Source: Achromobacter insuavis
Lineage (GTDB): Bacteria > Pseudomonadota > Gammaproteobacteria > Burkholderiales > Burkholderiaceae_B
Direction: 5' to 3'
DNA length: 64,000 bases
Assembly: GCF_902859645.1 (NCBI RefSeq)
Contig: NZ_CADIJR010000005.1
Span: 1 to 64,000, forward strand
Numbering within the stretch: position 1 is the stretch's first letter; each line of letters opens with the position of its first letter. The position numbers and the translations under genes were made by a program. The notes beneath the pieces were generated by a model that ran no database searches, had not been told where the DNA came from, and saw only the letters and a list, made by a program, of their open reading frames with translations. Below are positions 1-64,000 of this stretch, one piece after another.

Positions 1-383
1 GGCGCGGCGGCGCTGGGCGTCACGGCCGGCGCGGCGGCTACGGGCGCGGAAGCGGGTGCGGCGGAAGCAGGTGTGGAAACGGGCGTGGCGGCAGGCGCAA
101 CCACGGGCGCCGAGGCCTGCGGTTGCGGCACCACGGCCGGCGCCGGTTGCGGCACACTGGCCGAAGCCGGCGCGGGCACCTCGGCGGACGGCACCGGCAG
201 GGTCACCTCGGGCGTCGCGACGGGCGCGAATTCGCGGGCCGGAACGATGGGTTCGACGGGCTGGGCGGGGACCTCGACCTCGGCTTGCGGCGCGATCCCG
301 GCGTCCACCTGCTCCGGCGGCGGCGCGGGCTGGGCCGGCGCGGCGGGCGGAGGGGATTTTTTCTTGAAGAAGCGGCTAAACAT
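1..383 (-). CDS. ftsY: FtsY, signal recognition particle receptor (N-terminal part only)
   Basis: The minus-strand frame opens at an ATG at 383 and stays open to the window edge, so only about 127 N-terminal residues are visible. They begin MFSRFFKKKSPPP and continue as a long Ala/Pro/Val-rich acidic linker, the usual low-complexity N-terminus of proteobacterial FtsY; the NG GTPase domain lies outside the window. FtsY docks the SRP-ribosome complex at the inner membrane. The identification rests on the basic FxRFFKKK start, the A/P-rich linker and its position divergent to rsmD, which is the usual order in Bordetella relatives. Its start codon shares two bases with that of rsmD. No strong Shine-Dalgarno is visible upstream. 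Confidence 0.8.
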   Translation of the reverse strand, partial: MFSRFFKKKSPPPAAPAQPAPPPEQVDAGIAPQAEVEVPAQPVEPIVPAREFAPVATPEVTLPVPSAEVPAPASASVPQPAPAVVPQPQASAPVVAPAATPVSTPASAAPASAPVAAAPAVTPSAAA

Positions 384-948
384 GGGTAACAAGTATATTC
401 GTATCGTCGGGGGCCAATACCGGCGCACCCCTATCGTCGTGCCCGACGTGGAGACGCTCCGCCCGACGCCCGACCGGGTGCGGGAAACGCTGTTCAACTG
501 GCTCAACCACCTGTGGGGCGGCGAATTCGCCGACAAACAGGTGCTGGATCTGTTCGCCGGCAGCGGCGCCCTGGGCTTCGAGGCGGCCTCGCGCGGCGTG
601 GCGCATGTACAGATGGTCGAGCGGGACAAGACCGCCGCGTCCGCGCTGCGGACACTGCGCGACAAGCTCAAAGCCGACATGATACGCATCCACGTGGGCG
701 ATGCGATGCAGGTCGCCGAAAGAATGGATGCGTCCCGATTTGATCTCATCCTGCTCGATCCGCCCTTCGGACAAGGCTGGCTGCCGCGCCTGTGGCCGAT
801 CCTGCCGGGCATCCTGGCCGAGGGCGGCCTGGTCTACGTCGAGGCCGAAAACGCCATCGAGCCCCCCGAGGGATTCACGATCCTGCGCCAGGACAAGGCC
901 GGGGCGGTGCACTACCACCTCCTGGAATTTGCTGCATTGCGCAAATAG
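382..948 (+). CDS. rsmD: 16S rRNA (guanine(966)-N2)-methyltransferase RsmD
   Basis: This 188-residue SAM-dependent methyltransferase should methylate G966 of 16S rRNA in the assembling 30S subunit. It opens with the family-typical MGNKYIRIVGGQYRRTPI. The SAM-binding motif I, DLFAGSGALG, is at residues 56-65 and the catalytic DPPF motif at 126-129. The length is normal for RsmD. The frame stays open upstream to position 73, but that part is antisense to the ftsY linker. The ATG at 382 gives the canonical N-terminus. It is divergent from ftsY with overlapping start codons, so each gene's translation-initiation region lies inside the other's coding sequence. Confidence 0.93.
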   Translation: MGNKYIRIVGGQYRRTPIVVPDVETLRPTPDRVRETLFNWLNHLWGGEFADKQVLDLFAGSGALGFEAASRGVAHVQMVERDKTAASALRTLRDKLKADMIRIHVGDAMQVAERMDASRFDLILLDPPFGQGWLPRLWPILPGILAEGGLVYVEAENAIEPPEGFTILRQDKAGAVHYHLLEFAALRK

Positions 949-972
949 ATCAATAATCCGAGCTTCGGAGGA

Positions 973-984
973 TGGTGTACACCA
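973..984. promoter_or_regulatory. 12-bp perfect palindrome upstream of coaD
   Basis: The sequence tggtgtacacca is a perfect palindrome 22 bases before the coaD start, in the 58-base gap after rsmD. A smaller ccga/tcgg dyad precedes it at 958-968. It could be an operator or simply chance; no regulator is encoded next to it. Confidence 0.25.
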
Positions 985-1006
985 CTAATAACGGTACGGA
1001 GCTCGC

Positions 1007-1510
1007 ATGATCATCGCTGTTTACCCTGGCACTTTCGACCCGCTGACCAGAGGCCACGAAGACCTGGTCCGCCGCGCCGCCACGCTTTTCGACAAAGTCG
1101 TGGTCGGCATCGCGCACAGCCGCAACAAGAAGCCCTTCTTCAGCATCGACGAACGCGTGGACATCGCGCGCGAAGTGCTGGGGCACTATCCCAACGTGGA
1201 AGTGCAGAGCTTCGGCGGCCTGCTCAAGGATTTCGTGCGCGACCAGGGTGGACGCGTCATCGTGCGCGGCCTGCGCGCCGTGTCCGACTTCGAATACGAA
1301 TTCCAGATGGCCGGCATGAACCGCCATCTGCTGCCCGACGTCGAGACCCTGTTCATGACGCCGTCGGATCAATACCAGTTCATCTCCGGCACCATCGTGC
1401 GCGAAATCGCCCAGCTGGGCGGCGACGTCAGCAAGTTCGTGTTCCCCTCGGTGGAACGCTGGCTGCAGGAAAAGGCCAAGGAACGCCGCGAGCAATCCTG
1501 GCCGGGCTGA
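1007..1510 (+). CDS. coaD: Phosphopantetheine adenylyltransferase
   Basis: This 167-residue enzyme transfers AMP from ATP to 4'-phosphopantetheine, giving dephospho-CoA in the penultimate step of coenzyme A synthesis in the cytosol. The N-terminus [20 protein letters not shown] carries the nucleotidyltransferase T/HxGH signature as TRGH at residues 14-17. The C-terminal [10 protein letters not shown] segment matches the second conserved substrate loop. Length and start are normal. A Shine-Dalgarno GGAG lies 6 bases before the ATG. It follows rsmD by 58 bases on the same strand, the common rsmD-coaD arrangement, and is followed by an intrinsic-terminator-like hairpin. Confidence 0.97.
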
Positions 1511-3168
<1,658 letters not shown>

Positions 3169-3190
3169 AGCGGGTCTCGCCCCGCGTTGA

Positions 3191-3209
3191 GCGCGGCGCC
3201 TGGCCGCGC
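3191..3209. terminator. Hairpin between convergent benE-like and MOSC genes
   Basis: A 7-bp stem (gcgcggc/gccgcgc) with a 5-base loop sits in the 45-base convergent gap. No T tract follows on either strand, so this is at best a weak terminator. Confidence 0.3.
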
Positions 3210-3213
3210 CGGG

Positions 3214-3597
3214 TCAGTCCGGCCAGGCGGTCACCGGCGTGTCCGGATGCACCTTCATGATGCGGCACGGCACCTGCACGAAATTCGAGATCCAGGCGGC
3301 GGCCAGCTCGCCCTCGTCGACCACGTCGATGACCTGCTCGCCGACCTTCATGCTGTAGCGCACGCTGTCGTCGTCCTCGATCACGTCCAGCGGAATATCC
3401 ATGCGCAGCATGCCCGGCGCGCGCAGCACCAGGTAGCCCAGGCGCAATTCCACCGTCACGTCGGCCAGCCGCGGGCACAGCTCGCGATTGAGCCATTGGC
3501 CCGAATCATTGGCGACCAGCCACTGCCGGTGATAGGCGGCGGCTTCGGCCTGTTCCGTGTGGCCGCACTGGGCGATGGGCTGGAAGGCGGCGCTCAT
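3214..3597 (-). CDS. Stand-alone MOSC N-terminal beta-barrel domain protein
   Basis: A 127-residue protein starting MSAAFQPIAQCGHTEQAEAA. The C-terminal half (VDEGELAAAWISNFVQVPCRIMKVHPD) matches the end of the MOSC N-terminal domain (PF03476), where a conserved 'AAAWxSxFlgxpcrl' segment precedes the MOSC molybdenum-cofactor sulfurase domain. Here a TGA ends the frame right after it, so the MOSC domain with its catalytic cysteine is absent. It overlaps the AsmA gene by ATGA and is therefore translationally coupled to it. The role is unknown. It may be a decayed fragment or a conserved small protein; the intact reading frame and coupling favour the second. Confidence 0.7.
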   Translation of the reverse strand: MSAAFQPIAQCGHTEQAEAAAYHRQWLVANDSGQWLNRELCPRLADVTVELRLGYLVLRAPGMLRMDIPLDVIEDDDSVRYSMKVGEQVIDVVDEGELAAAWISNFVQVPCRIMKVHPDTPVTAWPD

Positions 3598-6089
3598 TTG
3601 CCCAGCAGGCCCTTGAGCGCCTTGTCCACGGCCGCGCCGCCCTTGCCCTTGCCGGTCACGGCTTCGCGCAGCTTGTTTTCCAGGCTGCGCTTGAGGATGC
3701 CGGCGATGGCGTCCTTCCACAGCAGCGTGTAGGTGGGCTTCTCGAACGGACCGCGCACGTGCACCGGAATCGTCACGTCCTTCAGGTCGATCAGTTCCTT
3801 GCCTTCGGGGTCAGCGGCCGGATTGACGACGCGCGCGCGCGCCACCAGGTCCAGCTCGTTCTTGACGAAGTCGATGGTGGCCGGCTCGCCCTGCGTCACG
3901 CGCAGCAGCGGCGACACGACGTTCAGGCGCTTGACGCTCGCCACGCCCTTGGTGAAGGCCAGGTCGGCATCCATTTCCGAGAACGCGGTCTGCTTGCTGG
4001 TGTCGGCCGCCACCGTTTCGTCCTGCGACTCGGGCTTGAGCGCGGCCTTCAGTTCGCGCAGCGTCTGCGTCAGGTTGATGCCCTTGACCGCGCCATCGCG
4101 CAGCCGCACCTGCAGCGTGCCGCCCAGGCCGCTCTTCATGGCATAGGCGTTGGCGCCGGCGGTCTTCAGGTCCAGCGCCAGGCTGCCCGTGCCGCTCAGC
4201 ACGTTGCGCTGCGCCAGGTCCATCAGCAGCGGCTCGATCGAAATGCCGGCCAGCGACATCTTGGTCGCCAGCTGGTTGCCCTGCGCCGCGTCCACCGACA
4301 GCGCGCCGGCCAGCTTGCCGCCGTACAGGCCGGCGGTCAGGCTGGAGATGTCGAGCTTGCCGCGATCGAGCTTGACGGCGGCGGCGACGTCATCGGCCTT
4401 CAGGCCGCGCACCACCAGCTTGCCGACCTTGAGCGTGCCGTTCACGCTCGGGCCGACCAGCGCCGACAGGTTGATCGAATCGTCCGCGGGCGCGGCCGGC
4501 GCAACCGGCTTGTTTTCGTCCTTCTTGCCGTCGGCGGGCGGCTTGGCCGGCGCGGCGGCAGCCGCCGCCGGCGGCACCAGCTTGTCCAGGTCCAGCGTGT
4601 CCACCGCCAGCGCGAAGTTCACCTGCGGCGCGTCGCTCAGCTTGGCGATGTCGGCGGTCAGGTCGAACTTGCCGCCTTCGAGCACGGCGTTGATCTTGCT
4701 GCTGGCCGTGTCTTTCAACAGGTCGACGTTGAGGCTGCCGATCACGGGAATCTGCAGGCTGCCCTTGGGCAGGCCCGGGTCGGTGATGTTGACGTCGCCG
4801 CGCAGGCCCGCCAGGCCGCCCTGGCGCTGCAGCAGGTTCAGCGACAGCGGCGAGGCGAAGGTCAGCTTGACCACGCGCTCGCCCTTCTTGGATGTGCTGT
4901 CGAGCTTGGCTTCCTTGATGTCGAGCTCGGTGGCGTTGCCGCTGATGCCGTTCAGGCCGAAGCTGGCGTCCAGGCCGCTGATGCGCACGCGGCCGGTCAG
5001 CGCCTCGCCCGTGGCCTGCGTCGGCGAAATGTTCAGCGCCGGCGCGTCCACGGCGAATTCGAACGGGCCGTCGGCCACGCCGCCCTTGGCGCGCACCGCC
5101 AGCTTCTCGATCTGCAACTGGCTCTTGTGCGGGTCGATCGACAGCTTGGGCATGGCCACGCTGGCGTCGACGTTGGTGGCGCGCGCGGCCGGGTCGGTCA
5201 CGTCGCCCTGGAACACGACTTCCAGGCCGGCCACGTCCAGCGCCGACTTCTGGCCGTTGAACGCCAGGTTGCCGCGCACCGCCAGGCTCTTGGCCTCGGC
5301 GCCCGGCAGCTTGCCGTCCATGCGCAGGTCGAGTTTCTGCGCCGCGTAGCGCTTGGCGGACGGATCCAGCGTCAGCAGCGCCTGGCCGGTCAGATTGGCG
5401 TCGATGCGCGGATTGCCGCCTTCCAGGCGCGCCGTCAGGCGCACATCGAAGGGCTGGTTGAAGGTGACGCGGCCGGTGTTGGCGTTGATCTTGGTCACGG
5501 CCACGGCCATGCCCGACATCTCGTCCTGCAGCAGCACCTCGCCGTCCTTCAGGTCGAGGCCGGCGATGTCGATCTGCATGTTGTTGCGCGACGGCGGCAG
5601 CGTGCCGCTGGTCAGGGCCTGCGCGGCGGTCTGCGCCGCCCCCGCGAGGGCCTCGGCGGGATTGGCGGGCGTGGCCACCACGGGCGCGGTGCCGCCCACC
5701 AGGTTGCTGAAGTTGAACTGGCCGTCCTTGCCGCGCACCACGCGCGCCTTGAAGCCGCTGATGGCGACATGATCGACCACGAAGCTGTTGGACAGCAGCG
5801 GCCACACGGCCACCGCCAGGCGGGTGCTCTCGATGGAGGCGAAGGTCTCGGTGCTATTGACCTCGGACAGCGACACGCCCTGCACCGACAGGCCGATGCG
5901 CGGGAACAGCGACAGCTCGATCTCGCCGTCGATCGTGAGCGTGCGGTGATAGCGTTCCTGGACCAGCTCTTCGAGCTTGTACTTGTACGCGTTGGGGTCG
6001 AACGTCAGCAAAAAGATGGCCAGGCCAACGACGGCCACGACAACCAACACCACCAGGCCTATCAGAATGCGCTTGAACCACGTTTTCAT
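3594..6089 (-). CDS. AsmA-family inner-membrane/periplasmic protein
   Basis: An 831-residue protein with one N-terminal membrane anchor (roughly residues 8-30, IGLVVLVVVAVVGLAIFLLTF) followed by FDPNAYKYKLEELV and the LSLFPRIGLSVQGVSL region typical of the AsmA N-terminal domain. The long periplasmic part is built of repeated beta-rich segments, includes a Pro/Ala/Lys-rich linker near residue 515-535, and ends with the AsmA C-terminal domain (TFxKGV, LRVTQGEPATIDF). AsmA-like proteins are thought to form lipid-conducting bridges between inner and outer membranes and affect outer-membrane assembly. It is upstream of and coupled to the MOSC-domain gene. Confidence 0.88.
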   Translation of the reverse strand: MKTWFKRILIGLVVLVVVAVVGLAIFLLTFDPNAYKYKLEELVQERYHRTLTIDGEIELSLFPRIGLSVQGVSLSEVNSTETFASIESTRLAVAVWPLLSNSFVVDHVAISGFKARVVRGKDGQFNFSNLVGGTAPVVATPANPAEALAGAAQTAAQALTSGTLPPSRNNMQIDIAGLDLKDGEVLLQDEMSGMAVAVTKINANTGRVTFNQPFDVRLTARLEGGNPRIDANLTGQALLTLDPSAKRYAAQKLDLRMDGKLPGAEAKSLAVRGNLAFNGQKSALDVAGLEVVFQGDVTDPAARATNVDASVAMPKLSIDPHKSQLQIEKLAVRAKGGVADGPFEFAVDAPALNISPTQATGEALTGRVRISGLDASFGLNGISGNATELDIKEAKLDSTSKKGERVVKLTFASPLSLNLLQRQGGLAGLRGDVNITDPGLPKGSLQIPVIGSLNVDLLKDTASSKINAVLEGGKFDLTADIAKLSDAPQVNFALAVDTLDLDKLVPPAAAAAAPAKPPADGKKDENKPVAPAAPADDSINLSALVGPSVNGTLKVGKLVVRGLKADDVAAAVKLDRGKLDISSLTAGLYGGKLAGALSVDAAQGNQLATKMSLAGISIEPLLMDLAQRNVLSGTGSLALDLKTAGANAYAMKSGLGGTLQVRLRDGAVKGINLTQTLRELKAALKPESQDETVAADTSKQTAFSEMDADLAFTKGVASVKRLNVVSPLLRVTQGEPATIDFVKNELDLVARARVVNPAADPEGKELIDLKDVTIPVHVRGPFEKPTYTLLWKDAIAGILKRSLENKLREAVTGKGKGGAAVDKALKGLLGK

Positions 6090-6425
6090 TGCCGCCCCGT
6101 CGGTACCTCGACTGGTAATCCTAGAATGCCACCCGCCGCGCCTGGCGCGGGAATGGCGCTTTGCCGTCGCGCCGGACGCGCGGCTTCATGATTTGTCCGT
6201 CTTCGATCGCATGCCGCCGCGTGCGTCAGGCCGGGGGCCGATACGCCAAGCGGAGAGGGACTGCCATGGAAAGACCTGCTGAAGACGCCGGCATGACCAG
6301 CGTGCACATACCGCTATCGTAACAAATCGGGCCCGCCTGCGCGCCAGGCCTGAAACTGACGGTTTTCTGTCTCGGCGATTGTAGGACTAGAATTATTGAT
6401 CCATCAATAATTGATCCGTCCAACA
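6090..6425. other. Divergent intergenic region between AsmA gene and efflux operon (336 bp)
   Basis: No convincing coding frame is present. A plausible -10, TAGAAT, lies at 6388-6393 for the rightward efflux operon, with only a weak T-rich -35 near 6364-6370. The MarR-type palindrome at 6391-6412 overlaps its end. The half next to the AsmA gene shows no clear promoter. Confidence 0.5.
6391..6412. promoter_or_regulatory. Probable MarR operator upstream of efflux transporter
   Basis: A perfect palindrome with 10-base arms (aattattgat and its complement) and a 2-base centre. It ends 13 bases before the transporter ATG at 6426 and overlaps the candidate -10. The half-site TTATTGA recurs upstream of the DUF2938 gene at 8592-8610. 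Position and symmetry fit autorepression by the MarR protein encoded in the same operon. Confidence 0.7.
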
Positions 6426-8024
6426 ATGCCCGCCCCCGCCCCCAGCACCCCTTATTCACCCGGCCAGGTGCTTCCCTTCCGGCAGACCCTGCTCGCCATG
6501 CTGGGCATGTGCTTCGTCATGATGATGGTCGCCATCGACCAGACCGTGGTGGGCACCGCGCTGCCCACCATCGTGGCCGAGCTCAAGGGCTTCGAGCTGT
6601 ATGCCTGGGTGGCGACCTCGTACCTGCTGACCTCCGTCATCACCGTGCCGATCTTCGGCCGGCTGGGCGACTACTACGGCCGCAAGCCCTTCGTGGTGGC
6701 GGCGATCGTGCTGTTCACCCTGGCCTCGGTGCTGTGCGGCGCCGCCGACAGCATGTTCACGCTGGTGCTGGCGCGGGCCCTGCAGGGCGTGGGCGGCGGC
6801 ATGCTGGTGGGCACCGCCTTCGCCTCCATTCCCGACCTGTTCCCGGACCCGCACGTGCGGCTGCGCTGGCAGGTCATGCTCAGTTCGGCCTTCGGCATCG
6901 CCAACGCGGTCGGCCCGACGCTGGGCGGCGCGCTGACCGAGCACTACGGCTGGCGCTCGGTGTTCTACGTCAACCTGCCCATCGGCATCCTCGGCCTGTG
7001 GTTCGTGGCGCGCTACCTGCCGCACCTGCGCAACCACACCGAGGGCAAGGTGCGCCTGGACTGGCAGGGCGCGCTGCTGATCGCCGTCGCGCTCGGCGGC
7101 CTGCAGCTGCTGGTGGAGCTGCTGCCCAAGCAAGGCCTGAGCGCCACCATCGTGCTGCTGGGCGTCGGCAGCATCGCCGCCTTCGGCCTGCTGTACTGGT
7201 GGGAACGCCGCTGCCCGCATCCGCTGCTGCCGTTCGACATGTTCCGCAACCGCGGCCTGGCCACGCTGTTCACGCTGGCGCTGCTGGTCGGCGTGACCAT
7301 GTATTCGCTGCTGTTCTACGCGCCGCTGCTGCTGCAGGGCGGCTTCGGCCTGTCGCCGCAGGACGCCGGCCTGCTGATCACGCCGCTGGTGGTCTTCATC
7401 ACCGTCGGCAGCATCATCAACGGCCGCATCATCACCCGCATCCGCAACCCCAACCGCATGCTGTACGCGGGCTTCCTGCTGATGGCGCTGTCCTGCCTGG
7501 GAATCGTCACCACCCACAACTACACCGCGCACTGGCTGATCGCCGGCTACATGCTGATGGCCGGCCTGGGCATGGGCTTCATCATGCCCAACCTGACCGT
7601 GTTCGCGCAGCAGACCGCCGGGCGCACCCACCTGGGCATCGCCACCGCGCTGCTGCAATCGCTGCGCATGATCGGCGGCATGCTCGGCACCGCCGTGGTC
7701 GGCACCATGGTCAACCACAGCTACTTCAGCGGCGTCGAATCGACGCTGCGCGGCGCCTCGGCGCGCTGGCTACCGCAGCTGGACGACCCGCAGATGCTGG
7801 TCAATCCCGAGGCCCAGACGCAGTTCCTGGCACAATTGGCGCATCAAGGCCAGGATGGAGCGTCGCTGATCGAGATCGCGCGCGTGGCGCTGGTCAGCGC
7901 CATCCACGAAGGGCAACTCATCGCCCTGGCGGTCGCGGTGCTGGCGCTCTGGTGCGTGCGGCGCGTCCCCCTGGTGCAATTGGCGCGCGTCTCCAAACCG
8001 GAGCCCGCCAGCGTCGGAGAGTAG
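6426..8024 (+). CDS. DHA2-family (EmrB/QacA-type) multidrug MFS transporter
   Basis: A 532-residue proton-driven inner-membrane exporter, sized for a 14-helix DHA2 transporter. Signatures seen are DQTVVGTALPTIVAEL in helix 1 (motif D1), GRLGDYYGRKP (motif A) after helix 2, and LARALQGVGGGMLVG (motif B); WRSVFYVNLPIG is typical of EmrB-like proteins. The start is taken at the ATG at 6426, after the operator; a TTG at 6411 would fall inside the palindrome. No good Shine-Dalgarno is visible. The next gene is its MarR regulator, three bases downstream, so this is a MarR-controlled drug or aromatic-acid efflux operon. The substrate is unknown. Confidence 0.9.
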   Translation: MPAPAPSTPYSPGQVLPFRQTLLAMLGMCFVMMMVAIDQTVVGTALPTIVAELKGFELYAWVATSYLLTSVITVPIFGRLGDYYGRKPFVVAAIVLFTLASVLCGAADSMFTLVLARALQGVGGGMLVGTAFASIPDLFPDPHVRLRWQVMLSSAFGIANAVGPTLGGALTEHYGWRSVFYVNLPIGILGLWFVARYLPHLRNHTEGKVRLDWQGALLIAVALGGLQLLVELLPKQGLSATIVLLGVGSIAAFGLLYWWERRCPHPLLPFDMFRNRGLATLFTLALLVGVTMYSLLFYAPLLLQGGFGLSPQDAGLLITPLVVFITVGSIINGRIITRIRNPNRMLYAGFLLMALSCLGIVTTHNYTAHWLIAGYMLMAGLGMGFIMPNLTVFAQQTAGRTHLGIATALLQSLRMIGGMLGTAVVGTMVNHSYFSGVESTLRGASARWLPQLDDPQMLVNPEAQTQFLAQLAHQGQDGASLIEIARVALVSAIHEGQLIALAVAVLALWCVRRVPLVQLARVSKPEPASVGE

Positions 8025-8027
8025 CTT

Positions 8028-8474
8028 TTGCCCAAACAACAACAGGGCCTGCAGGTCATCCAGCACATGGGCCAGACCTACCGCGTCATGCAGAGCGCCT
8101 TCAGCGGCCAGGTCGGCCACGCGCTGCCGCGCTGGCGCATCCTGCTGGCGCTGCATGAAAACGGCCAGTGTTCGCAGAAGCACCTGGCCGAACGCTGCCG
8201 CCTCGATCCCGCCTCGCTCACCCGCCAGCTGCAGGCGATGCAGAAGCTCGGCTGGATCGCGCGCGCGGTCGACGCGCAGGACAATCGCCTGACCAACGCC
8301 CGCCTCACGCCCGCCGGCCAGGCCGTGGTCGACGAGGCCCTGCCCAAGCGGGCCGCCTTCTTCGACGAATCGCTCAAGGGCCTGTCGGCCACCGACATCG
8401 ACACGCTGAACCGCGTGCTGAACGTGCTGGAAGAGAATTTCCTGCGCGCCGCCAGCGGCAACAAGGGCGAGTAA
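8028..8474 (+). CDS. MarR-family transcriptional regulator
   Basis: A 148-residue winged-helix regulator. The helix-turn-helix region is HLAERCRLDPASLTRQLQAMQ, followed by the wing DAQDNRLTNARLTPAG, the conserved MarR D-x-R-x3-x2-LT-G pattern. The start is a TTG at 8028, preceded by GGAGA with 7-base spacing that overlaps the transporter's stop region. An internal ATG at 8067 lacks a ribosome site and would cut helix 1. It most likely represses the transporter through the 6391-6412 palindrome, releasing on binding a phenolic ligand. It may also bind the similar palindrome at 8592-8610 just downstream. Confidence 0.88.
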   Translation: MPKQQQGLQVIQHMGQTYRVMQSAFSGQVGHALPRWRILLALHENGQCSQKHLAERCRLDPASLTRQLQAMQKLGWIARAVDAQDNRLTNARLTPAGQAVVDEALPKRAAFFDESLKGLSATDIDTLNRVLNVLEENFLRAASGNKGE

Positions 8475-8575
8475 CCACGCCCAGGGCCGCCCAGGGCAGC
8501 CCGCCAACGGTCGCGACCAAAGCCATCCCCCCGTGCCGCTACGCGCGGGCAAAGCCCCGCCATTCGTCCGTGCCA

Positions 8576-8605
8576 TTGACACCCGGAAAGGTTATTGAAT
8601 AACAT
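8576..8605 (+). promoter_or_regulatory. Sigma70-type promoter for the DUF2938 gene
   Basis: A perfect -35 TTGACA at 8576-8581 and a -10 TAACAT at 8600-8605 are separated by 18 bases. The -10 lies inside the palindrome at 8592-8610, so a bound repressor would block it. Confidence 0.5.
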
Positions 8606-8629
8606 TCAATTAATCTATTGATTGTTATT
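8592..8629. promoter_or_regulatory. Second MarR-like operator cluster, upstream of DUF2938 gene
   Basis: Positions 8594-8610 form a perfect palindrome, attgaat-aac-attcaat, extending to TTATTGA on the left. A second, imperfect dyad overlaps it: arms at 8598-8610 and 8617-8629 with one mismatch. The TTATTGA half-site equals that of the 6391-6412 palindrome, pointing to the same MarR protein. Confidence 0.55.
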
Positions 8630-8650
8630 TCATCTTGCCGGAATCCCCGC

Positions 8651-9148
8651 ATGCCTTCTGACCTCCTGCTTCGCGCCGTGCTGATCGGCGTCGGCGCCAC
8701 CCTCGTCATGGATCTGTGGGCGCTGCTGCTCAAGCGCCTGTTCAACGCGCCGTCGCTGGACTACGCCATGGTCGGCCGCTGGATCGGCCACCTGCCGCGC
8801 GGCCGCCTGACCCATCCCGGCATCGCGCGCTCGGCGCCCATCGCGGGCGAACGCGCCATCGGCTGGATCGCCCACTACGCCATCGGCGTCCTGTTCGCCC
8901 TGCTGCTGCTGGCGCTCTGGGGCCCGGCCTGGGCCGCGCGGCCGACGCTGCTGCCGGCGCTGATCGTCGGCATCGCCACGGTCGCGGCGCCATTCCTGAT
9001 CCTGCAACCCGGCATGGGCGCCGGCATCGCGGCCTCGCGGATGCCGAAACCCGGCGTGGCGCGGCTGCGCAGCCTGATGGCGCATGCGTCGTTCGGCGTC
9101 GGGCTGTACCTGGCGGGATGGCTGGTCGCGGCATGCCTGGACGCCTGA
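8651..9148 (+). CDS. DUF2938 family integral membrane protein
   Basis: A 165-residue hydrophobic protein with about four membrane segments. It starts MPSDLLLRAVLIGVGATLVMDLWALLLKR, and includes GRWIGHLPRGRLTHPGI, IGWIAHYAIGVLFALLL, PFLILQPGMGAGIAASRMP and a final helix after LMAHASFGVGLYL, the order expected for DUF2938. Function is unknown. It sits downstream of marR with its own promoter and a palindrome like that of the efflux operon, suggesting co-regulation with drug efflux. No Shine-Dalgarno stronger than CCGGAA is visible before the ATG at 8651. Confidence 0.8.
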   Translation: MPSDLLLRAVLIGVGATLVMDLWALLLKRLFNAPSLDYAMVGRWIGHLPRGRLTHPGIARSAPIAGERAIGWIAHYAIGVLFALLLLALWGPAWAARPTLLPALIVGIATVAAPFLILQPGMGAGIAASRMPKPGVARLRSLMAHASFGVGLYLAGWLVAACLDA

Positions 9149-9395
9149 GACGCCGCGCCTCGGCGCGCGGGCTCAGGTGCATGGGCATCTTTGCCCCGCG
9201 CTTCCCGCCGCCGCGCACGGCTTGGCCGCGCTCGCGTTTTGCCAATTCCGCCAAGGGCTTTTAAAGTAACGGCCTGAACTCCATCCATCGAGGTATTCGT
9301 CCCATGCGCCATTGATGCCGCCGTCGCAATGACGGCCAGTCTCCACCCGCCCCCGTTCGCAGGGGGAGTTCCTGGCATCCCTGGAAGCATCACGC

Positions 9396-11009
9396 ATGAC
9401 GACTCCCTATCTCACGCTCGAAAGCGTGTCGTACCTGCTGCCCGATGGCAGCCCGCTTTTTTCCGGACTCGACGAAACCTTCGACCAACGCCCCACCGGC
9501 CTGGTCGGGCGCAATGGCGCCGGCAAGACCGTGCTCGCGCGGATCCTGGCCGGCCAGTTGCCGCCGTCGAACGGGCGTTGCCTGCGATCGGGCAGCGTCT
9601 TCTACCTGGCGCAGCAGGTCTCCCTGCCCGCCGGCGCCACGGTCGCCAGCCTGGCCGGCGTGCAAACGACGCTGGACGCCCTGGCGCGCATCGAAGCCGG
9701 CAGCAGCGCGCCGGAAGACTTCGAGCGCGTCGGCGACCGCTGGGACATCCGCCAACGCCTGCGGCAAGTGCTGGAACGCGACGGCCTCGGCCACCTCGAC
9801 GCCGCGACGCCCGCCAGCGCCCTGAGCGGCGGCGAAGCCATGCGCGTGGCGCTGGTCAGCGCCCTGCTGTCCGAGGCCGACTTCCTCATCCTCGACGAAC
9901 CCAGCAATCACCTGGACCGGCCCAACCGGCAGGCGCTGATCGACCAGTTGCGCCATTGGCCGCGCGGCCTGCTGGTCGTCAGCCATGACCGGCAACTGCT
10001 CGACACCCTGGCGCGCATCGTGGAGCTCTCATCGCTGGGCCTGCGCGGCTACGGCGGCAACTACAGCGCCTATGCCGCGAGCAAGGCGCTTGAACGATCG
10101 AATGCCCTGGAGCGGCTCGAACACCACAAGCTCGAACGCCGGCGCGAAGAACAGGCCATGCAAGCGCAGCGCGAGCGGCAGGAACGCCGCCAGGCGCGCG
10201 GCCAGCGGCATGGCAAGGAGGCCAACCAGGCCAAGATCCTGCTCGACCGGCAAAAGGGCCGCAGCGAGGACTCGGCCGGCAGGCTGCGGCAGCAACATGC
10301 CGCCGCCCACGAACGCCTCGCCCAGGCCGTGCGCGACGCCGCGGCGCAGGTGGAAAAGGACGCCGACATCTCGCTGCATGCCCTGCCCGTCGCGCAGGCG
10401 GCGCAGCGGCGCGTGGCGGAGCTGGACGCCGTCACGTTGCCCTTCATCGCAGGCCCCACCCGCCACGTCGACCTGCTGCTCGGCGGCCAGCAACGCATCG
10501 CGGTCACCGGCCCGAATGGGTGCGGCAAGTCGACCTTGCTCAAGGTGCTGGCGGGCCTGCTCGCGCCCCTGTCGGGCGAGCGCAAGGGCGCGTCCGAATG
10601 CGTCTATCTCGACCAGCGCCTGACCGACCTGGTCTCGGATCGGCCCGTGCTCGAACAACTGCAAGCGGTCAACGCCGCCCTCGACGAAGGCGAACTGCGC
10701 ATGCGACTGGCGCACCTCGGCCTGGACGCGCGCAAGATCACGGCGCCAAGCGGCGCGCTCAGCGGCGGCGAACGCCTGAAGGCGGCGCTGGCCTGCGCGC
10801 TCTACGCCGATCCGCCGCCGCGGCTATTGCTGCTGGACGAACCGAGCAATCACCTCGACCTGCCCTCCACGCTCGCGCTGGAAAGCATGCTGCGCGGTTA
10901 CCCAGGCGCCCTGGCGGTGGTGTCGCACGACGACGCGTTCCTGGACAGCCTCGCGCTCACGGATCGGCTGCACGCCACGCAACAGGGCTGGCTCCTGGAA
11001 CCGTGGTGA
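9396..11009 (+). CDS. ABC-F family ATP-binding protein
   Basis: A 537-residue cytosolic twin-ATPase with no membrane domain. The first cassette has Walker A GRNGAGKT (38-45), signature LSGGE (143-147) and Walker B LILDEPSNHLD (from 164). A charged, Arg/Glu/Gln-rich coiled linker spans about 230-320. The second cassette has Walker A GPNGCGKS (372-379), LSGGER and LLLLDEPSNHLD. ABC-F proteins act on the ribosome E site to relieve stalling or protect from antibiotics. The subclass cannot be fixed by eye; it is shorter than Uup and lacks its C-terminal domain. It stands alone, with a 247-base gap upstream in which I see no named element. Confidence 0.9.
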   Translation: MTTPYLTLESVSYLLPDGSPLFSGLDETFDQRPTGLVGRNGAGKTVLARILAGQLPPSNGRCLRSGSVFYLAQQVSLPAGATVASLAGVQTTLDALARIEAGSSAPEDFERVGDRWDIRQRLRQVLERDGLGHLDAATPASALSGGEAMRVALVSALLSEADFLILDEPSNHLDRPNRQALIDQLRHWPRGLLVVSHDRQLLDTLARIVELSSLGLRGYGGNYSAYAASKALERSNALERLEHHKLERRREEQAMQAQRERQERRQARGQRHGKEANQAKILLDRQKGRSEDSAGRLRQQHAAAHERLAQAVRDAAAQVEKDADISLHALPVAQAAQRRVAELDAVTLPFIAGPTRHVDLLLGGQQRIAVTGPNGCGKSTLLKVLAGLLAPLSGERKGASECVYLDQRLTDLVSDRPVLEQLQAVNAALDEGELRMRLAHLGLDARKITAPSGALSGGERLKAALACALYADPPPRLLLLDEPSNHLDLPSTLALESMLRGYPGALAVVSHDDAFLDSLALTDRLHATQQGWLLEPW

Positions 11010-11189
11010 ACGCAATCGACGGCGCCTGACGGCCGGCGGGGCACACCATCGTCCTGCCCGCCGCGCGCGCAGCGGGGCTCGCGCCGCGCCTGCCTTGAAC
11101 AAGTCTTCTTTTGCGGGCCACGCGGCCCGGCTTGATCCATTTCGCCAGAGATCCGGCATATTCCCTTGGCGCCTCATTTACGAAATGGA

Positions 11190-11208
11190 AATGCCAATCA
11201 ATGGCATT
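11190..11208. promoter_or_regulatory. 19-bp dyad upstream of siderophore receptor
   Basis: Arms aatgcca and tggcatt flank a 5-base centre, 28 bases before the receptor ATG. The length is like a Fur box, but by my alignment it matches the Fur consensus at only about 7 of 19 positions. A different regulator or chance is possible. Confidence 0.3.
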
Positions 11209-11235
11209 GCTTTTCAAGTTTCAAGGGATCCCTTC

Positions 11236-13524
11236 ATGCACCCACATCCGTCTGGCTCGTCCGTCCTGCTCGGCCTGATTGCCCTGGCCCTGGCATCGGC
11301 CCCCGCCCAAGCGCGGCAGCCGGACGCCGGCGCCACGGCCTCGCCCGCCCCGGCCACGCTGCCCGCCATCGAAGTGACCGGGCAGACCGACGAACCCACC
11401 GAGACGACACGCGCCTATACCGTTCCCGCCACCCGCGCCTCGACGGGCCTGACCCTGAGCCCCAAGGAAACCCCCCAGTCCGTGTCGGTGGTCACGCGCC
11501 AGCAGATGGACGACCAGGGCATGCAGTCCATCGGCGACGTCCTGGGCAGCACCACCGGCATCACTTTCGTCGAGCTGGACAACGGCGGGCGCACCACCTA
11601 CCGGTCCCGCGGATTCGACATCACCAACTACAAGGTCGATGGCCTGTCGATCATCGGCGGATCCTCGTTCAACGGCGGCGGCAGCGGCGCGATCAACATG
11701 GACCTCTACGACCGCGTCAGCATCGTGCGCGGCGCGAACGGCTTGATGGGCGGCATCGGCGATCCCTCCGCCACCGTCGACCTGTTGCGCAAGCGCCCTG
11801 GCCGCACGCTCGGCGCGAGCCTGATCCTGCGCACCGGCAGCTGGAACAAGAAGAATGCCGTCGGCGACATCAACATACCGCTGGCGGCGGACGGCCGCGT
11901 CCGCTCGCGCCTGGTGTTCAGCGGCGAGAACTCCGACGGATTCCGCGACCGCTCGGGCATCGAGCGGCAGGGGTTCCTGGCCAGCGTCGCCATGGATGTG
12001 ACCGCCCGCACGCAGGTGGGGCTGGGCTTCCAGTACGAACACAGCATCTTCCACGGCGCCTCCTGGGGCGCCAACGTGCCCGCCTGGTTCGCGGACGGCT
12101 CGCCGACCCATTTCCGCCGCAGCCTCAACCTCGCGGCGGACTGGAGCAAGAGCGACATGGAAGCGAAGACGCTGTTCGCCTCGCTCGACCATCGCTTCGA
12201 CAACGACTGGAAGCTGCGCGCCGACTATGCCCACACCTCGCGCGCGGACCTGAGCAACAAGGGCGCCATCAAGGTCAACAACGGCAAGGTCCGCTGGCCC
12301 CATTGGAAGCAGGACGGCAGCGGCGCCTACCTCAATGCCATCCACTCGGAAACGGAAGGCGAAACCGACGCCTTCTCGCTGGATCTGTCGGGCCCGCTGG
12401 AACTGCTCGGACGCCGGCATGAACTGCTCGTCGGCCTGAACGGCTCCCGCATGGACGAACCGTCCTGGACCTTCAACAGCAGCAACTGCAGCATCGATGG
12501 CATCGCCGGCTTCAAGGGCCGCTGCCAATACCGCACCGAGTTGCCCGTGGCGGATTGGCGCGCCTGGCGCGGCGACGAATACGGCAACATCCGCGCGTTC
12601 CGCACCGACGCCCGCCGCGTCACCCGGACAACGCTATATGGCGGCTACGTCGCGGGCCGCTTCGAGCTCGCCGACGACCTGACCCTGATCACCGGGCTGC
12701 GCCGCAGCGTCTACCAGATCCACAGCGACAACTACAACGCGGCGGGTGTCCGCGGGGCGCGCACCGGCGAAAACGCCGCCCACGCCTGGACGCCCTACTA
12801 CGGCCTGGTCTATGGGCTGACACCGAACTACTCGGTCTACGCCAGCTACACCGATGTCTTCACGCCGCAGACCGGCAAGAACGAAGGCGGCGACACCCTC
12901 AAGCCCATCACGGGCGCGAGCTACGAGGCCGGCATCAAGGGCGAATGGTTCAATGGCGCGCTCAATGCCGCCGTGTCGGCATTCCGCAGCCTGCAGAAGA
13001 ACGTCGCCCTGAAAGACGGCGACAGCTTGACGCCCGATGGCGACCAGGCCTACCGGCCCGGCACCGGCGTCATCGTCAAGGGCGTCGACGCCGAAATCGC
13101 CGGCGCCATGACCGCCGCATGGAACGTCTATCTGGGCTACACCTACCTGGACGTCGGCAACAACGACACCGCCGACCGTCCCGACCCGCGCCATCTGCTG
13201 CGGCTGAACACCACCTACCGGCTGCAGGGAATGCTGCGGGGGCTGACCATCGGCGGCGGCCTGACCTGGCAAGGCAAGACGGTGTCCGAGCCCTATCCCG
13301 GCCAGCCGGATGGCCACGGCGGCTTCGACAGCTCGCCGATTCCGCTGAAGGGCTATGCGCTGTTCAACGCGATGGCGCGCTACGACATCAACCGCCATCT
13401 GTCGGCCATGCTCAACGTCAGCAACCTGTTCGACAAGACCTACTATCGGCAGTATGGGTTCTATAACGGCTTGATCTACGGCGAGCCGCGGCGGGTGACG
13501 TTGAGCCTGCAGGCGAAGTTCTAA
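11236..13524 (+). CDS. TonB-dependent siderophore receptor
   Basis: A 762-residue outer-membrane receptor for ferric siderophores. It has a signal peptide (residues 1-26, cleavage after SAPAQA), a short TonB-box-containing segment (PAIEVTGQTDEPTETT) and a plug domain beginning LTLSPKETPQSVSVVTRQQM. A large beta-barrel follows and ends in a C-terminal Phe (SLQAKF), as needed for BAM insertion. There is no N-terminal signalling (STN) domain, so it should not signal to an ECF sigma factor. The ATG at 11236 has AGGGA seven bases upstream; the frame's earlier starts lack a signal peptide. No siderophore synthesis genes are nearby, consistent with uptake of a foreign siderophore. Confidence 0.93.
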   Translation: MHPHPSGSSVLLGLIALALASAPAQARQPDAGATASPAPATLPAIEVTGQTDEPTETTRAYTVPATRASTGLTLSPKETPQSVSVVTRQQMDDQGMQSIGDVLGSTTGITFVELDNGGRTTYRSRGFDITNYKVDGLSIIGGSSFNGGGSGAINMDLYDRVSIVRGANGLMGGIGDPSATVDLLRKRPGRTLGASLILRTGSWNKKNAVGDINIPLAADGRVRSRLVFSGENSDGFRDRSGIERQGFLASVAMDVTARTQVGLGFQYEHSIFHGASWGANVPAWFADGSPTHFRRSLNLAADWSKSDMEAKTLFASLDHRFDNDWKLRADYAHTSRADLSNKGAIKVNNGKVRWPHWKQDGSGAYLNAIHSETEGETDAFSLDLSGPLELLGRRHELLVGLNGSRMDEPSWTFNSSNCSIDGIAGFKGRCQYRTELPVADWRAWRGDEYGNIRAFRTDARRVTRTTLYGGYVAGRFELADDLTLITGLRRSVYQIHSDNYNAAGVRGARTGENAAHAWTPYYGLVYGLTPNYSVYASYTDVFTPQTGKNEGGDTLKPITGASYEAGIKGEWFNGALNAAVSAFRSLQKNVALKDGDSLTPDGDQAYRPGTGVIVKGVDAEIAGAMTAAWNVYLGYTYLDVGNNDTADRPDPRHLLRLNTTYRLQGMLRGLTIGGGLTWQGKTVSEPYPGQPDGHGGFDSSPIPLKGYALFNAMARYDINRHLSAMLNVSNLFDKTYYRQYGFYNGLIYGEPRRVTLSLQAKF

Positions 13525-13525
13525 A

Positions 13526-13567
13526 TGAACGGGGCAGGCCCTTGTTGCCAAGGGCCTGCCCCGTTCA
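13526..13567. terminator. Bidirectional terminator-like hairpin, 18-bp perfect stem
   Basis: The arms 13526-13543 and 13550-13567 are perfectly complementary around a 6-base loop (gttgcc), immediately after the receptor stop and between it and convergent ychF. T tracts are weak on both sides, but the stem is exceptionally stable. Confidence 0.75.
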
Positions 13568-13606
13568 CATTCATGAAGCGCGACCGAACGCGCTTGGGAA
13601 CAACGA

Positions 13607-14698
13607 TCAGACGTTGAACAAGAAATTCATCACATCGCCATCCTGCACGATGTATTCCTTGCCTTCCGCCCGCATCTTGCCCGCTTCCTTGGCGCCCTGC
13701 TCGCCCTTGTAGGCGATGTAGTCTTCATACGCGATGGTCTGCGCGCGGATGAAGCCGCGTTCGAAGTCGGTGTGGATCACGCCCGCGGCCTGGGGCGCGG
13801 TGGCGCCGATCGGCACGGTCCAGGCGCGTACTTCCTTCACGCCGGCGGTGAAGTAGGTCTGCAGGCCGAGCAGCTTGAAGGCGGCGCGGATCAGGCGGTT
13901 CAGGCCCGGTTCTTCCATGCCCATGTCCGACAGGAAAGCCTGGCGGTCGGCGTCGTCCAGGTCGACGATTTCCGATTCGATGGCGGCGCAGATGGCGACC
14001 ACCGGCGCGTTGCGGGCGGCGGCGAATTCGGTCAGGCGGTCCAGCAGCGGGTTGTCGGTGAAGCCGTCGTCGGCCACGTTGCCCACGTACATCGCGCGCT
14101 TGGCGGTGATGAAGCAGAGCTGGGCGATGTCGGCCTTTTCCTCAGTGGACAGGTCGAGCGCGCGGATCGGCTTGGCTTCGTTCAGCTGCGCCACGCACTT
14201 TTCCAGCACGGCGACCAGGCGCTGCGATTCCTTGTCGCCGGAACGCGCGGTCTTCTGGTGGCGTTGCAGGGCCTTTTCGGCGGTCTGCAGGTCGGCCAGC
14301 GCAAGTTCGGTTTCGATGACTTCGATGTCGGCGATCGGGTCGACCTTGCCGGCCACGTGGATCACGTTGGGATCCTCGAAGCAGCGCACCACGTTGACGA
14401 TGGCGTCGGTTTCACGGATGTGCGAGAGGAACTGGTTGCCCAGGCCTTCGCCCTTGCTGGCGCCCGCCACCAGGCCGGCGATGTCGACGAACTCGACCGT
14501 GGCCGACAGGATGCGCTCGGGCTTGACGATCTCGGCCAGCTTCTGCAGACGCGGATCCGGCACCTCGACCACGCCGACATTCGGCTCGATGGTGCAGAAC
14601 GGATAGTTCTCGGCGGCGATGCCGGCGCGGGTCAGAGCGTTGAAGAGTGTCGATTTGCCAACGTTGGGCAGGCCGACGATGCCGCATTGCAGAGCCAT
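13607..14698 (-). CDS. ychF: Redox-regulated ATPase YchF (OLA1 family)
   Basis: A 363-residue Obg-related P-loop protein that prefers ATP. Walker A GLPNVGKS is at residues 9-16; a [20 protein letters not shown] switch region (DxAGLV) and the C-terminal TGS domain ([23 protein letters not shown] to [19 protein letters not shown]) follow. Length and both ends match the family exactly. YchF binds ribosomes and modulates stress and peroxide responses. In related genomes it lies next to pth, as here with one intervening membrane-protein gene. Confidence 0.97.
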
Positions 14699-14793
14699 GG
14701 GAATCCTGTGTAAGTACGGTATTGATCGTTAACGTTCTAGTTTACCCCGCCGGGCGACGCGCCATGATGACCGCGCCCAGGGGGACGGACGGC

Positions 14794-15573
14794 TCAACCG
14801 GCCGCCGTGGGAGCCCAGCGCATCACGGCCCAGATCAGCAAAATGGGGCCGGCGTTGAACATGGCGTGCAGCGCGATCGCCGCGCCGATGCCCCGGCGGA
14901 TGCGGATCCAGCCCAGCACCAGGCCGGTGACCCATTGCGGCAGCACCAGCAGCGGCAGCAGCCAGTACGGCGTGTGATTGAAGACGAAGTTGGTCAGGTG
15001 CACGGCGGCGAAGGTCAGCGCCACCAGGTGGAAGACCCAGCCGAAGTGCTTCAGGTAATGGCGCCGCCAGGCGGTGTTCCAGCCCTTGAGCGGCTCCGAA
15101 CGCGGGCGCAGCGACCAGCAGGCCAGCAGCACGAAGGCGGCCAGCAGCAGGCCGGTCCAGATGCGCGGCCCGTACAGCACCACCGGCAGCAGCGCCGGGC
15201 ACAGCCACAGCGCCTGCTTGGGCCGGCGCAGGCCATAGCGGAACAGCATTTCCTCGACCAGCGGGGCCCAGATCACCGCCGTCAGCCAGGGGATGTTGGC
15301 CGGGTCCAGCCGATGCGTGACGCCGCCGGCGCCGGCCGCGGCGACCGCCACCGGCCCCAGGGCGAACAGATTGATCAGCCACAGCACCGCGGCCCAGGCC
15401 AGCAGGCGTCCGGGGCCGACGCCCGGCCACCAGTCCGACACCCAACCGATCGCCGGCGTGCGGCCAGGCAGGCGGCGCGCCGGATGCGGATGGCGCACGA
15501 AGCGCCAGAAGTCCGCCAGCTCGCTGCGGAAACGCAGCTTGCGCGGTTCGGCGAAAGCCGGAGCGCCGTCCAT
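14794..15573 (-). CDS. CPBP family intramembrane glutamic endopeptidase-like protein
   Basis: A 259-residue membrane protein with several hydrophobic helices. It carries the three CPBP/Abi motifs: WAPLVEEMLFRYGLR (catalytic EE at 107-108 followed by R), FAAVHLTNF (FxxxH) and LHAMFNA (HxxxN/B). These proteins are related to CAAX prenyl proteases; bacterial roles include bacteriocin immunity and membrane-protein processing, mostly uncharacterised. Its ATG overlaps the pth stop codon by one base (TGATG), so it is likely translated by coupling. Confidence 0.85.
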   Translation of the reverse strand: MDGAPAFAEPRKLRFRSELADFWRFVRHPHPARRLPGRTPAIGWVSDWWPGVGPGRLLAWAAVLWLINLFALGPVAVAAAGAGGVTHRLDPANIPWLTAVIWAPLVEEMLFRYGLRRPKQALWLCPALLPVVLYGPRIWTGLLLAAFVLLACWSLRPRSEPLKGWNTAWRRHYLKHFGWVFHLVALTFAAVHLTNFVFNHTPYWLLPLLVLPQWVTGLVLGWIRIRRGIGAAIALHAMFNAGPILLIWAVMRWAPTAAG

Positions 15574-16169
15574 CAGGCGTCGTTGCCGCTGTGCAACTGG
15601 CGGGTGGCCAGCGCGAAGTCGCCAGCCAGCATGGCGGGCACCACGGCGCGGCAGCGGTCGATGACCGCCTCGATCTCCTTCTGTTCCTCGCGGCGCGGCG
15701 GATGCAGCACGAAGTCCGCCACCTGCTGCGCCAGGCCGAGCGTGCGCGGATGGCCGATGCCGATGCGCAGGCGCCAGAAGTTCGGGCTGCCCAGCGCGGC
15801 CTGGATGTCCTTCAGGCCGTTGTGGCCGGCGTGGCCGCCACCCTGCTTGAGTTTCACCTGGCCCGGCATCAGGTCGAGTTCGTCGTGCAGCACCAGCACC
15901 TGCTCCGGCGTCAGCTTGTAGAAGCGCGCCAGCGCCCCGACCGCCTGGCCGGAACGGTTCATGTAGGTGTTGGGCTTGAGCAGCAGGACGTTGTCGGCCC
16001 CCAGGCGGGATTTGGCCACCATGCCGAAGAACGACTTCTCCAGCGCGAACGAAGCGCGCAGGTCGTCCGCCAGGTGGTCGGCCAGCCAGAAGCCCGCGTT
16101 GTGGCGGGTGGTTTCGTAGTCGGGACCGGGGTTACCCAATCCCACGATGAGGCGTATGGGAATAGACAT
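15573..16169 (-). CDS. pth: Peptidyl-tRNA hydrolase
   Basis: A 198-residue enzyme that releases peptides from drop-off peptidyl-tRNA and recycles tRNA. Family signatures are present: [20 protein letters not shown] with catalytic His23, [22 protein letters not shown] with Asp96, and [13 protein letters not shown]. Length is normal. It lies downstream of L25 and prs on the same strand, the conserved prs-rplY-pth order, but a strong terminator separates it from L25, so it may have its own promoter. Confidence 0.97.
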
Positions 16170-16184
16170 GATGGGGGGTGTTTA

Positions 16185-16225
16185 AACCAAAAAACCCTGC
16201 GCATGCAAATGCACACGCAGGGTTT
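16185..16225 (-). terminator. Intrinsic terminator after L25 (minus strand)
   Basis: A 10-bp perfect stem (16192-16201 with 16216-16225) with a 14-base loop. Reading on minus, GGGTTTTTTGG supplies the U tract. It should end the prs-L25 transcript before pth. Confidence 0.8.
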
Positions 16226-16266
16226 CGGGCGCAAGCCGCGGGAAAGCCGAAGCTTTCCGGCAGGAC

Positions 16267-16881
16267 TTAGGCGGCGGGAGCAGCCGGAGCGGCGTCGGCG
16301 TCGTCGGCGGCAGCGCCACCCTTGACGACAGCGGCGGCCAGCAGCGGGTTCTCTTCACCACCGTGCGGGACGTAGGTCACGCCCATCGGCAGCTTGATGT
16401 CGGCCAGGTGGATCGAAGCGCCGGCCAGGATGTCGGCCAGGTTGACTTCGATGAACTGGGGCAGCGCCGACGGCAGGCAGGTGATTTCCAGTTCGGTGGC
16501 GACGTGGCTGATGATCGCGCCGCTCAGCTTGACGGCCGGCGAGACTTCAGCGTTCACGAAGTGCAGCGGCACCTTGGTGCGCAGCGCCTGGTTGGCGTCG
16601 ACGCGCTGGAAGTCCACGTGCAGGACTTGCGGCTTGTAGGCGTGCCATTGAACCGAACGCAGCAGGACCTGTTCGTCCTTGGCGCCTTCGAGCTGCATTT
16701 GCAGGATCGAAGCGTGGAATTCTTCCTTGCGCAGGGCGTGGTAGATCTCGTTGTGGTCGAGTTCGATGTTCAACGGGGCAGCCGTACCACCATAGACAAT
16801 GGCGGGAACGCGGCCCGCGCGGCGCAGGCGGCGGCTCGCACTCGAACCCTGGACGCTACGCGCAGTGGCAGTAAATTTCAT
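16267..16881 (-). CDS. rplY: 50S ribosomal protein L25/general stress protein Ctc
   Basis: A 204-residue two-domain (TL5/Ctc) form of L25 that binds 5S rRNA. The L25 domain starts [21 protein letters not shown] and includes [10 protein letters not shown]; the C-terminal beta domain contains [18 protein letters not shown] and INLADILAG-like [20 protein letters not shown]. The tail is an acidic Ala/Asp-rich stretch. The ATG at 16881 has GGAG seven bases upstream. It lies 127 bases downstream of prs on the same strand and ends at a strong terminator. Confidence 0.96.
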
Positions 16882-17008
16882 GGAAAACTCCAAAAACAAA
16901 AATTGGCGAAGCGGACTTCGCCGGTTGTGATCACGGCGCACAACAGGTGCGCCGTGTTGCTTGCGTCTTGCCGCGACCAGCAAGACACAAAAAACGGGGA
17001 GGCTGGCG

Positions 17009-17959
17009 TCAGTCGACGAACAGCGAGCTGACCGATTCCGCGTTCGAGATACGCAGGATGGTCTCGCCCAGCAGCGCGGCGCACGAAAGCTGGCGGATCT
17101 TGCCGCTGGCCTGGCCTTGCTCGGAGAGCGGAATGGTGTCGGTGACGACCAGTTCGTCCAGTTCCGACGCCTCGATGCGGTCGATGGCGCCGCCCGACAG
17201 CACGGGGTGCGTGCAATAGGCGTAAACGGCGCCGGCGCCGCGGTCCTTCAGGGCCTGGGCCGCCTTGCACAGCGTGCCGGCGGTGTCGACCATGTCGTCC
17301 ATGATGATGCAGGTGCGGCCGTCGACTTCACCGATGATGTTCATCACTTCCGACACGTTGGCGCGCGGACGACGCTTGTCGATGATGGCCAGGTCGGCTT
17401 CGAGCTGCTTGGCCAGCGCGCGGGCCCGCACCACGCCGCCGATGTCCGGGGACACGACGACCAGGTTCGAGAAATTGCGGCGCCAGATGTCACCCAGCAG
17501 GATCGGGCCCGCGTAGATGTTGTCCACGGGAATGTCGAAGAAACCCTGGATCTGGTCGGCGTGCAGGTCCATCGTCAGGACGCGGTCGACGCCAGCCACT
17601 TGCAGCATGTTGGCCACGACCTTGGCCGAGATCGCGACGCGCGCCGAACGCGGGCGGCGGTCCTGGCGGGCGTAGCCGAAATAGGGAATCGCGGCGGTGA
17701 TGCGGCCGGCCGAAGCGCGGCGCAGGGCATCGACCATCACCATGATTTCCATCAGGTTGTCATTGGTAGGCGCACAGGTGGGCTGCAGGACGAAGACGTC
17801 CTTGCCGCGCACGTTTTCGTTGATCTCGACCATCACCTCGCCGTCGGAGAAGCGACCGACGGTCATCTTGCCCAGGGACATATCGAGGTGGTTGACTACG
17901 TCCACGGCCAGCCGAGTATTGGCCGTGCCCGTGAAGATCATGAAGCTATCGTTTGCCAT
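17009..17959 (-). CDS. prs: Ribose-phosphate pyrophosphokinase
   Basis: A 316-residue enzyme making PRPP from ribose 5-phosphate and ATP for nucleotide, His and Trp synthesis. Conserved elements are [37 protein letters not shown], and the PRPP-binding loop [13 protein letters not shown] at 217-229. Length is typical of class I PRPP synthetases. It is preceded on the same strand by tRNA-Gln and a hairpin with a T-rich tail, so its promoter probably lies in 17960-18030, which I cannot resolve. Confidence 0.98.
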
Positions 17960-18024
17960 GATGGATGATGCGATGGTCGTTTCGAGACACTAACGAGGTG
18001 ATGCGAGAACCTGCTGAAACCGGA

Positions 18025-18080
18025 AAATAAAAAAGCTGCTGAACCCGGGCCAGTGTCTTACAGGCGTGTTCAACAGCTTT
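18025..18080 (-). terminator. Terminator-like hairpin between tRNA-Gln and prs
   Basis: Arms 18032-18044 and 18068-18080 pair over 13 positions with one G-U wobble around a 23-base loop. On minus the stem is followed by TTTTATTTTCC. It would end the ispE-tRNA-Gln transcript. Confidence 0.65.
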
Positions 18081-18094
18081 GTTATGTATTCGGT

Positions 18095-18171
18095 TGGCTG
18101 GGGAGGAAGGATTCGAACCTTCGCATGCCGGAATCAAAATCCGGTGCCTTAACCAGCTTGGCGACTCCCCA
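18095..18171 (-). tRNA. tRNA-Gln (anticodon TTG)
   Basis: A 77-nt cloverleaf on minus. The acceptor arms TGGGGAG and CTCCCCA pair, the discriminator G is followed by an encoded CCA, the T arm contains GGTTCGAATCC, and the anticodon loop TTTTGAT gives anticodon TTG (18137-18135), decoding CAA/CAG. Its 5' end is one base after the ispE stop codon, so it is probably released from an ispE transcript by RNase P. Confidence 0.97.
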
Positions 18172-18172
18172 A

Positions 18173-19090
18173 CTATCTTGCAATCCAATTCCGCAACGGA
18201 TGTTCAGTCAACCCAGGACATGCCTGCACTAACCGGAACCGTGGATGCGTTGTGCTGTTTAATTCAACAGCGCCGCGCATTGTAGCGGTAATTTCCGTTT
18301 TCGCCAAAACGGCCTCCGAAAGTTCGGAAAACTCGGCGTACAAACACGCGCCAGATCCCGACATGCGAACTTGGGTTCCCGTGTCTTTCAACACACCCTG
18401 CTCTGCAAGCCACCGCGATGCCCTGAGAACCTCAGGATAAAGACGGTAGACCACCGGCTCCAAATCATTTTTCCCGAAGGAAAATGTAGGCGAAGCAAGA
18501 AAGTCCGCTATTGTGATGTAAGAAGAATCCCTTGTCAAATCGGGTGCGGAAAAAATTCCAACGGTCGGCACGCTCGCGTCCGGCTGCGCCACCAGATAGG
18601 CCCGCGCCGGCAGGTCCAGCGCCGTCAGTTTTTCGCCCACGCCCTCGGCAAAAGCGGACTGGCCGAACACGAACACCGGCACGTCCGCGCCCAGCGGCAG
18701 CGCCAGGTCCATCAGCTCGCGCCGCGACAGGCCGGTGCCCCACAGGCGATTCAACGCGATCAGCACGGTGGCCGCGTCGCTCGATCCGCCGCCCAGTCCG
18801 CCGCCCTGCGGAATGCGCTTTTCCAGCGCGATCTGCGCGCCCTGGCGCGTGCCGGTGGCCTGTTGCAGCGCGCGGGCGGCGCGCAGGGTGAGATCGTCCT
18901 GTTCCGACACGCCGGGCAATTCCGTGGCGCGGCTGATGACGCCATCGGCGCGCGCCTCGAAATGCAGCGTGTCGCACAGGTCGATGAAGCGGAAAGCGGT
19001 CTGCAGCAGATGGTAGCCGTCGGGACGGCGGCCCACCACGTGCAGGAACAGGTTCACCTTGGCGGGCGCGGGTACGTCGTAGAGAGTCAC
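18173..19090 (-). CDS. ispE: 4-diphosphocytidyl-2-C-methyl-D-erythritol kinase
   Basis: A 305-residue GHMP-family kinase phosphorylating CDP-ME in the MEP isoprenoid pathway. The N-terminus PAPAKVNLFLHVVGRRPDGYH is canonical, the ATP-binding GHMP loop is PQGGGLGGGSSDAATVL and the C-terminal motif is VRMSGSGACLYAEF. The start is GTG at 19090 with only a weak ribosome site, but it gives the expected N-terminus. The 3' portion (about 18173-18540) is clearly poorer in GC than the 5' portion: four 60-base lines counted by hand average about 49 percent, against 70 percent for one upstream line. It is followed directly by tRNA-Gln. Confidence 0.95.
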   Translation of the reverse strand: MTLYDVPAPAKVNLFLHVVGRRPDGYHLLQTAFRFIDLCDTLHFEARADGVISRATELPGVSEQDDLTLRAARALQQATGTRQGAQIALEKRIPQGGGLGGGSSDAATVLIALNRLWGTGLSRRELMDLALPLGADVPVFVFGQSAFAEGVGEKLTALDLPARAYLVAQPDASVPTVGIFSAPDLTRDSSYITIADFLASPTFSFGKNDLEPVVYRLYPEVLRASRWLAEQGVLKDTGTQVRMSGSGACLYAEFSELSEAVLAKTEITATMRGAVELNSTTHPRFRLVQACPGLTEHPLRNWIAR

Positions 19091-19188
19091 GGCGGATCGG
19101 GAAAAAGGACGATTGCGTCGATTTTAGCGATCCGCCGGACACGGCGGCGCCAGGCGCGGCAAAGAAGGACCGTCGGCACGGCCCCGGA

Positions 19189-20787
19189 TCAGGCGATCTG
19201 CGGCGCGACGCGGCCGGCCAGGCGCTCGGCCGGCGCCTCGATCACCTGCCCCTCCGGCAGCTTGAACACGGCCACGGCGCCCGCCAGCTGGCGCGCCTGC
19301 TCTTCGAGCGCGCCGGCCGCGGCGGCGGCCTGCTCCACCAGCGCGGCGTTCTGCTGCGTCACGCCATCCATCTGCGTGACGGCGCGGTTGACCTGGTCGA
19401 TGCCGGTGGCCTGCTCTTCCGACGCGGCGGAGATTTCGCCCATCAGGCTGGTCACGCGCTGCACCGAATCGACGATCTCGCGCATGGTGGCGCCCGCGGT
19501 TTCGACCTGCTCGGAACCGACGCCGACCTTCTGCGCCGAGTCCTCGATGAGCTGCTTGATTTCCTTGGCGGCGGCGGCGCTGCGCTGGGCCAGCGTGCGC
19601 ACCTCGCTGGCGACCACGGCAAAGCCCTTGCCCTGCTCGCCGGCGCGCGCGGCTTCCACGGCCGCATTGAGCGCCAGGATGTTGGTCTGGAAGGCGATGC
19701 CGTCGATCACGCCGACGATGTCGGAAATGCGCGACGAGCTGCCCGAGATGGCGCGCATGGTCTCGACCACGCTGGAGACGGCCTCGCCGCCGCGTTGCGC
19801 CACGGCGGCCGAGGCGGCGACCATGCGGTTGGCTTCGCGCGCGGTGTCGGCGTTCTGCTTCACCGTGGTGGCCAGCTCTTCCATGCTGGCCGCGGTTTCC
19901 TCGAGTGAGGCGGCCTGCTCTTCGGTGCGGCTGGACAGGTCGGCGTTGCCGGACGAGATTTCGCGCGCGCCGACGTTGATCTCATCGACGCCACGGCGCA
20001 CCGTGGACACCGTGCGCACCAGGCTGTCCTGCATCGCGCGCAGCGCGCTCAGCAGCGCGCCGATCTCGTTGCGGCCGCGATCGGCCACGCGGCGCGTCAG
20101 GTCGCCTTCGGCGATGCGGCGGAAGATCTCGCCGGCCTCCAGCAGCGGACGCACGATCATGCGGCGGATCAGCACGTGCGCGCCCACCGCCATCAGCAGG
20201 CCCAGCACCAGGATGCCGGCCAGCAGATACGAGAAGATCATGTGGAACAGCGAGATCTCGTCCATCACCTCCTGGCCGGTGGTCTCGGCGCGCTTCATGA
20301 AGGCGTCACGCTCGGACACCAGCAGCTCCTGCACCTGCTGCGTGCCCTGCTTGAAATAGGCGTCCATGTCGCCGGCCTCGAGCACTTTGCCGACGCTCTG
20401 CAGGTTGTTGCTGAGGTTGGTGTAGGCCTCGATCAGGTCCTTGGAGACGACCTTCTCGTCGGCCGACAGACCGCCTGCAAAGGTCTGGAAGGCGCGGTCG
20501 CCCGCGGCGATGCGCTGGCGCGCCAGGCGCAGCGCGGTGGTGTCGCTGGCATTGCCCTGCGCCACGCGCGTGGCGTAGCGGCTCAGGTCGGTGCGCGCCG
20601 CCACCAGCGACAGCGCGGCCGTGTTCACGGCGTTGACCTGTTGCGAGGAAAGGCGATAGAGCTGGCCGACGTCCTGATTGGTCTGCCGCAGCGCGACGAA
20701 ACCCATGCCGCCCACCAGCAGCTGGAAAGTGAAAAACACCGCGATGATCCCCAAGAGCATCGTCGCGATCCGCGTATTCCTGAACAT
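19189..20787 (-). CDS. Methyl-accepting chemotaxis protein
   Basis: A 532-residue transmembrane chemoreceptor. TM1 is about residues 8-28 and TM2 about 190-212; they bracket a helical periplasmic ligand domain of the Tar/4HB type. A HAMP domain (IVRPLLEAGEIFRRIAEGDL) follows, then methylation helices and the signalling tip DGIAFQTNILALNAAVEAAR, diagnostic for MCPs. There is no NWETF-like CheR pentapeptide at the C-terminus. The ATG at 20787 is chosen because GGAG lies seven bases upstream; an ATG six bases earlier would abut it. The ligand is unknown. I did not find a convincing sigma28 promoter in the 235-base gap upstream. Confidence 0.95.
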   Translation of the reverse strand: MFRNTRIATMLLGIIAVFFTFQLLVGGMGFVALRQTNQDVGQLYRLSSQQVNAVNTAALSLVAARTDLSRYATRVAQGNASDTTALRLARQRIAAGDRAFQTFAGGLSADEKVVSKDLIEAYTNLSNNLQSVGKVLEAGDMDAYFKQGTQQVQELLVSERDAFMKRAETTGQEVMDEISLFHMIFSYLLAGILVLGLLMAVGAHVLIRRMIVRPLLEAGEIFRRIAEGDLTRRVADRGRNEIGALLSALRAMQDSLVRTVSTVRRGVDEINVGAREISSGNADLSSRTEEQAASLEETAASMEELATTVKQNADTAREANRMVAASAAVAQRGGEAVSSVVETMRAISGSSSRISDIVGVIDGIAFQTNILALNAAVEAARAGEQGKGFAVVASEVRTLAQRSAAAAKEIKQLIEDSAQKVGVGSEQVETAGATMREIVDSVQRVTSLMGEISAASEEQATGIDQVNRAVTQMDGVTQQNAALVEQAAAAAGALEEQARQLAGAVAVFKLPEGQVIEAPAERLAGRVAPQIA

Positions 20788-20979
20788 TGGCATTCTCCGT
20801 AAAAAAGCGGCGGTGCGATCCGCGACCACCGGCCTTGCATGCCGCGCGCAGGGGTCGCGCGCGCGAGTGTGGAGGAATTATTCAGGTTAAACAGAATCTA
20901 TCAATCAGTAACAGAGTCGCTTTTGCAACGCTTATTTGCCGATTGAGGCGAAACGGACGTGCTACCGGCAGACGACACA

Positions 20980-20997
20980 ACGGCCCCGAAGGGCCGT
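20980..20997 (-). terminator. Hairpin after lolB with UUCG tetraloop
   Basis: On minus the sequence ACGGCCC-TTCG-GGGCCGT gives a 7-bp stem capped by the very stable UUCG loop, 26 bases after the lolB stop. No U tract follows, so it may be a transcript 3'-end stabiliser or a weak terminator. Confidence 0.5.
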
Positions 20998-21022
20998 CGC
21001 GAACGTCACAGACCGGAAGCAA

Positions 21023-21637
21023 TCAGGGCTTGTTGACGACCAACCGCACCATGATGCGGCGGCCGGGCTCCTGGCGCTCGAGCACCAGCATCTGCGGACC
21101 GAGCGTGTCATAGCGCGACAACCGCGCGCGCCAGCCGCCCTGCTCGAACGCCACGGGGCGGCCCAGCTCGTCGTTGGAGACGTCGGTGGCCTCGGGCTGG
21201 CCCGGCAGCCTGCCGCGCAGCCAGTCGCGCAGGCCGGACACCGGCATGCTGCTGCCCAGGGCGTCTTCGGCCAGGGCGTCGGGGTTGTCGGCCACCAGGC
21301 GGGTGCCGTCGGCCTTGGTCAGGCTGGCCGCGCCGGGCTGGCCCTCGACGCGCGCCTCGGTCGAGCCGAGCGGGTTGGTCAGGTCCAGCACATAGCGGCG
21401 GCCGTCGTCCGACCAGGAGAAGCCGCCCTGCACGGCATTCTGCTTGCCGCTTTCCTCGTTGACCGTGATGGCGAAACGGCCGATGCGCGAGAAGGCGTCG
21501 GCCGAGACGCCCTCGATGGGCTTGGGCGTGGTGGTGCAGGCCGCCAGCGCGAAGGCCAGCAGGGCCAGCAGGGCCCAGCGCATCCAGGCCATGCCGCCGG
21601 CCAACCCGCGAGGCGTCGTCGCGACCGCTGCCGTCAC
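21023..21637 (-). CDS. lolB: Outer-membrane lipoprotein LolB
   Basis: A 204-residue lipoprotein that receives lipoproteins from LolA and inserts them in the outer membrane. The signal sequence WALLALLAFALAAC ends in the lipobox LAAC, then TTTPKP. RIGRFAITVNEESGKQNAVQGGFSWSDDG matches the LolB core strand region, and AASLTKADG and GLRDWLRGRLPG are further family segments. The GTG at 21637 is chosen as start: it overlaps the TPR gene's stop (GTGA) and has GGAG seven bases upstream. This gives an unusually long n-region; ATGs at the MAWMRW segment are alternatives. The TPR-lolB pair is translationally coupled. Confidence 0.9.
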   Translation of the reverse strand: MTAAVATTPRGLAGGMAWMRWALLALLAFALAACTTTPKPIEGVSADAFSRIGRFAITVNEESGKQNAVQGGFSWSDDGRRYVLDLTNPLGSTEARVEGQPGAASLTKADGTRLVADNPDALAEDALGSSMPVSGLRDWLRGRLPGQPEATDVSNDELGRPVAFEQGGWRARLSRYDTLGPQMLVLERQEPGRRIMVRLVVNKP

Positions 21638-23457
21638 AGGCTGACTCCGAGGCGCTTGACGACCTCGAGCACGGTCTTGTTCTTGGGATCCTTGGCCAAG
21701 GCGGCGCGCAGCAGTTCGACCGCCTGGTCGCGCTTGCCCTGGGTCCACAGCACTTCGGCCAGATGGGCGGCGATGTCGGCTTCCGGACGCACGCTGTAGG
21801 CGCGGCGCAGGTAGTCGGCGGCGGCGACCTGGTCGCCCATGCGGAATTTGACCCAGCCCATGCTGTCCAGGATGAACGGGTCGTTGGGCGACAGTTCCAG
21901 CGCCTGGGTGATCAGGTCCAGCGCTTCGGGCAGGCGCTGGTTGTGGTCGGCCAGCGTGTAGCCCAGCGCGTTGTAGGCGTGGGCATGCTCGGGATCGAGG
22001 GCGATGACCTGGCGCAGCATGCGTTCGAGGTCGGCCAGGCGGTCCTGGCGCTCGTACAGCATGGCCAGCTCGTACTTGATCTCGACGGTGTCGGGCAGCG
22101 CCTGGTCGGCCGCTTCCAGCACCGACACGGCCTGGCCGATGCGGTCGGCATCGCGCAGGATCTGGGCCTTGGTCAGCACGCCCAGGGTGCGCTCTTCCTC
22201 GTCCTGGGGCGCGGCGGCGTCGACCATCTTGATGGCGTCGTCGACCCGGCCGGACTTGGCGCGCAGGGCGGCCTGGCGCATGCGCGCCGAGAAGCGCAGC
22301 GACGGATCGTCGATGCGGCCCAGTTCGGCGATGGCTTCGTCGTACTGGCCCTGGTCTTCGGCGATGCGCGACAGCAGCACGTGGGCATCGGCCGCGGCGG
22401 CGCCGGCGTCGGTGGCGCCCGGCACGATGGCGCGCTGGCGCTGGTTCTGGACGTCCAGGTACTGCTGCAGCAAGGTCTTGGCCTGCGGCAGCTGGCCAGC
22501 CTTGTAGGCCAGCTGGGCCTGCATGAAGAGCAGGTCGAAGTCTTCCGGCGAGCGGCGCGACATGGCCTGCAATTCAGCCAGGGCGCCATTGTAGTCGCCG
22601 GCGTCGGCCATCTGGCCGGCCAGCATCAGCCGGACCTTGCGGGCGTTGGGATTGCGGTTGATGTAGGCGCGGGCATCGGCCTGCGCGCGCTGCGGGTCGA
22701 CCTTGGCGCCGTACTCGAGGACGCGCTGGGCGGCCGGTTCGGACTTGGGGTCGGCGGCCAGGGCGGCATGGGCCTCCTGGGAGGCGCGCGGGTAGTCGCC
22801 GGCGGCGGAGGCCACGTCGGCCAGCGCCAGGTGGGCGGCGGGCAGCTTGCGCACGCTGTCGCTCAGCGCTTCGTCAAGGATGCGCAGCGCCAGGCGGCGG
22901 TCGTTCAGGCGGCTCAGCACGGCCAGGGCCTGGCCGATGGCGGCCGGCTTGTCGCGCGAGGCCTCGATGCGGTTGCGCAGGGCCTGCGACAGCCCCTTGG
23001 TCTGGCCGTTGGCGGCGGCCAGCGCCAATTCGGTGGAGCTGGCCTCGAGATCGTTGGGCGACAGGCGGGCCCAGACGCGGGCGGCGTCCAGGGCGCCCGG
23101 CAGGTTGCCGCCGGCCAGCTGGAATTCCAGGCCGCGGCGCGCCAGGCGGGGATCGCCGGTGTCGCGCGCCAGGCCGACCATGGTGTTGGCGGCGGTGCCG
23201 TACATGCCGCGCTGGGCGGCGATTTCCGACGCCAGGACACGGTAGAAGATGTCGGCGGTCAGCGACACGTAGGGCAGCTGGCCCGGACGCAGGCGGATCA
23301 CCTCGGTTTCTGGCTGGCGGTTCTGGGGCGCCATGCGGGGGCCGGTCGCATCCCGCGTCCGGCTGTCGGCGGCCTGGGCCTGAGGGGCCAGGGCGGAGGC
23401 CAACGCAAGCGCCAGCGCGGCAATCCCGATATTCATTTGTTTGAAAGACGACTTCAC
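21634..23457 (-). CDS. Periplasmic/secreted tetratricopeptide-repeat protein
   Basis: A 607-residue protein with a signal peptide ([20 protein letters not shown], cleaved before ADS) followed by an array of TPR units through nearly the whole length, for example [20 protein letters not shown] and [16 protein letters not shown] near the C-terminus. It resembles the TPR protein commonly encoded before lolB in betaproteobacteria. A role in envelope biogenesis is inferred from that pairing. The GTG at 23457 ([11 protein letters not shown]) gives a basic n-region and is preferred over the ATG at 23436, though neither has a strong ribosome site. It is divergent from mutM with a 61-base gap. Confidence 0.85.
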
Positions 23458-23518
23458 GCGGCCCGTCCGGTTGGTGGCACAATCTTCGTACACGCAATTG
23501 ATGATCTTACACTGGCTC

Positions 23519-24346
23519 ATGCCGGAACTGCCTGAAGTTGAAACCACGCGTCGCGGAATCGACGCCGTCATCACCGGCCGCCCCCTCACGCGGCTGGTCG
23601 TCCACGAGTCCCGGATGCGCTGGCCCATCCCGGCCGACCTGCCCGCCCTGGTGGGCGGCCGCACCGTGCTGGAATGCGGCCGCCGCGGCAAATACCTGCT
23701 GCTGCGCTTCGACCACGGCACCCAGATCGTGCATCTCGGCATGTCCGGGTCGCTGCGCAGCGTGGCCCCGGGCGAATTCCTGCGCAAGCACGACCACGTC
23801 GAATGGATCTTCGACCAGGCCGTGCTGCGGCTGCACGACCCGCGCCGCTTCGGCGCGGTGCTGTGGCACCCCGATGCGGACGGACCGGTCGAAAACCACC
23901 CCCTGCTGGCCAAGCTCGGCATCGAGCCGTTCGATCCGCGCTTTGACGGCGCCTGGCTGCACCACCACTTCAAGAACCACGGCGCCGCGATCAAGCAGGT
24001 GCTGCTGGCCGGCATGGCGGTGGTCGGCGTGGGCAATATCTACGCCTCCGAAAGCCTGTTCCGCGCCCGCATCAACCCCAAGACCCCGGCCAACAAACTG
24101 TCGCGCGCCCGCTGCGACCGCCTGGCGGACATGGTGCGCGCCACCCTGGCCGACGCCCTGACCTCCGGCGGCAGCACCCTGCGCGACTACGTCGGCGCCA
24201 CCGGCGAACCGGGCGCGTATTTCGAGATCCACGCGGCGGTCTACGAGCGCGCCGGCCAGCCCTGCCGGGTCTGCGGCACGCCGATCAAGCGCATCGTCCA
24301 GGGCCAGCGGGCCACCTATTACTGCCCCAAGTGCCAGAAGACCTGA
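23519..24346 (+). CDS. mutM: Bifunctional DNA-formamidopyrimidine glycosylase/AP lyase
   Basis: A 275-residue base-excision repair enzyme removing 8-oxoguanine and FaPy lesions. The N-terminus [13 protein letters not shown] exposes the catalytic Pro2 and Glu3 after Met removal; HLGMSGSLR, the NIYASESLF helix and the C-terminal zinc finger [14 protein letters not shown]...YYCPKCQ are all present. Length is normal. The ATG at 23519 is fixed by the need for Pro at position 2. It is divergent from the TPR-lolB genes. Confidence 0.98.
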
Positions 24347-24501
24347 GCGCGCCGCTTGAAACATCCAAACCCCTGGGGCCGCCCGTGGCCCGAAAGGTTC
24401 CCGTCCGGGCCGCCCTGCGCGGCCCGGATGCATTTGGGCAAGCCCTGGAAATCCAAGGGAAATCCCTGCCAAAAAGGCGCGATTCGTTTATAGCAAACGT
24501 A

Positions 24502-24530
24502 TTGCACAACCACTAACGCCAAGCTATAGT
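24502..24530 (+). promoter_or_regulatory. Sigma70-type promoter for the MBL-fold gene
   Basis: TTGCAC (24502-24507) and TATAGT (24525-24530) are separated by exactly 17 bases, within an AT-richer patch 43 bases before the ATG. It would drive the MBL-fold, monooxygenase and DUF2783 genes. Confidence 0.65.
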
Positions 24531-24572
24531 CCTTCCACACACCCTATTCCTATAAAAGTGGAAGGAGCCTCC

Positions 24573-25526
24573 ATGAGCAAGCAATTCGCCTCGCACGCCG
24601 ACCTGACCGACAAGGTCGTGTCGTTCGAAAAGCTGTCCGACAACGCCTATGCCTACACCGCCGAAGGCGACCCCAACACGGGCGTGATCATCGGCGACGA
24701 GGCCGTCATGGTGGTCGACACCCAGGCCACGCCGGTGATGGCGCAGGACGTCATCCGCCGCATCCGCGAAGTCACCGACAAGCCGATCAAGTACATCCTG
24801 CTGTCGCACTACCACGCGGTGCGCGTGTTCGGCGCCTCGGCCTACAACGCCCAGGAGATCCTGGCCAGCCGCGACACCTACGACCTGATCGCCGAACGCG
24901 GCGAGCAGGACAAGGCCAGCGAGATCGGCCGCTTCCCGCGCCTGTTCCGCAACGCCGAATCGATTCCCCCCGGCCTGGTCTGGCCCACCATGACGTTCAA
25001 GGGCGAGATGACCGTCAACCTGGGCAACCTGGAAGTCAAGCTGCTGCAGGTCGGCCGCGGCCACACCAAGGGCGACACCATCGCCTGGCTGCCCGAGCAG
25101 AAGATCCTGTTCGCCGGCGACCTGGTCGAATACCAGTCCACCCCCTACTGCGGCGACGCCTACTTCCGCGACTGGCCCAGCACGCTGGACGCGCTGTCGG
25201 GCTTCGAGGCCGAAAAGATGGTGCCCGGCCGCGGCCCCGCGCTGAAGAACGCCACCGAAGTGCGCCAGGGCCTGGCCGGCACGCGCGCCTTCCTGACCGA
25301 CCTGTACGGCGCGGTCAACCGCGGCGTGGCCGAGGGCAAGGACCTGAAGACGATCTACCGCGAGGTCTACGACTTCATGAAGCCGCGCTACAGCGACTGG
25401 GTCATCTTCGACCACTGCATGCCGTTCGACGTGTCGCGCGCTTACGACGAGGCCAGCGGCCACGTCCACCCGCGCATCTGGACCGACAAGCGCGACCTGG
25501 AAATGTGGGCCCAGCTGGAGGGCTGA
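24573..25526 (+). CDS. MBL-fold protein with incomplete metal site
   Basis: A 317-residue metallo-beta-lactamase-fold protein. The core motif reads SHYHAVR at 78-84 instead of HxHxDH: His79 and His81 are kept but Asp and His are replaced by Val83 and Arg84. His164 (GRGHTKGD) and Asp183 (AGDL) are kept, but the usual PGHG histidine is Arg220 (VPGRGPA). So metal site 1 is intact and site 2 is lost. Hydrolase activity may be absent or altered. An excellent ribosome site (GGAAGGAG) precedes the ATG at 24573, and a good promoter lies upstream. It heads a transcription unit with a flavin monooxygenase, suggesting an accessory role in aromatic catabolism. Confidence 0.85.
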   Translation: MSKQFASHADLTDKVVSFEKLSDNAYAYTAEGDPNTGVIIGDEAVMVVDTQATPVMAQDVIRRIREVTDKPIKYILLSHYHAVRVFGASAYNAQEILASRDTYDLIAERGEQDKASEIGRFPRLFRNAESIPPGLVWPTMTFKGEMTVNLGNLEVKLLQVGRGHTKGDTIAWLPEQKILFAGDLVEYQSTPYCGDAYFRDWPSTLDALSGFEAEKMVPGRGPALKNATEVRQGLAGTRAFLTDLYGAVNRGVAEGKDLKTIYREVYDFMKPRYSDWVIFDHCMPFDVSRAYDEASGHVHPRIWTDKRDLEMWAQLEG

Positions 25527-25655
25527 TCCCGCGCGGCCGGTCCGCCGGCCGCGGTTCCACCGATTGAAACGGCGCCGCACGACCCGCCGGCCATGCGCCG
25601 CGGGCGACGCGCGGCGCCGCGCATAAAAACAAAATGACCCACACAGGAGACAACC

Positions 25656-27335
25656 GTGGGAGACATCGACTTTCAGGCGATGGAATTCGCCTATGAGAAG
25701 CACGCCGACCAGGCCGCCGCGACGCAGGCGCGCCACCCGGTGGTGGTGGTGGGCGCCGGCCCGGTCGGCCTGACCACGGCGCTGGATCTGGCGCGCCAGG
25801 GCGTGCGGGTGGTGGTGCTGGACGACGACTACCGCCTGTCCACCGGCTCGCGCGCCATCTGCTTTTCCAAGCGCACCCTCGAAATCTGGGACCGCCTCGG
25901 CGTCGGCCAGCGCATGGTCGACAAGGGCGTGTCGTGGAACGTGGGCAAGGTGTTCTTCCGCGACCAGGAGGTCTGGCGCTTCGACCTGCTGCCGGAACCC
26001 GGCCATCGCCGCCCCGCCTTCATCAACCTGCAGCAGTACTACGCCGAAGGCTATCTGTACGAACAGGCGCGCCAGGAACCGAACATCGACCTGCGCTGGA
26101 AGAACAAGGTGGTGGGCCTGGAACAGGCCGGCGACGGCGTGGTGCTGTCGATCGACACGCCCGAAGGCGGCTACGCGCTGCGCGCCGACTGGCTGGTGGC
26201 CTGTGACGGCGCCCGTTCGCCGGTGCGCAAGCTGATCGGCCAGGAAAGCCATGGCCGCATCTTCCGCGACCGCTTCCTCATCGCCGACGTCAAGATGAAG
26301 GCCGACTTCCCGGCCGAGCGCTGGTTCTGGTTCGACCCGCCCTTCCACCCCAATCAATCGGTGCTGCTGCACATGCAGCCCGACAACGTCTGGCGCATCG
26401 ACTTCCAGCTGGGCTGGAACGCCGACCCGGTCGAGGCCGTCAAGCCCGAGAACGTGCTGCCGCGCATCCGCGCCCTGCTCGGCCCGGACGCGCAATTCGA
26501 CCTGGAATGGGTCAGCGTCTACACCTTCGCCTGCGAGCGCATGGACAAGTTCCGCCACGGCCGCGTGGTGTTCGCCGGCGACTCGGCGCACCGCGTCTCG
26601 CCGTTCGGCGCGCGCGGCGCCAACAGCGGCGTGCAGGATGCCGAGAACCTGGCCTGGAAACTGCGCCTGGTGCTGGCCGGCCAGGCGCCCGAATCGCTGA
26701 TCGACAGCTACGCCGCCGAACGCGAGCACGCCGCCGACGAGAACATCCTGAACTCGTCGCGCGCCACCGACTTCATCACGCCCAAGAGCGACATCAGCCG
26801 CAGCTTCCGCAACGCCGTGCTGAACCTGGCCCGCACCCATGCGTTCGCGCGCACGCTAGTCAACAGCGGCCGCCTGTCGCTGCCCGCCACCTACGCCGAT
26901 TCGCCGCTGAACAGCCCCGACCGCGACACGTTCGCCGGCCGCATGCGGCCCGGCGCGGTGGCGCTGGACGCGCCGGTGCGCGGACCCGGCGACTCGCCGT
27001 GGTGGCTGTCGCAACTGGACGCGGGTTTCACGCTGGCCCTGTTCTGCGGCGACCAGCCGCCCGCGATCGACACCTTGCAGGCCCTGCGCGCGCTGCGCCT
27101 GGCCGCCGTGCCGGTGAAAGCCGTGCTGGTGGCCGGACCCGGCTGCGATACCGCCGGCTGGCCGGAAGACATGGCGCACGTCGTCGACAACGAGGGCCTG
27201 CTGGCCCAGCGCTACGACGCGCTGTCCGGCACCGCCTATCTGATCCGCCCCGACCAGCACATCGCCGCGCGCTGGCGCGCCTTCCAGCCCGACGCGGTGA
27301 CGTCGGCCGTCAACCGCGCGATTGGCCGCGCCTGA
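25656..27335 (+). CDS. Class A FAD-dependent aromatic monooxygenase
   Basis: A 559-residue flavoprotein hydroxylase of the MhpA/PheA type using NAD(P)H and O2 on a phenolic substrate. Seen are the Rossmann GAGPVG at 33-38, the DG motif CDGARSPVR from 183, and the GD motif GDSAHRVSPFGARGANSG from 308 with QDAENLAWKL. A C-terminal thioredoxin-like extension typical of the phenol-hydroxylase group follows. The GTG start at 25656 has AGGAGA five bases upstream. It lies between the MBL-fold gene and a DUF2783 gene and close to hmgA-fahA. A role in making homogentisate or a similar hydroquinone is inferred, not shown. Confidence 0.88.
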   Translation: MGDIDFQAMEFAYEKHADQAAATQARHPVVVVGAGPVGLTTALDLARQGVRVVVLDDDYRLSTGSRAICFSKRTLEIWDRLGVGQRMVDKGVSWNVGKVFFRDQEVWRFDLLPEPGHRRPAFINLQQYYAEGYLYEQARQEPNIDLRWKNKVVGLEQAGDGVVLSIDTPEGGYALRADWLVACDGARSPVRKLIGQESHGRIFRDRFLIADVKMKADFPAERWFWFDPPFHPNQSVLLHMQPDNVWRIDFQLGWNADPVEAVKPENVLPRIRALLGPDAQFDLEWVSVYTFACERMDKFRHGRVVFAGDSAHRVSPFGARGANSGVQDAENLAWKLRLVLAGQAPESLIDSYAAEREHAADENILNSSRATDFITPKSDISRSFRNAVLNLARTHAFARTLVNSGRLSLPATYADSPLNSPDRDTFAGRMRPGAVALDAPVRGPGDSPWWLSQLDAGFTLALFCGDQPPAIDTLQALRALRLAAVPVKAVLVAGPGCDTAGWPEDMAHVVDNEGLLAQRYDALSGTAYLIRPDQHIAARWRAFQPDAVTSAVNRAIGRA

Positions 27336-27352
27336 ACCCGGAGGCCCTATCC

Positions 27353-27571
27353 ATGCTGAACACCGAAACCAACCTGGCCGCGCCGGACGACTTCTACGAA
27401 GCGCTGATCGACGCCCATCGCGACCTGAGCAACGAACAGAGCCAGGAGATGAACGCGGCGCTGATCCTGCTGCTGGCCAACCACCTGGGCGACATGGCGG
27501 TGCTGCGCGAAGCGCTGGCGCAGGCGCGCGCGTCGGTCACGCCGGCGGCGAACCCACCGCAAACGCATTGA
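27353..27571 (+). CDS. DUF2783 domain small protein
   Basis: A 72-residue acidic helical protein: LAAPDDFYEALIDAHRDLSN, then EMNAALILLLANHLGDMAVL. This matches DUF2783, found next to FAD monooxygenase genes in Bordetella and Burkholderia relatives; no biochemical role is known to me. GGAGG lies 7-12 bases before the ATG at 27353. Its last 35 bases overlap the 3' end of the convergent LysR gene. It could be an assembly or stability partner of the monooxygenase. Confidence 0.85.
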   Translation: MLNTETNLAAPDDFYEALIDAHRDLSNEQSQEMNAALILLLANHLGDMAVLREALAQARASVTPAANPPQTH

Positions 27572-28454
27572 CGATCAGGGCGCGCAGCCACTGGTTGCCT
27601 CCATCACGGTCGTAGCGGCGCTGCCAGTACATATTGGTCTGCAGCGCCGGCACCTTCACCGGCGGCGTCATGTAGCGCAGGCCGAAGGGCGGCGCGGCGC
27701 TGGCCGCCAGTTTCTCGGGCACCGTGGCCAACAGGTCGGTGGCGCTGACGATGTACGGCACGGCCGAGAAATGCGGCACGCTGAAATGCTCGGCCAGCAT
27801 CACCCCGGCCCGCTCCATCGACTGGACCACCTGGCCGTAGGGCGCGGCGCGCGACACGATCAGGTGGCGCTCGGCGCGGAATGCCTTCAGCCCCATGCCG
27901 GCATGGGCGGTGGGATGCGCCTGGCGGAACAGCGTGGCGTAGCCCTGCCGGAACAGCATGCGCTGCAAGGTCCCCGCCCCCATCTCGTCGAACGCGCCGA
28001 TGGCCAGGTCGATCCGGCCCGCCTCCATCTCGCGCGAGAGATCGGGACCTTGCACCCGCACCGAATCGATGCGCACCTGCGGCGCCACCTGCACGCAGAC
28101 CTCCATCAGCCGCGGCATGAAATGGATCTCGCCGACGTCGGTCATCGCCACGCGGAAACGCCGCGTGCTGGCGGTGGCGTCGAACGCGTCCTGGTCCTGC
28201 AGGGCCTGCGACAGCATCGCCAGCGCCTCGCTCACCGGGCCGGCCAGGCGCTGCGCGCGCGGCGTCGGCAGCATGCCTTGCGCGGTGCGCACGAACAGCT
28301 CGTCGCCGAAGGCCAGCCGCAGCCGGCGCAGGGCATTGCTGACCGCCGGCTGCGACAGGTCCAGCCGCCGCGCCACGGCGGACAGGTTGCGGTCCTCCAG
28401 CAGGTGCTGGAACAGGATCAGCAGGTTCAGGTCGACGTCGCGCAAGTCCGCCAT
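27537..28454 (-). CDS. LysR-family regulator of the homogentisate genes
   Basis: A 305-residue LysR regulator. The N-terminal helix-turn-helix is LSAVARRLDLSQPAVSNALRRLR (about 24-46) followed by FGDELFVRTAQGMLPTPRA; the rest is a substrate-binding-type effector domain. It is divergent from hmgA, the normal position for the LysR activator of an aromatic pathway, and the shared 165-base gap contains a T-N11-A box at 28467-28485. Its 3' end overlaps the DUF2783 gene by 35 bases. The effector is probably homogentisate or a precursor; that is inference. Confidence 0.9.
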   Translation of the reverse strand: MADLRDVDLNLLILFQHLLEDRNLSAVARRLDLSQPAVSNALRRLRLAFGDELFVRTAQGMLPTPRAQRLAGPVSEALAMLSQALQDQDAFDATASTRRFRVAMTDVGEIHFMPRLMEVCVQVAPQVRIDSVRVQGPDLSREMEAGRIDLAIGAFDEMGAGTLQRMLFRQGYATLFRQAHPTAHAGMGLKAFRAERHLIVSRAAPYGQVVQSMERAGVMLAEHFSVPHFSAVPYIVSATDLLATVPEKLAASAAPPFGLRYMTPPVKVPALQTNMYWQRRYDRDGGNQWLRALIVNAFAVGSPPA

Positions 28455-28466
28455 CAGGCACCCCTA

Positions 28467-28485
28467 CTATTCACAAAATTTATAG
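28467..28485. promoter_or_regulatory. LysR-type operator (CTAT-N11-ATAG)
   Basis: A T-N11-A motif with perfectly inverted 4-base ends, 13 bases from the regulator's start. Its right ATAG (28482-28485) also forms a tighter ATAG-ttg-CTAT dyad ending at 28492. This AT-rich patch is the only one in the gap and probably serves both divergent promoters. Confidence 0.6.
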
Positions 28486-28619
28486 TTGCTATTTTTGCAT
28501 TCCCGTAGCCGTAGCGGGGGATTTTTCCGACAATGACGTATCGACGCCGGACGGCCCCATCCGGCGCGCCAAGACCAAGACCGCGCGGCCACGCATCGCG
28601 CGCCACCCAGGAGGATTCC

Positions 28620-29918
28620 ATGGAACTGCAATACCAGACCGGCTTCGGCAACGACTGTGCCACCGAAGCCCTACCCGGCGCGCTGCCGCTGGGCCGCAAT
28701 TCGCCGCAGCAATGCCCCTACGGCCTGTACGCCGAACAGCTGTCCGGCACCGCCTTCACCGCGCCGCGCAGCGAGAACCGCCGTTCGTGGCTGTATCGGA
28801 TCCGCCCGGGCGCCCAGCACCTGCCGTTCGAGCCGTTCGGCGGCGCCGCCGGCTGGGAAAGCGCGTTCGGCCACGGCCCGGTCACGCCCAACCAGCTGCG
28901 CTGGAGCCCCCTGCCCATCCCCGCCACGCCCACCGACTTCGTCGAGGGCGTGAAGACCTGGGGCGGCAACGGCGGCCCCGATGAACAGGGCGGCGTCGGC
29001 ATCCACCTGTATGCCGCCAACCGCTCGATGCAGGGCCGCTATTTCTACAACGCCGACGGCGAGCTGCTGCTGGTGCCGCAGCAGGGCCGCCTGCGCCTGG
29101 CCACCGAACTGGGCCTGATCGACCTGGAGCCGCTGGAGATCGCCGTGATCCCGCGCGGCGTGCGCTTCAGCGTGCAACTGCTGGACGGCACCGCGCGCGG
29201 CTATATGCTGGAGAACTTCGGCGCCGCGCTGCGCCTGCCCGAACTGGGCCCGATCGGCTCGAACTGCCTGGCCAACGCCCGCGACTTCAAGACGCCGGTG
29301 GCCTGGTACGAAGACGTGGAAGGCGACTTCGAACTGATCGCCAAGTTCACCGGCGGCTTCTGGCGCGCCGCGATCGGCCACTCGCCGCTGGACGTGGTGG
29401 CCTGGCACGGCACGCACGCGCCGTACAAGTACGACCTGCGCCACTTCAACACCATCGGCTCGATCAGCTACGACCATCCGGACCCGTCGATCTTCACGGT
29501 GCTGACCGCGCCGTCCGACACCCCGGGCACGGCCAACATGGACTTCGCCATCTTCCCGCCGCGCATCCTGGCGATGGAAAACACCTTCCGTCCGCCCTGG
29601 TTCCACCGCAACGTCGCCAGCGAATTCATGGGCCTGATCCAGGGCGTGTACGACGCCAAGGCCGACGGCTTCGCCCCCGGCGGCGCCAGCCTGCACAACT
29701 GCATGAGCGGCCACGGCCCCGACGCCGAGACCTTCGAGAAAGCCTCGCACGCCGACACCAGCCACGCGCACTACATCCGCGAGACCATGGCCTTCATGTT
29801 CGAGACGCGGCGCGTGATCCGCCCGACGGCGCAGGCGCTGGCCTCGGTAGAATTGCAGGGCGACTATTACCGGTGCTGGCAGGGCCTGAAGAAGCACTTC
29901 GATCCCCGCAAGGCGTGA
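28620..29918 (+). CDS. hmgA: Homogentisate 1,2-dioxygenase
   Basis: A 432-residue non-heme iron enzyme opening homogentisate to maleylacetoacetate in tyrosine/phenylalanine catabolism. The iron ligands align with the human enzyme as His329 and Glu335 in [16 protein letters not shown] and His365 in SGHGPDAE. The N-terminal [19 protein letters not shown] is family-specific. The ATG at 28620 has AGGAGG at ideal spacing. It is followed by fahA; no maleylacetoacetate isomerase gene is in the window. Confidence 0.98.
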
Positions 29919-29940
29919 CCGGCGTTTCCGCCGTCACGCC
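29912..29940 (+). terminator. Hairpin at the end of hmgA
   Basis: Arms ggcgtgac (29912-29919) and gtcacgcc (29933-29940) enclose an inner ggcg/cgcc stem, giving about 12 pairs with one bulged C. The left arm includes the hmgA stop codon. No T tract follows. Confidence 0.45.
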
Positions 29941-29945
29941 CGCCC

Positions 29946-29990
29946 ACGGCGATGCGCGCAAGCGCATCGCCGTTTGGCTTTGGATTTTCC
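29946..29990 (+). terminator. Second hairpin between hmgA and fahA, GCAA loop
   Basis: A perfect 12-bp stem (29946-29957 with 29962-29973) with a GCAA tetraloop, followed by ttggctttggattttcc. It looks like an intrinsic terminator or attenuator between two genes expected to be co-expressed. Confidence 0.55.
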
Positions 29991-30036
29991 CGGCGCCCGC
30001 CGGCCCCTTACAAACACTGAACGAGACATTCCCGCC

Positions 30037-31356
30037 ATGACCACTCCCATCAACGAAACCCACGACCCGTCCCTGAAGAGCTGGGTCGCCAGCGCCAACA
30101 CCGGCGCGTCGGACTTCCCGGTGCAGAACCTGCCCTACGCCGCGTTCCGCCGCAAGGACTCGCAGGAATCGTTCCGGCCCGGCGTGGCCATCGGCGACCA
30201 GATCGTCGACCTGGCCGCGCTGGCCGCGGCCAAGCCGTTCGAGGGCGCCGCCGCCGAGGCGCTGGCCGCCTGCCAGGGCGACAGCCTGAACGCGCTGATG
30301 GCCCTGGGCCAGGCCCACTGGAGCGCGCTGCGCCTGGCGCTGTCGCGCGCGCTGCGCGAAGGCGCCGCGCTGCGCGCCACGGTCGAGCCGCTGCTGGTGG
30401 CCCAGGCCGACGCCGAATACACCACGCCCGCCCGCATCGGCGACTACACCGACTTCTACATCTCGGTGCACCACGCCACCGCCGTGGGCAAGCAGTTCCG
30501 CCCCGACAATCCCCTGCTGCCGAACTACAAGTGGGTGCCGATCGGCTACCACGGCCGCGCCTCCAGCATCGGCGTGGACCAGAAGTTCGCCCGCCCGGTC
30601 GGCCAGACGCGTCCCGCCAATGAGGGCGAGGCGCCGCAATTCGGCCCGTGCGTACGGCTGGACTACGAACTGGAACTGGGCATTTTCGTCGGCACCGGCA
30701 ACGCGCAGGGCGACCGCATCGCGCTGGCGGACGCCGACGCCCACGTGTTCGGCCTGTGCATCCTGAACGACTGGTCGGCGCGCGACATCCAGGCCTGGGA
30801 ATACCAGCCGCTGGGCCCGTTCCTGGCGAAGAACTTCGCCTCGACCATTTCGCCGTGGATCGTCACGCTGGAAGCGCTGGAGCCGTTCCGCACGCAATGG
30901 AACCGCGGCCCGTCCGAGCCGCAGCCGCTGCCGTACCTGGCCTCCGACGCCAACCGCGCCAAGGGCGCCTACGACGTGCGGATGGAAGTGCTGCTGACGA
31001 CCGAACAGTCGCGCGCCGGCAAGCAGGCGCCGGCCCGCCTGTCGGGCAGCAACTTCCGCGATGCGTACTGGAACGTGGCGCAACTGATCACGCACCACAC
31101 GGTGAACGGCTGCAACCTGCAGCCGGGCGACATGCTCGGCACCGGCACGCTGTCGGGCCCGCAGCCGTCGGAAGCCGGCTCGCTGCTGGAACTGAACCAC
31201 GGCGGCAAGAACCCGATCGAACTGCCCTGGGGCGAGAAGCGCACCTTCCTGCAGGATGGCGACCAGGTCATCATGCGCGCCGAGTGCGTCAAGGCCGGCT
31301 ACCCGCGCATCGGCTTCGGCGAATGCTCGGGCACGGTGCTGCCGGCGCGGGTCTGA
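30037..31356 (+). CDS. fahA: Fumarylacetoacetase
   Basis: A 439-residue hydrolase splitting fumarylacetoacetate into fumarate and acetoacetate, the last step of homogentisate breakdown. Metal ligands are seen in DYTDFYISVHHATAVGKQF (Asp), LDYELELGIFVG (two Glu) and NDWSARDIQAWEYQPLGPF (Asp), followed by LAKNFASTISPWIV. Length is normal for the family. The ATG at 30037 gives the expected N-terminus; upstream starts fall in the hairpin region. It follows hmgA by 118 bases and converges with the acyltransferase gene with a 10-base gap. Confidence 0.97.
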   Translation: MTTPINETHDPSLKSWVASANTGASDFPVQNLPYAAFRRKDSQESFRPGVAIGDQIVDLAALAAAKPFEGAAAEALAACQGDSLNALMALGQAHWSALRLALSRALREGAALRATVEPLLVAQADAEYTTPARIGDYTDFYISVHHATAVGKQFRPDNPLLPNYKWVPIGYHGRASSIGVDQKFARPVGQTRPANEGEAPQFGPCVRLDYELELGIFVGTGNAQGDRIALADADAHVFGLCILNDWSARDIQAWEYQPLGPFLAKNFASTISPWIVTLEALEPFRTQWNRGPSEPQPLPYLASDANRAKGAYDVRMEVLLTTEQSRAGKQAPARLSGSNFRDAYWNVAQLITHHTVNGCNLQPGDMLGTGTLSGPQPSEAGSLLELNHGGKNPIELPWGEKRTFLQDGDQVIMRAECVKAGYPRIGFGECSGTVLPARV

Positions 31357-31366
31357 GCGTCGCCTG

Positions 31367-32383
31367 TCACGATCGGGGCTTGGCGGCCGCATCGGCCGTC
31401 AACGCCTCGATCTCGTCGTCCTTGGCCTGCCACTGCTGGCCCAGCCAGTGGTGGAATTCGGTGCGGAAGGCCTTGTCGCGGCTGTAGTCACCTTCGCAGA
31501 AAGCCGGCGGCACCGGCACGTGATGCATGCGCACCCGCACCTCGCCCATGCGGCCGCAGGCCATGTCCCAGAAGCTGGGCACGCCCGCCGGATAGGCGAT
31601 GGTGACATCGATCATCGAACGAAAGCGCGTGCCCATCGCGTTCAGCGACACCGCCAGCCCGCCCGCCTTGGGCTTGAGCAGGTGGCGGTACGGCGAACCC
31701 TGCGCGTCACGCTTGGCCGGGGTGAAGCGCGTGCCCTCGGCAAACACCATCACGCTGGTCGGCACCAATGAGAACTTCTGGCAGGCGCGGCGCGCGGTTT
31801 CCTGGTCCTCGCGTCCCAGGGCCGGATTGCGGCGCAGCGCGGCCTTGCCATGGCGTTTCATGAACGGGAAATCCAGCGCCCACCACGCCAGCCCGATCAC
31901 CGGCACGTAGATCAGCTGCTGCTTGAGGAAGAACTTCAGCAGCGGGATGCGACGGTTCAGCGAGCCTTGCAGCACGAAGATATCGACCCAGGACTGGTGG
32001 TTGCAGTTGACCAGGTACCAGTCGGCGTAGCGCAAGCCGGTATTGCCGCGCACGTCCCAGGGCGCGCGCTGGATGCGCGTGAACCAGGCGGTATTGACGC
32101 TGATCCAGGCCGTGGCGATGCCATTGAGGATCGGATCGATGCGGCGCCGGGCGGCGGCGAAGGGCAACGCCAGCTTCAGCAGCGCCATGGGGAACAGCAG
32201 CAGGCACCAGAACAGCGTGCTGACGCCGATCATGAGCGTGCTGAACACGCCGGTCAGCCAGGCCAGGCGGCCGCGCGGCACCGGCCAGCCGCGCCAGCGC
32301 GCGGCCGGGACGGACGCGGGCGCGTCGGTTGCATCAGGGGCGGGAGGCCGGACCGTGCCGGCGAGCGGATCGGGAAAAGTCAT
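31367..32383 (-). CDS. PlsC-type acyltransferase (YihG-like)
   Basis: A 338-residue membrane acyltransferase. A Pro/Ala-rich N-terminus precedes hydrophobic segments at about 41-75; the catalytic HX4D is NHQSWVD with His129 and Asp134; FAEGTRFTP is the acyl-acceptor motif. The family transfers acyl chains to 1-acylglycerol-3-phosphate or similar lipids; YihG-like members adjust phospholipid composition. The exact substrate is uncertain. It lies 77 bases downstream of the LTA-synthase-like gene on the same strand, possibly in one operon. Confidence 0.87.
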   Translation of the reverse strand: MTFPDPLAGTVRPPAPDATDAPASVPAARWRGWPVPRGRLAWLTGVFSTLMIGVSTLFWCLLLFPMALLKLALPFAAARRRIDPILNGIATAWISVNTAWFTRIQRAPWDVRGNTGLRYADWYLVNCNHQSWVDIFVLQGSLNRRIPLLKFFLKQQLIYVPVIGLAWWALDFPFMKRHGKAALRRNPALGREDQETARRACQKFSLVPTSVMVFAEGTRFTPAKRDAQGSPYRHLLKPKAGGLAVSLNAMGTRFRSMIDVTIAYPAGVPSFWDMACGRMGEVRVRMHHVPVPPAFCEGDYSRDKAFRTEFHHWLGQQWQAKDDEIEALTADAAAKPRS

Positions 32384-32460
32384 GAGCGCGAGTGTGCGAG
32401 GGCTGGCTTCGGGCCGGTTTGAGCGGGATCAAACCAGCCCCAGCCCCGGACGGGGTGAAG

Positions 32461-34356
32461 TCAAGGCAGGCGGTATTTTTCTTCGCGGTAGACCCAGCTG
32501 GCCCACAGCGCGTGCGCCAGCGCCTCCTTGATCAAGGCTTCGTCCACCGGTTCGACCGGCTCGTAGGTCTCGTCCTGCCCGACCGGCGCCGCGCGGTAGC
32601 GGAATTCACGCGGCGCCTTGGACGGCTCCAGCACCAGCAGCTTGTCCCCTTGCAGGTAGCCGAAATTGTCGGCGTACTGCATCAGCGCGCGGTTGGGATC
32701 GCGTTGCGTCAGGTCCGCGCCCAGCATCGGGTTGACGTTGTCCAGCCCGATCAGCGACAGCAGCGTGGGCGCCATGTCGATCTGGCTCACGATGCGTTCA
32801 TCCTGGCGCGGCGCGATGCCCGCGCCCAGGATCAGGGCCGGGATCTGGAAGTGCCGCACCGGCACCGGAATCGAGCCGTACACGCGGGAATCGTGATCGG
32901 CGATCACCAGGAAAACGGTGTTGTCCCAGTACGGCGCCTTGCGCGCCTTGTCGAAGAACTGGCCCAGCGCCCAGTCGGCATAGCGCACCGTGTTGTCGAC
33001 GCTGGCCGGATCGCCCACCGGCTGGATGCGGCCCGCCGGATACTCCCACGGCGAATGGTTGCTGACCGAGAACGCCAGCGTGAACACCGGCTTGTCGCCG
33101 TCGGCGCGCAGCAGGCGGTCGACCTGGGTGAACATGTCTTCGTCGGACGCGCCCCACGAGCCTTCGAACACCGGGTTCTCGAACTTCGGACGATCCACCA
33201 CCTCGTTGAAACCGTTGCCCAGGAAGAAGGCGCGCATGTTGTCGAAGTGCGACTCGCCGCCATACACGAAACGCGAGTGGTAGCCATGCTTGCCCAGCAC
33301 CTGCGCCAGCGTGAAGAACCCGGTCTGCGAGCGCGGCAGCTTCACCACCGCGTCGGCCACGCTGGGCAGGAAGCCCGCCGTCACCGCCTCGATGCCGCGC
33401 ACCGAGCGCGTGCCGGTGGCGTAGGCGCGGTGGAACATCCAGCCCTGCTTGCCAAGCCGGTCGATATTGGGCGTGAGGTCCTTGCCGCCCAGGCTGCCGA
33501 CATACTGCGCGCCCAAGCTCTCCTGCAGGATGATCACCAGGTTGAGCGGCTTGTCGCGCCGCACCGTGGCCTGCTGCTCGTGCAGGCTGGGGTAGCGCGC
33601 ATCCAGCGGCGCGCCTGTCAGGCCCGCCTTGTCGCGCACGATGGCGTTCATCTCGTCGACCGGCATCTTCGGATACATCGCGGCCGACGAGCGCTCATCG
33701 CGCATGCGGTAGGCGGCGTCGAACACGCTGTAGAGCGAATTGAGCGCCAGCGAATTGACCATGGCGTCCGAGCTGAACGCGACCTTGGCCGGGTTGATGG
33801 GGCGATGCTCCAGCGTGCCGCGCGCGCCCAGCACCACCAGCGCCAGGATCGCCAGCGACGCCAGCGGCCGCTTCCACCACGCCAGGAACGGATCGCGCAC
33901 CCGCACCGGGAACAGCTTGACCGCCAGCCACGCGGCCACCAGCAACACCACCAGGGCGGCCAGCAGCACGCCCTTGTAGCCCTGCCACAGCATCGAGCCG
34001 ACTTCCTTCGGGTTGAGCAGGTAGATGAAATACAGGCGGTTCGGGCGCGTGTCGTATTCCGCGATGAACTGCGGCGTGGAGACTTCCAGCAGCACGTACA
34101 GCATCCACCAGACGCGGAACCACCAGGCGGTGACGCGCGCGGCCCACGGCCGATGCCCCAGCCACGGCGAGAACACCGCCGGCAGCGCGATCACCATGGA
34201 CAGCAGGCAGACGTCGATGCGCAGGCCGCCGAACAGCACCGGCCACAGCCCGCCGGCCGCCTCGACCCGGTCCCACATCCACAACGACAGGCCCAGCCGG
34301 CTCAGCGTCAGCAGAACCAGCACGGACACGATGAAACGGAGCGTCAGGCGGCGCAT
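32461..34356 (-). CDS. LTA-synthase-family membrane sulfatase
   Basis: A 631-residue protein. About five N-terminal membrane helices (to about residue 190) precede a periplasmic alkaline-phosphatase/sulfatase fold. Motifs are LVIILQESLGAQYVGSLGG (metal Glu), TPNIDRLGKQGWMF, YATGTRSVRGIEAV, where the family's nucleophile position holds Ser rather than the commoner Thr, and VIADHDSRVYG (metal Asp-His). Relatives transfer phosphoglycerol or phosphoethanolamine to cell-surface glycans. In a Gram-negative host the acceptor may be an osmoregulated glucan or LPS; that is not decidable here. Confidence 0.87.
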   Translation of the reverse strand: MRRLTLRFIVSVLVLLTLSRLGLSLWMWDRVEAAGGLWPVLFGGLRIDVCLLSMVIALPAVFSPWLGHRPWAARVTAWWFRVWWMLYVLLEVSTPQFIAEYDTRPNRLYFIYLLNPKEVGSMLWQGYKGVLLAALVVLLVAAWLAVKLFPVRVRDPFLAWWKRPLASLAILALVVLGARGTLEHRPINPAKVAFSSDAMVNSLALNSLYSVFDAAYRMRDERSSAAMYPKMPVDEMNAIVRDKAGLTGAPLDARYPSLHEQQATVRRDKPLNLVIILQESLGAQYVGSLGGKDLTPNIDRLGKQGWMFHRAYATGTRSVRGIEAVTAGFLPSVADAVVKLPRSQTGFFTLAQVLGKHGYHSRFVYGGESHFDNMRAFFLGNGFNEVVDRPKFENPVFEGSWGASDEDMFTQVDRLLRADGDKPVFTLAFSVSNHSPWEYPAGRIQPVGDPASVDNTVRYADWALGQFFDKARKAPYWDNTVFLVIADHDSRVYGSIPVPVRHFQIPALILGAGIAPRQDERIVSQIDMAPTLLSLIGLDNVNPMLGADLTQRDPNRALMQYADNFGYLQGDKLLVLEPSKAPREFRYRAAPVGQDETYEPVEPVDEALIKEALAHALWASWVYREEKYRLP

Positions 34357-34527
34357 GCGGCGGCCCTCCCCGGACGAATGAAATCCGTTGATGCGCCGCG
34401 CTTACCTTGCCCGCGATTACCCAGCCAAACCATGCCTGCCGTCCGGTGATTGAAAACGGCCAAGGTTAACGCGGATTGACGCGCCGCAGCGCCGGCGGCA
34501 GCGCGGCGCGAGGCCCCTATCAGACGA

Positions 34528-34555
34528 ATGACACCCCTGTCATGTTGTACGACAT
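34528..34555. promoter_or_regulatory. Two abutting dyads downstream of gntR, one GntR-like
   Basis: Positions 34528-34543 form atgaca-cccc-tgtcat, and 34542-34555 form ATGTTGTACGACAT, a near-palindrome around GTAC like FCD/GntR operators. The second shares GTTGTACGA with the operator at the udh promoter. On minus, TTGGCG and TACAAC with 16-base spacing overlap it as a weak promoter toward the LTA-synthase-like gene. The rest of the 34357-34621 gap shows nothing I can name. Confidence 0.4.
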
Positions 34556-34621
34556 CTGATTTCGACGCCAAAGCGCAACGTGAGGCGCCCGGCTACCGCC
34601 GCGCGCGCTCGCGGATCGGCG

Positions 34622-35350
34622 TCATTGCGCGCGGCGCAGGCGTTCGCGGCTGTTGCTCAGGTGGGTGCGCATCGCGGCGCGCGCGCCTTCGGCATCCTGG
34701 CGCAGGATCGCGCTGTAGATGTCCTCGTGCTCCAGGTTGACACGGGCCAGGTAGGCGGCGCGGTCTTCGTGGGCGAACTTGGCGGAATTGATGCGGGTGC
34801 GGGGAATGATGGCCGAGCCCAGGTGCGACATCAGGTCGGCGAAATACCGGTTGTCGGTGGACTGCGACACCAGCAGGTGAAACTGGAAATCGGGCGTGAT
34901 GGTGTCGCCGCCGCTGTCCAGCGCGCTTTTGAAGGCATCCAGCGCCCGGCGCATCTCGGCCAATTGGGTCTCGCTGCGGCGCACCGCGGCCAGGCCGGCG
35001 GCCTCGCTTTCCAGGCAGATGCGCAGTTCCAGCAGCACCAGCACGTCGCGCACCGTGGCGATATCGGCCGGATCGACGCGGAAATCGCCGCCGCCGCTGG
35101 GCTCGAGCGCGTAGGTGCCGACGCCGTGGTGGGTTTCGACCAGGCCCGAGGCCTGCAGCCGCGACAGGGCTTCGCGCACCACGGTGCGGCTGACGCCGAA
35201 CTGCCGCATGATCTCGGATTCGGTGGGCAGCTTGTCGCCGGGGCGGATGTCGCCGCCGCGGATGCGTTCGGAGATGCTCTCGACCAGGCCCTGGGCCAGG
35301 TTCCGAGGACGACGCTGCGGCAAGACGGGGGTATCGACAGGAGCGTTCAT
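34622..35350 (-). CDS. FadR-type GntR regulator of the hexuronate module
   Basis: A 242-residue GntR-family repressor. The winged HTH (ISERIRGGDIRPGDKLPTES, FGVSRTVVREALSRLQASGLV) occupies about 25-82, and an all-helical FCD effector domain follows, with metal-site residues in FHLLVSQSTDN and HEDIYSAILRQDAEGARAAM. It is divergent from the uronate dehydrogenase gene, whose promoter is followed immediately by a GTAC-type palindrome, so repression lifted by a hexuronate or aldarate metabolite is the likely mode. The identity of the ligand is inference. Confidence 0.9.
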   Translation of the reverse strand: MNAPVDTPVLPQRRPRNLAQGLVESISERIRGGDIRPGDKLPTESEIMRQFGVSRTVVREALSRLQASGLVETHHGVGTYALEPSGGGDFRVDPADIATVRDVLVLLELRICLESEAAGLAAVRRSETQLAEMRRALDAFKSALDSGGDTITPDFQFHLLVSQSTDNRYFADLMSHLGSAIIPRTRINSAKFAHEDRAAYLARVNLEHEDIYSAILRQDAEGARAAMRTHLSNSRERLRRAQ

Positions 35351-35381
35351 CAGGGATTATCCGGGAGCGGTTGCGTGGCGC

Positions 35382-35411
35382 TTGACTGCAAAATTTCGGG
35401 CTTATTATACT
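35382..35411 (+). promoter_or_regulatory. Strong sigma70 promoter of the hexuronate operon
   Basis: TTGACT (35382-35387) and TATACT (35406-35411) are spaced 18 bases apart (TTATAC one base earlier would give 17). Predicted transcription starts near 35418, just before the operator. Confidence 0.7.
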
Positions 35412-35422
35412 TTGGACAGGTT

Positions 35423-35436
35423 GTACGATAACGTAC
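35423..35436. promoter_or_regulatory. GntR operator at the hexuronate promoter
   Basis: The inverted repeat gtacg-ataa-cgtac lies 12 bases after the -10, where a repressor blocks promoter escape. It is embedded in GTTGTACGATAACGTACC and shares GTTGTACGA with a second copy at 34545-34552. Confidence 0.65.
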
Positions 35437-35479
35437 CAGGTAAGTCCACTCCACCGCGCCATCCACCGAGCGTTGCGCC

Positions 35480-36319
35480 ATGAGCCTAACCGTCGACCGC
35501 ATGCCTGCCTCCCCCCGCTGTCATCGCCTGTTATTGACCGGCGCGGCCGGCAACCTGGGCCGGGTCCTGCGCCCGCGGCTGAAAGCCCATGCCGACGTGT
35601 TGCGGGTCTCCGACGTCGCGGCCATGGCGCCCGCCGCGGCCGGCGAGGAAGTCGTGCCGTGCAACCTGGCCGATCCCGCCGCCGTCTCCGAGCTGGTGCG
35701 CGGCGCCGACGCCATTGTGCACCTGGGCGGCGTTTCCGTGGAGCGTTCTTTCGAAGAAATCCTGCCGGCCAACATCCAGGGCGTCTATCACGTCTACGAA
35801 GCGGCCCGCCTCCATGGCGTGCGGCGCGTGGTGTTCGCCAGCTCCAACCACGTCATCGGCTTCTACGAGCAGGGCGCGCAACTCGATGCCGACGTGCCGT
35901 TGCGGCCCGACGGCTACTACGGCCTGAGCAAGGCCTACGGCGAAAACCTGTCGCGTTTTTACTACGACCGCTACGGCATCGAGACGGTCTGCCTGCGCAT
36001 CGGCTCGTCGTTTCCCGAGCCCAGGGACCGCCGCATGATGGTGACCTGGCTCAGCTACGACGATCTGACCGACCTGGTGGTCCGCTCGCTGTTCACGCCC
36101 AACGTCGGCCACCTGATCGCCTATGGCGCCTCGGCCAACCGCGACAGCTGGTGGGACAACCACGGCGCCGCCGCGCTCGGCTTCGCCCCCGGGGACTCCT
36201 CCGAAATCTTCCGCGCGCAGGTCGAGGCGCAGCCGCCGCTGGCGGCCGACGACCCCGCCGCGCGCTACCAGGGCGGCGCGTTCGTCAAGGCCGGCCCGTT
36301 CCCCTTTCCTCCGCGCTGA
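35480..36319 (+). CDS. udh: NAD-dependent uronate dehydrogenase
   Basis: A 279-residue SDR oxidising galacturonate/glucuronate to the aldaro-lactone. The NAD loop is TGAAGNLG (20-27), VHLGGVSVERSFEEILPANI is typical of Udh, catalytic SSNHVIG includes Ser121/122, and YxxxK is Tyr147/Lys151 in GYYGLSKAYGEN. RIGSSFPEPRDRRMMVTWLS is a further Udh signature. It is slightly longer than the roughly 265-residue Agrobacterium enzyme owing to its N-terminus. It is the first gene of an operon with a lactonase and a TRAP transporter. Confidence 0.92.
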   Translation: MSLTVDRMPASPRCHRLLLTGAAGNLGRVLRPRLKAHADVLRVSDVAAMAPAAAGEEVVPCNLADPAAVSELVRGADAIVHLGGVSVERSFEEILPANIQGVYHVYEAARLHGVRRVVFASSNHVIGFYEQGAQLDADVPLRPDGYYGLSKAYGENLSRFYYDRYGIETVCLRIGSSFPEPRDRRMMVTWLSYDDLTDLVVRSLFTPNVGHLIAYGASANRDSWWDNHGAAALGFAPGDSSEIFRAQVEAQPPLAADDPAARYQGGAFVKAGPFPFPPR

Positions 36320-36336
36320 TACGCCACTTCCCCGCC

Positions 36337-37218
36337 ATGGCGACCTCTGCCGAACGCATCGGAACCCTGCTCTGCGGCGTGGGCGAAAGCCCCGTGTGGC
36401 GCGCCGCCGACCAGGCCTTCCACTGGACCGACATCCCCGGCCGCGCGCTGTGGCGCTGGACGCCCGCCAGCGACCGGCTCGATCACTGGACGCTGCCGCA
36501 GATGGCCGGCTGCCTCGCCCCGCGCGGCGACGGCTGGCTGCTGGCGATGGAGGACGGCCTGTACGCCTGCGGGCCGCTCGTGGCCGGCCAACCCTGCCAG
36601 CCGCGGCCGCTGGCGCCGGTGCGCCATGGCGCGCCCGGCATGCGCTTCAATGACGGCCGCTGCGACCGCCAGGGCCGCTTCCTGGCCGGCACCATGGTCA
36701 TGGACATGGGCCTGGCCCGCAACGCCGGCAAACTGTATCGCCATGCGCCCGGCCAGCCGCTGGAAGCGATCGTCGACGACCTGATCGTGCCCAACGGCCT
36801 GGCCTTCAGCCCCGACGGCAGGACCATGTACCTGTCCGACTCGCACCCGTCGCGGCAGGTGGTCTGGGCCTTCGACTACGACATCGACAGCGGCCTGCCG
36901 CGCAACCGCCGCGTCTTCATCCCGAAACTGCCGGCCGGCCGGCCCGACGGCGCCGCCGTCGACGCCGACGGCGGCTACTGGATCTGCGGCAACGAGGCCG
37001 GCCGCATCTACCGCTATACGCCTGACGGCCGCCTCGACCGCAGCCTGGATGTGCCGGCCGCCCGCGTCGCCATGTGCGCCTTCGGCGGGCCGGACCTGGA
37101 CCTGCTGCTGGTCACGTCCATCCGCCCCGCGGACGCCGCCCCCGATTCCGCCGCCGGCGCCGTCTTTGCCCTGCGCCCCGGCGCGCGGGGCCTGGAGGAA
37201 ACCGCAAGCGCCGGTTAG
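36337..37218 (+). CDS. SMP-30/gluconolactonase-type aldonolactonase
   Basis: A 293-residue six-bladed beta-propeller hydrolase. Family motifs are GESPVWRAADQAFHWTDIPG (metal Glu), MRFNDGRCDRQGRFLAGTM (Asn/Asp substrate and metal site), NGLAFSPDGRTMYLSDS and PDGAAVDADGGYWI. It should open the galactaro- or glucarolactone produced by Udh. The ATG at 36337 follows the udh stop by 17 bases. The same frame is open far upstream across udh, but that part is an out-of-frame shadow. Confidence 0.9.
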   Translation: MATSAERIGTLLCGVGESPVWRAADQAFHWTDIPGRALWRWTPASDRLDHWTLPQMAGCLAPRGDGWLLAMEDGLYACGPLVAGQPCQPRPLAPVRHGAPGMRFNDGRCDRQGRFLAGTMVMDMGLARNAGKLYRHAPGQPLEAIVDDLIVPNGLAFSPDGRTMYLSDSHPSRQVVWAFDYDIDSGLPRNRRVFIPKLPAGRPDGAAVDADGGYWICGNEAGRIYRYTPDGRLDRSLDVPAARVAMCAFGGPDLDLLLVTSIRPADAAPDSAAGAVFALRPGARGLEETASAG

Positions 37219-37338
37219 CACCCGACCGCGGCGCCCCAGGCGCCCAAGCACGAGTAGTGAGCAGGTCCGTACACATCGAAGAGCTTCGGGGCCGCAATGG
37301 CCCTCAACGAAACGCCGTACTCCCAACCGGAGGTAGAC

Positions 37339-38316
37339 ATGTTGCGCCCGACCCTGACCCGCGCCATCCTGGCCGCGGCCGCTTTGCTGACGCTGATCCC
37401 CGCCACCCATGCCGCCGAGCTGCGCTCCGCGGACATCCATCCCGACGATTACCCCACCGTGCAAGCCGTGCGCCAGTTCGGCGAACTGGTCAAGCAGCGC
37501 ACCAACGGCCGCATCACCGTCAAGGTGTACGCCGGTGGCGCGCTCGGCAATGAAGACGACTCGATCGAGCAGGTGAAGATGGGCGCGCTGGCCATGGCGC
37601 GCGTGTCCAGCGCGGCCATGCACAACATCTGCCAGACCACCCGCGTGCCGTCGCTGCCGTTCCTGTTCCGCTCCAAGGACCATCTGCACAAGGTGCTCGA
37701 CAGCGAGCTCGGCGAACAGATCCTGAAGTCCTGCGAGTCGGCCGGCTTCGTCGGCCTGGCCTGGTATGACAGCGGCTCGCGCTCGATGTACACGCGCAAC
37801 AAGCCGATCAAGACGCTGGCCGACGCCAAGGGCCTGAAGATCCGCGTGCAGCAGTCGGATCTGTCGGTGGCGATGGTGGAAGCCATGGGCGGCAACGCCA
37901 CGCCGATGCCGATGGGTGAGGTCTACACCTCGCTCAAGACCGGCCTGGTCGACGCCGCCGAGAACAACTATCCGAGCTACGAGAGCGCGCACCACTACGA
38001 GGTCGCCAAGTACTACGCGCTGACCGACCACACCATGACGCCCGAGATGCTGATCTTCTCGAAGCGCCAATGGGACAAGCTGTCGGCCGAGGACCAGAAG
38101 ATCCTGCGCGAAGCCGCGCGCGAGTCGGTGCCCTACATGCGCAAGCTGTGGGACGAGCGCGAGCAGAAGTCGCGCGCGGTGGTCGAGAAGGCCGGCTCGC
38201 AGATCGTCGAGGTCGACAAGGCCTCGTTCCAGTCGGCGATGAAACCGGTGTACGACCGCTTCGTCACCACGCCCGACATGAAAGACCTGGTCGCCAAGAT
38301 CCAGGCCGTCCAATAA
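37339..38316 (+). CDS. dctP: TRAP transporter substrate-binding protein (DctP)
   Basis: A 325-residue periplasmic binding protein. The signal peptide covers residues 1-25 (cut after ATHA), and the mature protein has DctP hallmarks: GGALGNEDDSIEQVKMGALAMARVS, LADAKGLKIRVQQSDLSVAMVEAMGG (the carboxylate-binding Arg), TSLKTGLVDAAENNYPSY. A CGGAGG ribosome site precedes the ATG at 37339. With udh and the lactonase upstream, a hexuronate such as galacturonate or glucuronate is the likely ligand. A 120-base gap separates it from the lactonase gene. Confidence 0.95.
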   Translation: MLRPTLTRAILAAAALLTLIPATHAAELRSADIHPDDYPTVQAVRQFGELVKQRTNGRITVKVYAGGALGNEDDSIEQVKMGALAMARVSSAAMHNICQTTRVPSLPFLFRSKDHLHKVLDSELGEQILKSCESAGFVGLAWYDSGSRSMYTRNKPIKTLADAKGLKIRVQQSDLSVAMVEAMGGNATPMPMGEVYTSLKTGLVDAAENNYPSYESAHHYEVAKYYALTDHTMTPEMLIFSKRQWDKLSAEDQKILREAARESVPYMRKLWDEREQKSRAVVEKAGSQIVEVDKASFQSAMKPVYDRFVTTPDMKDLVAKIQAVQ

Positions 38317-38325
38317 GGAATCCGC

Positions 38326-38889
38326 ATGTTGGCTACCTCCACCCATGACCCGGATGTCGCGGCGGGGGGCCGGGCGCATGCCCCGGCTGCCCCGCTGGAC
38401 GCCTATTCCCGCGGCTGCGCCCGGCTGGCGCGCCTGTGCATGTGGACCAGCGTGTTCGGGCTGGTCTGCCTGATCGTCGCGGTCACCCTGCAGATCTTCG
38501 GCCGCCACGTGCTGAACAGCACCCCCACCTGGGCCGAAAGCCTGGCGCTGCTGCTGGTGCTGTACGTCACCATGCTGGGCGCCGCCGTCGGCGTGCGCGA
38601 CGCCGGCCACATCGGCTTCGAGTCGCTGGTCGACGCATTGCCGGCGGCCGGCCAGCGGCGCCTGAAGATCTTCATCCACCTGCTGGTGCTGCTGTTCGGC
38701 GCGCTGATGGCGTGGAACTGCGCCCTGCTGGCCGAATCCGTGTGGGCCTACAAGATCCCCAACCTGGGCATCTCCAACGGCTGGAAGTACGTGCCCGCGG
38801 CCCTCTCCGGCGTCCTGATCGCGCTGTTCTCGATCGAGCACATCATCGCCCTGTTGCGCAACCAAAAGGTGGTACCGGCATGGCGCTGA
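38326..38889 (+). CDS. dctQ: TRAP transporter small membrane subunit (DctQ)
   Basis: A 187-residue protein with four hydrophobic helices after an Ala/Pro-rich N-terminus of about 30 residues. It contains LQIFGRHVLNSTPTWAESLALLLVLYVTMLGAAVGVRD-type features of DctQ (FxRYVL...W.EE pattern) and GWKYVPAALSGVLIALFSIEHI near the end. AAGGA precedes the ATG. It overlaps the DctM gene by 10 bases. DctQ and DctM form the sodium-driven permease fed by the upstream binding protein. Confidence 0.93.
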   Translation: MLATSTHDPDVAAGGRAHAPAAPLDAYSRGCARLARLCMWTSVFGLVCLIVAVTLQIFGRHVLNSTPTWAESLALLLVLYVTMLGAAVGVRDAGHIGFESLVDALPAAGQRRLKIFIHLLVLLFGALMAWNCALLAESVWAYKIPNLGISNGWKYVPAALSGVLIALFSIEHIIALLRNQKVVPAWR

Positions 38890-40163
38890 CCCTACTCTCC
38901 TTCACCTTCATGGGCTTCCTGGTGATCGGCGTGCCGGTGGCGTTCGCCATCGGGCTGTCGTCCATCACCGCGATCATGTACGAGGACCTGCCGCTGGCGG
39001 TGGCCTTCCAGCAGATGACCTCGGGCATGAATGCGTTTTCGTTCCTGGCCATCCCGTTCTTCATCTTCACCGGCGAGTTGATGCTGTACGGCGGCATCGC
39101 CGACCGCATCGTCGCCTTCGCCAAGTCGCTGGTGGGCCACGTGCGCGGCGGCCTGGGCATGTCCAACGTGGTGGCCTGCACGCTGTTCGGCGGCGTGTCG
39201 GGTTCGCCGGTGGCGGATGTGTCGGCGATGGGCTCGGTGATGATCCCGATGATGAAGCGCGAGGGCTATCACGCCGACTACGCGGTCAACGTCACCACCC
39301 ACGCGGCGCTGGTGGGCGCGCTGATGCCGACCAGCCACAACATCATCATCTACACGCTGGCGGCGGGCGGCAAGGTGTCGATCGCGGCGCTGATCGCGGC
39401 CGGCGTGGTGCCGGCGCTGATCCTGACGCTGTGCAACCTGGCGGCGGCGTATTTCGTGGCGCGCAGCCGCGGCTATCCGGCGGGCACGTTTCCCGGCTGG
39501 CACATCGTGGCGCGCTCGCTGGTGGCCGCGACGCCCGGGCTGTTCGTGGTGGTGCTGATCATCGTGGGCATCCTGAGCGGGGTCTTCACCGCCACGGAAT
39601 CGGCCGCGGTGGCCGTGCTGTACGCGCTGGCGCTGACGGTCTTCGTGTATCGCTCGCTGACCTGGGACCAGTTCGTGCGCGCCGCCAGCAAGGCGGTCAA
39701 GACGACCGGCGTGGTGCTGCTGCTGATCGGCATCTCGGCCACCTTCGGCTACCTGATCAGCTTCTACGGCGTGGCGGAAAAGACCGGCGAGCTGATGGCA
39801 TCGGTGTCCACCAGCCCGTGGGCGATCTTCCTGATGGTCAACGTGATCCTGTTCGTGCTGGGCACGTTCCTGGACATGGCCGCGACCATCCTGATCTGCA
39901 CCCCGATCTTCCTGCCGATCTGCATGCAGTACGGCATGGGGCCGGTGCAATTCGGCATGGTGATGCTGCTGAACTGCGCGCTGGGGCTGAACACGCCGCC
40001 GGTGGGCACCACACAGTTCGTGGGGTGCGCCATCGGCGGGGTCTCGGTCGGCACGGTGATGCGGACCATCTGGCCGTTCTACGGCGCCTTGCTGGCGGCG
40101 CTGGCGCTGGTCACCTACGTGCCGGCGTTCTCGCTGTGGCTGCCGGGCGTGCTGCTGAATTGA
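38880..40163 (+). CDS. dctM: TRAP transporter large permease subunit (DctM)
   Basis: A 427-residue membrane protein with about twelve helices. DctM signatures are MSNVVACTLFGGVSGSPVADVSAMGSV, the P-x-MxxxGY segment IPMMKREGYHADYAV, TATESAAVAVLYAL and LGLNTPPVGTTQFVGCAI. The ATG at 38880 lies inside the dctQ reading frame. Its last 49 bases overlap the 3' end of the convergent PAP2 gene. No terminator is visible after it. Confidence 0.95.
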   Translation: MALTLLSFTFMGFLVIGVPVAFAIGLSSITAIMYEDLPLAVAFQQMTSGMNAFSFLAIPFFIFTGELMLYGGIADRIVAFAKSLVGHVRGGLGMSNVVACTLFGGVSGSPVADVSAMGSVMIPMMKREGYHADYAVNVTTHAALVGALMPTSHNIIIYTLAAGGKVSIAALIAAGVVPALILTLCNLAAAYFVARSRGYPAGTFPGWHIVARSLVAATPGLFVVVLIIVGILSGVFTATESAAVAVLYALALTVFVYRSLTWDQFVRAASKAVKTTGVVLLLIGISATFGYLISFYGVAEKTGELMASVSTSPWAIFLMVNVILFVLGTFLDMAATILICTPIFLPICMQYGMGPVQFGMVMLLNCALGLNTPPVGTTQFVGCAIGGVSVGTVMRTIWPFYGALLAALALVTYVPAFSLWLPGVLLN

Positions 40164-40906
40164 ACGCCGGGCATGCGGGCCGGACCACGCGACGCGGCCG
40201 GGCCCCGCAGCACCGGCCAGAAGAACAGCGCGGCCAGCAGCCACATCAGGGCCGCCGACCACAGCGTCTGGCTCAGGAAATGCGCGCCCTGCAGCACGCG
40301 CACGATCGAGAACCCGACGCCCGCGGCGATGCCCACGGCCAGGCCCCACCAGCGCCATCCGGGCCGCTGCGCGGCCCAGCCGGCGAAATACAGGGTCAAC
40401 ATCGAGTAACCGGCGCCGGCGTGACCGCTCGGCAGCGCGCCGCCCGCCTTGGCGCGATCCCAGGTCCACCACGACAGCGGATACGGGGTGTACCCGCCCA
40501 GCGTCTCCAGGTCATAGGGACGCGGCAAGGTGGTGTGGTGCTTGAGCTGCGTGACGGCCAGTTGCCCCACGATGCAGGTCACCGCCACCGCCAGCGCCGC
40601 GCCGCGCAGGTGGCGCCAGGCGGGAATGCGGTAGCTGGCCGCGACGACGGCGATCGCGCCCAGCGCCATGCCGATGGGCAGGGCCAGCACCATGCGATGG
40701 CCGACCAGTTCGAGCCAGCGGTTGGTGTGCAGGGGGAAGTCATCCAGCGGCACGCTGAACAGGCCGCGGGCGATGGCCAGGTCCAGGCCGGAGGCGTTGG
40801 CCCACCACGCCAGGCACGCCAGCATCAGCGTCACCCCGAGGACATGCGTGGAAAAGTAGAAAGCGGGCGTCGGCCGCACGGCCGCTGGCGGAGAAAAGGG
40901 TGACAT
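40115..40906 (-). CDS. PAP2-superfamily membrane phosphatase
   Basis: A 263-residue inner-membrane protein with about five or six helices and the PAP2 motifs KHHTTLPRP (KX6RP), GALPSGHAGAGYS (PSGH) and RVLQGAHFLSQ (RX5H; the usual final Asp is Gln). Such enzymes dephosphorylate undecaprenyl pyrophosphate, phosphatidic acid or lipid A. It lies 117 bases downstream of the two-component genes on the same strand, and a regulatory link is possible. Its 3' end overlaps dctM. Confidence 0.88.
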   Translation of the reverse strand: MSPFSPPAAVRPTPAFYFSTHVLGVTLMLACLAWWANASGLDLAIARGLFSVPLDDFPLHTNRWLELVGHRMVLALPIGMALGAIAVVAASYRIPAWRHLRGAALAVAVTCIVGQLAVTQLKHHTTLPRPYDLETLGGYTPYPLSWWTWDRAKAGGALPSGHAGAGYSMLTLYFAGWAAQRPGWRWWGLAVGIAAGVGFSIVRVLQGAHFLSQTLWSAALMWLLAALFFWPVLRGPAASRGPARMPGVQFSSTPGSHSENAGT

Positions 40907-41023
40907 GTAGCGCGAGGGGCGATGGCGATCGGCCGGAGCAAACAGCTTAGGCGGCCGACAGTCGAAAATTCGTCAAATTCGGCCTGGCCGGGAAAGGGGC
41001 GGCTCACCCCCCTTGCGGTCGCC

Positions 41024-42352
41024 CTACGCCGCGCCCCCCGCCGCGTCCAGGCGCAAGGTGAAACGGGTGCCGCGCTGCGGCCCCTCGCGCGACGAATCCA
41101 CCGTCAGCGTCCAGCCCTGCATGTCGCAGACCCGCTTGGCGATGGCCAGGCCCAGGCCGCGCGCGGTTTCATCGCGTCCGGCCATCCCCGAATCCCGCAA
41201 CCGGCCGCTGTAGTAACGGCGGAACAGGAACGGCAGGTCGTCCGCCGCGATGCCCTTGCCGTCGTCGCTCAGCTGCAGCGCGCCGTCGGCGCCCAGGCTG
41301 GCCGTGAGCGTGGCTGGCGCCGCGTGCTCGACGGCGTTGCGCACCAGGTTGCGCAGGACGGTCAGCAAGGCATAGCGGTCGAGGATGCGGATGTGGTCCG
41401 CCGGGATGACATTGTCGAAACGCAGTTCGGCCATGCCGGCCTGGGTTTCGTAACCGCGCCAGGCGTCCAGCATGCATTCGGACAGGTCGACCGGCTCGGG
41501 CGGACGCATCTGGTCGCGGGCCATGGCGCGGGCGCTTTCCAGGCAGACGATGACGTCGTCGACGTTGTCGATCACCCGCGTCAGCCGCTGGCGCTGGTCG
41601 GGCGTCAGTTCCTGGGTCAGCAGCATCAGCTCGCTGTCGGATCGGATCGCGGCCAGGGGCGTGCGCACCTCGTGGCTGAGGTTGCCGGCGAACTCGCGTT
41701 CGCGCGCGATCGAGCGGTCGACCTGGTTCTGCACCCGGTTGAAGGCTTCGATCAGCCGGCCCGCCTCGTCGTCGCGGGTCACGGCCAGGTCCGGCGCGCC
41801 GGGGGCCCAGGTGGACAGGCGGTCGGTCAACTCCAACAGCGGCCCCACGGCCACTGCCGCCACCCGTCGCGACAGGGCGTAGGCCCCGACCACGCAGATC
41901 GCGCCGACCCCCAGCACGATCAGGCCGAAATCGTGCACCCGCTCTTCGTTGTCGGTGGCGTCGTAAAGCAGGTAGACCTTGCCCGTGCCGGTGTCGGCCA
42001 CCATCACGTGCCAGGTGTAGGCGCCGGGCTCGATCAGGTGCAGGCCGTTGTCGAGCCCGCGGATTTCCTCCGGCATGCCGACCGGGGCCAGGCCGTCGAC
42101 ACTGAGCCAGGCGCGCATGGAGCCGCCCAGTTCGCGGGCGCCACGGCGCGGCAGGAACTGGTCGCTGGTGCGGGCGTGCTGCACCAGGCGGTCCATTTCG
42201 GTATTGAGGATGTCGTTGACCAGATCGTCTTCCATCTGGTCGAACGTCAGGTAGGCGAGCAGGGCCAGCGCCGTCACGAACAGCGCCACGGTGCCGGTCA
42301 GCGCCCACACCACCCGTTGCGTCAGGGTCCCGCCGCCCGCGATCCGGCTCAT
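41024..42352 (-). CDS. Two-component sensor histidine kinase
   Basis: A 442-residue membrane kinase. TM1 (about 13-33) and TM2 (about 145-165) bracket a short periplasmic sensor; HAMP-like LLELTDRLSTWAPG follows. The H box is FAGNLSHEVRTPLAAI, the N box LRNLVRNAVEHA, and the ATP lid LQLSDDGKGI and GLGLAIAKRV. The ATG at 42352 overlaps the regulator's stop by ATGA. The sensor type (similar to short-sensor PhoQ/PmrB-like kinases) does not reveal the signal. The nearby PAP2 gene suggests an envelope-related regulon, an inference. Confidence 0.93.
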   Translation of the reverse strand: MSRIAGGGTLTQRVVWALTGTVALFVTALALLAYLTFDQMEDDLVNDILNTEMDRLVQHARTSDQFLPRRGARELGGSMRAWLSVDGLAPVGMPEEIRGLDNGLHLIEPGAYTWHVMVADTGTGKVYLLYDATDNEERVHDFGLIVLGVGAICVVGAYALSRRVAAVAVGPLLELTDRLSTWAPGAPDLAVTRDDEAGRLIEAFNRVQNQVDRSIAREREFAGNLSHEVRTPLAAIRSDSELMLLTQELTPDQRQRLTRVIDNVDDVIVCLESARAMARDQMRPPEPVDLSECMLDAWRGYETQAGMAELRFDNVIPADHIRILDRYALLTVLRNLVRNAVEHAAPATLTASLGADGALQLSDDGKGIAADDLPFLFRRYYSGRLRDSGMAGRDETARGLGLAIAKRVCDMQGWTLTVDSSREGPQRGTRFTLRLDAAGGAA

Positions 42353-43077
42353 GCGCTGCGCTCCCCCGTCACCAGGCGCCAGCCGGTGCCGTGCATGGTC
42401 TCGATGCCGTCGAAACCGGCATCCGCCAGGGCGCGGCGCAGCAGGTGCACCTGGCTGCGCAGGGCGTCGGACGACGGCGGCTCGCTGCCCCACAACTGCG
42501 ATTCCAGCTCCTCGCGCGAGACCACCCGGCCCGGATCGCGCAGCAGCGCTTCGAGGATGATGATGGCCTTGCGCGTCAGGTGCACCGGCTTGCCGCCGAT
42601 CGACACCATGCGGCTGCGGGTGTCATAGGACAGCTCGCCGAACACCCGCACCGTGTCCACGGTCGAGCCCTTGGCGCGCTGGATCAGCGCCAGCAGGCGC
42701 GCCTCGACCTCGAGCAGCGCGAAGGGCTTGGTCAGGTAGTCGTCGGCGCCATGGGAGAAACCGGCCAGCTTGTCTTCGAGACTGTCGCGGGCCGTCAGGA
42801 CCAGCACCGGCAGCGGCAGGCGCCGATCCGCGCGCACCGTGTGCAGGACCGCATTGCCGTCCATGCCGGGCAGGCCGATGTCCAGGATCATCGCGTCGAA
42901 CCGCTGTTCTTCCAGGCGCTTGAGCGCGGCCGGACCGCTATAGGCCACGTCCGGCAGGAAACCGCGCGCTTCCAGGAAGGTGTACAGATTGCCGGCGATG
43001 GTGTGATCGTCCTCGACGATCAGGATCCGGTGATTCGCACCCGCTGCGGGACTGGCCGCCATGTTCTCGTTCCCCAT
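42349..43077 (-). CDS. OmpR-family response regulator
   Basis: A 242-residue regulator. The receiver domain has acidic pocket VEDD (21-24), phospho-acceptor Asp66 in ILDIGLPGMDG and Lys117 in YLTKPF; the winged-helix output domain ends with RSQVHLLRRALADAGFDGIETMHGTGWRL. Start at 43077 (MGNENMAAS); an in-frame ATG at 43062 is an alternative, and neither has a clear ribosome site. It is coupled to the kinase by a 4-base overlap and lies 25 bases after the flavoprotein gene, probably in one transcript. Confidence 0.93.
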   Translation of the reverse strand: MGNENMAASPAAGANHRILIVEDDHTIAGNLYTFLEARGFLPDVAYSGPAALKRLEEQRFDAMILDIGLPGMDGNAVLHTVRADRRLPLPVLVLTARDSLEDKLAGFSHGADDYLTKPFALLEVEARLLALIQRAKGSTVDTVRVFGELSYDTRSRMVSIGGKPVHLTRKAIIILEALLRDPGRVVSREELESQLWGSEPPSSDALRSQVHLLRRALADAGFDGIETMHGTGWRLVTGERSA

Positions 43078-43102
43078 GGAAAGAAGGTTGTGTACGCCCC
43101 GC

Positions 43103-44518
43103 TCAGGCTTGCAGCACCTTGCCGGGATTCATCAGGCCTTGCGGGTCCAGCGCGCGCTTGATGCGGCGCATCAGGGCCAGCTCGACCGGACTCTTGTAGC
43201 GCGGCAGCTCGTCGCGCTTGAGCTGGCCGACGCCGTGTTCCGCGCTGATGGAGCCGGCATGCGCATGCACGCTGTCATGCACCACGCCGTAGATGTCGCT
43301 TTGCAGCGCCAGCAGCTCGGCCTCGGTCTGGCCCGGCGCGTTGGCGACGTTGTAGTGCAGGTTGCCATCGCCCAGGTGGCCGAAGATCACGTGGCGCACG
43401 CCGGGAAAGCGCGCCTGCAGCAGGCCATTGGTCTGGTGCACGAAGCCGGCGATGGCCGAGATCGGGATCGAGACGTCGTGCTTGACCGACTTGCCCAGCT
43501 CGGCCTCGGCCAGCGGAATGCTCTCGCGCAGGTGCCACAACGCCTTGCTCTGCGCCACGTTGGCGGCGATGGCGGCGTCGTTCACCAGGCCGGCCTCGAT
43601 GGCCTCGCCCAGCACCGTCTCGAAGCGCTCGCGCGCATGCGCCTCGCTTTCGCTGTCGGACAGCTCCAGCAGCGCGAACCACGGCGAGGCGGCGGACGCG
43701 CCCTCGAACGGCAGGCGCTGCTGCGGGAACAGGCGCACCACCGCCTGCAGGCAGTCGCCGCTCATCAGCTCGAAGCCGGTCAGCGCGGCGCCGAAGCCGG
43801 CGCGGGCCCGCGACAGCAGCTCGACCGCGTTGTCGATGCTGTCCAGCGTCAACAGCGCGGTGCAGGACGCGACCGGCCGCGGGAACAGCTTGAGCGTGGC
43901 CGCGGTGATGATGCCCAGCGTGCCTTCGCTGCCGATGTAGAGATCGCGCAGGTCGTAGCCGGTGTTGTCCTTGCGCAGGCCGCGCAGGCCGTTCCAGATC
44001 TCGCCCTCGGCGGTGACCACTTCCAGGCCCAGGGCCAGGTCGCGCGTGTTGCCGTAGCGCAGCACCTGGGTGCCGCCGGCGTTGGTGGCGAGATTGCCGC
44101 CGATGGTGCAGCTGCCCTCGGCCGCCAGGCTCAGCGGAAACAGCCGGCCGGCGTCGGCGGCGGCCTGCTGCACGGCCTGCAGGATGCAGCCGGCTTCCAC
44201 GGTGATGGTGTCGTTGTCGGTATCGAGCGCGCGCACCCGGTTCAGGCGCGCGGTCGACAGCACCACGGCGCTGCCCGAGCCGTCGGGCGTGGCGCCGCCG
44301 CACAGGCCGGTATTGCCGCCTTGCGGCACCACCGGCACGCCATGGCGCGCGCACAGCTTGATGGCGTCGGCCACTTGCTGCGTGGACCCGGGGCGGACCA
44401 CCGCCAGCGCCTCGCCGCGATAGCGGCGGCGCCAGTCCAGCGCGAAAGGTTCGGCATCGGCGCCGGTCAGCACATGGGACTCGCCCAGGAGGGACTGCAA
44501 TTCGCTCAGCAAGGTCAT
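43103..44518 (-). CDS. FAD-linked D-2-hydroxyacid dehydrogenase (D-2-hydroxyglutarate/D-lactate type)
   Basis: A 471-residue flavoprotein with a PCMH FAD domain (VVPQGGNTGLCGGATPD, EAGCILQAVQ, LAAEGSCTIGGNLATNAGGTQVLRYGN) and a C-terminal FAD-linked oxidase domain (HDVSIPISAIAGFV, IFGHLGDGNLHYNV, ISAEHGVGQLKRDEL, LMRRIKRALDPQGLMNPGK). It oxidises a D-2-hydroxyacid, passing electrons to a quinone or electron-transfer flavoprotein. The substrate cannot be settled by eye; D-2-hydroxyglutarate, made by side activity of SerA, is common for this subgroup. Confidence 0.9.
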   Translation of the reverse strand: MTLLSELQSLLGESHVLTGADAEPFALDWRRRYRGEALAVVRPGSTQQVADAIKLCARHGVPVVPQGGNTGLCGGATPDGSGSAVVLSTARLNRVRALDTDNDTITVEAGCILQAVQQAAADAGRLFPLSLAAEGSCTIGGNLATNAGGTQVLRYGNTRDLALGLEVVTAEGEIWNGLRGLRKDNTGYDLRDLYIGSEGTLGIITAATLKLFPRPVASCTALLTLDSIDNAVELLSRARAGFGAALTGFELMSGDCLQAVVRLFPQQRLPFEGASAASPWFALLELSDSESEAHARERFETVLGEAIEAGLVNDAAIAANVAQSKALWHLRESIPLAEAELGKSVKHDVSIPISAIAGFVHQTNGLLQARFPGVRHVIFGHLGDGNLHYNVANAPGQTEAELLALQSDIYGVVHDSVHAHAGSISAEHGVGQLKRDELPRYKSPVELALMRRIKRALDPQGLMNPGKVLQA

Positions 44519-44602
44519 AGGCGCCGCACGGAAAGATCGCGCCGGGCCGCGCCCGGGCGCTGTTCAAGGGTAGTGCGGACTATTGTAGAGGCTGAACCGG
44601 CC

Positions 44603-45232
44603 CTAGCCGACCGCCTGGTCCAGGCGCGTGCCCGTCAGGCCCGTGCAATAGGCGCGCGAGGCGATGCGGTTCAGCAGGAAGGCCCGGTCCACGCCGGCGG
44701 GGCCGGGCAGTTCGGACAGGGCGCGATAGGCGCGCCGCAGCGCTTCGCCGCGGGTGGCGCCGCACACCAGCAGGTGGGTGCACGGCATGTGGCGATCGGC
44801 GCAACCGTCGATGCGCACTTCCAGCGCATGGGCCGCAACCGGCTCGAAATCGGCCACGGCGGCGCCCGAACGCGGCTGCGCCTCGGCGCGGATCACGCGG
44901 AACACGCCGCTGCGGTCATCCAGCGAAAAGGCCACCGTGCCCATGCCCTGCCAGGCGCGATCCCGCGCCACGCTGGCGGCAACCCCGCGCAAGGCGCTTT
45001 CGACCGAGGCCGGCAGATGCGGCGCCGGGCATTCGGCGATCAGCACGCGGGCGTCGCGCCAGACGCAGCGCTCCCAGGCGCGGCCCGTCGCCAGCTCGCC
45101 CTCGGGCGATACGAATACATGAATGTCGAGCCGGCGTTCCCGCCCGGCCGCCGGCCCGGCGAAGTCCGTGGGCGGCCCGCGCCTGCGCCTGGCGCCGCCT
45201 GATGACGTGACTGTGGATACTTTGGCTCCCAT
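44603..45232 (-). CDS. Degenerate biotin-carboxylase-like protein
   Basis: A 209-residue protein that I align by eye to the second half of biotin carboxylase. RRLDIHVFVSPEGELATGRA matches the '[20 protein letters not shown]' strand pair, GMGTVAFSLDD matches 'GAGTFEFLF', and CTHLLVCGATRGEALRRAYRALSE matches '[27 protein letters not shown]'. The catalytic EMNTR segment is replaced by RAEAQ, and the N-terminal and ATP-lid parts are missing, so it cannot be an active carboxylase. The ATG at 45232 has GGAGGGG upstream; an ATG at 45268 is an alternative. An Arg-rich, probably disordered N-terminus precedes the domain. Function unknown. Confidence 0.65.
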   Translation of the reverse strand: MGAKVSTVTSSGGARRRRGPPTDFAGPAAGRERRLDIHVFVSPEGELATGRAWERCVWRDARVLIAECPAPHLPASVESALRGVAASVARDRAWQGMGTVAFSLDDRSGVFRVIRAEAQPRSGAAVADFEPVAAHALEVRIDGCADRHMPCTHLLVCGATRGEALRRAYRALSELPGPAGVDRAFLLNRIASRAYCTGLTGTRLDQAVG

Positions 45233-45538
45233 GGCCCCCTCCGGTCTTTCTGGTCTTTCCGCTTGCATGACAAGCGTATCACCTTCGGATGACCAGCAAG
45301 TTCCATGCCACCGCCCGCCAAGACAGGAAGGGTCCGCTTCCGTTGCGCCGACGCACCGGAACAAGGCGAAAAGGGATTCCTTTGCGCACCAGATCAGGGC
45401 GGCACACGGCCGCCCGATGGAGGATAATTCAACTCCGCCCCCTGGCCGGCATGCGCCGGCATCCGGGTTTACCAGCAGGCTGCCGGCATCCCGGGCGGTC
45501 CTGCCACGGCAAGCCGTAGCAAACAATAAGGATCCGAC
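45233..45538. other. Divergent region between BC-like gene and pgm (306 bp)
   Basis: I see no coding gene. A 7-bp hairpin (gggcggc/gccgccc) occupies 45397-45415 and GATAAT at 45423-45428 could be a -10 for pgm, but no matching -35 is visible. The part near 45260-45300 is AT-richer and may hold the leftward promoter. Confidence 0.4.
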
Positions 45539-46930
45539 GTGGCCGACAACGCGCAATTCCCCTCTTCCGTCTTCAAGGCGTATGACATCCGCGGCACCGT
45601 CCCGGATCTGATCGACGCGCGCTTCGCCCGCTCGCTGGGCGCGGCGCTGGCCGCGGTCGCGCGTGACCAGGGCGTGCAGACGCTGGTGGTGGGCCGCGAC
45701 GGCCGCCTGAGCAGCGAGATGCTGTCGCAGGCGCTGCAGGAAGGCATGCTGGAAGGCGGCGTCGATACCCTGGATATCGGACAGGTTCCCACGCCGCTGG
45801 TGTATTTCGCCACCCACATCATGCAGACCGGCTCCGGCGTGGCCATCACCGGCAGCCACAACCCGCCCAAGTACAACGGCTTCAAGATGATGATGGGCGG
45901 CCGCGCCCTGTATGGCGAGGACGTGCAGGCCCTGGCGCGCCGCATGAACGGCGCCCCGGACGCGCCCGCCGCCCGCACCGGCGTGCGCCGCGAGCTGGAC
46001 CTGGTGGCCGCGTACATCGCGCGGGTCGCCTCGGGCGTGAAGCTCGCCCGCCCCATGAAGATCGCGATCGACTGCGGCAACGGCGTCGCCGGCGCCATCG
46101 CCCCCAAGCTGTTCCGCGCCCTGGGCTGCGAGGTCACCGAACTGTTCTGCGAGGTGGACGGCACCTTTCCCAACCACCACCCGGACCCGGCCGAGCCGAA
46201 GAACCTGCAGGACCTGATCCATTGCCTGGCCACCACCGACTGCGAACTCGGCCTGGCCTTCGACGGCGACGGCGACCGCCTCGGCGTGGTGACCAAGTCC
46301 GGCCAGATCATCTGGCCGGACCGCCAACTGGTGCTGTTCGCGCGCGACGTGCTGGAACGCAATCCCGGCGCCACCATCATCTACGACGTCAAGTGCAGCC
46401 GCCATGTCGGGCTGTCGGTGCAGGCCGCGGGCGGCGAACCCTTGATGTGGAAAACCGGCCACTCGCTGGTCAAGGCCAAGCTGGCCGAAACCGGCGCGCC
46501 GCTGGCCGGCGAGATGAGCGGCCATATTTTCTTCAAGGAACGCTGGTATGGTTTCGACGACGGGCTCTACACCGGCGCCCGCCTGCTGGAAATCGTCTCG
46601 CGCCATGCCGACGCCGGCGCGCCGCTGGAGGCCTTGCCGCAGGACGTATCGACTCCGGAACTGAAACTGGAAATGGAAGAAGGCCAGCCTTTCACGCTGG
46701 TGCAGGCGCTGCAGGAACAGGGCCAGTTCCCCGGCGCGGTGCGCGTGGTCACCATCGACGGCGTGCGCGCCGAGTATCCCGACGGCTTCGGCCTGGCGCG
46801 TCCGTCCAACACCACGCCGGTCGTGGTGCTGCGCTTCGAGGCGCAGACCGCCGAGGCGCTGGCCCGCATCCAGGGTGACTTCCGGCGCGAACTGGCTAAA
46901 CTGGCGCCCGACGCCTCCCTGCCCTTCTAA
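45539..46930 (+). CDS. Phosphomannomutase/phosphoglucomutase
   Basis: A 463-residue alpha-D-phosphohexomutase (AlgC-like) interconverting hexose 6- and 1-phosphates, supplying sugar nucleotides for LPS and exopolysaccharide. Phosphoserine loop TGSHNPP has Ser106; metal loop FDGDGDRLG is 241-249; sugar-binding loop is GEMSGHIFF; the phosphate-binding RPSNTTPVVVLRFE ends domain 4. The GTG start at 45539 is preceded by AAGGA and gives a standard N-terminus. It is followed 12 bases later by pgi, its metabolic neighbour, and feeds the polysaccharide genes downstream. Confidence 0.95.
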   Translation: MADNAQFPSSVFKAYDIRGTVPDLIDARFARSLGAALAAVARDQGVQTLVVGRDGRLSSEMLSQALQEGMLEGGVDTLDIGQVPTPLVYFATHIMQTGSGVAITGSHNPPKYNGFKMMMGGRALYGEDVQALARRMNGAPDAPAARTGVRRELDLVAAYIARVASGVKLARPMKIAIDCGNGVAGAIAPKLFRALGCEVTELFCEVDGTFPNHHPDPAEPKNLQDLIHCLATTDCELGLAFDGDGDRLGVVTKSGQIIWPDRQLVLFARDVLERNPGATIIYDVKCSRHVGLSVQAAGGEPLMWKTGHSLVKAKLAETGAPLAGEMSGHIFFKERWYGFDDGLYTGARLLEIVSRHADAGAPLEALPQDVSTPELKLEMEEGQPFTLVQALQEQGQFPGAVRVVTIDGVRAEYPDGFGLARPSNTTPVVVLRFEAQTAEALARIQGDFRRELAKLAPDASLPF

Positions 46931-46942
46931 AAACAAAAAGAC

Positions 46943-48508
46943 ATGTCCCTGCTCAACAGCCCAGCCTGGAACCGCTTCGCCACCGCCGCACGCAACGCCG
47001 ACCGGCGCGGCGAGCAACTGCGGCTGATCAATGCCCCCGGGCTGCGCCTGGACCTGACCGCGCAGGCGCATTCGCCGGCATTGCAGGAAGCCGCCGTCGC
47101 GCTGCTGGAGCAGCAAGGCTTCGAGGCCGCCCGCGCGCAACTGTTCGACGGCGGCGACGCCAACTGGACGGAACAGCGCCCGGCCTGGCATACCGCGCTG
47201 CGCGCGCCCCAGCCCCCGGCCCAGGTGGCCGCGGCCGTGCTGGCCGAGCGCGAACGCGTGCGCCAGTTCGTGCGCGAGGCCGATGCCGCCAAGCGCTACC
47301 GCTGCGTGCTGCACCTGGGCATCGGCGGCAGCGACTGGGGGCCGCGCCTGGTCAACCGGGCGCTGCGCTACGGCGGCATCCATCGCGAAGTCCACTTCGC
47401 CTCGAACGTCGATTCGCACTCGGTGGCCGATGCCATGGTGCGCCTCGATCCGCACGAGACGCTGGTGATCGTGGCGTCCAAATCGTTCACCACCACCGAA
47501 CCGCTGGCCAATGCCGAGGTCGCTATGAACTGGCTGCGCGATGCCGGCGTGGCGGACCCGATCAAGCAGGTGGTGGCGGTCACCGCCAACGTCGAGGCCG
47601 CGCTCAACCTGGGCATCTCGCCGGACCACATCTTCCAGATCTGGGACTGGGTCGGCGGCCGGTATTCGCTCTGGTCGGCCATCGGCCTGCCGGTCGCGCT
47701 GGCGCTGGGCAACGACACCTTCGACCAGCTGCTGGCCGGCGCCGCCGCCATGGACGAGCACTTCCACCATGCGCCGCTGGCCGAGAACGCGCCGCTGCAA
47801 CTGGCCCTGGCCGGCGTCGTCAACCGTAGCGTGCTGGGGTTCGACTCGCTGGTCATCACGCCGTACGATTCGCGCCTCTTCCACGTGGTGCCCTGGGCGC
47901 AGCAGCTCGAAATGGAATCGCTGGGCAAGGTGGCCACGGCGGACGGCAGCCCGACCGGCGTGCCGACCGGCCCGGCCGTCTGGGGCATGCCGGGCACCGA
48001 CTGCCAGCACACCTTCTTCCAGTGGCTGCACCAGGATGCCGCGGGCGCGCCCGTCGACTTCATCCTGTGCGAGCAGCCCGACCACGCCTATGCGCGTCAC
48101 CATGAACTGCTGATCGCCAATTGCCTGGCCCAGCGCGCCGCCCTGCTGCGCGGCAAATCGTTCGAGGAAGCGCTGGCCGAGACCTCGCAGGTCGAGGCCG
48201 ATCCGGCGCGCGCGCGCCTGCTGGCCCAGCACAAGGTGCATCCGGGCGGCCGGCCGTCCTCGCTGATCGTGCTGCCGCACCTGGAGGCCTACACCCTGGG
48301 CGCGTTGCTGGCGCTGTACGAGCACAAGGTGTTCGCGCAGGGCGTGATCTGGGGCATCAACCCGTTCGACCAGTGGGGCGTGGAATTCGGCAAGGCGCTG
48401 GCCAAGAACATCATCCGCGAACTGGATGCGCCATCTCAGCAGGTCGCGCCGCAGGACCCTTCGACCCGCTTCTGGATCGACGCCATCGCGCGACGCCACC
48501 AGGACTAG
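46943..48508 (+). CDS. pgi: Glucose-6-phosphate isomerase
   Basis: A 521-residue enzyme interconverting glucose 6-phosphate and fructose 6-phosphate. Family motifs are LHLGIGGSDWGPRLV, VIVASKSFTTTEPLANA, the signature region FQIWDWVGGRYSLWSAIGLPVAL, MDEHFHHAPLAENAP and NPFDQWGVEFGKALA with the catalytic-region Lys. Length is at the short end of the family. The Shine-Dalgarno is weak (aaaaag), so translation may depend on coupling to pgm 12 bases upstream. Confidence 0.97.
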   Translation: MSLLNSPAWNRFATAARNADRRGEQLRLINAPGLRLDLTAQAHSPALQEAAVALLEQQGFEAARAQLFDGGDANWTEQRPAWHTALRAPQPPAQVAAAVLAERERVRQFVREADAAKRYRCVLHLGIGGSDWGPRLVNRALRYGGIHREVHFASNVDSHSVADAMVRLDPHETLVIVASKSFTTTEPLANAEVAMNWLRDAGVADPIKQVVAVTANVEAALNLGISPDHIFQIWDWVGGRYSLWSAIGLPVALALGNDTFDQLLAGAAAMDEHFHHAPLAENAPLQLALAGVVNRSVLGFDSLVITPYDSRLFHVVPWAQQLEMESLGKVATADGSPTGVPTGPAVWGMPGTDCQHTFFQWLHQDAAGAPVDFILCEQPDHAYARHHELLIANCLAQRAALLRGKSFEEALAETSQVEADPARARLLAQHKVHPGGRPSSLIVLPHLEAYTLGALLALYEHKVFAQGVIWGINPFDQWGVEFGKALAKNIIRELDAPSQQVAPQDPSTRFWIDAIARRHQD

Positions 48509-48555
48509 GCCCCGGCCAAAGCGGCCGGCCGGCCCGCCCCGGGGCCGCTATGGAC

Positions 48556-48592
48556 AGGACGCCATGACGGGCGAATAATGGCCCGTCGTCCT
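48556..48592 (+). terminator. Bulged hairpin between pgi and ggt
   Basis: gacgggc (48566-48572) pairs with gcccgtc (48581-48587), and aggac (48556-48560) with gtcct (48588-48592), leaving a 5-base bulge. A shorter GC-rich ccggcc/ggccgg dyad precedes it at 48512-48528. There is no T tract; it could be a terminator or a structured ggt leader, ending 14 bases before the start codon. Confidence 0.35.
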
Positions 48593-48606
48593 TCCCGGAG
48601 CGCCCC

Positions 48607-50292
48607 ATGCCTACGCTAGCCCGCAGCCCCGCACGGTTCCTGGCCGCCCTCGCCTTGTGCGCGGCCGCCTCCGCCCAGGCCCAGACACAGCCCCAGGCCC
48701 CGGCCGGCATGGTCGCCGCCGCCAATCCGCTGGCCGCGGCGGCCGGACTCGATGCCCTCAAGCGCGGCGGCAGCGTGGTCGACGCCGCCATCGCCGTGCA
48801 GATGGTGCTGACCGTGGTGGAACCGCAATCGTCCGGCCTGGGCGGCGGCTCGTTGATGCTGGTGTGGGACCAGGGCAGCGCCACGCTGTCGGCCCTGGAC
48901 GGCCTGGCCGCGGCGCCGGCGCGCGCCACCGCCAGCCTGCGCACCGACGTCAACGGCGAAACCCTGCCGCTCAAGGATGTGGCGCGCTACGGCCGTCCGG
49001 TCGGCGTGCCCGGCACCGTGCGCGTCATGGCGCTGGCGCACCAGCGCTACGGCAAGCTGCCATGGGCCAGCCTGTTCCAGGCCGGCATCCGCAGCGCCGA
49101 AGACGGCTTCCCGATGTCGCCCTATCTGCACGACAGCCTGCAGCGGCTGCCGCAGCTGGCCGAGAATCCGGCGATCCGCAAGGTCTTCTACGACACGCAG
49201 GGCCAGGTGCTGCCGGTCGGCGCCACCGTCCGCAATCCGCTGCTGGCCGACGCCCTGCGCAAGGTCGCGGCCGATCCCGACGCCATCAACCACGGCGCGC
49301 TGACCGCCGACGTCCTCGCCGCGGTGGGCGCGGGCAAGTACCCCAGCCTGATCCAGGCGCAGGACCTGGCCGCCTATCGCCCGGCCGAACGCACGCCGAT
49401 CTGCGGCCCCTTCCTGTCATGGAAGGTCTGCACCTTCCCGCCCCCCAGCTTCGGCGGCGTGTCCGTGCTGCAGCAGCTGGGCATGCTGGCCGCGCGCCGC
49501 ATCGATACGCTGGCGCCCGGCTCGGCCGCGGCCGACCACCTGCTGATCGACACCGCCCGCATCGCCCGCGCCGACCGGCTGGCCTATATCGGCGATCCGG
49601 ACCAGGTCAAGGCGCCGGTGCGCCAGTTGATCGCGCCCGACTACACGCGCGAACGCGCCGCGCTGCTGTCCGCCAGGGCAGTGACGCATCCGCGTCCCGG
49701 CGTGTTCGCGGGCGTGCCGGCGCCGGCCGGCGCCGAGGCGCCCGGTACCACCGAGACCAGCCAGGTCGCCATCGTCGACGCGCAGGGCAACGCCCTGTCG
49801 ATGACCACCACCATCAACCTGAACTTCGGCTCGTGGCTGATGCCGCACGGCTTCTTCCTGAACAACGCGCTGACCAATTTCTCGTCGGCGCATGGCAAGG
49901 GCGCGCCCAATGCCATGGCGCCCAACAAGCGGCCGGTCACCTCGATGGCGCCCACCATGGTGTTCGACCGCGACGGCAAGCTGGCGCTGGTCACCGGCTC
50001 GGCGGGCGGCGGCTACATCGTCGACTACATCGCCCAGGCCGTGGTCGGCACGCTGGCATGGGGCCTGCGCCCGGCCGATGCGCTGGCGCTGCCGCACGTG
50101 GCGGGCAACACCGGCCGCAGCCAGGTCGAGAAGGGCCGCGTCCCGGCGGACGCCAGCGCGTCGCTGGCCGCGCGGGGCCACAAGATCGAACAGGTGGAAA
50201 TGAAAAGCGGCGCCGCCGCGATCCGCGTGACGCCGCAAGGGCTGGATGGCGCCGCCGATCCCCGCCGCGACGGCGCCGCGCTGGGCCACTGA
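48607..50292 (+). CDS. ggt: Gamma-glutamyltransferase
   Basis: A 561-residue periplasmic N-terminal-nucleophile hydrolase acting on glutathione and gamma-glutamyl compounds. A signal peptide ends near ASAQA (residue 25); the N-terminal region has ANPLAAAAGLDALKRGGSVVDAAIA and SSGLGGGSLMLVW. Autocleavage should occur before Thr384 in ETSQVAIVD, the conserved nucleophile; the second Thr of the usual TTH is Ser. GSAGGGYIVDY supplies the oxyanion glycines. It converges with the polysaccharide operon with only seven bases between stop codons. Confidence 0.93.
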   Translation: MPTLARSPARFLAALALCAAASAQAQTQPQAPAGMVAAANPLAAAAGLDALKRGGSVVDAAIAVQMVLTVVEPQSSGLGGGSLMLVWDQGSATLSALDGLAAAPARATASLRTDVNGETLPLKDVARYGRPVGVPGTVRVMALAHQRYGKLPWASLFQAGIRSAEDGFPMSPYLHDSLQRLPQLAENPAIRKVFYDTQGQVLPVGATVRNPLLADALRKVAADPDAINHGALTADVLAAVGAGKYPSLIQAQDLAAYRPAERTPICGPFLSWKVCTFPPPSFGGVSVLQQLGMLAARRIDTLAPGSAAADHLLIDTARIARADRLAYIGDPDQVKAPVRQLIAPDYTRERAALLSARAVTHPRPGVFAGVPAPAGAEAPGTTETSQVAIVDAQGNALSMTTTINLNFGSWLMPHGFFLNNALTNFSSAHGKGAPNAMAPNKRPVTSMAPTMVFDRDGKLALVTGSAGGGYIVDYIAQAVVGTLAWGLRPADALALPHVAGNTGRSQVEKGRVPADASASLAARGHKIEQVEMKSGAAAIRVTPQGLDGAADPRRDGAALGH

Positions 50293-50299
50293 GGCCGAC

Positions 50300-51433
50300 T
50301 CAGGCGCTCAGCGTGTCGTACAGCTCGACGTGGATGCGGGCCACCCGCTCGATGTTGAATTCGCGCTCGGCCAAAGCGCGGCCGGCCGTTCCCATCGCCT
50401 GGCGCAGCGTCGCGTCGCCCGCCAGCCGGGCGATGGCGTCGGCCAGAGCCTGCGGGTCGCGCACCGGCACCAGCAGGCCGGTCTTGTCCGGATCGATGGC
50501 ATCGCGGCAGCCCGGCACATCGGTCGTCACCACCGCGCGGCCGCAGGCGGCGGCCTCGATCAGCGACTTGGGCAGGCCCTCTCGATAGGACGGCAGCACG
50601 GCGATGTGCGAGGCCGCGTACAGTTGCGGCACGTCCGAGCGCTCGCCCAGCGCCTCCACGCAGCCTTCGCGTTGCCAGGCCTCGACCTCGGCCGGCGTGG
50701 CCGACGTCGGATTGCCTGCATCCACGCCGCCCACCAGCCGCATCGTCACGGGCACGCCGCGCGCGCGCAGCAGGCGCGCCGCCTCGACGAATTCCCACAC
50801 GCCCTTGTCGCGCAGCAGGCGCGCCACCATGGTGGCCACCACCGGCGGCGCGGCCGGCTCGGGCAACGCCTGGCACAGGTCCAGATCGACGCCGGCGCCG
50901 CGGATCAGCACCACCTGCTCATCACGCACGGCGCCCAGCGATTTGAGCAGATCGCGATCGCTGGCGTTCTGGAAGATCACCCGGCTGTTGGGATGACCCA
51001 GCGCCAGGCGATACAGGCGCGCCACCACCGAGCGCACCAGGCGCATCTTCAGGGAATTGGACAGGAACACGAAGCCCAGCCCGGAAATCGCCGCCACCAT
51101 GCCCGGCACGCGCGCCAGGCGCGCGGCGATGCCGCCGTACAGCACGGGCTTGATGGTCACCAGGTGCACCACCCGCGGCCGCAGCCGCCGGAACAGGCGC
51201 AGCAGCGCCAGCAGCGTGCCCAGTTCCTGCAGCGGATGCTTGCCGCTGCGCGTCATCGGAATGACGTGATGGGTCATGCCCAGCGCGACGATGTCGGCGA
51301 CGGCGGGGCCGTCCATCGTGGCCACGTGCACGTCGTAGCCGGCGCGCTGCGCGGCCTGCGCCACCGGCAGCCGGTGCGACATGAAGAAGGCCGGGTTGTT
51401 GACCACGAACAGCAGACGACGGGCGGCGCTCAT
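50300..51433 (-). CDS. GT4 glycosyltransferase (last gene of polysaccharide operon)
   Basis: A 377-residue retaining glycosyltransferase with two Rossmann domains. The N-terminus LLFVVNNPAFFMSHRLPVAQAA is typical of the WbpT/PglA-like group (NxxxFFxSHRLPxA); the C-terminal EX7E is EGLPKSLIE within SYREGLPKSLIEAAACGRAVV. It starts at the ATG at 51433, overlapping the previous gene by ATGA. It should add one sugar to an undecaprenyl-linked repeat unit on the cytosolic face. Confidence 0.92.
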   Translation of the reverse strand: MSAARRLLFVVNNPAFFMSHRLPVAQAAQRAGYDVHVATMDGPAVADIVALGMTHHVIPMTRSGKHPLQELGTLLALLRLFRRLRPRVVHLVTIKPVLYGGIAARLARVPGMVAAISGLGFVFLSNSLKMRLVRSVVARLYRLALGHPNSRVIFQNASDRDLLKSLGAVRDEQVVLIRGAGVDLDLCQALPEPAAPPVVATMVARLLRDKGVWEFVEAARLLRARGVPVTMRLVGGVDAGNPTSATPAEVEAWQREGCVEALGERSDVPQLYAASHIAVLPSYREGLPKSLIEAAACGRAVVTTDVPGCRDAIDPDKTGLLVPVRDPQALADAIARLAGDATLRQAMGTAGRALAEREFNIERVARIHVELYDTLSA

Positions 51434-52587
51434 GCCGATGCTCCGGACAGACGGCGCCACACCGCGGCGTAGCTCTGCACCATGCGCGCCAGGTCGAAAT
51501 TCTCCAGCACCCGCGCCCGTCCGGCCTCGCCGGCGCGACTTCGGCCGCGCAATGCCACCTCGCGCAGCGCGCTCTCGATGCCGCGCGCCAGCGCCTCGGG
51601 CTGCTCGGGCGGCACCACCACGCCGGTGTCGCCGATGATGTAGGCGGCATCGCCCACGTCCGTCGCCACGCAATAGGCGCCGCAGGCCATGGCCTCGGCC
51701 ACCACGTTGGGGAAGCCTTCGGCGCAACTGGACAGCACGTGCAGGTCCAGCCCGTTCATCACCGCGGGCACGTCGTCGCTGGGGCCGGCCAGCACCAGCC
51801 GTTCGCGCAGGTCGAGCTTGTCGACCAGCGCCATCAATTCAGGGTTGTCCGCGGTCATGCCGCGTCCCACCAGCACGCAGCGCAGGCCGCCGTCGCGGCC
51901 GTCGCGCACCAGCGCCGCCACCGCGCGCAACAGGTTGGCATGATCCTTCAACGGATCCCAGCGCGCCACGCAGCCGATCACCGGCACGTCGCCGGCCAGG
52001 CCCCATTGGCCACGCACCCGTTCCCGCGCGGCCGTGTCGGGCGCATAGCGCGACAGGTCGTAGCCGTTGGCGATCACCACCATGCGATCGCGGCGGTAGC
52101 CCTTGGCGGCATGCCGTTCGGCCGCGTCCTGCGCGGCGCAGACGATGGCGCCGGGCAGCACGCCCGACAGCAGCGCGCAGGCGCGCAGCACCATGCGGGC
52201 CGACCGGCTGCTGCGCTCAAGGTGCGCACCGGAATTGCGGATGCCCCAGGCGATGGCGCGCACACCGGCCAGGCGCGCCGCCAGGCCGCCGATCAGATCG
52301 GCGTGATACATCCAGGTCTGCACGGCGTCGGGCCGCGCCGCGGCGATCAGGCGGCGCAGGGCCATGAAGCCGCCCAGCGTGATGCGGCCGCGCGGCATGT
52401 CCAGCGTATGCACCGTCACGCCGGCGGCGCGCAGCCGCTCGCCGTAGACGCCTTCGTCGGTCAGCGATACGACAATATGCTCGACGGCCTGCCCCGGATA
52501 GGTGGACAGGCGCCACAGCACGGATTCCGCGCCGCCCTGCCCCAGGCCGGCGATCACATGCACCACGCGCAAGGTCGCCGCGCTCAT
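51430..52587 (-). CDS. GT4 glycosyltransferase
   Basis: A 385-residue glycosyltransferase. The N-terminal GLGQGGAESVLWRLS glycine loop is the GT4-type 'GGxE' donor-proximal loop; VQTWMYHADLIGGLAARLAG and WGIRNSG resemble WbpU-like proteins; EX7E is EGFPNVVAE. The ATG at 52587 overlaps the stop of the preceding gene by ATGA, and its own stop overlaps the next start, so it is coupled on both sides. Confidence 0.92.
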   Translation of the reverse strand: MSAATLRVVHVIAGLGQGGAESVLWRLSTYPGQAVEHIVVSLTDEGVYGERLRAAGVTVHTLDMPRGRITLGGFMALRRLIAAARPDAVQTWMYHADLIGGLAARLAGVRAIAWGIRNSGAHLERSSRSARMVLRACALLSGVLPGAIVCAAQDAAERHAAKGYRRDRMVVIANGYDLSRYAPDTAARERVRGQWGLAGDVPVIGCVARWDPLKDHANLLRAVAALVRDGRDGGLRCVLVGRGMTADNPELMALVDKLDLRERLVLAGPSDDVPAVMNGLDLHVLSSCAEGFPNVVAEAMACGAYCVATDVGDAAYIIGDTGVVVPPEQPEALARGIESALREVALRGRSRAGEAGRARVLENFDLARMVQSYAAVWRRLSGASA

Positions 52588-53699
52588 CGGCCTTCCCTCA
52601 CGGCTTCGAACAATTCGTCCCATTCCATCAGCACGCTGGCCAGGGCATAGCGCTGGCGCACCGCCGCGGCGCCGCGTTGGCCGAGTTGCCGACGCAACGC
52701 CGCATCGCCGAGCAAGCGACGCAGCGACTCGCGCAGCGCGTCGCGATCGCCCGCGGGCGCCAGCAGCGCATCCTGGCCGTCGCGCGTCATTTCACGCGGC
52801 CCGCTGGGGCAATCGAACGCGGCGCAGGGCAGGCCCAGCGCCATCGCTTCCAGCAGCACGTTGGGAAAGCCCTCGACCAGCGAACTGAGCACGAAGGCCT
52901 GGCCTTGCGCCAATTCATCCCACGGCGCTTCGGTGCGGCCCGGCAGGCTGATGCGCGCCTGCAGGCCCAGGCGCGCGACCTGTTCCTCCAGCGCGCCACG
53001 TTCGGGGCCTTCGCCCCAGATGCGCAGGTTCCAGTCGGGAAAGTCCGGCGCCAGCTGCGCGAAGACGTCGATCAGCAGATCGAATTGCTTGTCGGTCACC
53101 AGGCGCCCCATCGCCAGCAGCGTGCGCGGCGCGCCGTCGTCATGCTGCGGCACCAGCGGCGCGTCCAGCAGCGGCGCCGGCAGGGGATTGGGAATCACGG
53201 CCAGGCGCTTGATGCCCGGCACCTGGCGCGAGAACGGGCCGGCCGTGTCGGCCGCCTGCACCGTCACCATGTCGGCGCGCGGATACAGCAGGCGGCGCAG
53301 CCGGCGCCAGACCGTGCCGGTGGTGGTCTCGGCGACCGGGTTGGTGCGCTCGCAGACGATCAGCGGCACGCGCAGGCCGCGGGTGGCCAGGATGGCGGCC
53401 ACGTTGACGTTGGTCAGGAACGACACCACCACGTCCGGCGCCGTGTCGCGGATGTGGCGGCGCAGCGTCAGCAGGCGCTTGAACGCGGCCATCGGCCCCG
53501 ACACGCGGGTGCCCGCCAGGTCCGCCAGCCAGTCCAGCTTGACCTTGTCCGACAGCGGGTAGAAGCAGGTGCCCTTGGACGAATAGGTCGGCGTCAGGGT
53601 GACGTCGTCACCGCGTTCAGCCCACGCGTTGACCAGCGTGGCGGCCACGCGCTCGGCGCCGCCGGCGTGCATGGAACTGACCAGCATCAGTATTTTCAT
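52584..53699 (-). CDS. GT4 glycosyltransferase (AmsD-like), paralogue of the 55679 gene
   Basis: A 371-residue glycosyltransferase beginning MKILMLVSSMHAGGAERVAA. It has VIPNPLPAPL, LLAMGRLVTDKQFDLLIDVFAQLAPDFPDW and EX7E EGFPNVLLE followed by AFDCPSGPREM. The pattern matches AmsD/PglH-like GT4 enzymes. It closely resembles the gene on the other side of asnB. It starts three bases after the asnB stop codon. Confidence 0.92.
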   Translation of the reverse strand: MKILMLVSSMHAGGAERVAATLVNAWAERGDDVTLTPTYSSKGTCFYPLSDKVKLDWLADLAGTRVSGPMAAFKRLLTLRRHIRDTAPDVVVSFLTNVNVAAILATRGLRVPLIVCERTNPVAETTTGTVWRRLRRLLYPRADMVTVQAADTAGPFSRQVPGIKRLAVIPNPLPAPLLDAPLVPQHDDGAPRTLLAMGRLVTDKQFDLLIDVFAQLAPDFPDWNLRIWGEGPERGALEEQVARLGLQARISLPGRTEAPWDELAQGQAFVLSSLVEGFPNVLLEAMALGLPCAAFDCPSGPREMTRDGQDALLAPAGDRDALRESLRRLLGDAALRRQLGQRGAAAVRQRYALASVLMEWDELFEAVREGR

Positions 53700-53702
53700 T
53701 CG

Positions 53703-55634
53703 TCAGCGACTCCCAACCGATCCTCCCTGTTCGCCACCGGCGCGGTAGCGGTCCAGCCAGGCCTGCATCATCAGCACGCCCCACAGATGGCTATCCCAAT
53801 TGCGATGCCCGGACACATGCTCGCGCCACTTGCGCAGGATGGGTTCGGGCTCGAACCAGCCTTCCTGGCGCAGGCGCGCCGGATCCAGCAGCGCCTCGGC
53901 CCAGTCGCGCAGCGGTCCGCGCAGCCAGGCCGCCAGCGGCACGGCAAAGCCGCGCTTGGGCCGGTCGACCAGCGCCTGCGGCACGTGGCGGTACAGCACC
54001 TGGCGCAACAGCCATTTGCCGGTGGCGCCGCGCACCTTGTACTGGTGCGGCAGGCTCCAGGCGAATTCGTAGACGCGATGGTCGATCAGCGGCACCCGGG
54101 TCTCCAGGCTCACCGCCATGGCCGCGCGGTCCACCTTCACCAGGATATCGTCCGGCAGGTAGGTCACCGTGTCGAGCTTCATCATGGACTCGAAGGTCGA
54201 GCCGCGCATCGCCCGCGCGAACTCGGACACCGGCTCCACGCCGCCCTTGACCACGCGCGCCGGGTCCGACCAGTACGACACGAACAGGCGGTAGAAATCG
54301 CCGCGCGAGTCGGCGCGCAGCAATTCGCCCAGCTTGCCGACCTTGCCGCGCCAGGCGCCGCGCCCCGGCAGTTGGGTCGAGGCGCTGAGCAGCGCGCCGG
54401 CCGGCGTGCGCAGCAGCGACGGAATGCGCTCGCACTTCTGCCACCAGTTGTTGACGCGGAAATAGCGCGAATAACCGCCGAACAGTTCGTCGCCGCCGTC
54501 GCCGGACAGGGCCACGGTGACGTGCTGGCGCGCCATGCGCGTCACCAGCGAGGTCGGGATCTGCGACGAATCGGCGAATGGTTCGTCGTACATGTCGGCC
54601 AGCCCCGGCACCACCGCCAGCGCGTCGTCGGCGGTCACGTACAGCTCGGTATGGTCGGTGCCCAGGTGCATGGCCACCGCCTTGGCGTGCTGCGCCTCGT
54701 CGTAGCCCTTTTCATGGAAGCCGATGGCGAAGGTGCGCACCGGCTGCGAGCTCTGCGCCTGCATCAGCGAAACGATGGTCGACGAGTCGATGCCGCCCGA
54801 CAGGAACGCGCCCAGGCTGACATCGGACAGCATCTGGCCGCCCACGGCCTTGGACAGCACGCCTTCGAGCGCATCGGTGGCCTGCGCGTCGGAATCGAAC
54901 GACAGCAGCGATTGCGCCGCGGTATCCGCGGCGTCGCGCGCCGACCAGTACACGCGCGGTTCGGGCATGCGGCGGCTGCGGGTGTCGTCGGCGGTGAATT
55001 CGATCCAGGTGCCCGGGGGCAGCTTGGCGATGCCTTCGTAGATGGATTGCGGCGCCGGAATGTAGTTGTGCCGCATGAACGACGCCAACGCATTGCGGTT
55101 CAGGTTGCGGCCGAACCCGGGGATCGGCATCAGGCCCTTGAGTTCCGAGGCGAACACCAGCTCGGCGCCCGAGTAACCGTAGTACAGCGGCTTTTCGCCC
55201 ATGCGGTCGCGCGCCAGCACCAGCTTGCGCGAGGCGCGGTCCCACAGCGCGATGGCGAACATGCCGACCGAGGCCTGCAGCGTCGCCTCGATGCCCAGCG
55301 CGGTGAAGCCCGCCAGCAGCGTCTCGGTATCGGAATGGCCGCGCCAGGACGGCGCCAGGCCCGATGCCTCGAGCTGCTGGCGCATGTCCATGTGGTTGTA
55401 GATCTCGCCGTTGAACACCATCACGTAGCGGCCGCAGGCGGACACCATCGGCTGATGCCCGGCTTCGGTCAGGTCCTGGATCGCCAGGCGCACGTGCGCC
55501 AGCGCCAGCTCGGCGCCGGTGTCTTCCCAGAAGCCGTTGCTGTCCGGCCCGCGGTGGCGGATGCGCCGGCAGCTTTCCGCCAGCACTTGCGCCTTGTCAC
55601 CCAGGGGGCCCCAAATTCCGACAATTCCACACAT
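53703..55634 (-). CDS. AsnB-type glutamine amidotransferase of sugar modification (WbpS-like)
   Basis: A 643-residue two-domain enzyme. Cys2 is the glutaminase nucleophile (MCGIVGIWG), with RHRGPDSNG and FNGEIYN; the synthetase PP-loop is SGGIDSS at 279-285 and LSGDGGDELFGGY follows. In polysaccharide clusters such proteins (WbpS in P. aeruginosa O6) amidate a hexuronic acid, for example GalNAcA to GalNAcAN, rather than aspartate. The adjacent UDP-GalNAcA synthesis genes support that here; the function is inferred from context. Confidence 0.9.
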   Translation of the reverse strand: MCGIVGIWGPLGDKAQVLAESCRRIRHRGPDSNGFWEDTGAELALAHVRLAIQDLTEAGHQPMVSACGRYVMVFNGEIYNHMDMRQQLEASGLAPSWRGHSDTETLLAGFTALGIEATLQASVGMFAIALWDRASRKLVLARDRMGEKPLYYGYSGAELVFASELKGLMPIPGFGRNLNRNALASFMRHNYIPAPQSIYEGIAKLPPGTWIEFTADDTRSRRMPEPRVYWSARDAADTAAQSLLSFDSDAQATDALEGVLSKAVGGQMLSDVSLGAFLSGGIDSSTIVSLMQAQSSQPVRTFAIGFHEKGYDEAQHAKAVAMHLGTDHTELYVTADDALAVVPGLADMYDEPFADSSQIPTSLVTRMARQHVTVALSGDGGDELFGGYSRYFRVNNWWQKCERIPSLLRTPAGALLSASTQLPGRGAWRGKVGKLGELLRADSRGDFYRLFVSYWSDPARVVKGGVEPVSEFARAMRGSTFESMMKLDTVTYLPDDILVKVDRAAMAVSLETRVPLIDHRVYEFAWSLPHQYKVRGATGKWLLRQVLYRHVPQALVDRPKRGFAVPLAAWLRGPLRDWAEALLDPARLRQEGWFEPEPILRKWREHVSGHRNWDSHLWGVLMMQAWLDRYRAGGEQGGSVGSR

Positions 55635-55678
55635 GATTTCAGGTTCTCGTGGTCACCGCAGCAACGGTGTGGCGCGGC

Positions 55679-56824
55679 CTAGCGGCCTGACGCGCGCACA
55701 CCGTCAAAAAGTTCTTCCCATTGGCCCAGCACCCGCTCGGCGGAGAAACGCTCGCGCACCGCCGTGGCCGCGTCGGCCATGCGGCGGCGAAGGGCCTCGT
55801 CGCCCATCACCGCGGCCAGTTCGCGGCACAACGCGTCGACATCGCCGTTGGGCCGCACCAGCACGCCGTCGATCCCTTCGCGCACGATCTCGCGCGGCCC
55901 GGTATCGCAATCGAACGCCACCGCGGCCAGGCCGCTGGCCATCGATTCCAGCAGAGTGTTGGACAGCCCCTCGAAGCGCGACGTCAGCACATACAGGTCG
56001 GCGCTCTGATACCAGTCGCCCACGTTGCCCGCCCGTCCCGGCAGGCTGACGCGATCCCGCAGGCCGGCCTCGCGCACCTGCGCTTCCAGCGCGCGGCGCT
56101 CATCGCCCTCGCCCAGGATAACCAGATCCCAGTCCGGATGCGACGGCGCCAGCCGCGCGTAGGCCTGCAACAGCAGGTCGAAACCCTTGTCCCCATGCAG
56201 CCGTCCCACCGCCAGCAGGCGCTTGCGGCCGTCGCCCGCGGGCGGCGCCAGCACCGGCTCGCCCTTGGGCAGCGGCCAATGCACCGGATTGGGGATCACC
56301 GCCAGGCGCGAACCCGGCACATGCTGCTCGATCCATTGCGCGGTGCCGCGGGTCAGGGCCACCACGCGCGCGGCGCGCGGATAGGTCAGGCGGCGCAGGC
56401 GCTGCCAGAGACCCGACAGGGTCTGCGATGGCGGATGGGTGTGTTCGGTGGCAATGACGCGGCACGGCAGCCCGGTGGACGCCAGCACCGACAGGACCGA
56501 CGCGGTGGTCATCATGCCCAGCACGATATCGGGGCGGAAGGCCTTGATCACGCGCCGCAGCGCGCGCACGCGCTGCACATTGCTCCAGATGCCGCGCAGA
56601 CCGCCGCCCTCGCCCGCCGTGTGCAGCACCTCGCGCCGCACCCGCGGATGCAGGGTGTAGACGTCGCCGTCGGCGCTCGCCTGCGTCACCACCATGACCT
56701 CGCGGCCCATGCCGGCCCAATGCGCGCTCAGGTCGGCGGCGACCCGCTCGGCGCCGCCGCCGTGCAGCGAATGGATGAACAGCAGCACGCGCAACGGGCG
56801 GCCGGACTCGGGAACGGCGGGCAT
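55679..56824 (-). CDS. GT4 glycosyltransferase (AmsD-like)
   Basis: A 381-residue glycosyltransferase. RVLLFIHSLHGGGAERVAADL opens the N-domain, VIPNPVHWPLP and LLAVGRLHGDKGFDLLLQAYARLAPSHPDW the C-domain, with EX7E EGLSNTLLE and AFDCDTGPREI. The shared segments with the 52584 gene suggest duplication around asnB. Its start codon directly follows the flippase stop codon (TGAATG). Confidence 0.92.
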   Translation of the reverse strand: MPAVPESGRPLRVLLFIHSLHGGGAERVAADLSAHWAGMGREVMVVTQASADGDVYTLHPRVRREVLHTAGEGGGLRGIWSNVQRVRALRRVIKAFRPDIVLGMMTTASVLSVLASTGLPCRVIATEHTHPPSQTLSGLWQRLRRLTYPRAARVVALTRGTAQWIEQHVPGSRLAVIPNPVHWPLPKGEPVLAPPAGDGRKRLLAVGRLHGDKGFDLLLQAYARLAPSHPDWDLVILGEGDERRALEAQVREAGLRDRVSLPGRAGNVGDWYQSADLYVLTSRFEGLSNTLLESMASGLAAVAFDCDTGPREIVREGIDGVLVRPNGDVDALCRELAAVMGDEALRRRMADAATAVRERFSAERVLGQWEELFDGVRASGR

Positions 56825-58174
56825 TCAGGCGGCCTCTTTGGGTTCGGCGCGGCGCAGGGCCACCACCAGGTAGCAGACATAGGACAGCACGTACATCAGG
56901 CTGGTGGCCAGCATGATGCCGGCCGCCCCCATCTTCGGCGCCAGCACCGTGTTGAGCGCGGCTTTCAACGCGAAATTGCCGACCGCGATGGCGGCCATGA
57001 TGCGGTAGCGGTTCTGGCTGGCCAGCAACTGCACCAGGATCAGCACGCCGAAATAGAACGGCAGCTGCAACAGGCCCCAGCGCAGCACATGCGCCACGGC
57101 CTCGGTATTCTCGGCGGTGAAGGCGCCGCGCTGGAACAGCACCGACACGCCCCACGGCGCCAGCACCCAGCCCAGCGCCACGGCGACGGCGCCGGCCGCC
57201 ACCATCAGCACCGACCATTTCAACGCCATGCCGCGCGCGCGCGCGCTGTCGCCGCGCGCCTGCACATCGGCCAGCACCGGCAGCGCCGCGCGGCCGACCG
57301 ACACCGCGCCGATGCCCAGCAGCAGCGACAGCAGCCGGCTGGCGTAGCCCAGCGTGGCATTGGCATTGGCGCCCAGGTTGGCGGCGGCGTATTGGTCCAG
57401 CGGGCCGACGAAGCTCATGGCCACCTGGCCGATCAGCATCACGCCCGCGGCGCTCATCAGCTCGGGCCAGTGCGGCGATCGCAGGGTCAGTTTTGGCGCG
57501 CCCCAGAAACCGCCATCGGCGCGCGCGGCCAGCCAGGCCAGCCACACGGTCTGGATCGCGTAGCCCACCAGCGTGCCCCACAGCAGCGGACCGACGCTCT
57601 CGGCGCTGGCCGCCAGCATGACCCACGCCAGCGTCGCCACCGCCGGCACGCTGTCCAGCAGCGTATTGACGTGGCGCTCGTGCGAGCGCAGCCGCGCGGC
57701 GCTGATGCCGGCAACCAGCAACAGGGCCGCGACCGGCGCGAAGGCCAGCAGCAGTTCGCCCGTCATCTCGCCGACCCGGGCGGACAGCCCCTGGCCCAAT
57801 GCGCCCAGCACCTTGGGCCAGGCGAACCAGGTCAGCGCGGCCAGCGCGATGCCCGCGGCCGCCACCCAGCCCTGCAGTTCACGGATGAATTGTTCGCGTT
57901 CGGCGTCCTCGGCGCGGCGCAGCCGCACCAGCACCGGAATCAGCACCACCGACAGCACGCCCACGATCGTGACCGGCAGCCAGGTGGCCATGGTCATCGT
58001 GAACTGGTAGGCGTCGACGGCGTCGCTGACGCCGTAGCGGTACGCCACCGCCATCTCCTTGATGGCGCCGGCGGCCTTGCCCAGCAGCAGAAACACCGCC
58101 ACCCGGAACGCACCTTTGAAAATGCGTTGGTGGTCCGGGTGGATGCTGCCGAGTTTGCGGATGAGTGCTTTCAA
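56825..58174 (-). CDS. MurJ/Wzx-like lipid-linked oligosaccharide flippase
   Basis: A 449-residue membrane protein with about a dozen helices. It belongs to the MOP superfamily, closest by eye to MurJ: FLLLGKAAGAIKEMAVAYRYGVSDAVDAY in helix 1-2, VVLIPVLVRLRR, and a repeat-like ASRLLSLLLGIGAVSVGRAALPVLA later. It probably flips the undecaprenyl-PP-linked unit to the periplasm. The start is uncertain: a TTG at 58174, one base after the epimerase stop, gives LKALIRKLGSIHPDHQRIFKG; no ATG precedes TM1 and no good ribosome site is seen, so coupling is likely. A longer frame to 58297 would overlap the epimerase gene heavily. Confidence 0.82.
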   Translation of the reverse strand: MKALIRKLGSIHPDHQRIFKGAFRVAVFLLLGKAAGAIKEMAVAYRYGVSDAVDAYQFTMTMATWLPVTIVGVLSVVLIPVLVRLRRAEDAEREQFIRELQGWVAAAGIALAALTWFAWPKVLGALGQGLSARVGEMTGELLLAFAPVAALLLVAGISAARLRSHERHVNTLLDSVPAVATLAWVMLAASAESVGPLLWGTLVGYAIQTVWLAWLAARADGGFWGAPKLTLRSPHWPELMSAAGVMLIGQVAMSFVGPLDQYAAANLGANANATLGYASRLLSLLLGIGAVSVGRAALPVLADVQARGDSARARGMALKWSVLMVAAGAVAVALGWVLAPWGVSVLFQRGAFTAENTEAVAHVLRWGLLQLPFYFGVLILVQLLASQNRYRIMAAIAVGNFALKAALNTVLAPKMGAAGIMLATSLMYVLSYVCYLVVALRRAEPKEAA

Positions 58175-58175
58175 A

Positions 58176-59201
58176 TCAACGCAGGAATTGCGTGTACCAG
58201 GGCATCGCCACTTCCAGGCCCTGCAGCACGGTATGCGTGGGCTGGTAGCCCAGCAGGCGGCCGGCCTTGCTGACGTCCGCCTGCGAATGGCGCACATCGC
58301 CCGCGCGGAAATCGGCGTAGACCGGCTGCTTGCCGTACTTCACGCCCTGGTTGCCCAGCGCCTGCACCAGGAAACCGAACAGCTGGTTCAAGGTGCTGCG
58401 GCCGCTGACGGCCACGTTGTAGACCTGGTTGCGGCCTTCGGCCGGCGCCGTCGCGGCCAGGATATTGGCCTGCACCGCGTTGTCGACGAAGCAGAAGTCG
58501 CGGCTGGTCTCGCCGTCGCCGTTGATGGTGACGTCTTCGCCCTGGATCATCGCGGCGGTCCACTTGGGGATGACCGCGGCGTAGGCGCCGTTGGGATCCT
58601 GACGCTTGCCGAACACGTTGAAGTAACGCAGGCCTACGGTCTCGAAGCCGTAGGAACGCGCGAACACGTCGGCGTACAGCTCGTTGACGAACTTGGTGAC
58701 GGCGTAGGGAGACAGCGGCTTGCCGATGTTTTCCTCGACCTTGGGCAGGGCCGGATGGTCGCCGTAGGTCGAGCTGGAGGCCGCGTACACGAACGACTTC
58801 ACGCCGGCGTCACGCGCCGCCACCAGCATGTTCAGGAAACCGCCGATGTTCACCTCGTTGGTGGTGATCGGGTCTTTCAGCGAACGCGGCACCGAACCCA
58901 GCGCCGCCTGGTGCAGCACGAAGTCCACGCCCTGAACCGCGCGGCGGCAAGCCTCGAGGTCGCGGATATCACCCTCGATGAAGGTCAGCCGCGCCCATTG
59001 CTCGGGCGTGACGGAGGCCTGCACCTCGTCCAGGTTACGCTGGTGGCCGGTGGCGAAGTTGTCCAGGCCGGTGACGGTCTGGTTCAGCTTCAGCAGGGTC
59101 TCCAGCAGATTGGAGCCGATGAAGCCGGCGCAGCCGGTCACCAGCCACTTGCGCGGCGTGGCGGCGAGTTCCTGAGTGACGGATTCAAAGCGTGTGGTCA
59201 T
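58176..59201 (-). CDS. UDP-N-acetylhexosamine(uronate) 4-epimerase (WbpP/TviC-like)
   Basis: A 341-residue SDR epimerase. The NAD loop is GCAGFIG (23-29), the catalytic region [16 protein letters not shown] and Tyr166-x3-Lys170 in SPYAVTK. The [15 protein letters not shown] segment and the RNLDEV region are characteristic of WbpP/TviC, which epimerise UDP-GlcNAc or UDP-GlcNAcA at C4. Together with the dehydrogenase 12 bases upstream it yields UDP-GalNAcA. The ribosome site AAGGAGGACG before the ATG is very strong. Confidence 0.93.
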
Positions 59202-59213
59202 GCGACGTCCTCC

Positions 59214-60491
59214 TTACAGGCGCAGATCGGATTCGGCGGGCGACAACACGTACTTCAGGTCATAAAGAATGTGTTCCGGCTTGCCCAGCTTGCGGATGCC
59301 TTCGGCGCCCAGATCCTTGAACTGGTGGTGCGCCACCGCCAGGATCACGGCGTCGTACTTGCCCTCGTCGGGCTTGGCGACCGGCGTGATGCCATATTCG
59401 TGCACGGCTTCCTCGGCCTCGACCCACGGGTCGTACACGTCGACGTCGACGTTGTAATCGCCCAGTTCCTTGACGATGTCGACGATGCGGGTGTTGCGCA
59501 GGTCGGGGCAGTTTTCCTTGAAGGTCAGGCCCATCACCAGCACGCGCGCGCCCTGCACGTGGATGCGGCGCTTGGTCATGGCCTTGACCAACTGCGACAC
59601 CACGTAGCCGCCCATCGAATCGTTCAGGCGGCGGCCCGCCAGGATGATCTCGGGGTGGTAGCCGATCGACTGCGCCTTGTGCGTCAGGTAGTACGGGTCC
59701 ACGCCGATGCAGTGGCCGCCCACCAGGCCCGGACGGAACGGCAGGAAGTTCCACTTGGTGCCGGCGGCCTGCAGCACGGCTTCGGTGTCGATGCCCATCT
59801 TGTTGAAGATCAGCGCCAGCTCGTTGATCAGCGCGATGTTGACGTCGCGCTGGGTGTTCTCGATCACCTTGGCGGCCTCGGCCACGCGGATGCTGGAAGC
59901 CTTGTGGGTGCCGGCGGTGATGATCTGCTTGTACAGCTGGTCCACCAGCTCGGCCACTTCGGGCGTCGAGCCCGAGGTGACCTTCTTGATGGTGCTGACG
60001 CGGTGTTCCTTGTCGCCCGGGTTGATGCGCTCGGGGCTGTAGCCGGCGTAGAAGTCGACATTGAACTTCAGGCCCGACACGCGTTCCAGCACCGGCACGC
60101 AGTCTTCCTCGGTGGCGCCGGGATAGACGGTCGATTCGTAGATGACGATGTCGCCGCGCTTGAGCACCGAGCCGATGGTCTCGCTGGCCTTGACCAGCGG
60201 GGTCAGGTCGGGCTGCTTGTACTCGTCGATCGGCGTGGGCACGGTGACGATGAACACATTGGCCTGGCCGAGTTCGGCGCGGTCGGCGGTGTAGGACAGT
60301 TGCTTGGCTTCAGCCAGTTCGATGTCGCTGACTTCCAGCGTGTGGTCGTGACCGGCCTTCAGGGCGTCGATCCGGCGCGTGTTGATATCGAAGCCGATGA
60401 CCGAGCGCTTCTTGCCGAATTCCACTGCCAGCGGCAGGCCGACATAGCCCAGGCCGACGACCGCGAGTTTCACATCCTGAATACGCAACAT
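59214..60491 (-). CDS. UDP-N-acetylhexosamine 6-dehydrogenase (WbpO/TviB-like)
   Basis: A 425-residue UDP-sugar dehydrogenase oxidising C6 twice with NAD. Rossmann loop GLGYVG is at 13-18, catalytic Cys261 is in [12 protein letters not shown], Lys and Asn/Asp residues are in [21 protein letters not shown], and the C-terminal domain has [15 protein letters not shown]. The TviB/VipA/WbpO clade is indicated by [15 protein letters not shown] and [13 protein letters not shown]. Substrate is UDP-GlcNAc or UDP-GalNAc. GAGGAGAG precedes the ATG. A 96-base gap with an AT-rich patch (60515-60535) upstream might hold an internal promoter. Confidence 0.93.
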
Positions 60492-60587
60492 AACTCTCCC
60501 TCACCGTAAAACGATTACGGCATTTTAAATATGGTCGGGGTGATGGATAACCGGGCCCCCGGCGGCAATCACCGGGGCGCCCAACAC

Positions 60588-61691
60588 TTAATCGGCTCGC
60601 AGGACGGAGGGCAACAGCAGCCACCCCGGACGGCGCCACGACACCAGTCGCGCATACAGCCAGATATAGACGCTGGCGAACACCACCAGGCTGGCGCTGA
60701 GCGCCCAGGCGTTGTCCCACCAGATGGTGGCGGGCACCAGGCCGATCAGGGCCAGCACCCACATGTAGGGCGATGCCAGGGCATTGCACAGCGCCGGCAC
60801 CGCATGGCGGCGGCCGCGGCTGAAGGTCACGCGCACCAGGCGGCGGAACACCAGCTGATGCAGGTGCAAGGCATCCGGCTGGTCCACCGGCACGCCGCGC
60901 TTGAAGCGGCGGCGCCAGATGGAAAAGCCGGTTTCGAATACGGGGTAGAACAGCACCGCCAGCGCGTAGAACGGCGACACCGACGGGTTGCGCACCACCA
61001 GCAGCACGGCCAGCTCGGCCAGCATGAAACCCAGGAAGTACGCGCCGCCATCGCCCAGGAAGACGCGGCCGAACGGGAAATTCCAGACCAGGAAGCCGAG
61101 CGTGGCCGAAGCCAGCGCCGCCGCCACCAGGAAGATCGGCACATCGCCGACCTGCAGCGCGACCAGGCTGATGGACACCGCCATCAGCGTCGCGACCATG
61201 CCGGCCAGGCCGTTCATGCCGTCGACGATGTTCAGGGCATGGGTACAGCCACCCACCGCGAACATCGTGAAAATCAGGGAAACGGGCCAATAGGACAGGA
61301 CATAATCCACCGGGGCCATGCCGACGCGGCTGACGCCGCCCAGCAGCCACCAGGCGATCGCGGCCGACGCGAACGCCGCCAGCAGGCGCTTGCTGGCGCC
61401 GATGTCCTTGGTGATGTCTTCGAGCAACCCGGCCACGAACACGGGCAGCGCCGACACGAACAGCGCGGGCCACAGCCAGGTCAGGGTCATGTTTTCGGGC
61501 CCGAGCACCAGCAGGCCCATGAGCGTGCCCGCCAGCACGGCCAGTCCGCCCACGCGAGGCGTGGCGCGCGAATGGTTCGCTTGCGGTTTGTTGAGATCGC
61601 TGTCGCCGGTGAAGGCGCCATGCCAGCGCTCCGACGCCACGATGAGTCCCCCCACCATGAACGCGACCACGCATATGTACAGCCAGGTCAC
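60588..61691 (-). CDS. Undecaprenyl-phosphate sugar-1-phosphate transferase (WecA/WbpL family)
   Basis: A 367-residue polytopic membrane protein of about eleven helices. Family motifs are ATPRVGGLAVLAG near the N-terminus, LLEDITKDIGASKRLL (the DDxxD-type site reads EDITKD), NIVDGMNGLAG (catalytic NxxxNxxDG/LD region), FLGDGGAYFLGF and the cytosolic DALHLHQLVFRRLV HIHH-like loop. It starts repeat-unit synthesis by loading HexNAc-1-P (probably GlcNAc, QuiNAc or FucNAc) onto undecaprenyl phosphate. The start is GTG at 61691 with GAGG seven bases upstream. It is the first gene of the nine-gene operon. Confidence 0.92.
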   Translation of the reverse strand: MTWLYICVVAFMVGGLIVASERWHGAFTGDSDLNKPQANHSRATPRVGGLAVLAGTLMGLLVLGPENMTLTWLWPALFVSALPVFVAGLLEDITKDIGASKRLLAAFASAAIAWWLLGGVSRVGMAPVDYVLSYWPVSLIFTMFAVGGCTHALNIVDGMNGLAGMVATLMAVSISLVALQVGDVPIFLVAAALASATLGFLVWNFPFGRVFLGDGGAYFLGFMLAELAVLLVVRNPSVSPFYALAVLFYPVFETGFSIWRRRFKRGVPVDQPDALHLHQLVFRRLVRVTFSRGRRHAVPALCNALASPYMWVLALIGLVPATIWWDNAWALSASLVVFASVYIWLYARLVSWRRPGWLLLPSVLRAD

Positions 61692-61751
61692 AAGGTCACC
61701 TCTGGTTGGTCTATCGAGACAGGCCGGCCATTATCGGCGGCAGGTGTAACG

Positions 61752-61763
61752 CCCATATATGGG
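61752..61763. promoter_or_regulatory. Perfect 12-bp palindrome upstream of the polysaccharide operon
   Basis: cccatatatggg lies 61 bases before the GTG start of the WecA-like gene, inside what should be its leader or promoter. It may be an operator; its regulator is unknown. Confidence 0.3.
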
Positions 61764-62055
61764 AGGGATAAGGAAGTGCAAATCACCGGGACAGAACGTA
61801 ACGTCCGCAACCCCGGCCAGGACACGTGCGGGGACCCCCGTTTGGCGGGAGATGCTGCAACGCGGCCGGCGGCGCGCGGAAATGCGGATTTCATGCATTA
61901 ATTGTAGAGCTTTCCGCCTCTGTCGATGCGAAATATCCAAGGGAAAACGCGGAGCGCGCCAAGGTAGGACCACGGCCCTTTCGCCCCTGTCTCGCCCGGC
62001 GCGAAAGACCGGACATCCGGCATAAATAGGGACGCATTGATTTGGCCTAAAAAAA

Positions 62056-62081
62056 AGCCCGAGATCGTGAGATCTCGGGCT
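62056..62081 (-). terminator. Intrinsic terminator with 8-T tail (minus strand)
   Basis: A perfect 11-bp stem (62056-62066 with 62071-62081) and a 4-base loop are followed on minus by a run of T from 62056 to 62049. The A run lies only on the plus 5' side, so it works leftward. The nearest annotated minus-strand stop codon, that of coq7, is about 460 bases upstream. Confidence 0.85.
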
Positions 62082-62141
62082 AAATCCACCAAAGGAGGAG
62101 GGTGGAGGAGACAACCTTGGCATGCTGGGAGCCGCTTTCGC

Positions 62142-62219
62142 TCACTGCGCTGTCGGGGTTCTGTGGTGCTTGTCCTGCTTGGACTTTGCTTTTGAACCGC
62201 GCCGACTGCGTTTCAACAT
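62142..62219 (-). CDS. Possible 25-residue basic peptide inside the predicted RNA
   Basis: The frame begins MLKRSRRGSKAKSK and ends in HRTPTAQ, with about ten Lys/Arg residues. It lacks a ribosome site and would have a leader of only about six bases if transcription starts at 62225. I recognise no family. It may be translated leaderless or be a chance frame. Confidence 0.2.
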   Translation of the reverse strand: MLKRSRRGSKAKSKQDKHHRTPTAQ

Positions 62220-62231
62220 CCGATGAGATGC

Positions 62232-62260
62232 ATAGTATCGGGTTTTTTTGTGCGATGCAA
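62232..62260 (-). promoter_or_regulatory. Sigma70-type promoter of the predicted small RNA
   Basis: On minus, TTGCAT (62260-62255) and TACTAT (62237-62232) are spaced 17 bases apart in an AT-rich tract unlike the surrounding genes. Confidence 0.5.
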
Positions 62261-62538
62261 GATTTTTTTTAAGCCCAACGCACCGCACCATTCCGCGTTG
62301 CATTTTTGCCGCAATTCGCCTGACCGTCGCCCGGAAAGCCGCATGCAGCAATGACCTTCGAAAACGGAGGGTTATTGCCGAAGGGGTAAACCCCTTGCGG
62401 ACTTACCCTAGCTGATTCCGGGTATTCCCGCCCTATTCCTTGCACCGGAAAGGTGCATGCGGCACCAATATGCTGCAATTTTTGCGCATTGCAACATTTT
62501 CATGCCCCACGGGCAGGCATGCCCGCAGGCCGGCCGCC

Positions 62539-63216
62539 TCAGATGCGGTAGGCGGTCGTCGTCATGACCTTGGACATCGCCCGCATGGCGGCCTTGACCG
62601 GACCGGGCAGCGGCACGCCGCCCGCGGCTTCGGCGCTGGCGCGGTGCTGGGCCTCGTCTTCCTTCATCTTCTGCACGATCTGGCGCGAGCGGGCATCCTG
62701 CTCGGGCAGGGTGCGCAGATGCCCTTCCAGGTGCGCCTCGACCTGTTTTTCGGTTTCGGCCATGAAGCCCAGGTTGCGCGGCGCGCCCGCATAACCGGCC
62801 AGCAGGCCCAGCGCGAACGAGCCCGCGTACCAGACCGGATTGAGCAGGCTGGGGCGGCTGCCCAGCTCGGTCAGGCGCTGGTTGCACCACACCAAGTGGT
62901 CGACTTCCTCGCCGGCGGCCTCGAGCAACAGGGCGCGCGGGCCGGGTTCGCGGCACACCGCGGCCTGCCCGCGGTACAGCGCCTGGGCGCAGACTTCGCC
63001 CACGTGGTTGACCCGCATCAGCCCGGCCGCGTGGCGCTTTTCCTGCGCCGACAAGGTGTCCGGCGCCTCTTCGGCCGTGGCCGGATTGGGCCGGCCGGCG
63101 CTGGCGCTGCCGGACAGCACGCGCAGCGCGCGGTCGGCTTCCGCCAACAGTGCATCCAGCGGATTCGAGCGGCGCAGGAAGGCGGCGGGACCGGATTGGG
63201 ACAAGGTGGGGGACAT
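62539..63216 (-). CDS. coq7: 2-polyprenyl-3-methyl-6-methoxy-1,4-benzoquinone monooxygenase
   Basis: A 225-residue di-iron hydroxylase for a late step of ubiquinone synthesis. Iron ligands are in [18 protein letters not shown] (Glu), [14 protein letters not shown] (ExxH), [11 protein letters not shown] (Glu) and KEDEAQH (ExxH), the ferritin-like pattern of Coq7. The ATG at 63216 has AGGAG seven bases upstream; a frame extension to 63300 lacks support. It is divergent from the OsmC gene with a 114-base gap. Confidence 0.95.
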
Positions 63217-63330
63217 GGACGGCTCCTGGATTGGCCGCACACCCCTGATGCGGGGCGGGGCTCTCAAGCGGAATTGTACGCAACGGGTATCATCAGCCAT
63301 TGACTGCGCTCAAGCACAAGGACCTGACAA

Positions 63331-63774
63331 ATGGAATGCACGATCGACTGGGGCGGCCCCAACGGCATGCTCTTCACCGCCAGCACCGGCAGCGGCCACG
63401 TGGCCGTGATGGACGGCGCGGTGGACGGCGGCGGCCACAACCTGGCGCCCCGCCCCATGGAAATGCTGCTGGCCGGCACCGGCGGCTGCACCGCCTATGA
63501 CGTCGTGCTGATCCTCAAGCGCGGCCGCCATGCCGTGACCGGCTGCAGCGTCAAGCTGCAGGCCGACCGCGCCGATGTCGACCCCAAGGTGTTCACGCGT
63601 ATCCACTTCGCCTTCACGGTCACCGGCCGCAACCTGCCGCGCGCCGCGGTCGAGCGCGCGGTGCAGCTGTCGCATGAGAAATACTGCTCGGCGTCCGCCA
63701 TGCTCGAAAAGACCGCCGAACTGACCTTCTCGGTGGATATCGTCGACACCCAGGAAGCCCCCGCGGCGGCCTGA
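63331..63774 (+). CDS. OsmC family protein (YhfA-like)
   Basis: A 147-residue protein of the OsmC/Ohr superfamily. The two redox cysteines expected for peroxide reduction are present: Cys53 in [12 protein letters not shown] and a second in HEKYCSAS near residue 118. [18 protein letters not shown] is typical of the YhfA subgroup, whose substrate is unknown. AAGGA lies upstream of the ATG. It is followed by thyA on the same strand 47 bases later. Confidence 0.9.
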
Positions 63775-63821
63775 CGCGGCCCGCCGCGCACGCCACCTCA
63801 GCCTTTTCAGATTCTGTACCC

Positions 63822-64000
63822 ATGAAACAATACCTGGACCTCGTTCAATCCATCCTGGACACCGGCGCGTGGCAGGAAAATCGGACGGGAATACGCACGC
63901 TGAGCATGCCGGGCGCCTCGCTGCGCTTCGACCTGCAGCAGGGCTTTCCGGCCGTGACCACCAAGAAGCTGGCCTTCAAGTCGGCCATCGGCGAGATGGT
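63822..64000 (+). CDS. thyA: Thymidylate synthase (5' part, cut by window edge)
   Basis: The first 59 codons of the gene run to the window end. The start [20 protein letters not shown] and the folate/phosphate region [19 protein letters not shown], then [18 protein letters not shown], are the unmistakable ThyA N-terminus, including the phosphate-binding Arg of NRTG. It makes dTMP from dUMP with methylene-tetrahydrofolate. The remainder, with the catalytic cysteine, lies outside. Confidence 0.97.

Follow-up and report, generated by a model that had tools for sequence, protein, structure and literature searches.

A predicted PhaR-type operator at the promoter of the Achromobacter insuavis orthologue of the small RNA S17

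Which small RNA is encoded between coq7 and a glycosyltransferase gene in Achromobacter insuavis, what might set its level, and which messages might it control? The window analyzed was a 64,000-nucleotide stretch of the A. insuavis genome. The initial annotation had proposed a minus-strand RNA of about 175 nt for this locus and had named an Rfam covariance search and conservation in relatives as tests of the proposal.

Identity, structure and conservation of the RNA

Using cmscan, positions 62113-62049 of the minus strand were matched to Rfam family RF02278 ('toxic sRNA') with 69.2 bits (E 6.9e-12; gathering cut-off 50). The match is full-length, covering model positions 1-64 of 64. The family name, Betaproteobacteria toxic sRNA, derives from toxicity to E. 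coli when cloned. The sRNA region scored below every cut-off with the Rfam models for NmsRb, anti-hemB, SorY, ncS16, SorX, suhB/mmgR and NsiR1. This is the single RF02278 copy found in a search of the A. insuavis genome.

The locus has the layout of S17 of Bordetella pertussis. According to the available text of the S17 preprint, S17 lies between the glycosyltransferase gene BP3151 and coq7, is bound by Hfq, and is made as a long RNA from its own mapped sigma-70 promoter, PS17; RNase E releases the 67-nt S17S from the 190-nt long form S17L (PMC11722255). The A. insuavis RNA sits between a downstream glycosyltransferase family 4 gene (60588-61691, minus strand; PF00953) and the conserved upstream neighbour coq7 (62539-63300, minus strand; PF03232, 4.7e-43). 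Its -35 hexamer TTGCAT (62255-62260, minus strand) and -10 hexamer TACTAT (62232-62237, minus strand), read from the sequence, are the hexamers of mapped PS17, and the 17-base spacer is identical. The 17-base-spaced promoter of the initial annotation is thus present, but it is weak by consensus, and a simple promoter scan detected none there.

A genuine sRNA is very probably encoded here. It is the Achromobacter orthologue of S17, from another genus but with the same neighbours, promoter and two hairpins. The RNA itself is not new, because S17 and double-hairpin homologues from Burkholderia have already been described under RF02278, and the initial annotation, to which a betaproteobacterial counterpart in this position was not familiar, is outdated on this point. 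In the accessible part of PMC5688073, four homologues in Burkholderia cenocepacia (ncS03/05/27/62) are called double-hairpin RNAs; they share CU-rich stretches directed against ribosome sites and predicted targets in carbon metabolism, and for ncS03/05/27 elevated levels are listed both with glucose medium and under starvation. They differ from the A. insuavis RNA in having several copies per genome. No S17-type locus was found in a search of a plasmid collection.

The primary transcript, equivalent to S17L, is predicted to run from 62224 to 62049 on the minus strand (∼176 nt), starting at an A seven bp below the -10 as judged by likeness to PS17. Its 3' part, 62113-62049, is the predicted stable double-hairpin sRNA, equivalent to S17S. 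It begins with Site 1, UGUCUCCUCC (62104-62113, minus strand), which is complementary to GGAGGAGACA ribosome sites. Hairpin 1 (62085-62106, minus strand) has a UCCACC/GGUGGA stem and the loop CUCCUCCUUU (Site 2), as predicted by folding and an alignment of 16 sequences. It is followed by the terminator hairpin, supported by folding and covariation, and the U tail. Direct reading confirmed the perfect 11-bp terminator stem (62081-62056) with its T run (62056-62049), as well as the tandem motif described initially: on the minus strand CTCCTCC (62110-62104) is followed by ACC, a second CTCCTCC (62100-62094) and TTT. A pair of CTCCTCC motifs at most 6 bases apart occurs once in the 64-kb window when both strands are counted, compared with 0 occurrences in 60 Markov-1 simulations of 64 kb. 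Among 200 dinucleotide shuffles none folded as well as the 67-nt 3' part (62049-62115; z -7.35), and 1/200 folded as well as the 177-nt form (z -3.32).

As known from S17, a sigma-70 promoter would give the long RNA, from which RNase E would release the stable two-hairpin RNA. By this analogy the stable product should be ∼65-66 nt (62113/62114-62049), and the long form from 62224 would be a short-lived precursor. The ∼175-nt RNA of the initial annotation therefore stands as a predicted precursor and falls as the stable product. The sequence GGTTGTCTCC around the predicted processing site recurs in many relatives.

Two other groups of anti-Shine-Dalgarno RNAs were compared. The CcsR and 'cuckoo' sRNAs of Alphaproteobacteria, to which the RNA had been likened, are short hairpin RNAs with anti-Shine-Dalgarno loops, a CCUCCUCCC loop motif, a co-transcribed DUF1127 ORF and control by a stress sigma factor. 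The likeness is one of analogy only: the CCUCCUCCC string is absent from the A. insuavis sRNA, and the ORF upstream of it lacks both conservation and a Pfam match. NmsR of Neisseria (RF02877), in the literature available in part, likewise has two CU-rich segments that target metabolic genes at their ribosome sites. It differs in being a tandem pair in Neisseria, and the A. insuavis sRNA reaches 35.6 bits with its model (cut-off 52).

Conservation in relatives was extensive. RF02278 was found above cut-off in 186/200 genomes of the family to which A. insuavis belongs. In the order 99/150 genomes had a match, 59 of them over the cut-off, and in the class 37/143 genomes had a match (E 0.001 or better). 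The two class genomes over the cut-off were A. insuavis itself and another member of its order. Scanning named genomes with a pattern, and hence sampling them by the core motif, gave at least 120 stretches. At least 161 of the loci listed carry the S17-type core, a conservation that is partly imposed because most loci were picked by a pattern that fixes the core. Likewise, the stem of hairpin 1 is invariant in the 16 aligned S17-type sequences, 12 of which were fetched by a stem-fixing pattern. Changes on both sides that keep the pair were seen at 7/16 predicted pairs, all in the terminator stem.

Two observations on copy number stand apart. Tandem pairs of closely similar S17-type copies occur in two Pigmentiphaga genomes, the copies being 535 bp apart in one (cores near L022 1503 and 2038) and 377 bp apart in the other (L122 7298 and 7675, minus strand). 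Two order genomes have 9 and 8 RF02278 matches (G205 and G253), which suggests an expansion of the family with diverged loops.

The steady company of coq7 raises the question of whether the RNA is purely a product of the coq7 3' UTR. Among the loci listed, 90 sRNA copies had a coq7 gene in the fetched stretch (88 loci, with some genomes represented twice), and in all 90 it was upstream in the same orientation. We consider such an origin scarcely credible, as 73/161 of the S17-type loci listed lack coq7 in the fetched stretch and the promoter mapped in B. pertussis belongs to S17 itself (PMC11722255, available text).

The leader upstream of the processing site was examined in 59 sequences, defined by TTGCN3GCA with GGATG 30-50 nt below. 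Its 5' end, GGATGNNN, can pair with NNNCATGCC immediately upstream of the processing site. The predicted closing helix joins the 5' arm GGATGTTG (62214-62221, minus strand) to the 3' arm CAGCATGCC (62119-62127, minus strand), which ends just before that site. Six of the 59 leaders lack the 3' partner motif and were left out of the pairing count. The remaining 53 gave 17 distinct combinations, in which 46/51 cells of three variable pairs were paired, compared with a mean of 34.6 and a maximum of 42 in 10,000 shuffles, a statistic that is blind to kinship.

The leader also holds a 25-codon ORF (62142-62219, minus strand; L219). A dual-function RNA, with a small basic peptide encoded in the leader and an sRNA at the 3' end, would accord with this ORF, with the putative 32-residue ORF of S17 (PMC11722255, available text), and with the M[SL]KR start seen in many relatives. 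The ORF was judged not to be coding. From the leader ATG it stops after 1 to 50 codons in 37/59 leaders and is open past the segment in 22/59, the leader lengths are spread over all three frames (23/21/15), and the ATG region covaries with its partner near the processing site. There was no Pfam match at E 1 when the ORF was read as either 25 or 69 codons. The peptide was rejected on these grounds; a dual function is highly improbable, and a structured leader is better supported.

A predicted PhaR-type operator over the -35

A putative operator, ATCTTGCATCGCACAAA (62247-62263; core TGCATCGCA, 62251-62259), overlaps the -35. It differs at 2/17 positions from the PhaR consensus of Ralstonia eutropha, YTKNTGCRNYGCANMAR. 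The PhbF motif of Herbaspirillum seropedicae is TG[N]TGC[N]3GCAA. PhaR acts as repressor of the phasin gene phaP1 in R. eutropha, where PHB granules sequester it while they form. Besides PMC11722255 and PMC5688073, the literature basis comprises the available portions of PMC4603805, PMC7011215, PMC3206438, PMC12849132, PMC12542648, PMC9049629 and PMC5760752. From the likeness to the consensus and its conservation we infer that PhaR would bind the S17 operator.

The sites in A. insuavis itself were surveyed. The 64-kb window has 9 places with TGCN3GCA and at most 3 mismatches to the PhaR consensus; the S17 site has 2. The genome has one phasin gene (PF09361) and one PhaR gene. Upstream of the phasin gene (L190, ORF at 1486) are sites with 0 and 1 mismatches to the consensus, which begin 184 and 129 bases before the ORF (L190 1302 and 1357). 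No PhaR-type site was found in the phaR locus (L191). The strictest 13-base form of the site occurs 3 times in the genome, compared with 2 for a reversed control, and by eye neither of its other two occurrences lies close to PHB genes; this genome-wide pattern was rejected as uninformative about a PhaR regulon. Separately, window positions 43158-43174 match the PhaR consensus with 0 mismatches at a place unrelated to the sRNA.

Among the loci listed, the dyad TGCRNYGCA lies at most 230 nt upstream in 116/146 distinct S17-type loci; the corresponding figure for 3482 windows placed at random in these loci is 4.7%. The dyad coincides with the -35 of a promoter with TAnnnT 16-18 bases away in 104 of these loci, 95 of them at 17. 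In three Ralstonia loci among the 116 (L064, L068 and L092) the site does not coincide with the -35 but lies 35 nt ahead of the core. In the operator tally of the loci listed, the site was absent at 9/9 Burkholderia loci, which differ in this respect from A. insuavis, and at 10/11 Cupriavidus and 5/5 Trinickia loci. The operator is not universal, so neither would be the wiring of S17 to PhaR.

Short dyads are bound by many regulators. The RNA might be an ordinary S17/RF02278 orthologue whose TGCN3GCA dyad belongs to another regulator or serves as an extended promoter element. In B. pertussis, S17 is reported to depend on Bvg (PMC11722255, available text). We regard this reading as unlikely. 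Six control dyads that altered spacing or half-sites were found upstream at 4, 2, 2, 1, 0 and 4 of the 146 loci listed, the dyad also stands upstream of the A. insuavis phasin gene, and its presence tracks that of PhaR, as follows.

PhaR (PF07879) was detected in 181/200 family genomes. The sRNA and PhaR were strongly associated in this family: 180 genomes have both, 1 has PhaR only, 6 the sRNA only and 13 neither, 8 of these 13 being 0.7-0.8-Mb genomes of one genus. Over the order, co-occurrence of RF02278 and PhaR was not significant (72/30/27/21, p 0.098). At 70 loci from 60 order genomes the dyad lies within 250 nt at 30/46 loci with PhaR vs 2/24 without (p 4e-6); the core of L168 is misplaced in this count, and its actual site would give 31/46. 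The operator is missing at 16/46 loci with PhaR. The 2/24 without PhaR consist of a locus with its site at -239 and a locus in an 85%-complete genome. Collapsed to families, the figures were 16/20 with PhaR vs 1/10 without (p 4e-4), or 2/10 (p 0.004) once the site at -239 is counted, which is not a full phylogenetic test.

In the A. insuavis family, the operator was present at 46/49 PhaR-bearing loci examined vs 3/6 PhaR-less loci (p 0.013), a count in which L215 is represented by just 240 nt, the start of which may form the second half of a site. The p value is no lower because the operator is kept in three fragmented assemblies of 210-310 contigs with no detected PhaR (G193, G194 and, at -236, G186), where the PhaR gene could have been missed. 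The operator is gone from three PhaR-less genomes: G057 (100% complete, 9 contigs), G107 (100%, 1 contig) and G119 (91%). G107 retains the -35 half and has lost the GCA half, which counts against the reading of the dyad as another regulator's site or an extended promoter element. PhaR-bearing congeners examined keep the operator in 4/4 (g23), 6/6 (g4) and 3/5 (g22) cases.

RF02278-like elements also occur beside PHB genes. Inspection by eye of the matches listed gave at least 6 genomes in which RF02278 scores 32-40 bits within ∼1.1 kb of a PhaR domain. In at least 5 genomes from two other families (L262-L266; 33.1-40 bits) the element directly follows an ORF that diverges from phaR, starting 0-66 nt beyond it. 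Each of these five ORFs passes the Phasin_2 cut-off, one of them barely (25.1 vs 24.9), and is separated from phaR by a stretch with one or two PhaR-type dyads; GTCTCCTCC stands at the start of all five matches. The sixth locus (L267) has a lone match, with two dyads upstream of it. The element in L262-L266 is possibly a phasin 3'-UTR sRNA. Since these matches do not reach the Rfam cut-off, they leave common descent with S17 unproven.

Eight class genomes outside the order (L182-L189) have two-hairpin anti-Shine-Dalgarno elements that score 43.5-48.7 bits, just below the RF02278 cut-off. The matches lie near 1501, except in L185 (1091) and L188 (1252), and no other Rfam family claims them at its cut-off. 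A tRNA is ∼1 kb from the element in four of these loci and 224 nt from it in L188. A PhaR-type dyad just upstream was read in 1/8 of them (L188).

Ribosome sites and putative targets

The heptamer GGAGACA is complementary to the 5' end of S17. In the A. insuavis genome the pattern GGAGACAN{2,7}ATG occurs 198 times, compared with 51 for the control GGAGCAA of equal composition. In 400 kb from a congener, ACA was the commonest suffix of GGAG before the ATG of long ORFs (13/124 vs a background of 1.8%, p 4e-7); GGAGGT was not enriched there. The suffix was found at 0/18 ATG starts in the 64-kb window. In two order genomes without an RF02278 match it is at 1/37 (G213) and outside the 14 commonest of 49 (G236).

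The ratio of GGAGACA to control was then compared over 150 order genomes. Its median was 2.01 in the 29 genomes whose best RF02278 score was at least 60 bits, 0.87 at 50-60 bits (30 genomes), 0.67 with weak matches (40) and 0.81 with none (51). The difference held at the family level (14 vs 12 families, p 0.001). With TCCACC-type cores the ratio was 2.19 (25 genomes) and with TCCATC-type cores 0.79 (34 genomes), the types being assigned by reading and a few entries approximate. G217 is an exception, with a ratio of 2.2 and no RF02278 match.

The 13 GGAGACA genes of the congener encode binding proteins (four Peripla_BP_6, one TctC and one DctP) and enzymes: an acyl-CoA dehydrogenase, an enoyl-CoA hydratase, two acetyl-CoA synthetase-like proteins, a 3-hydroxyisobutyrate dehydrogenase, a penicillin amidase and a cyclase. 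Genes for uptake or for acyl-CoA or short-acid metabolism made up 11/13 of these vs 2/24 controls (NMT1-like and thiolase; p 6e-6), where the 24 control ORFs were drawn from 105 and the sorting into gene classes was not blind. Counting isocitrate lyase and an FMN oxidoreductase raises the controls to 4/24 (p 9e-5), and dropping the 7/24 control ORFs without a Pfam match gives p 1e-4 or 0.0025. In the window, a GGAGACA ribosome site precedes a 559-codon ORF with a GTG start at 25646 on the plus strand; this ORF, which by eye encodes an FAD monooxygenase, is a candidate S17 target.

This gene class agrees with the published S17 targets as given in the available text of PMC11722255. Deletion of S17 raised ∼90 genes, including 32 transporter-related genes or operons, and S17S lowered an mmsB fusion ∼2-fold. 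No response to S17 was seen for fusions of BP0442 or of BP1445, an acyl-CoA dehydrogenase. Repression of BP2158 is direct; Site 1 pairing was demonstrated, and compensatory mutations show pairing with the target mRNA, near ribosome sites.

Might the RNA instead be a ribosome decoy? Its CCUCCUUU loop, which we take to resemble the 3' end of 16S rRNA, would then titrate ribosome sites non-specifically and lower growth, in line with the 'toxic sRNA' name. The tandem anti-Shine-Dalgarno motif fits such a role, as does the slower growth on ncS27 overexpression (PMC5688073, available text). The decoy idea, raised in the initial annotation, is not favoured and we judge it very unlikely. The compensatory mutations show that pairing is specific, and S17S overexpression in E. 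coli left exponential growth unimpaired, with no more than a modest impairment of growth at entry into stationary phase (PMC11722255, available text). The enriched GGAGACA reaches beyond the part complementary to the 16S end, and the lack of GGAGGT enrichment in the congener points the same way. The global translational regulator that the initial annotation also suggested fared better: the RNA is very probably a broad translational regulator with two anti-Shine-Dalgarno elements.

A proposed storage-sensing circuit

The preferred reading is that the S17 orthologue is probably under the control of a PhaR operator, and that granule formation would raise S17 and so damp carbon uptake and breakdown through GGAGACA-type sites. 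It is based on the conservation of the operator, its association with PhaR, the phasin-linked versions and the ribosome-site enrichment. Free PhaR would occupy the operator over the -35, and PHB granules would pull PhaR away. S17 would then be low without granules and high while carbon is stored, because PhaR would repress it and be drawn onto the granules. The CU-rich 5' end of S17 would repress mRNAs with GGAGACA-type ribosome sites, presumably mainly those for solute-binding proteins and enzymes of acyl-CoA or short-chain acid metabolism. Carbon intake would thereby be curbed as stores fill.

The best parallel found, for its PhaR control, is MmgR of Sinorhizobium meliloti (RF00519). In the available parts of the literature MmgR is tied to PHB and repressed by PhaR (AniA), whose motif its promoter has; a PhaR-type site likewise lies in the A. 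insuavis promoter. The RNAs differ in sequence, as the A. insuavis sRNA scores 18.4 bits with RF00519 (cut-off 41), and in reported action, which is on phasin for MmgR, whereas S17 seems directed at uptake and catabolism.

The available text of the S17 preprint postulates an unidentified repressor of PS17 and does not mention PhaR or PHB (PMC11722255). A literature search returned no paper linking PhaR with RF02278; most subscription papers and the original ncS27/bdhR1 and MmgR papers lay outside its coverage. PhaR is thus a concrete, testable candidate for the switch at PS17. New here relative to the published RNA are the PhaR-type operator, its association with PhaR, the phasin-linked matches and the GGAGACA enrichment.

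A wider reading, to which we give about even chances, is that RF02278/S17 is the post-transcriptional arm of PHB-granule sensing in much of Betaproteobacteria. PhaR would set the sRNA level through the sRNA's own promoter or a phasin 3' UTR, uptake and acyl-CoA genes would have evolved GGAGACA, and a filled store would lower intake. If true, PhaR control would make S17 the betaproteobacterial counterpart of the PhaR-MmgR circuit and would help explain why an almost invariant anti-Shine-Dalgarno RNA is so widely retained. GGAGACA suggests a readable ribosome-site code for the S17 regulon, which may be useful for PHB bioplastic hosts.
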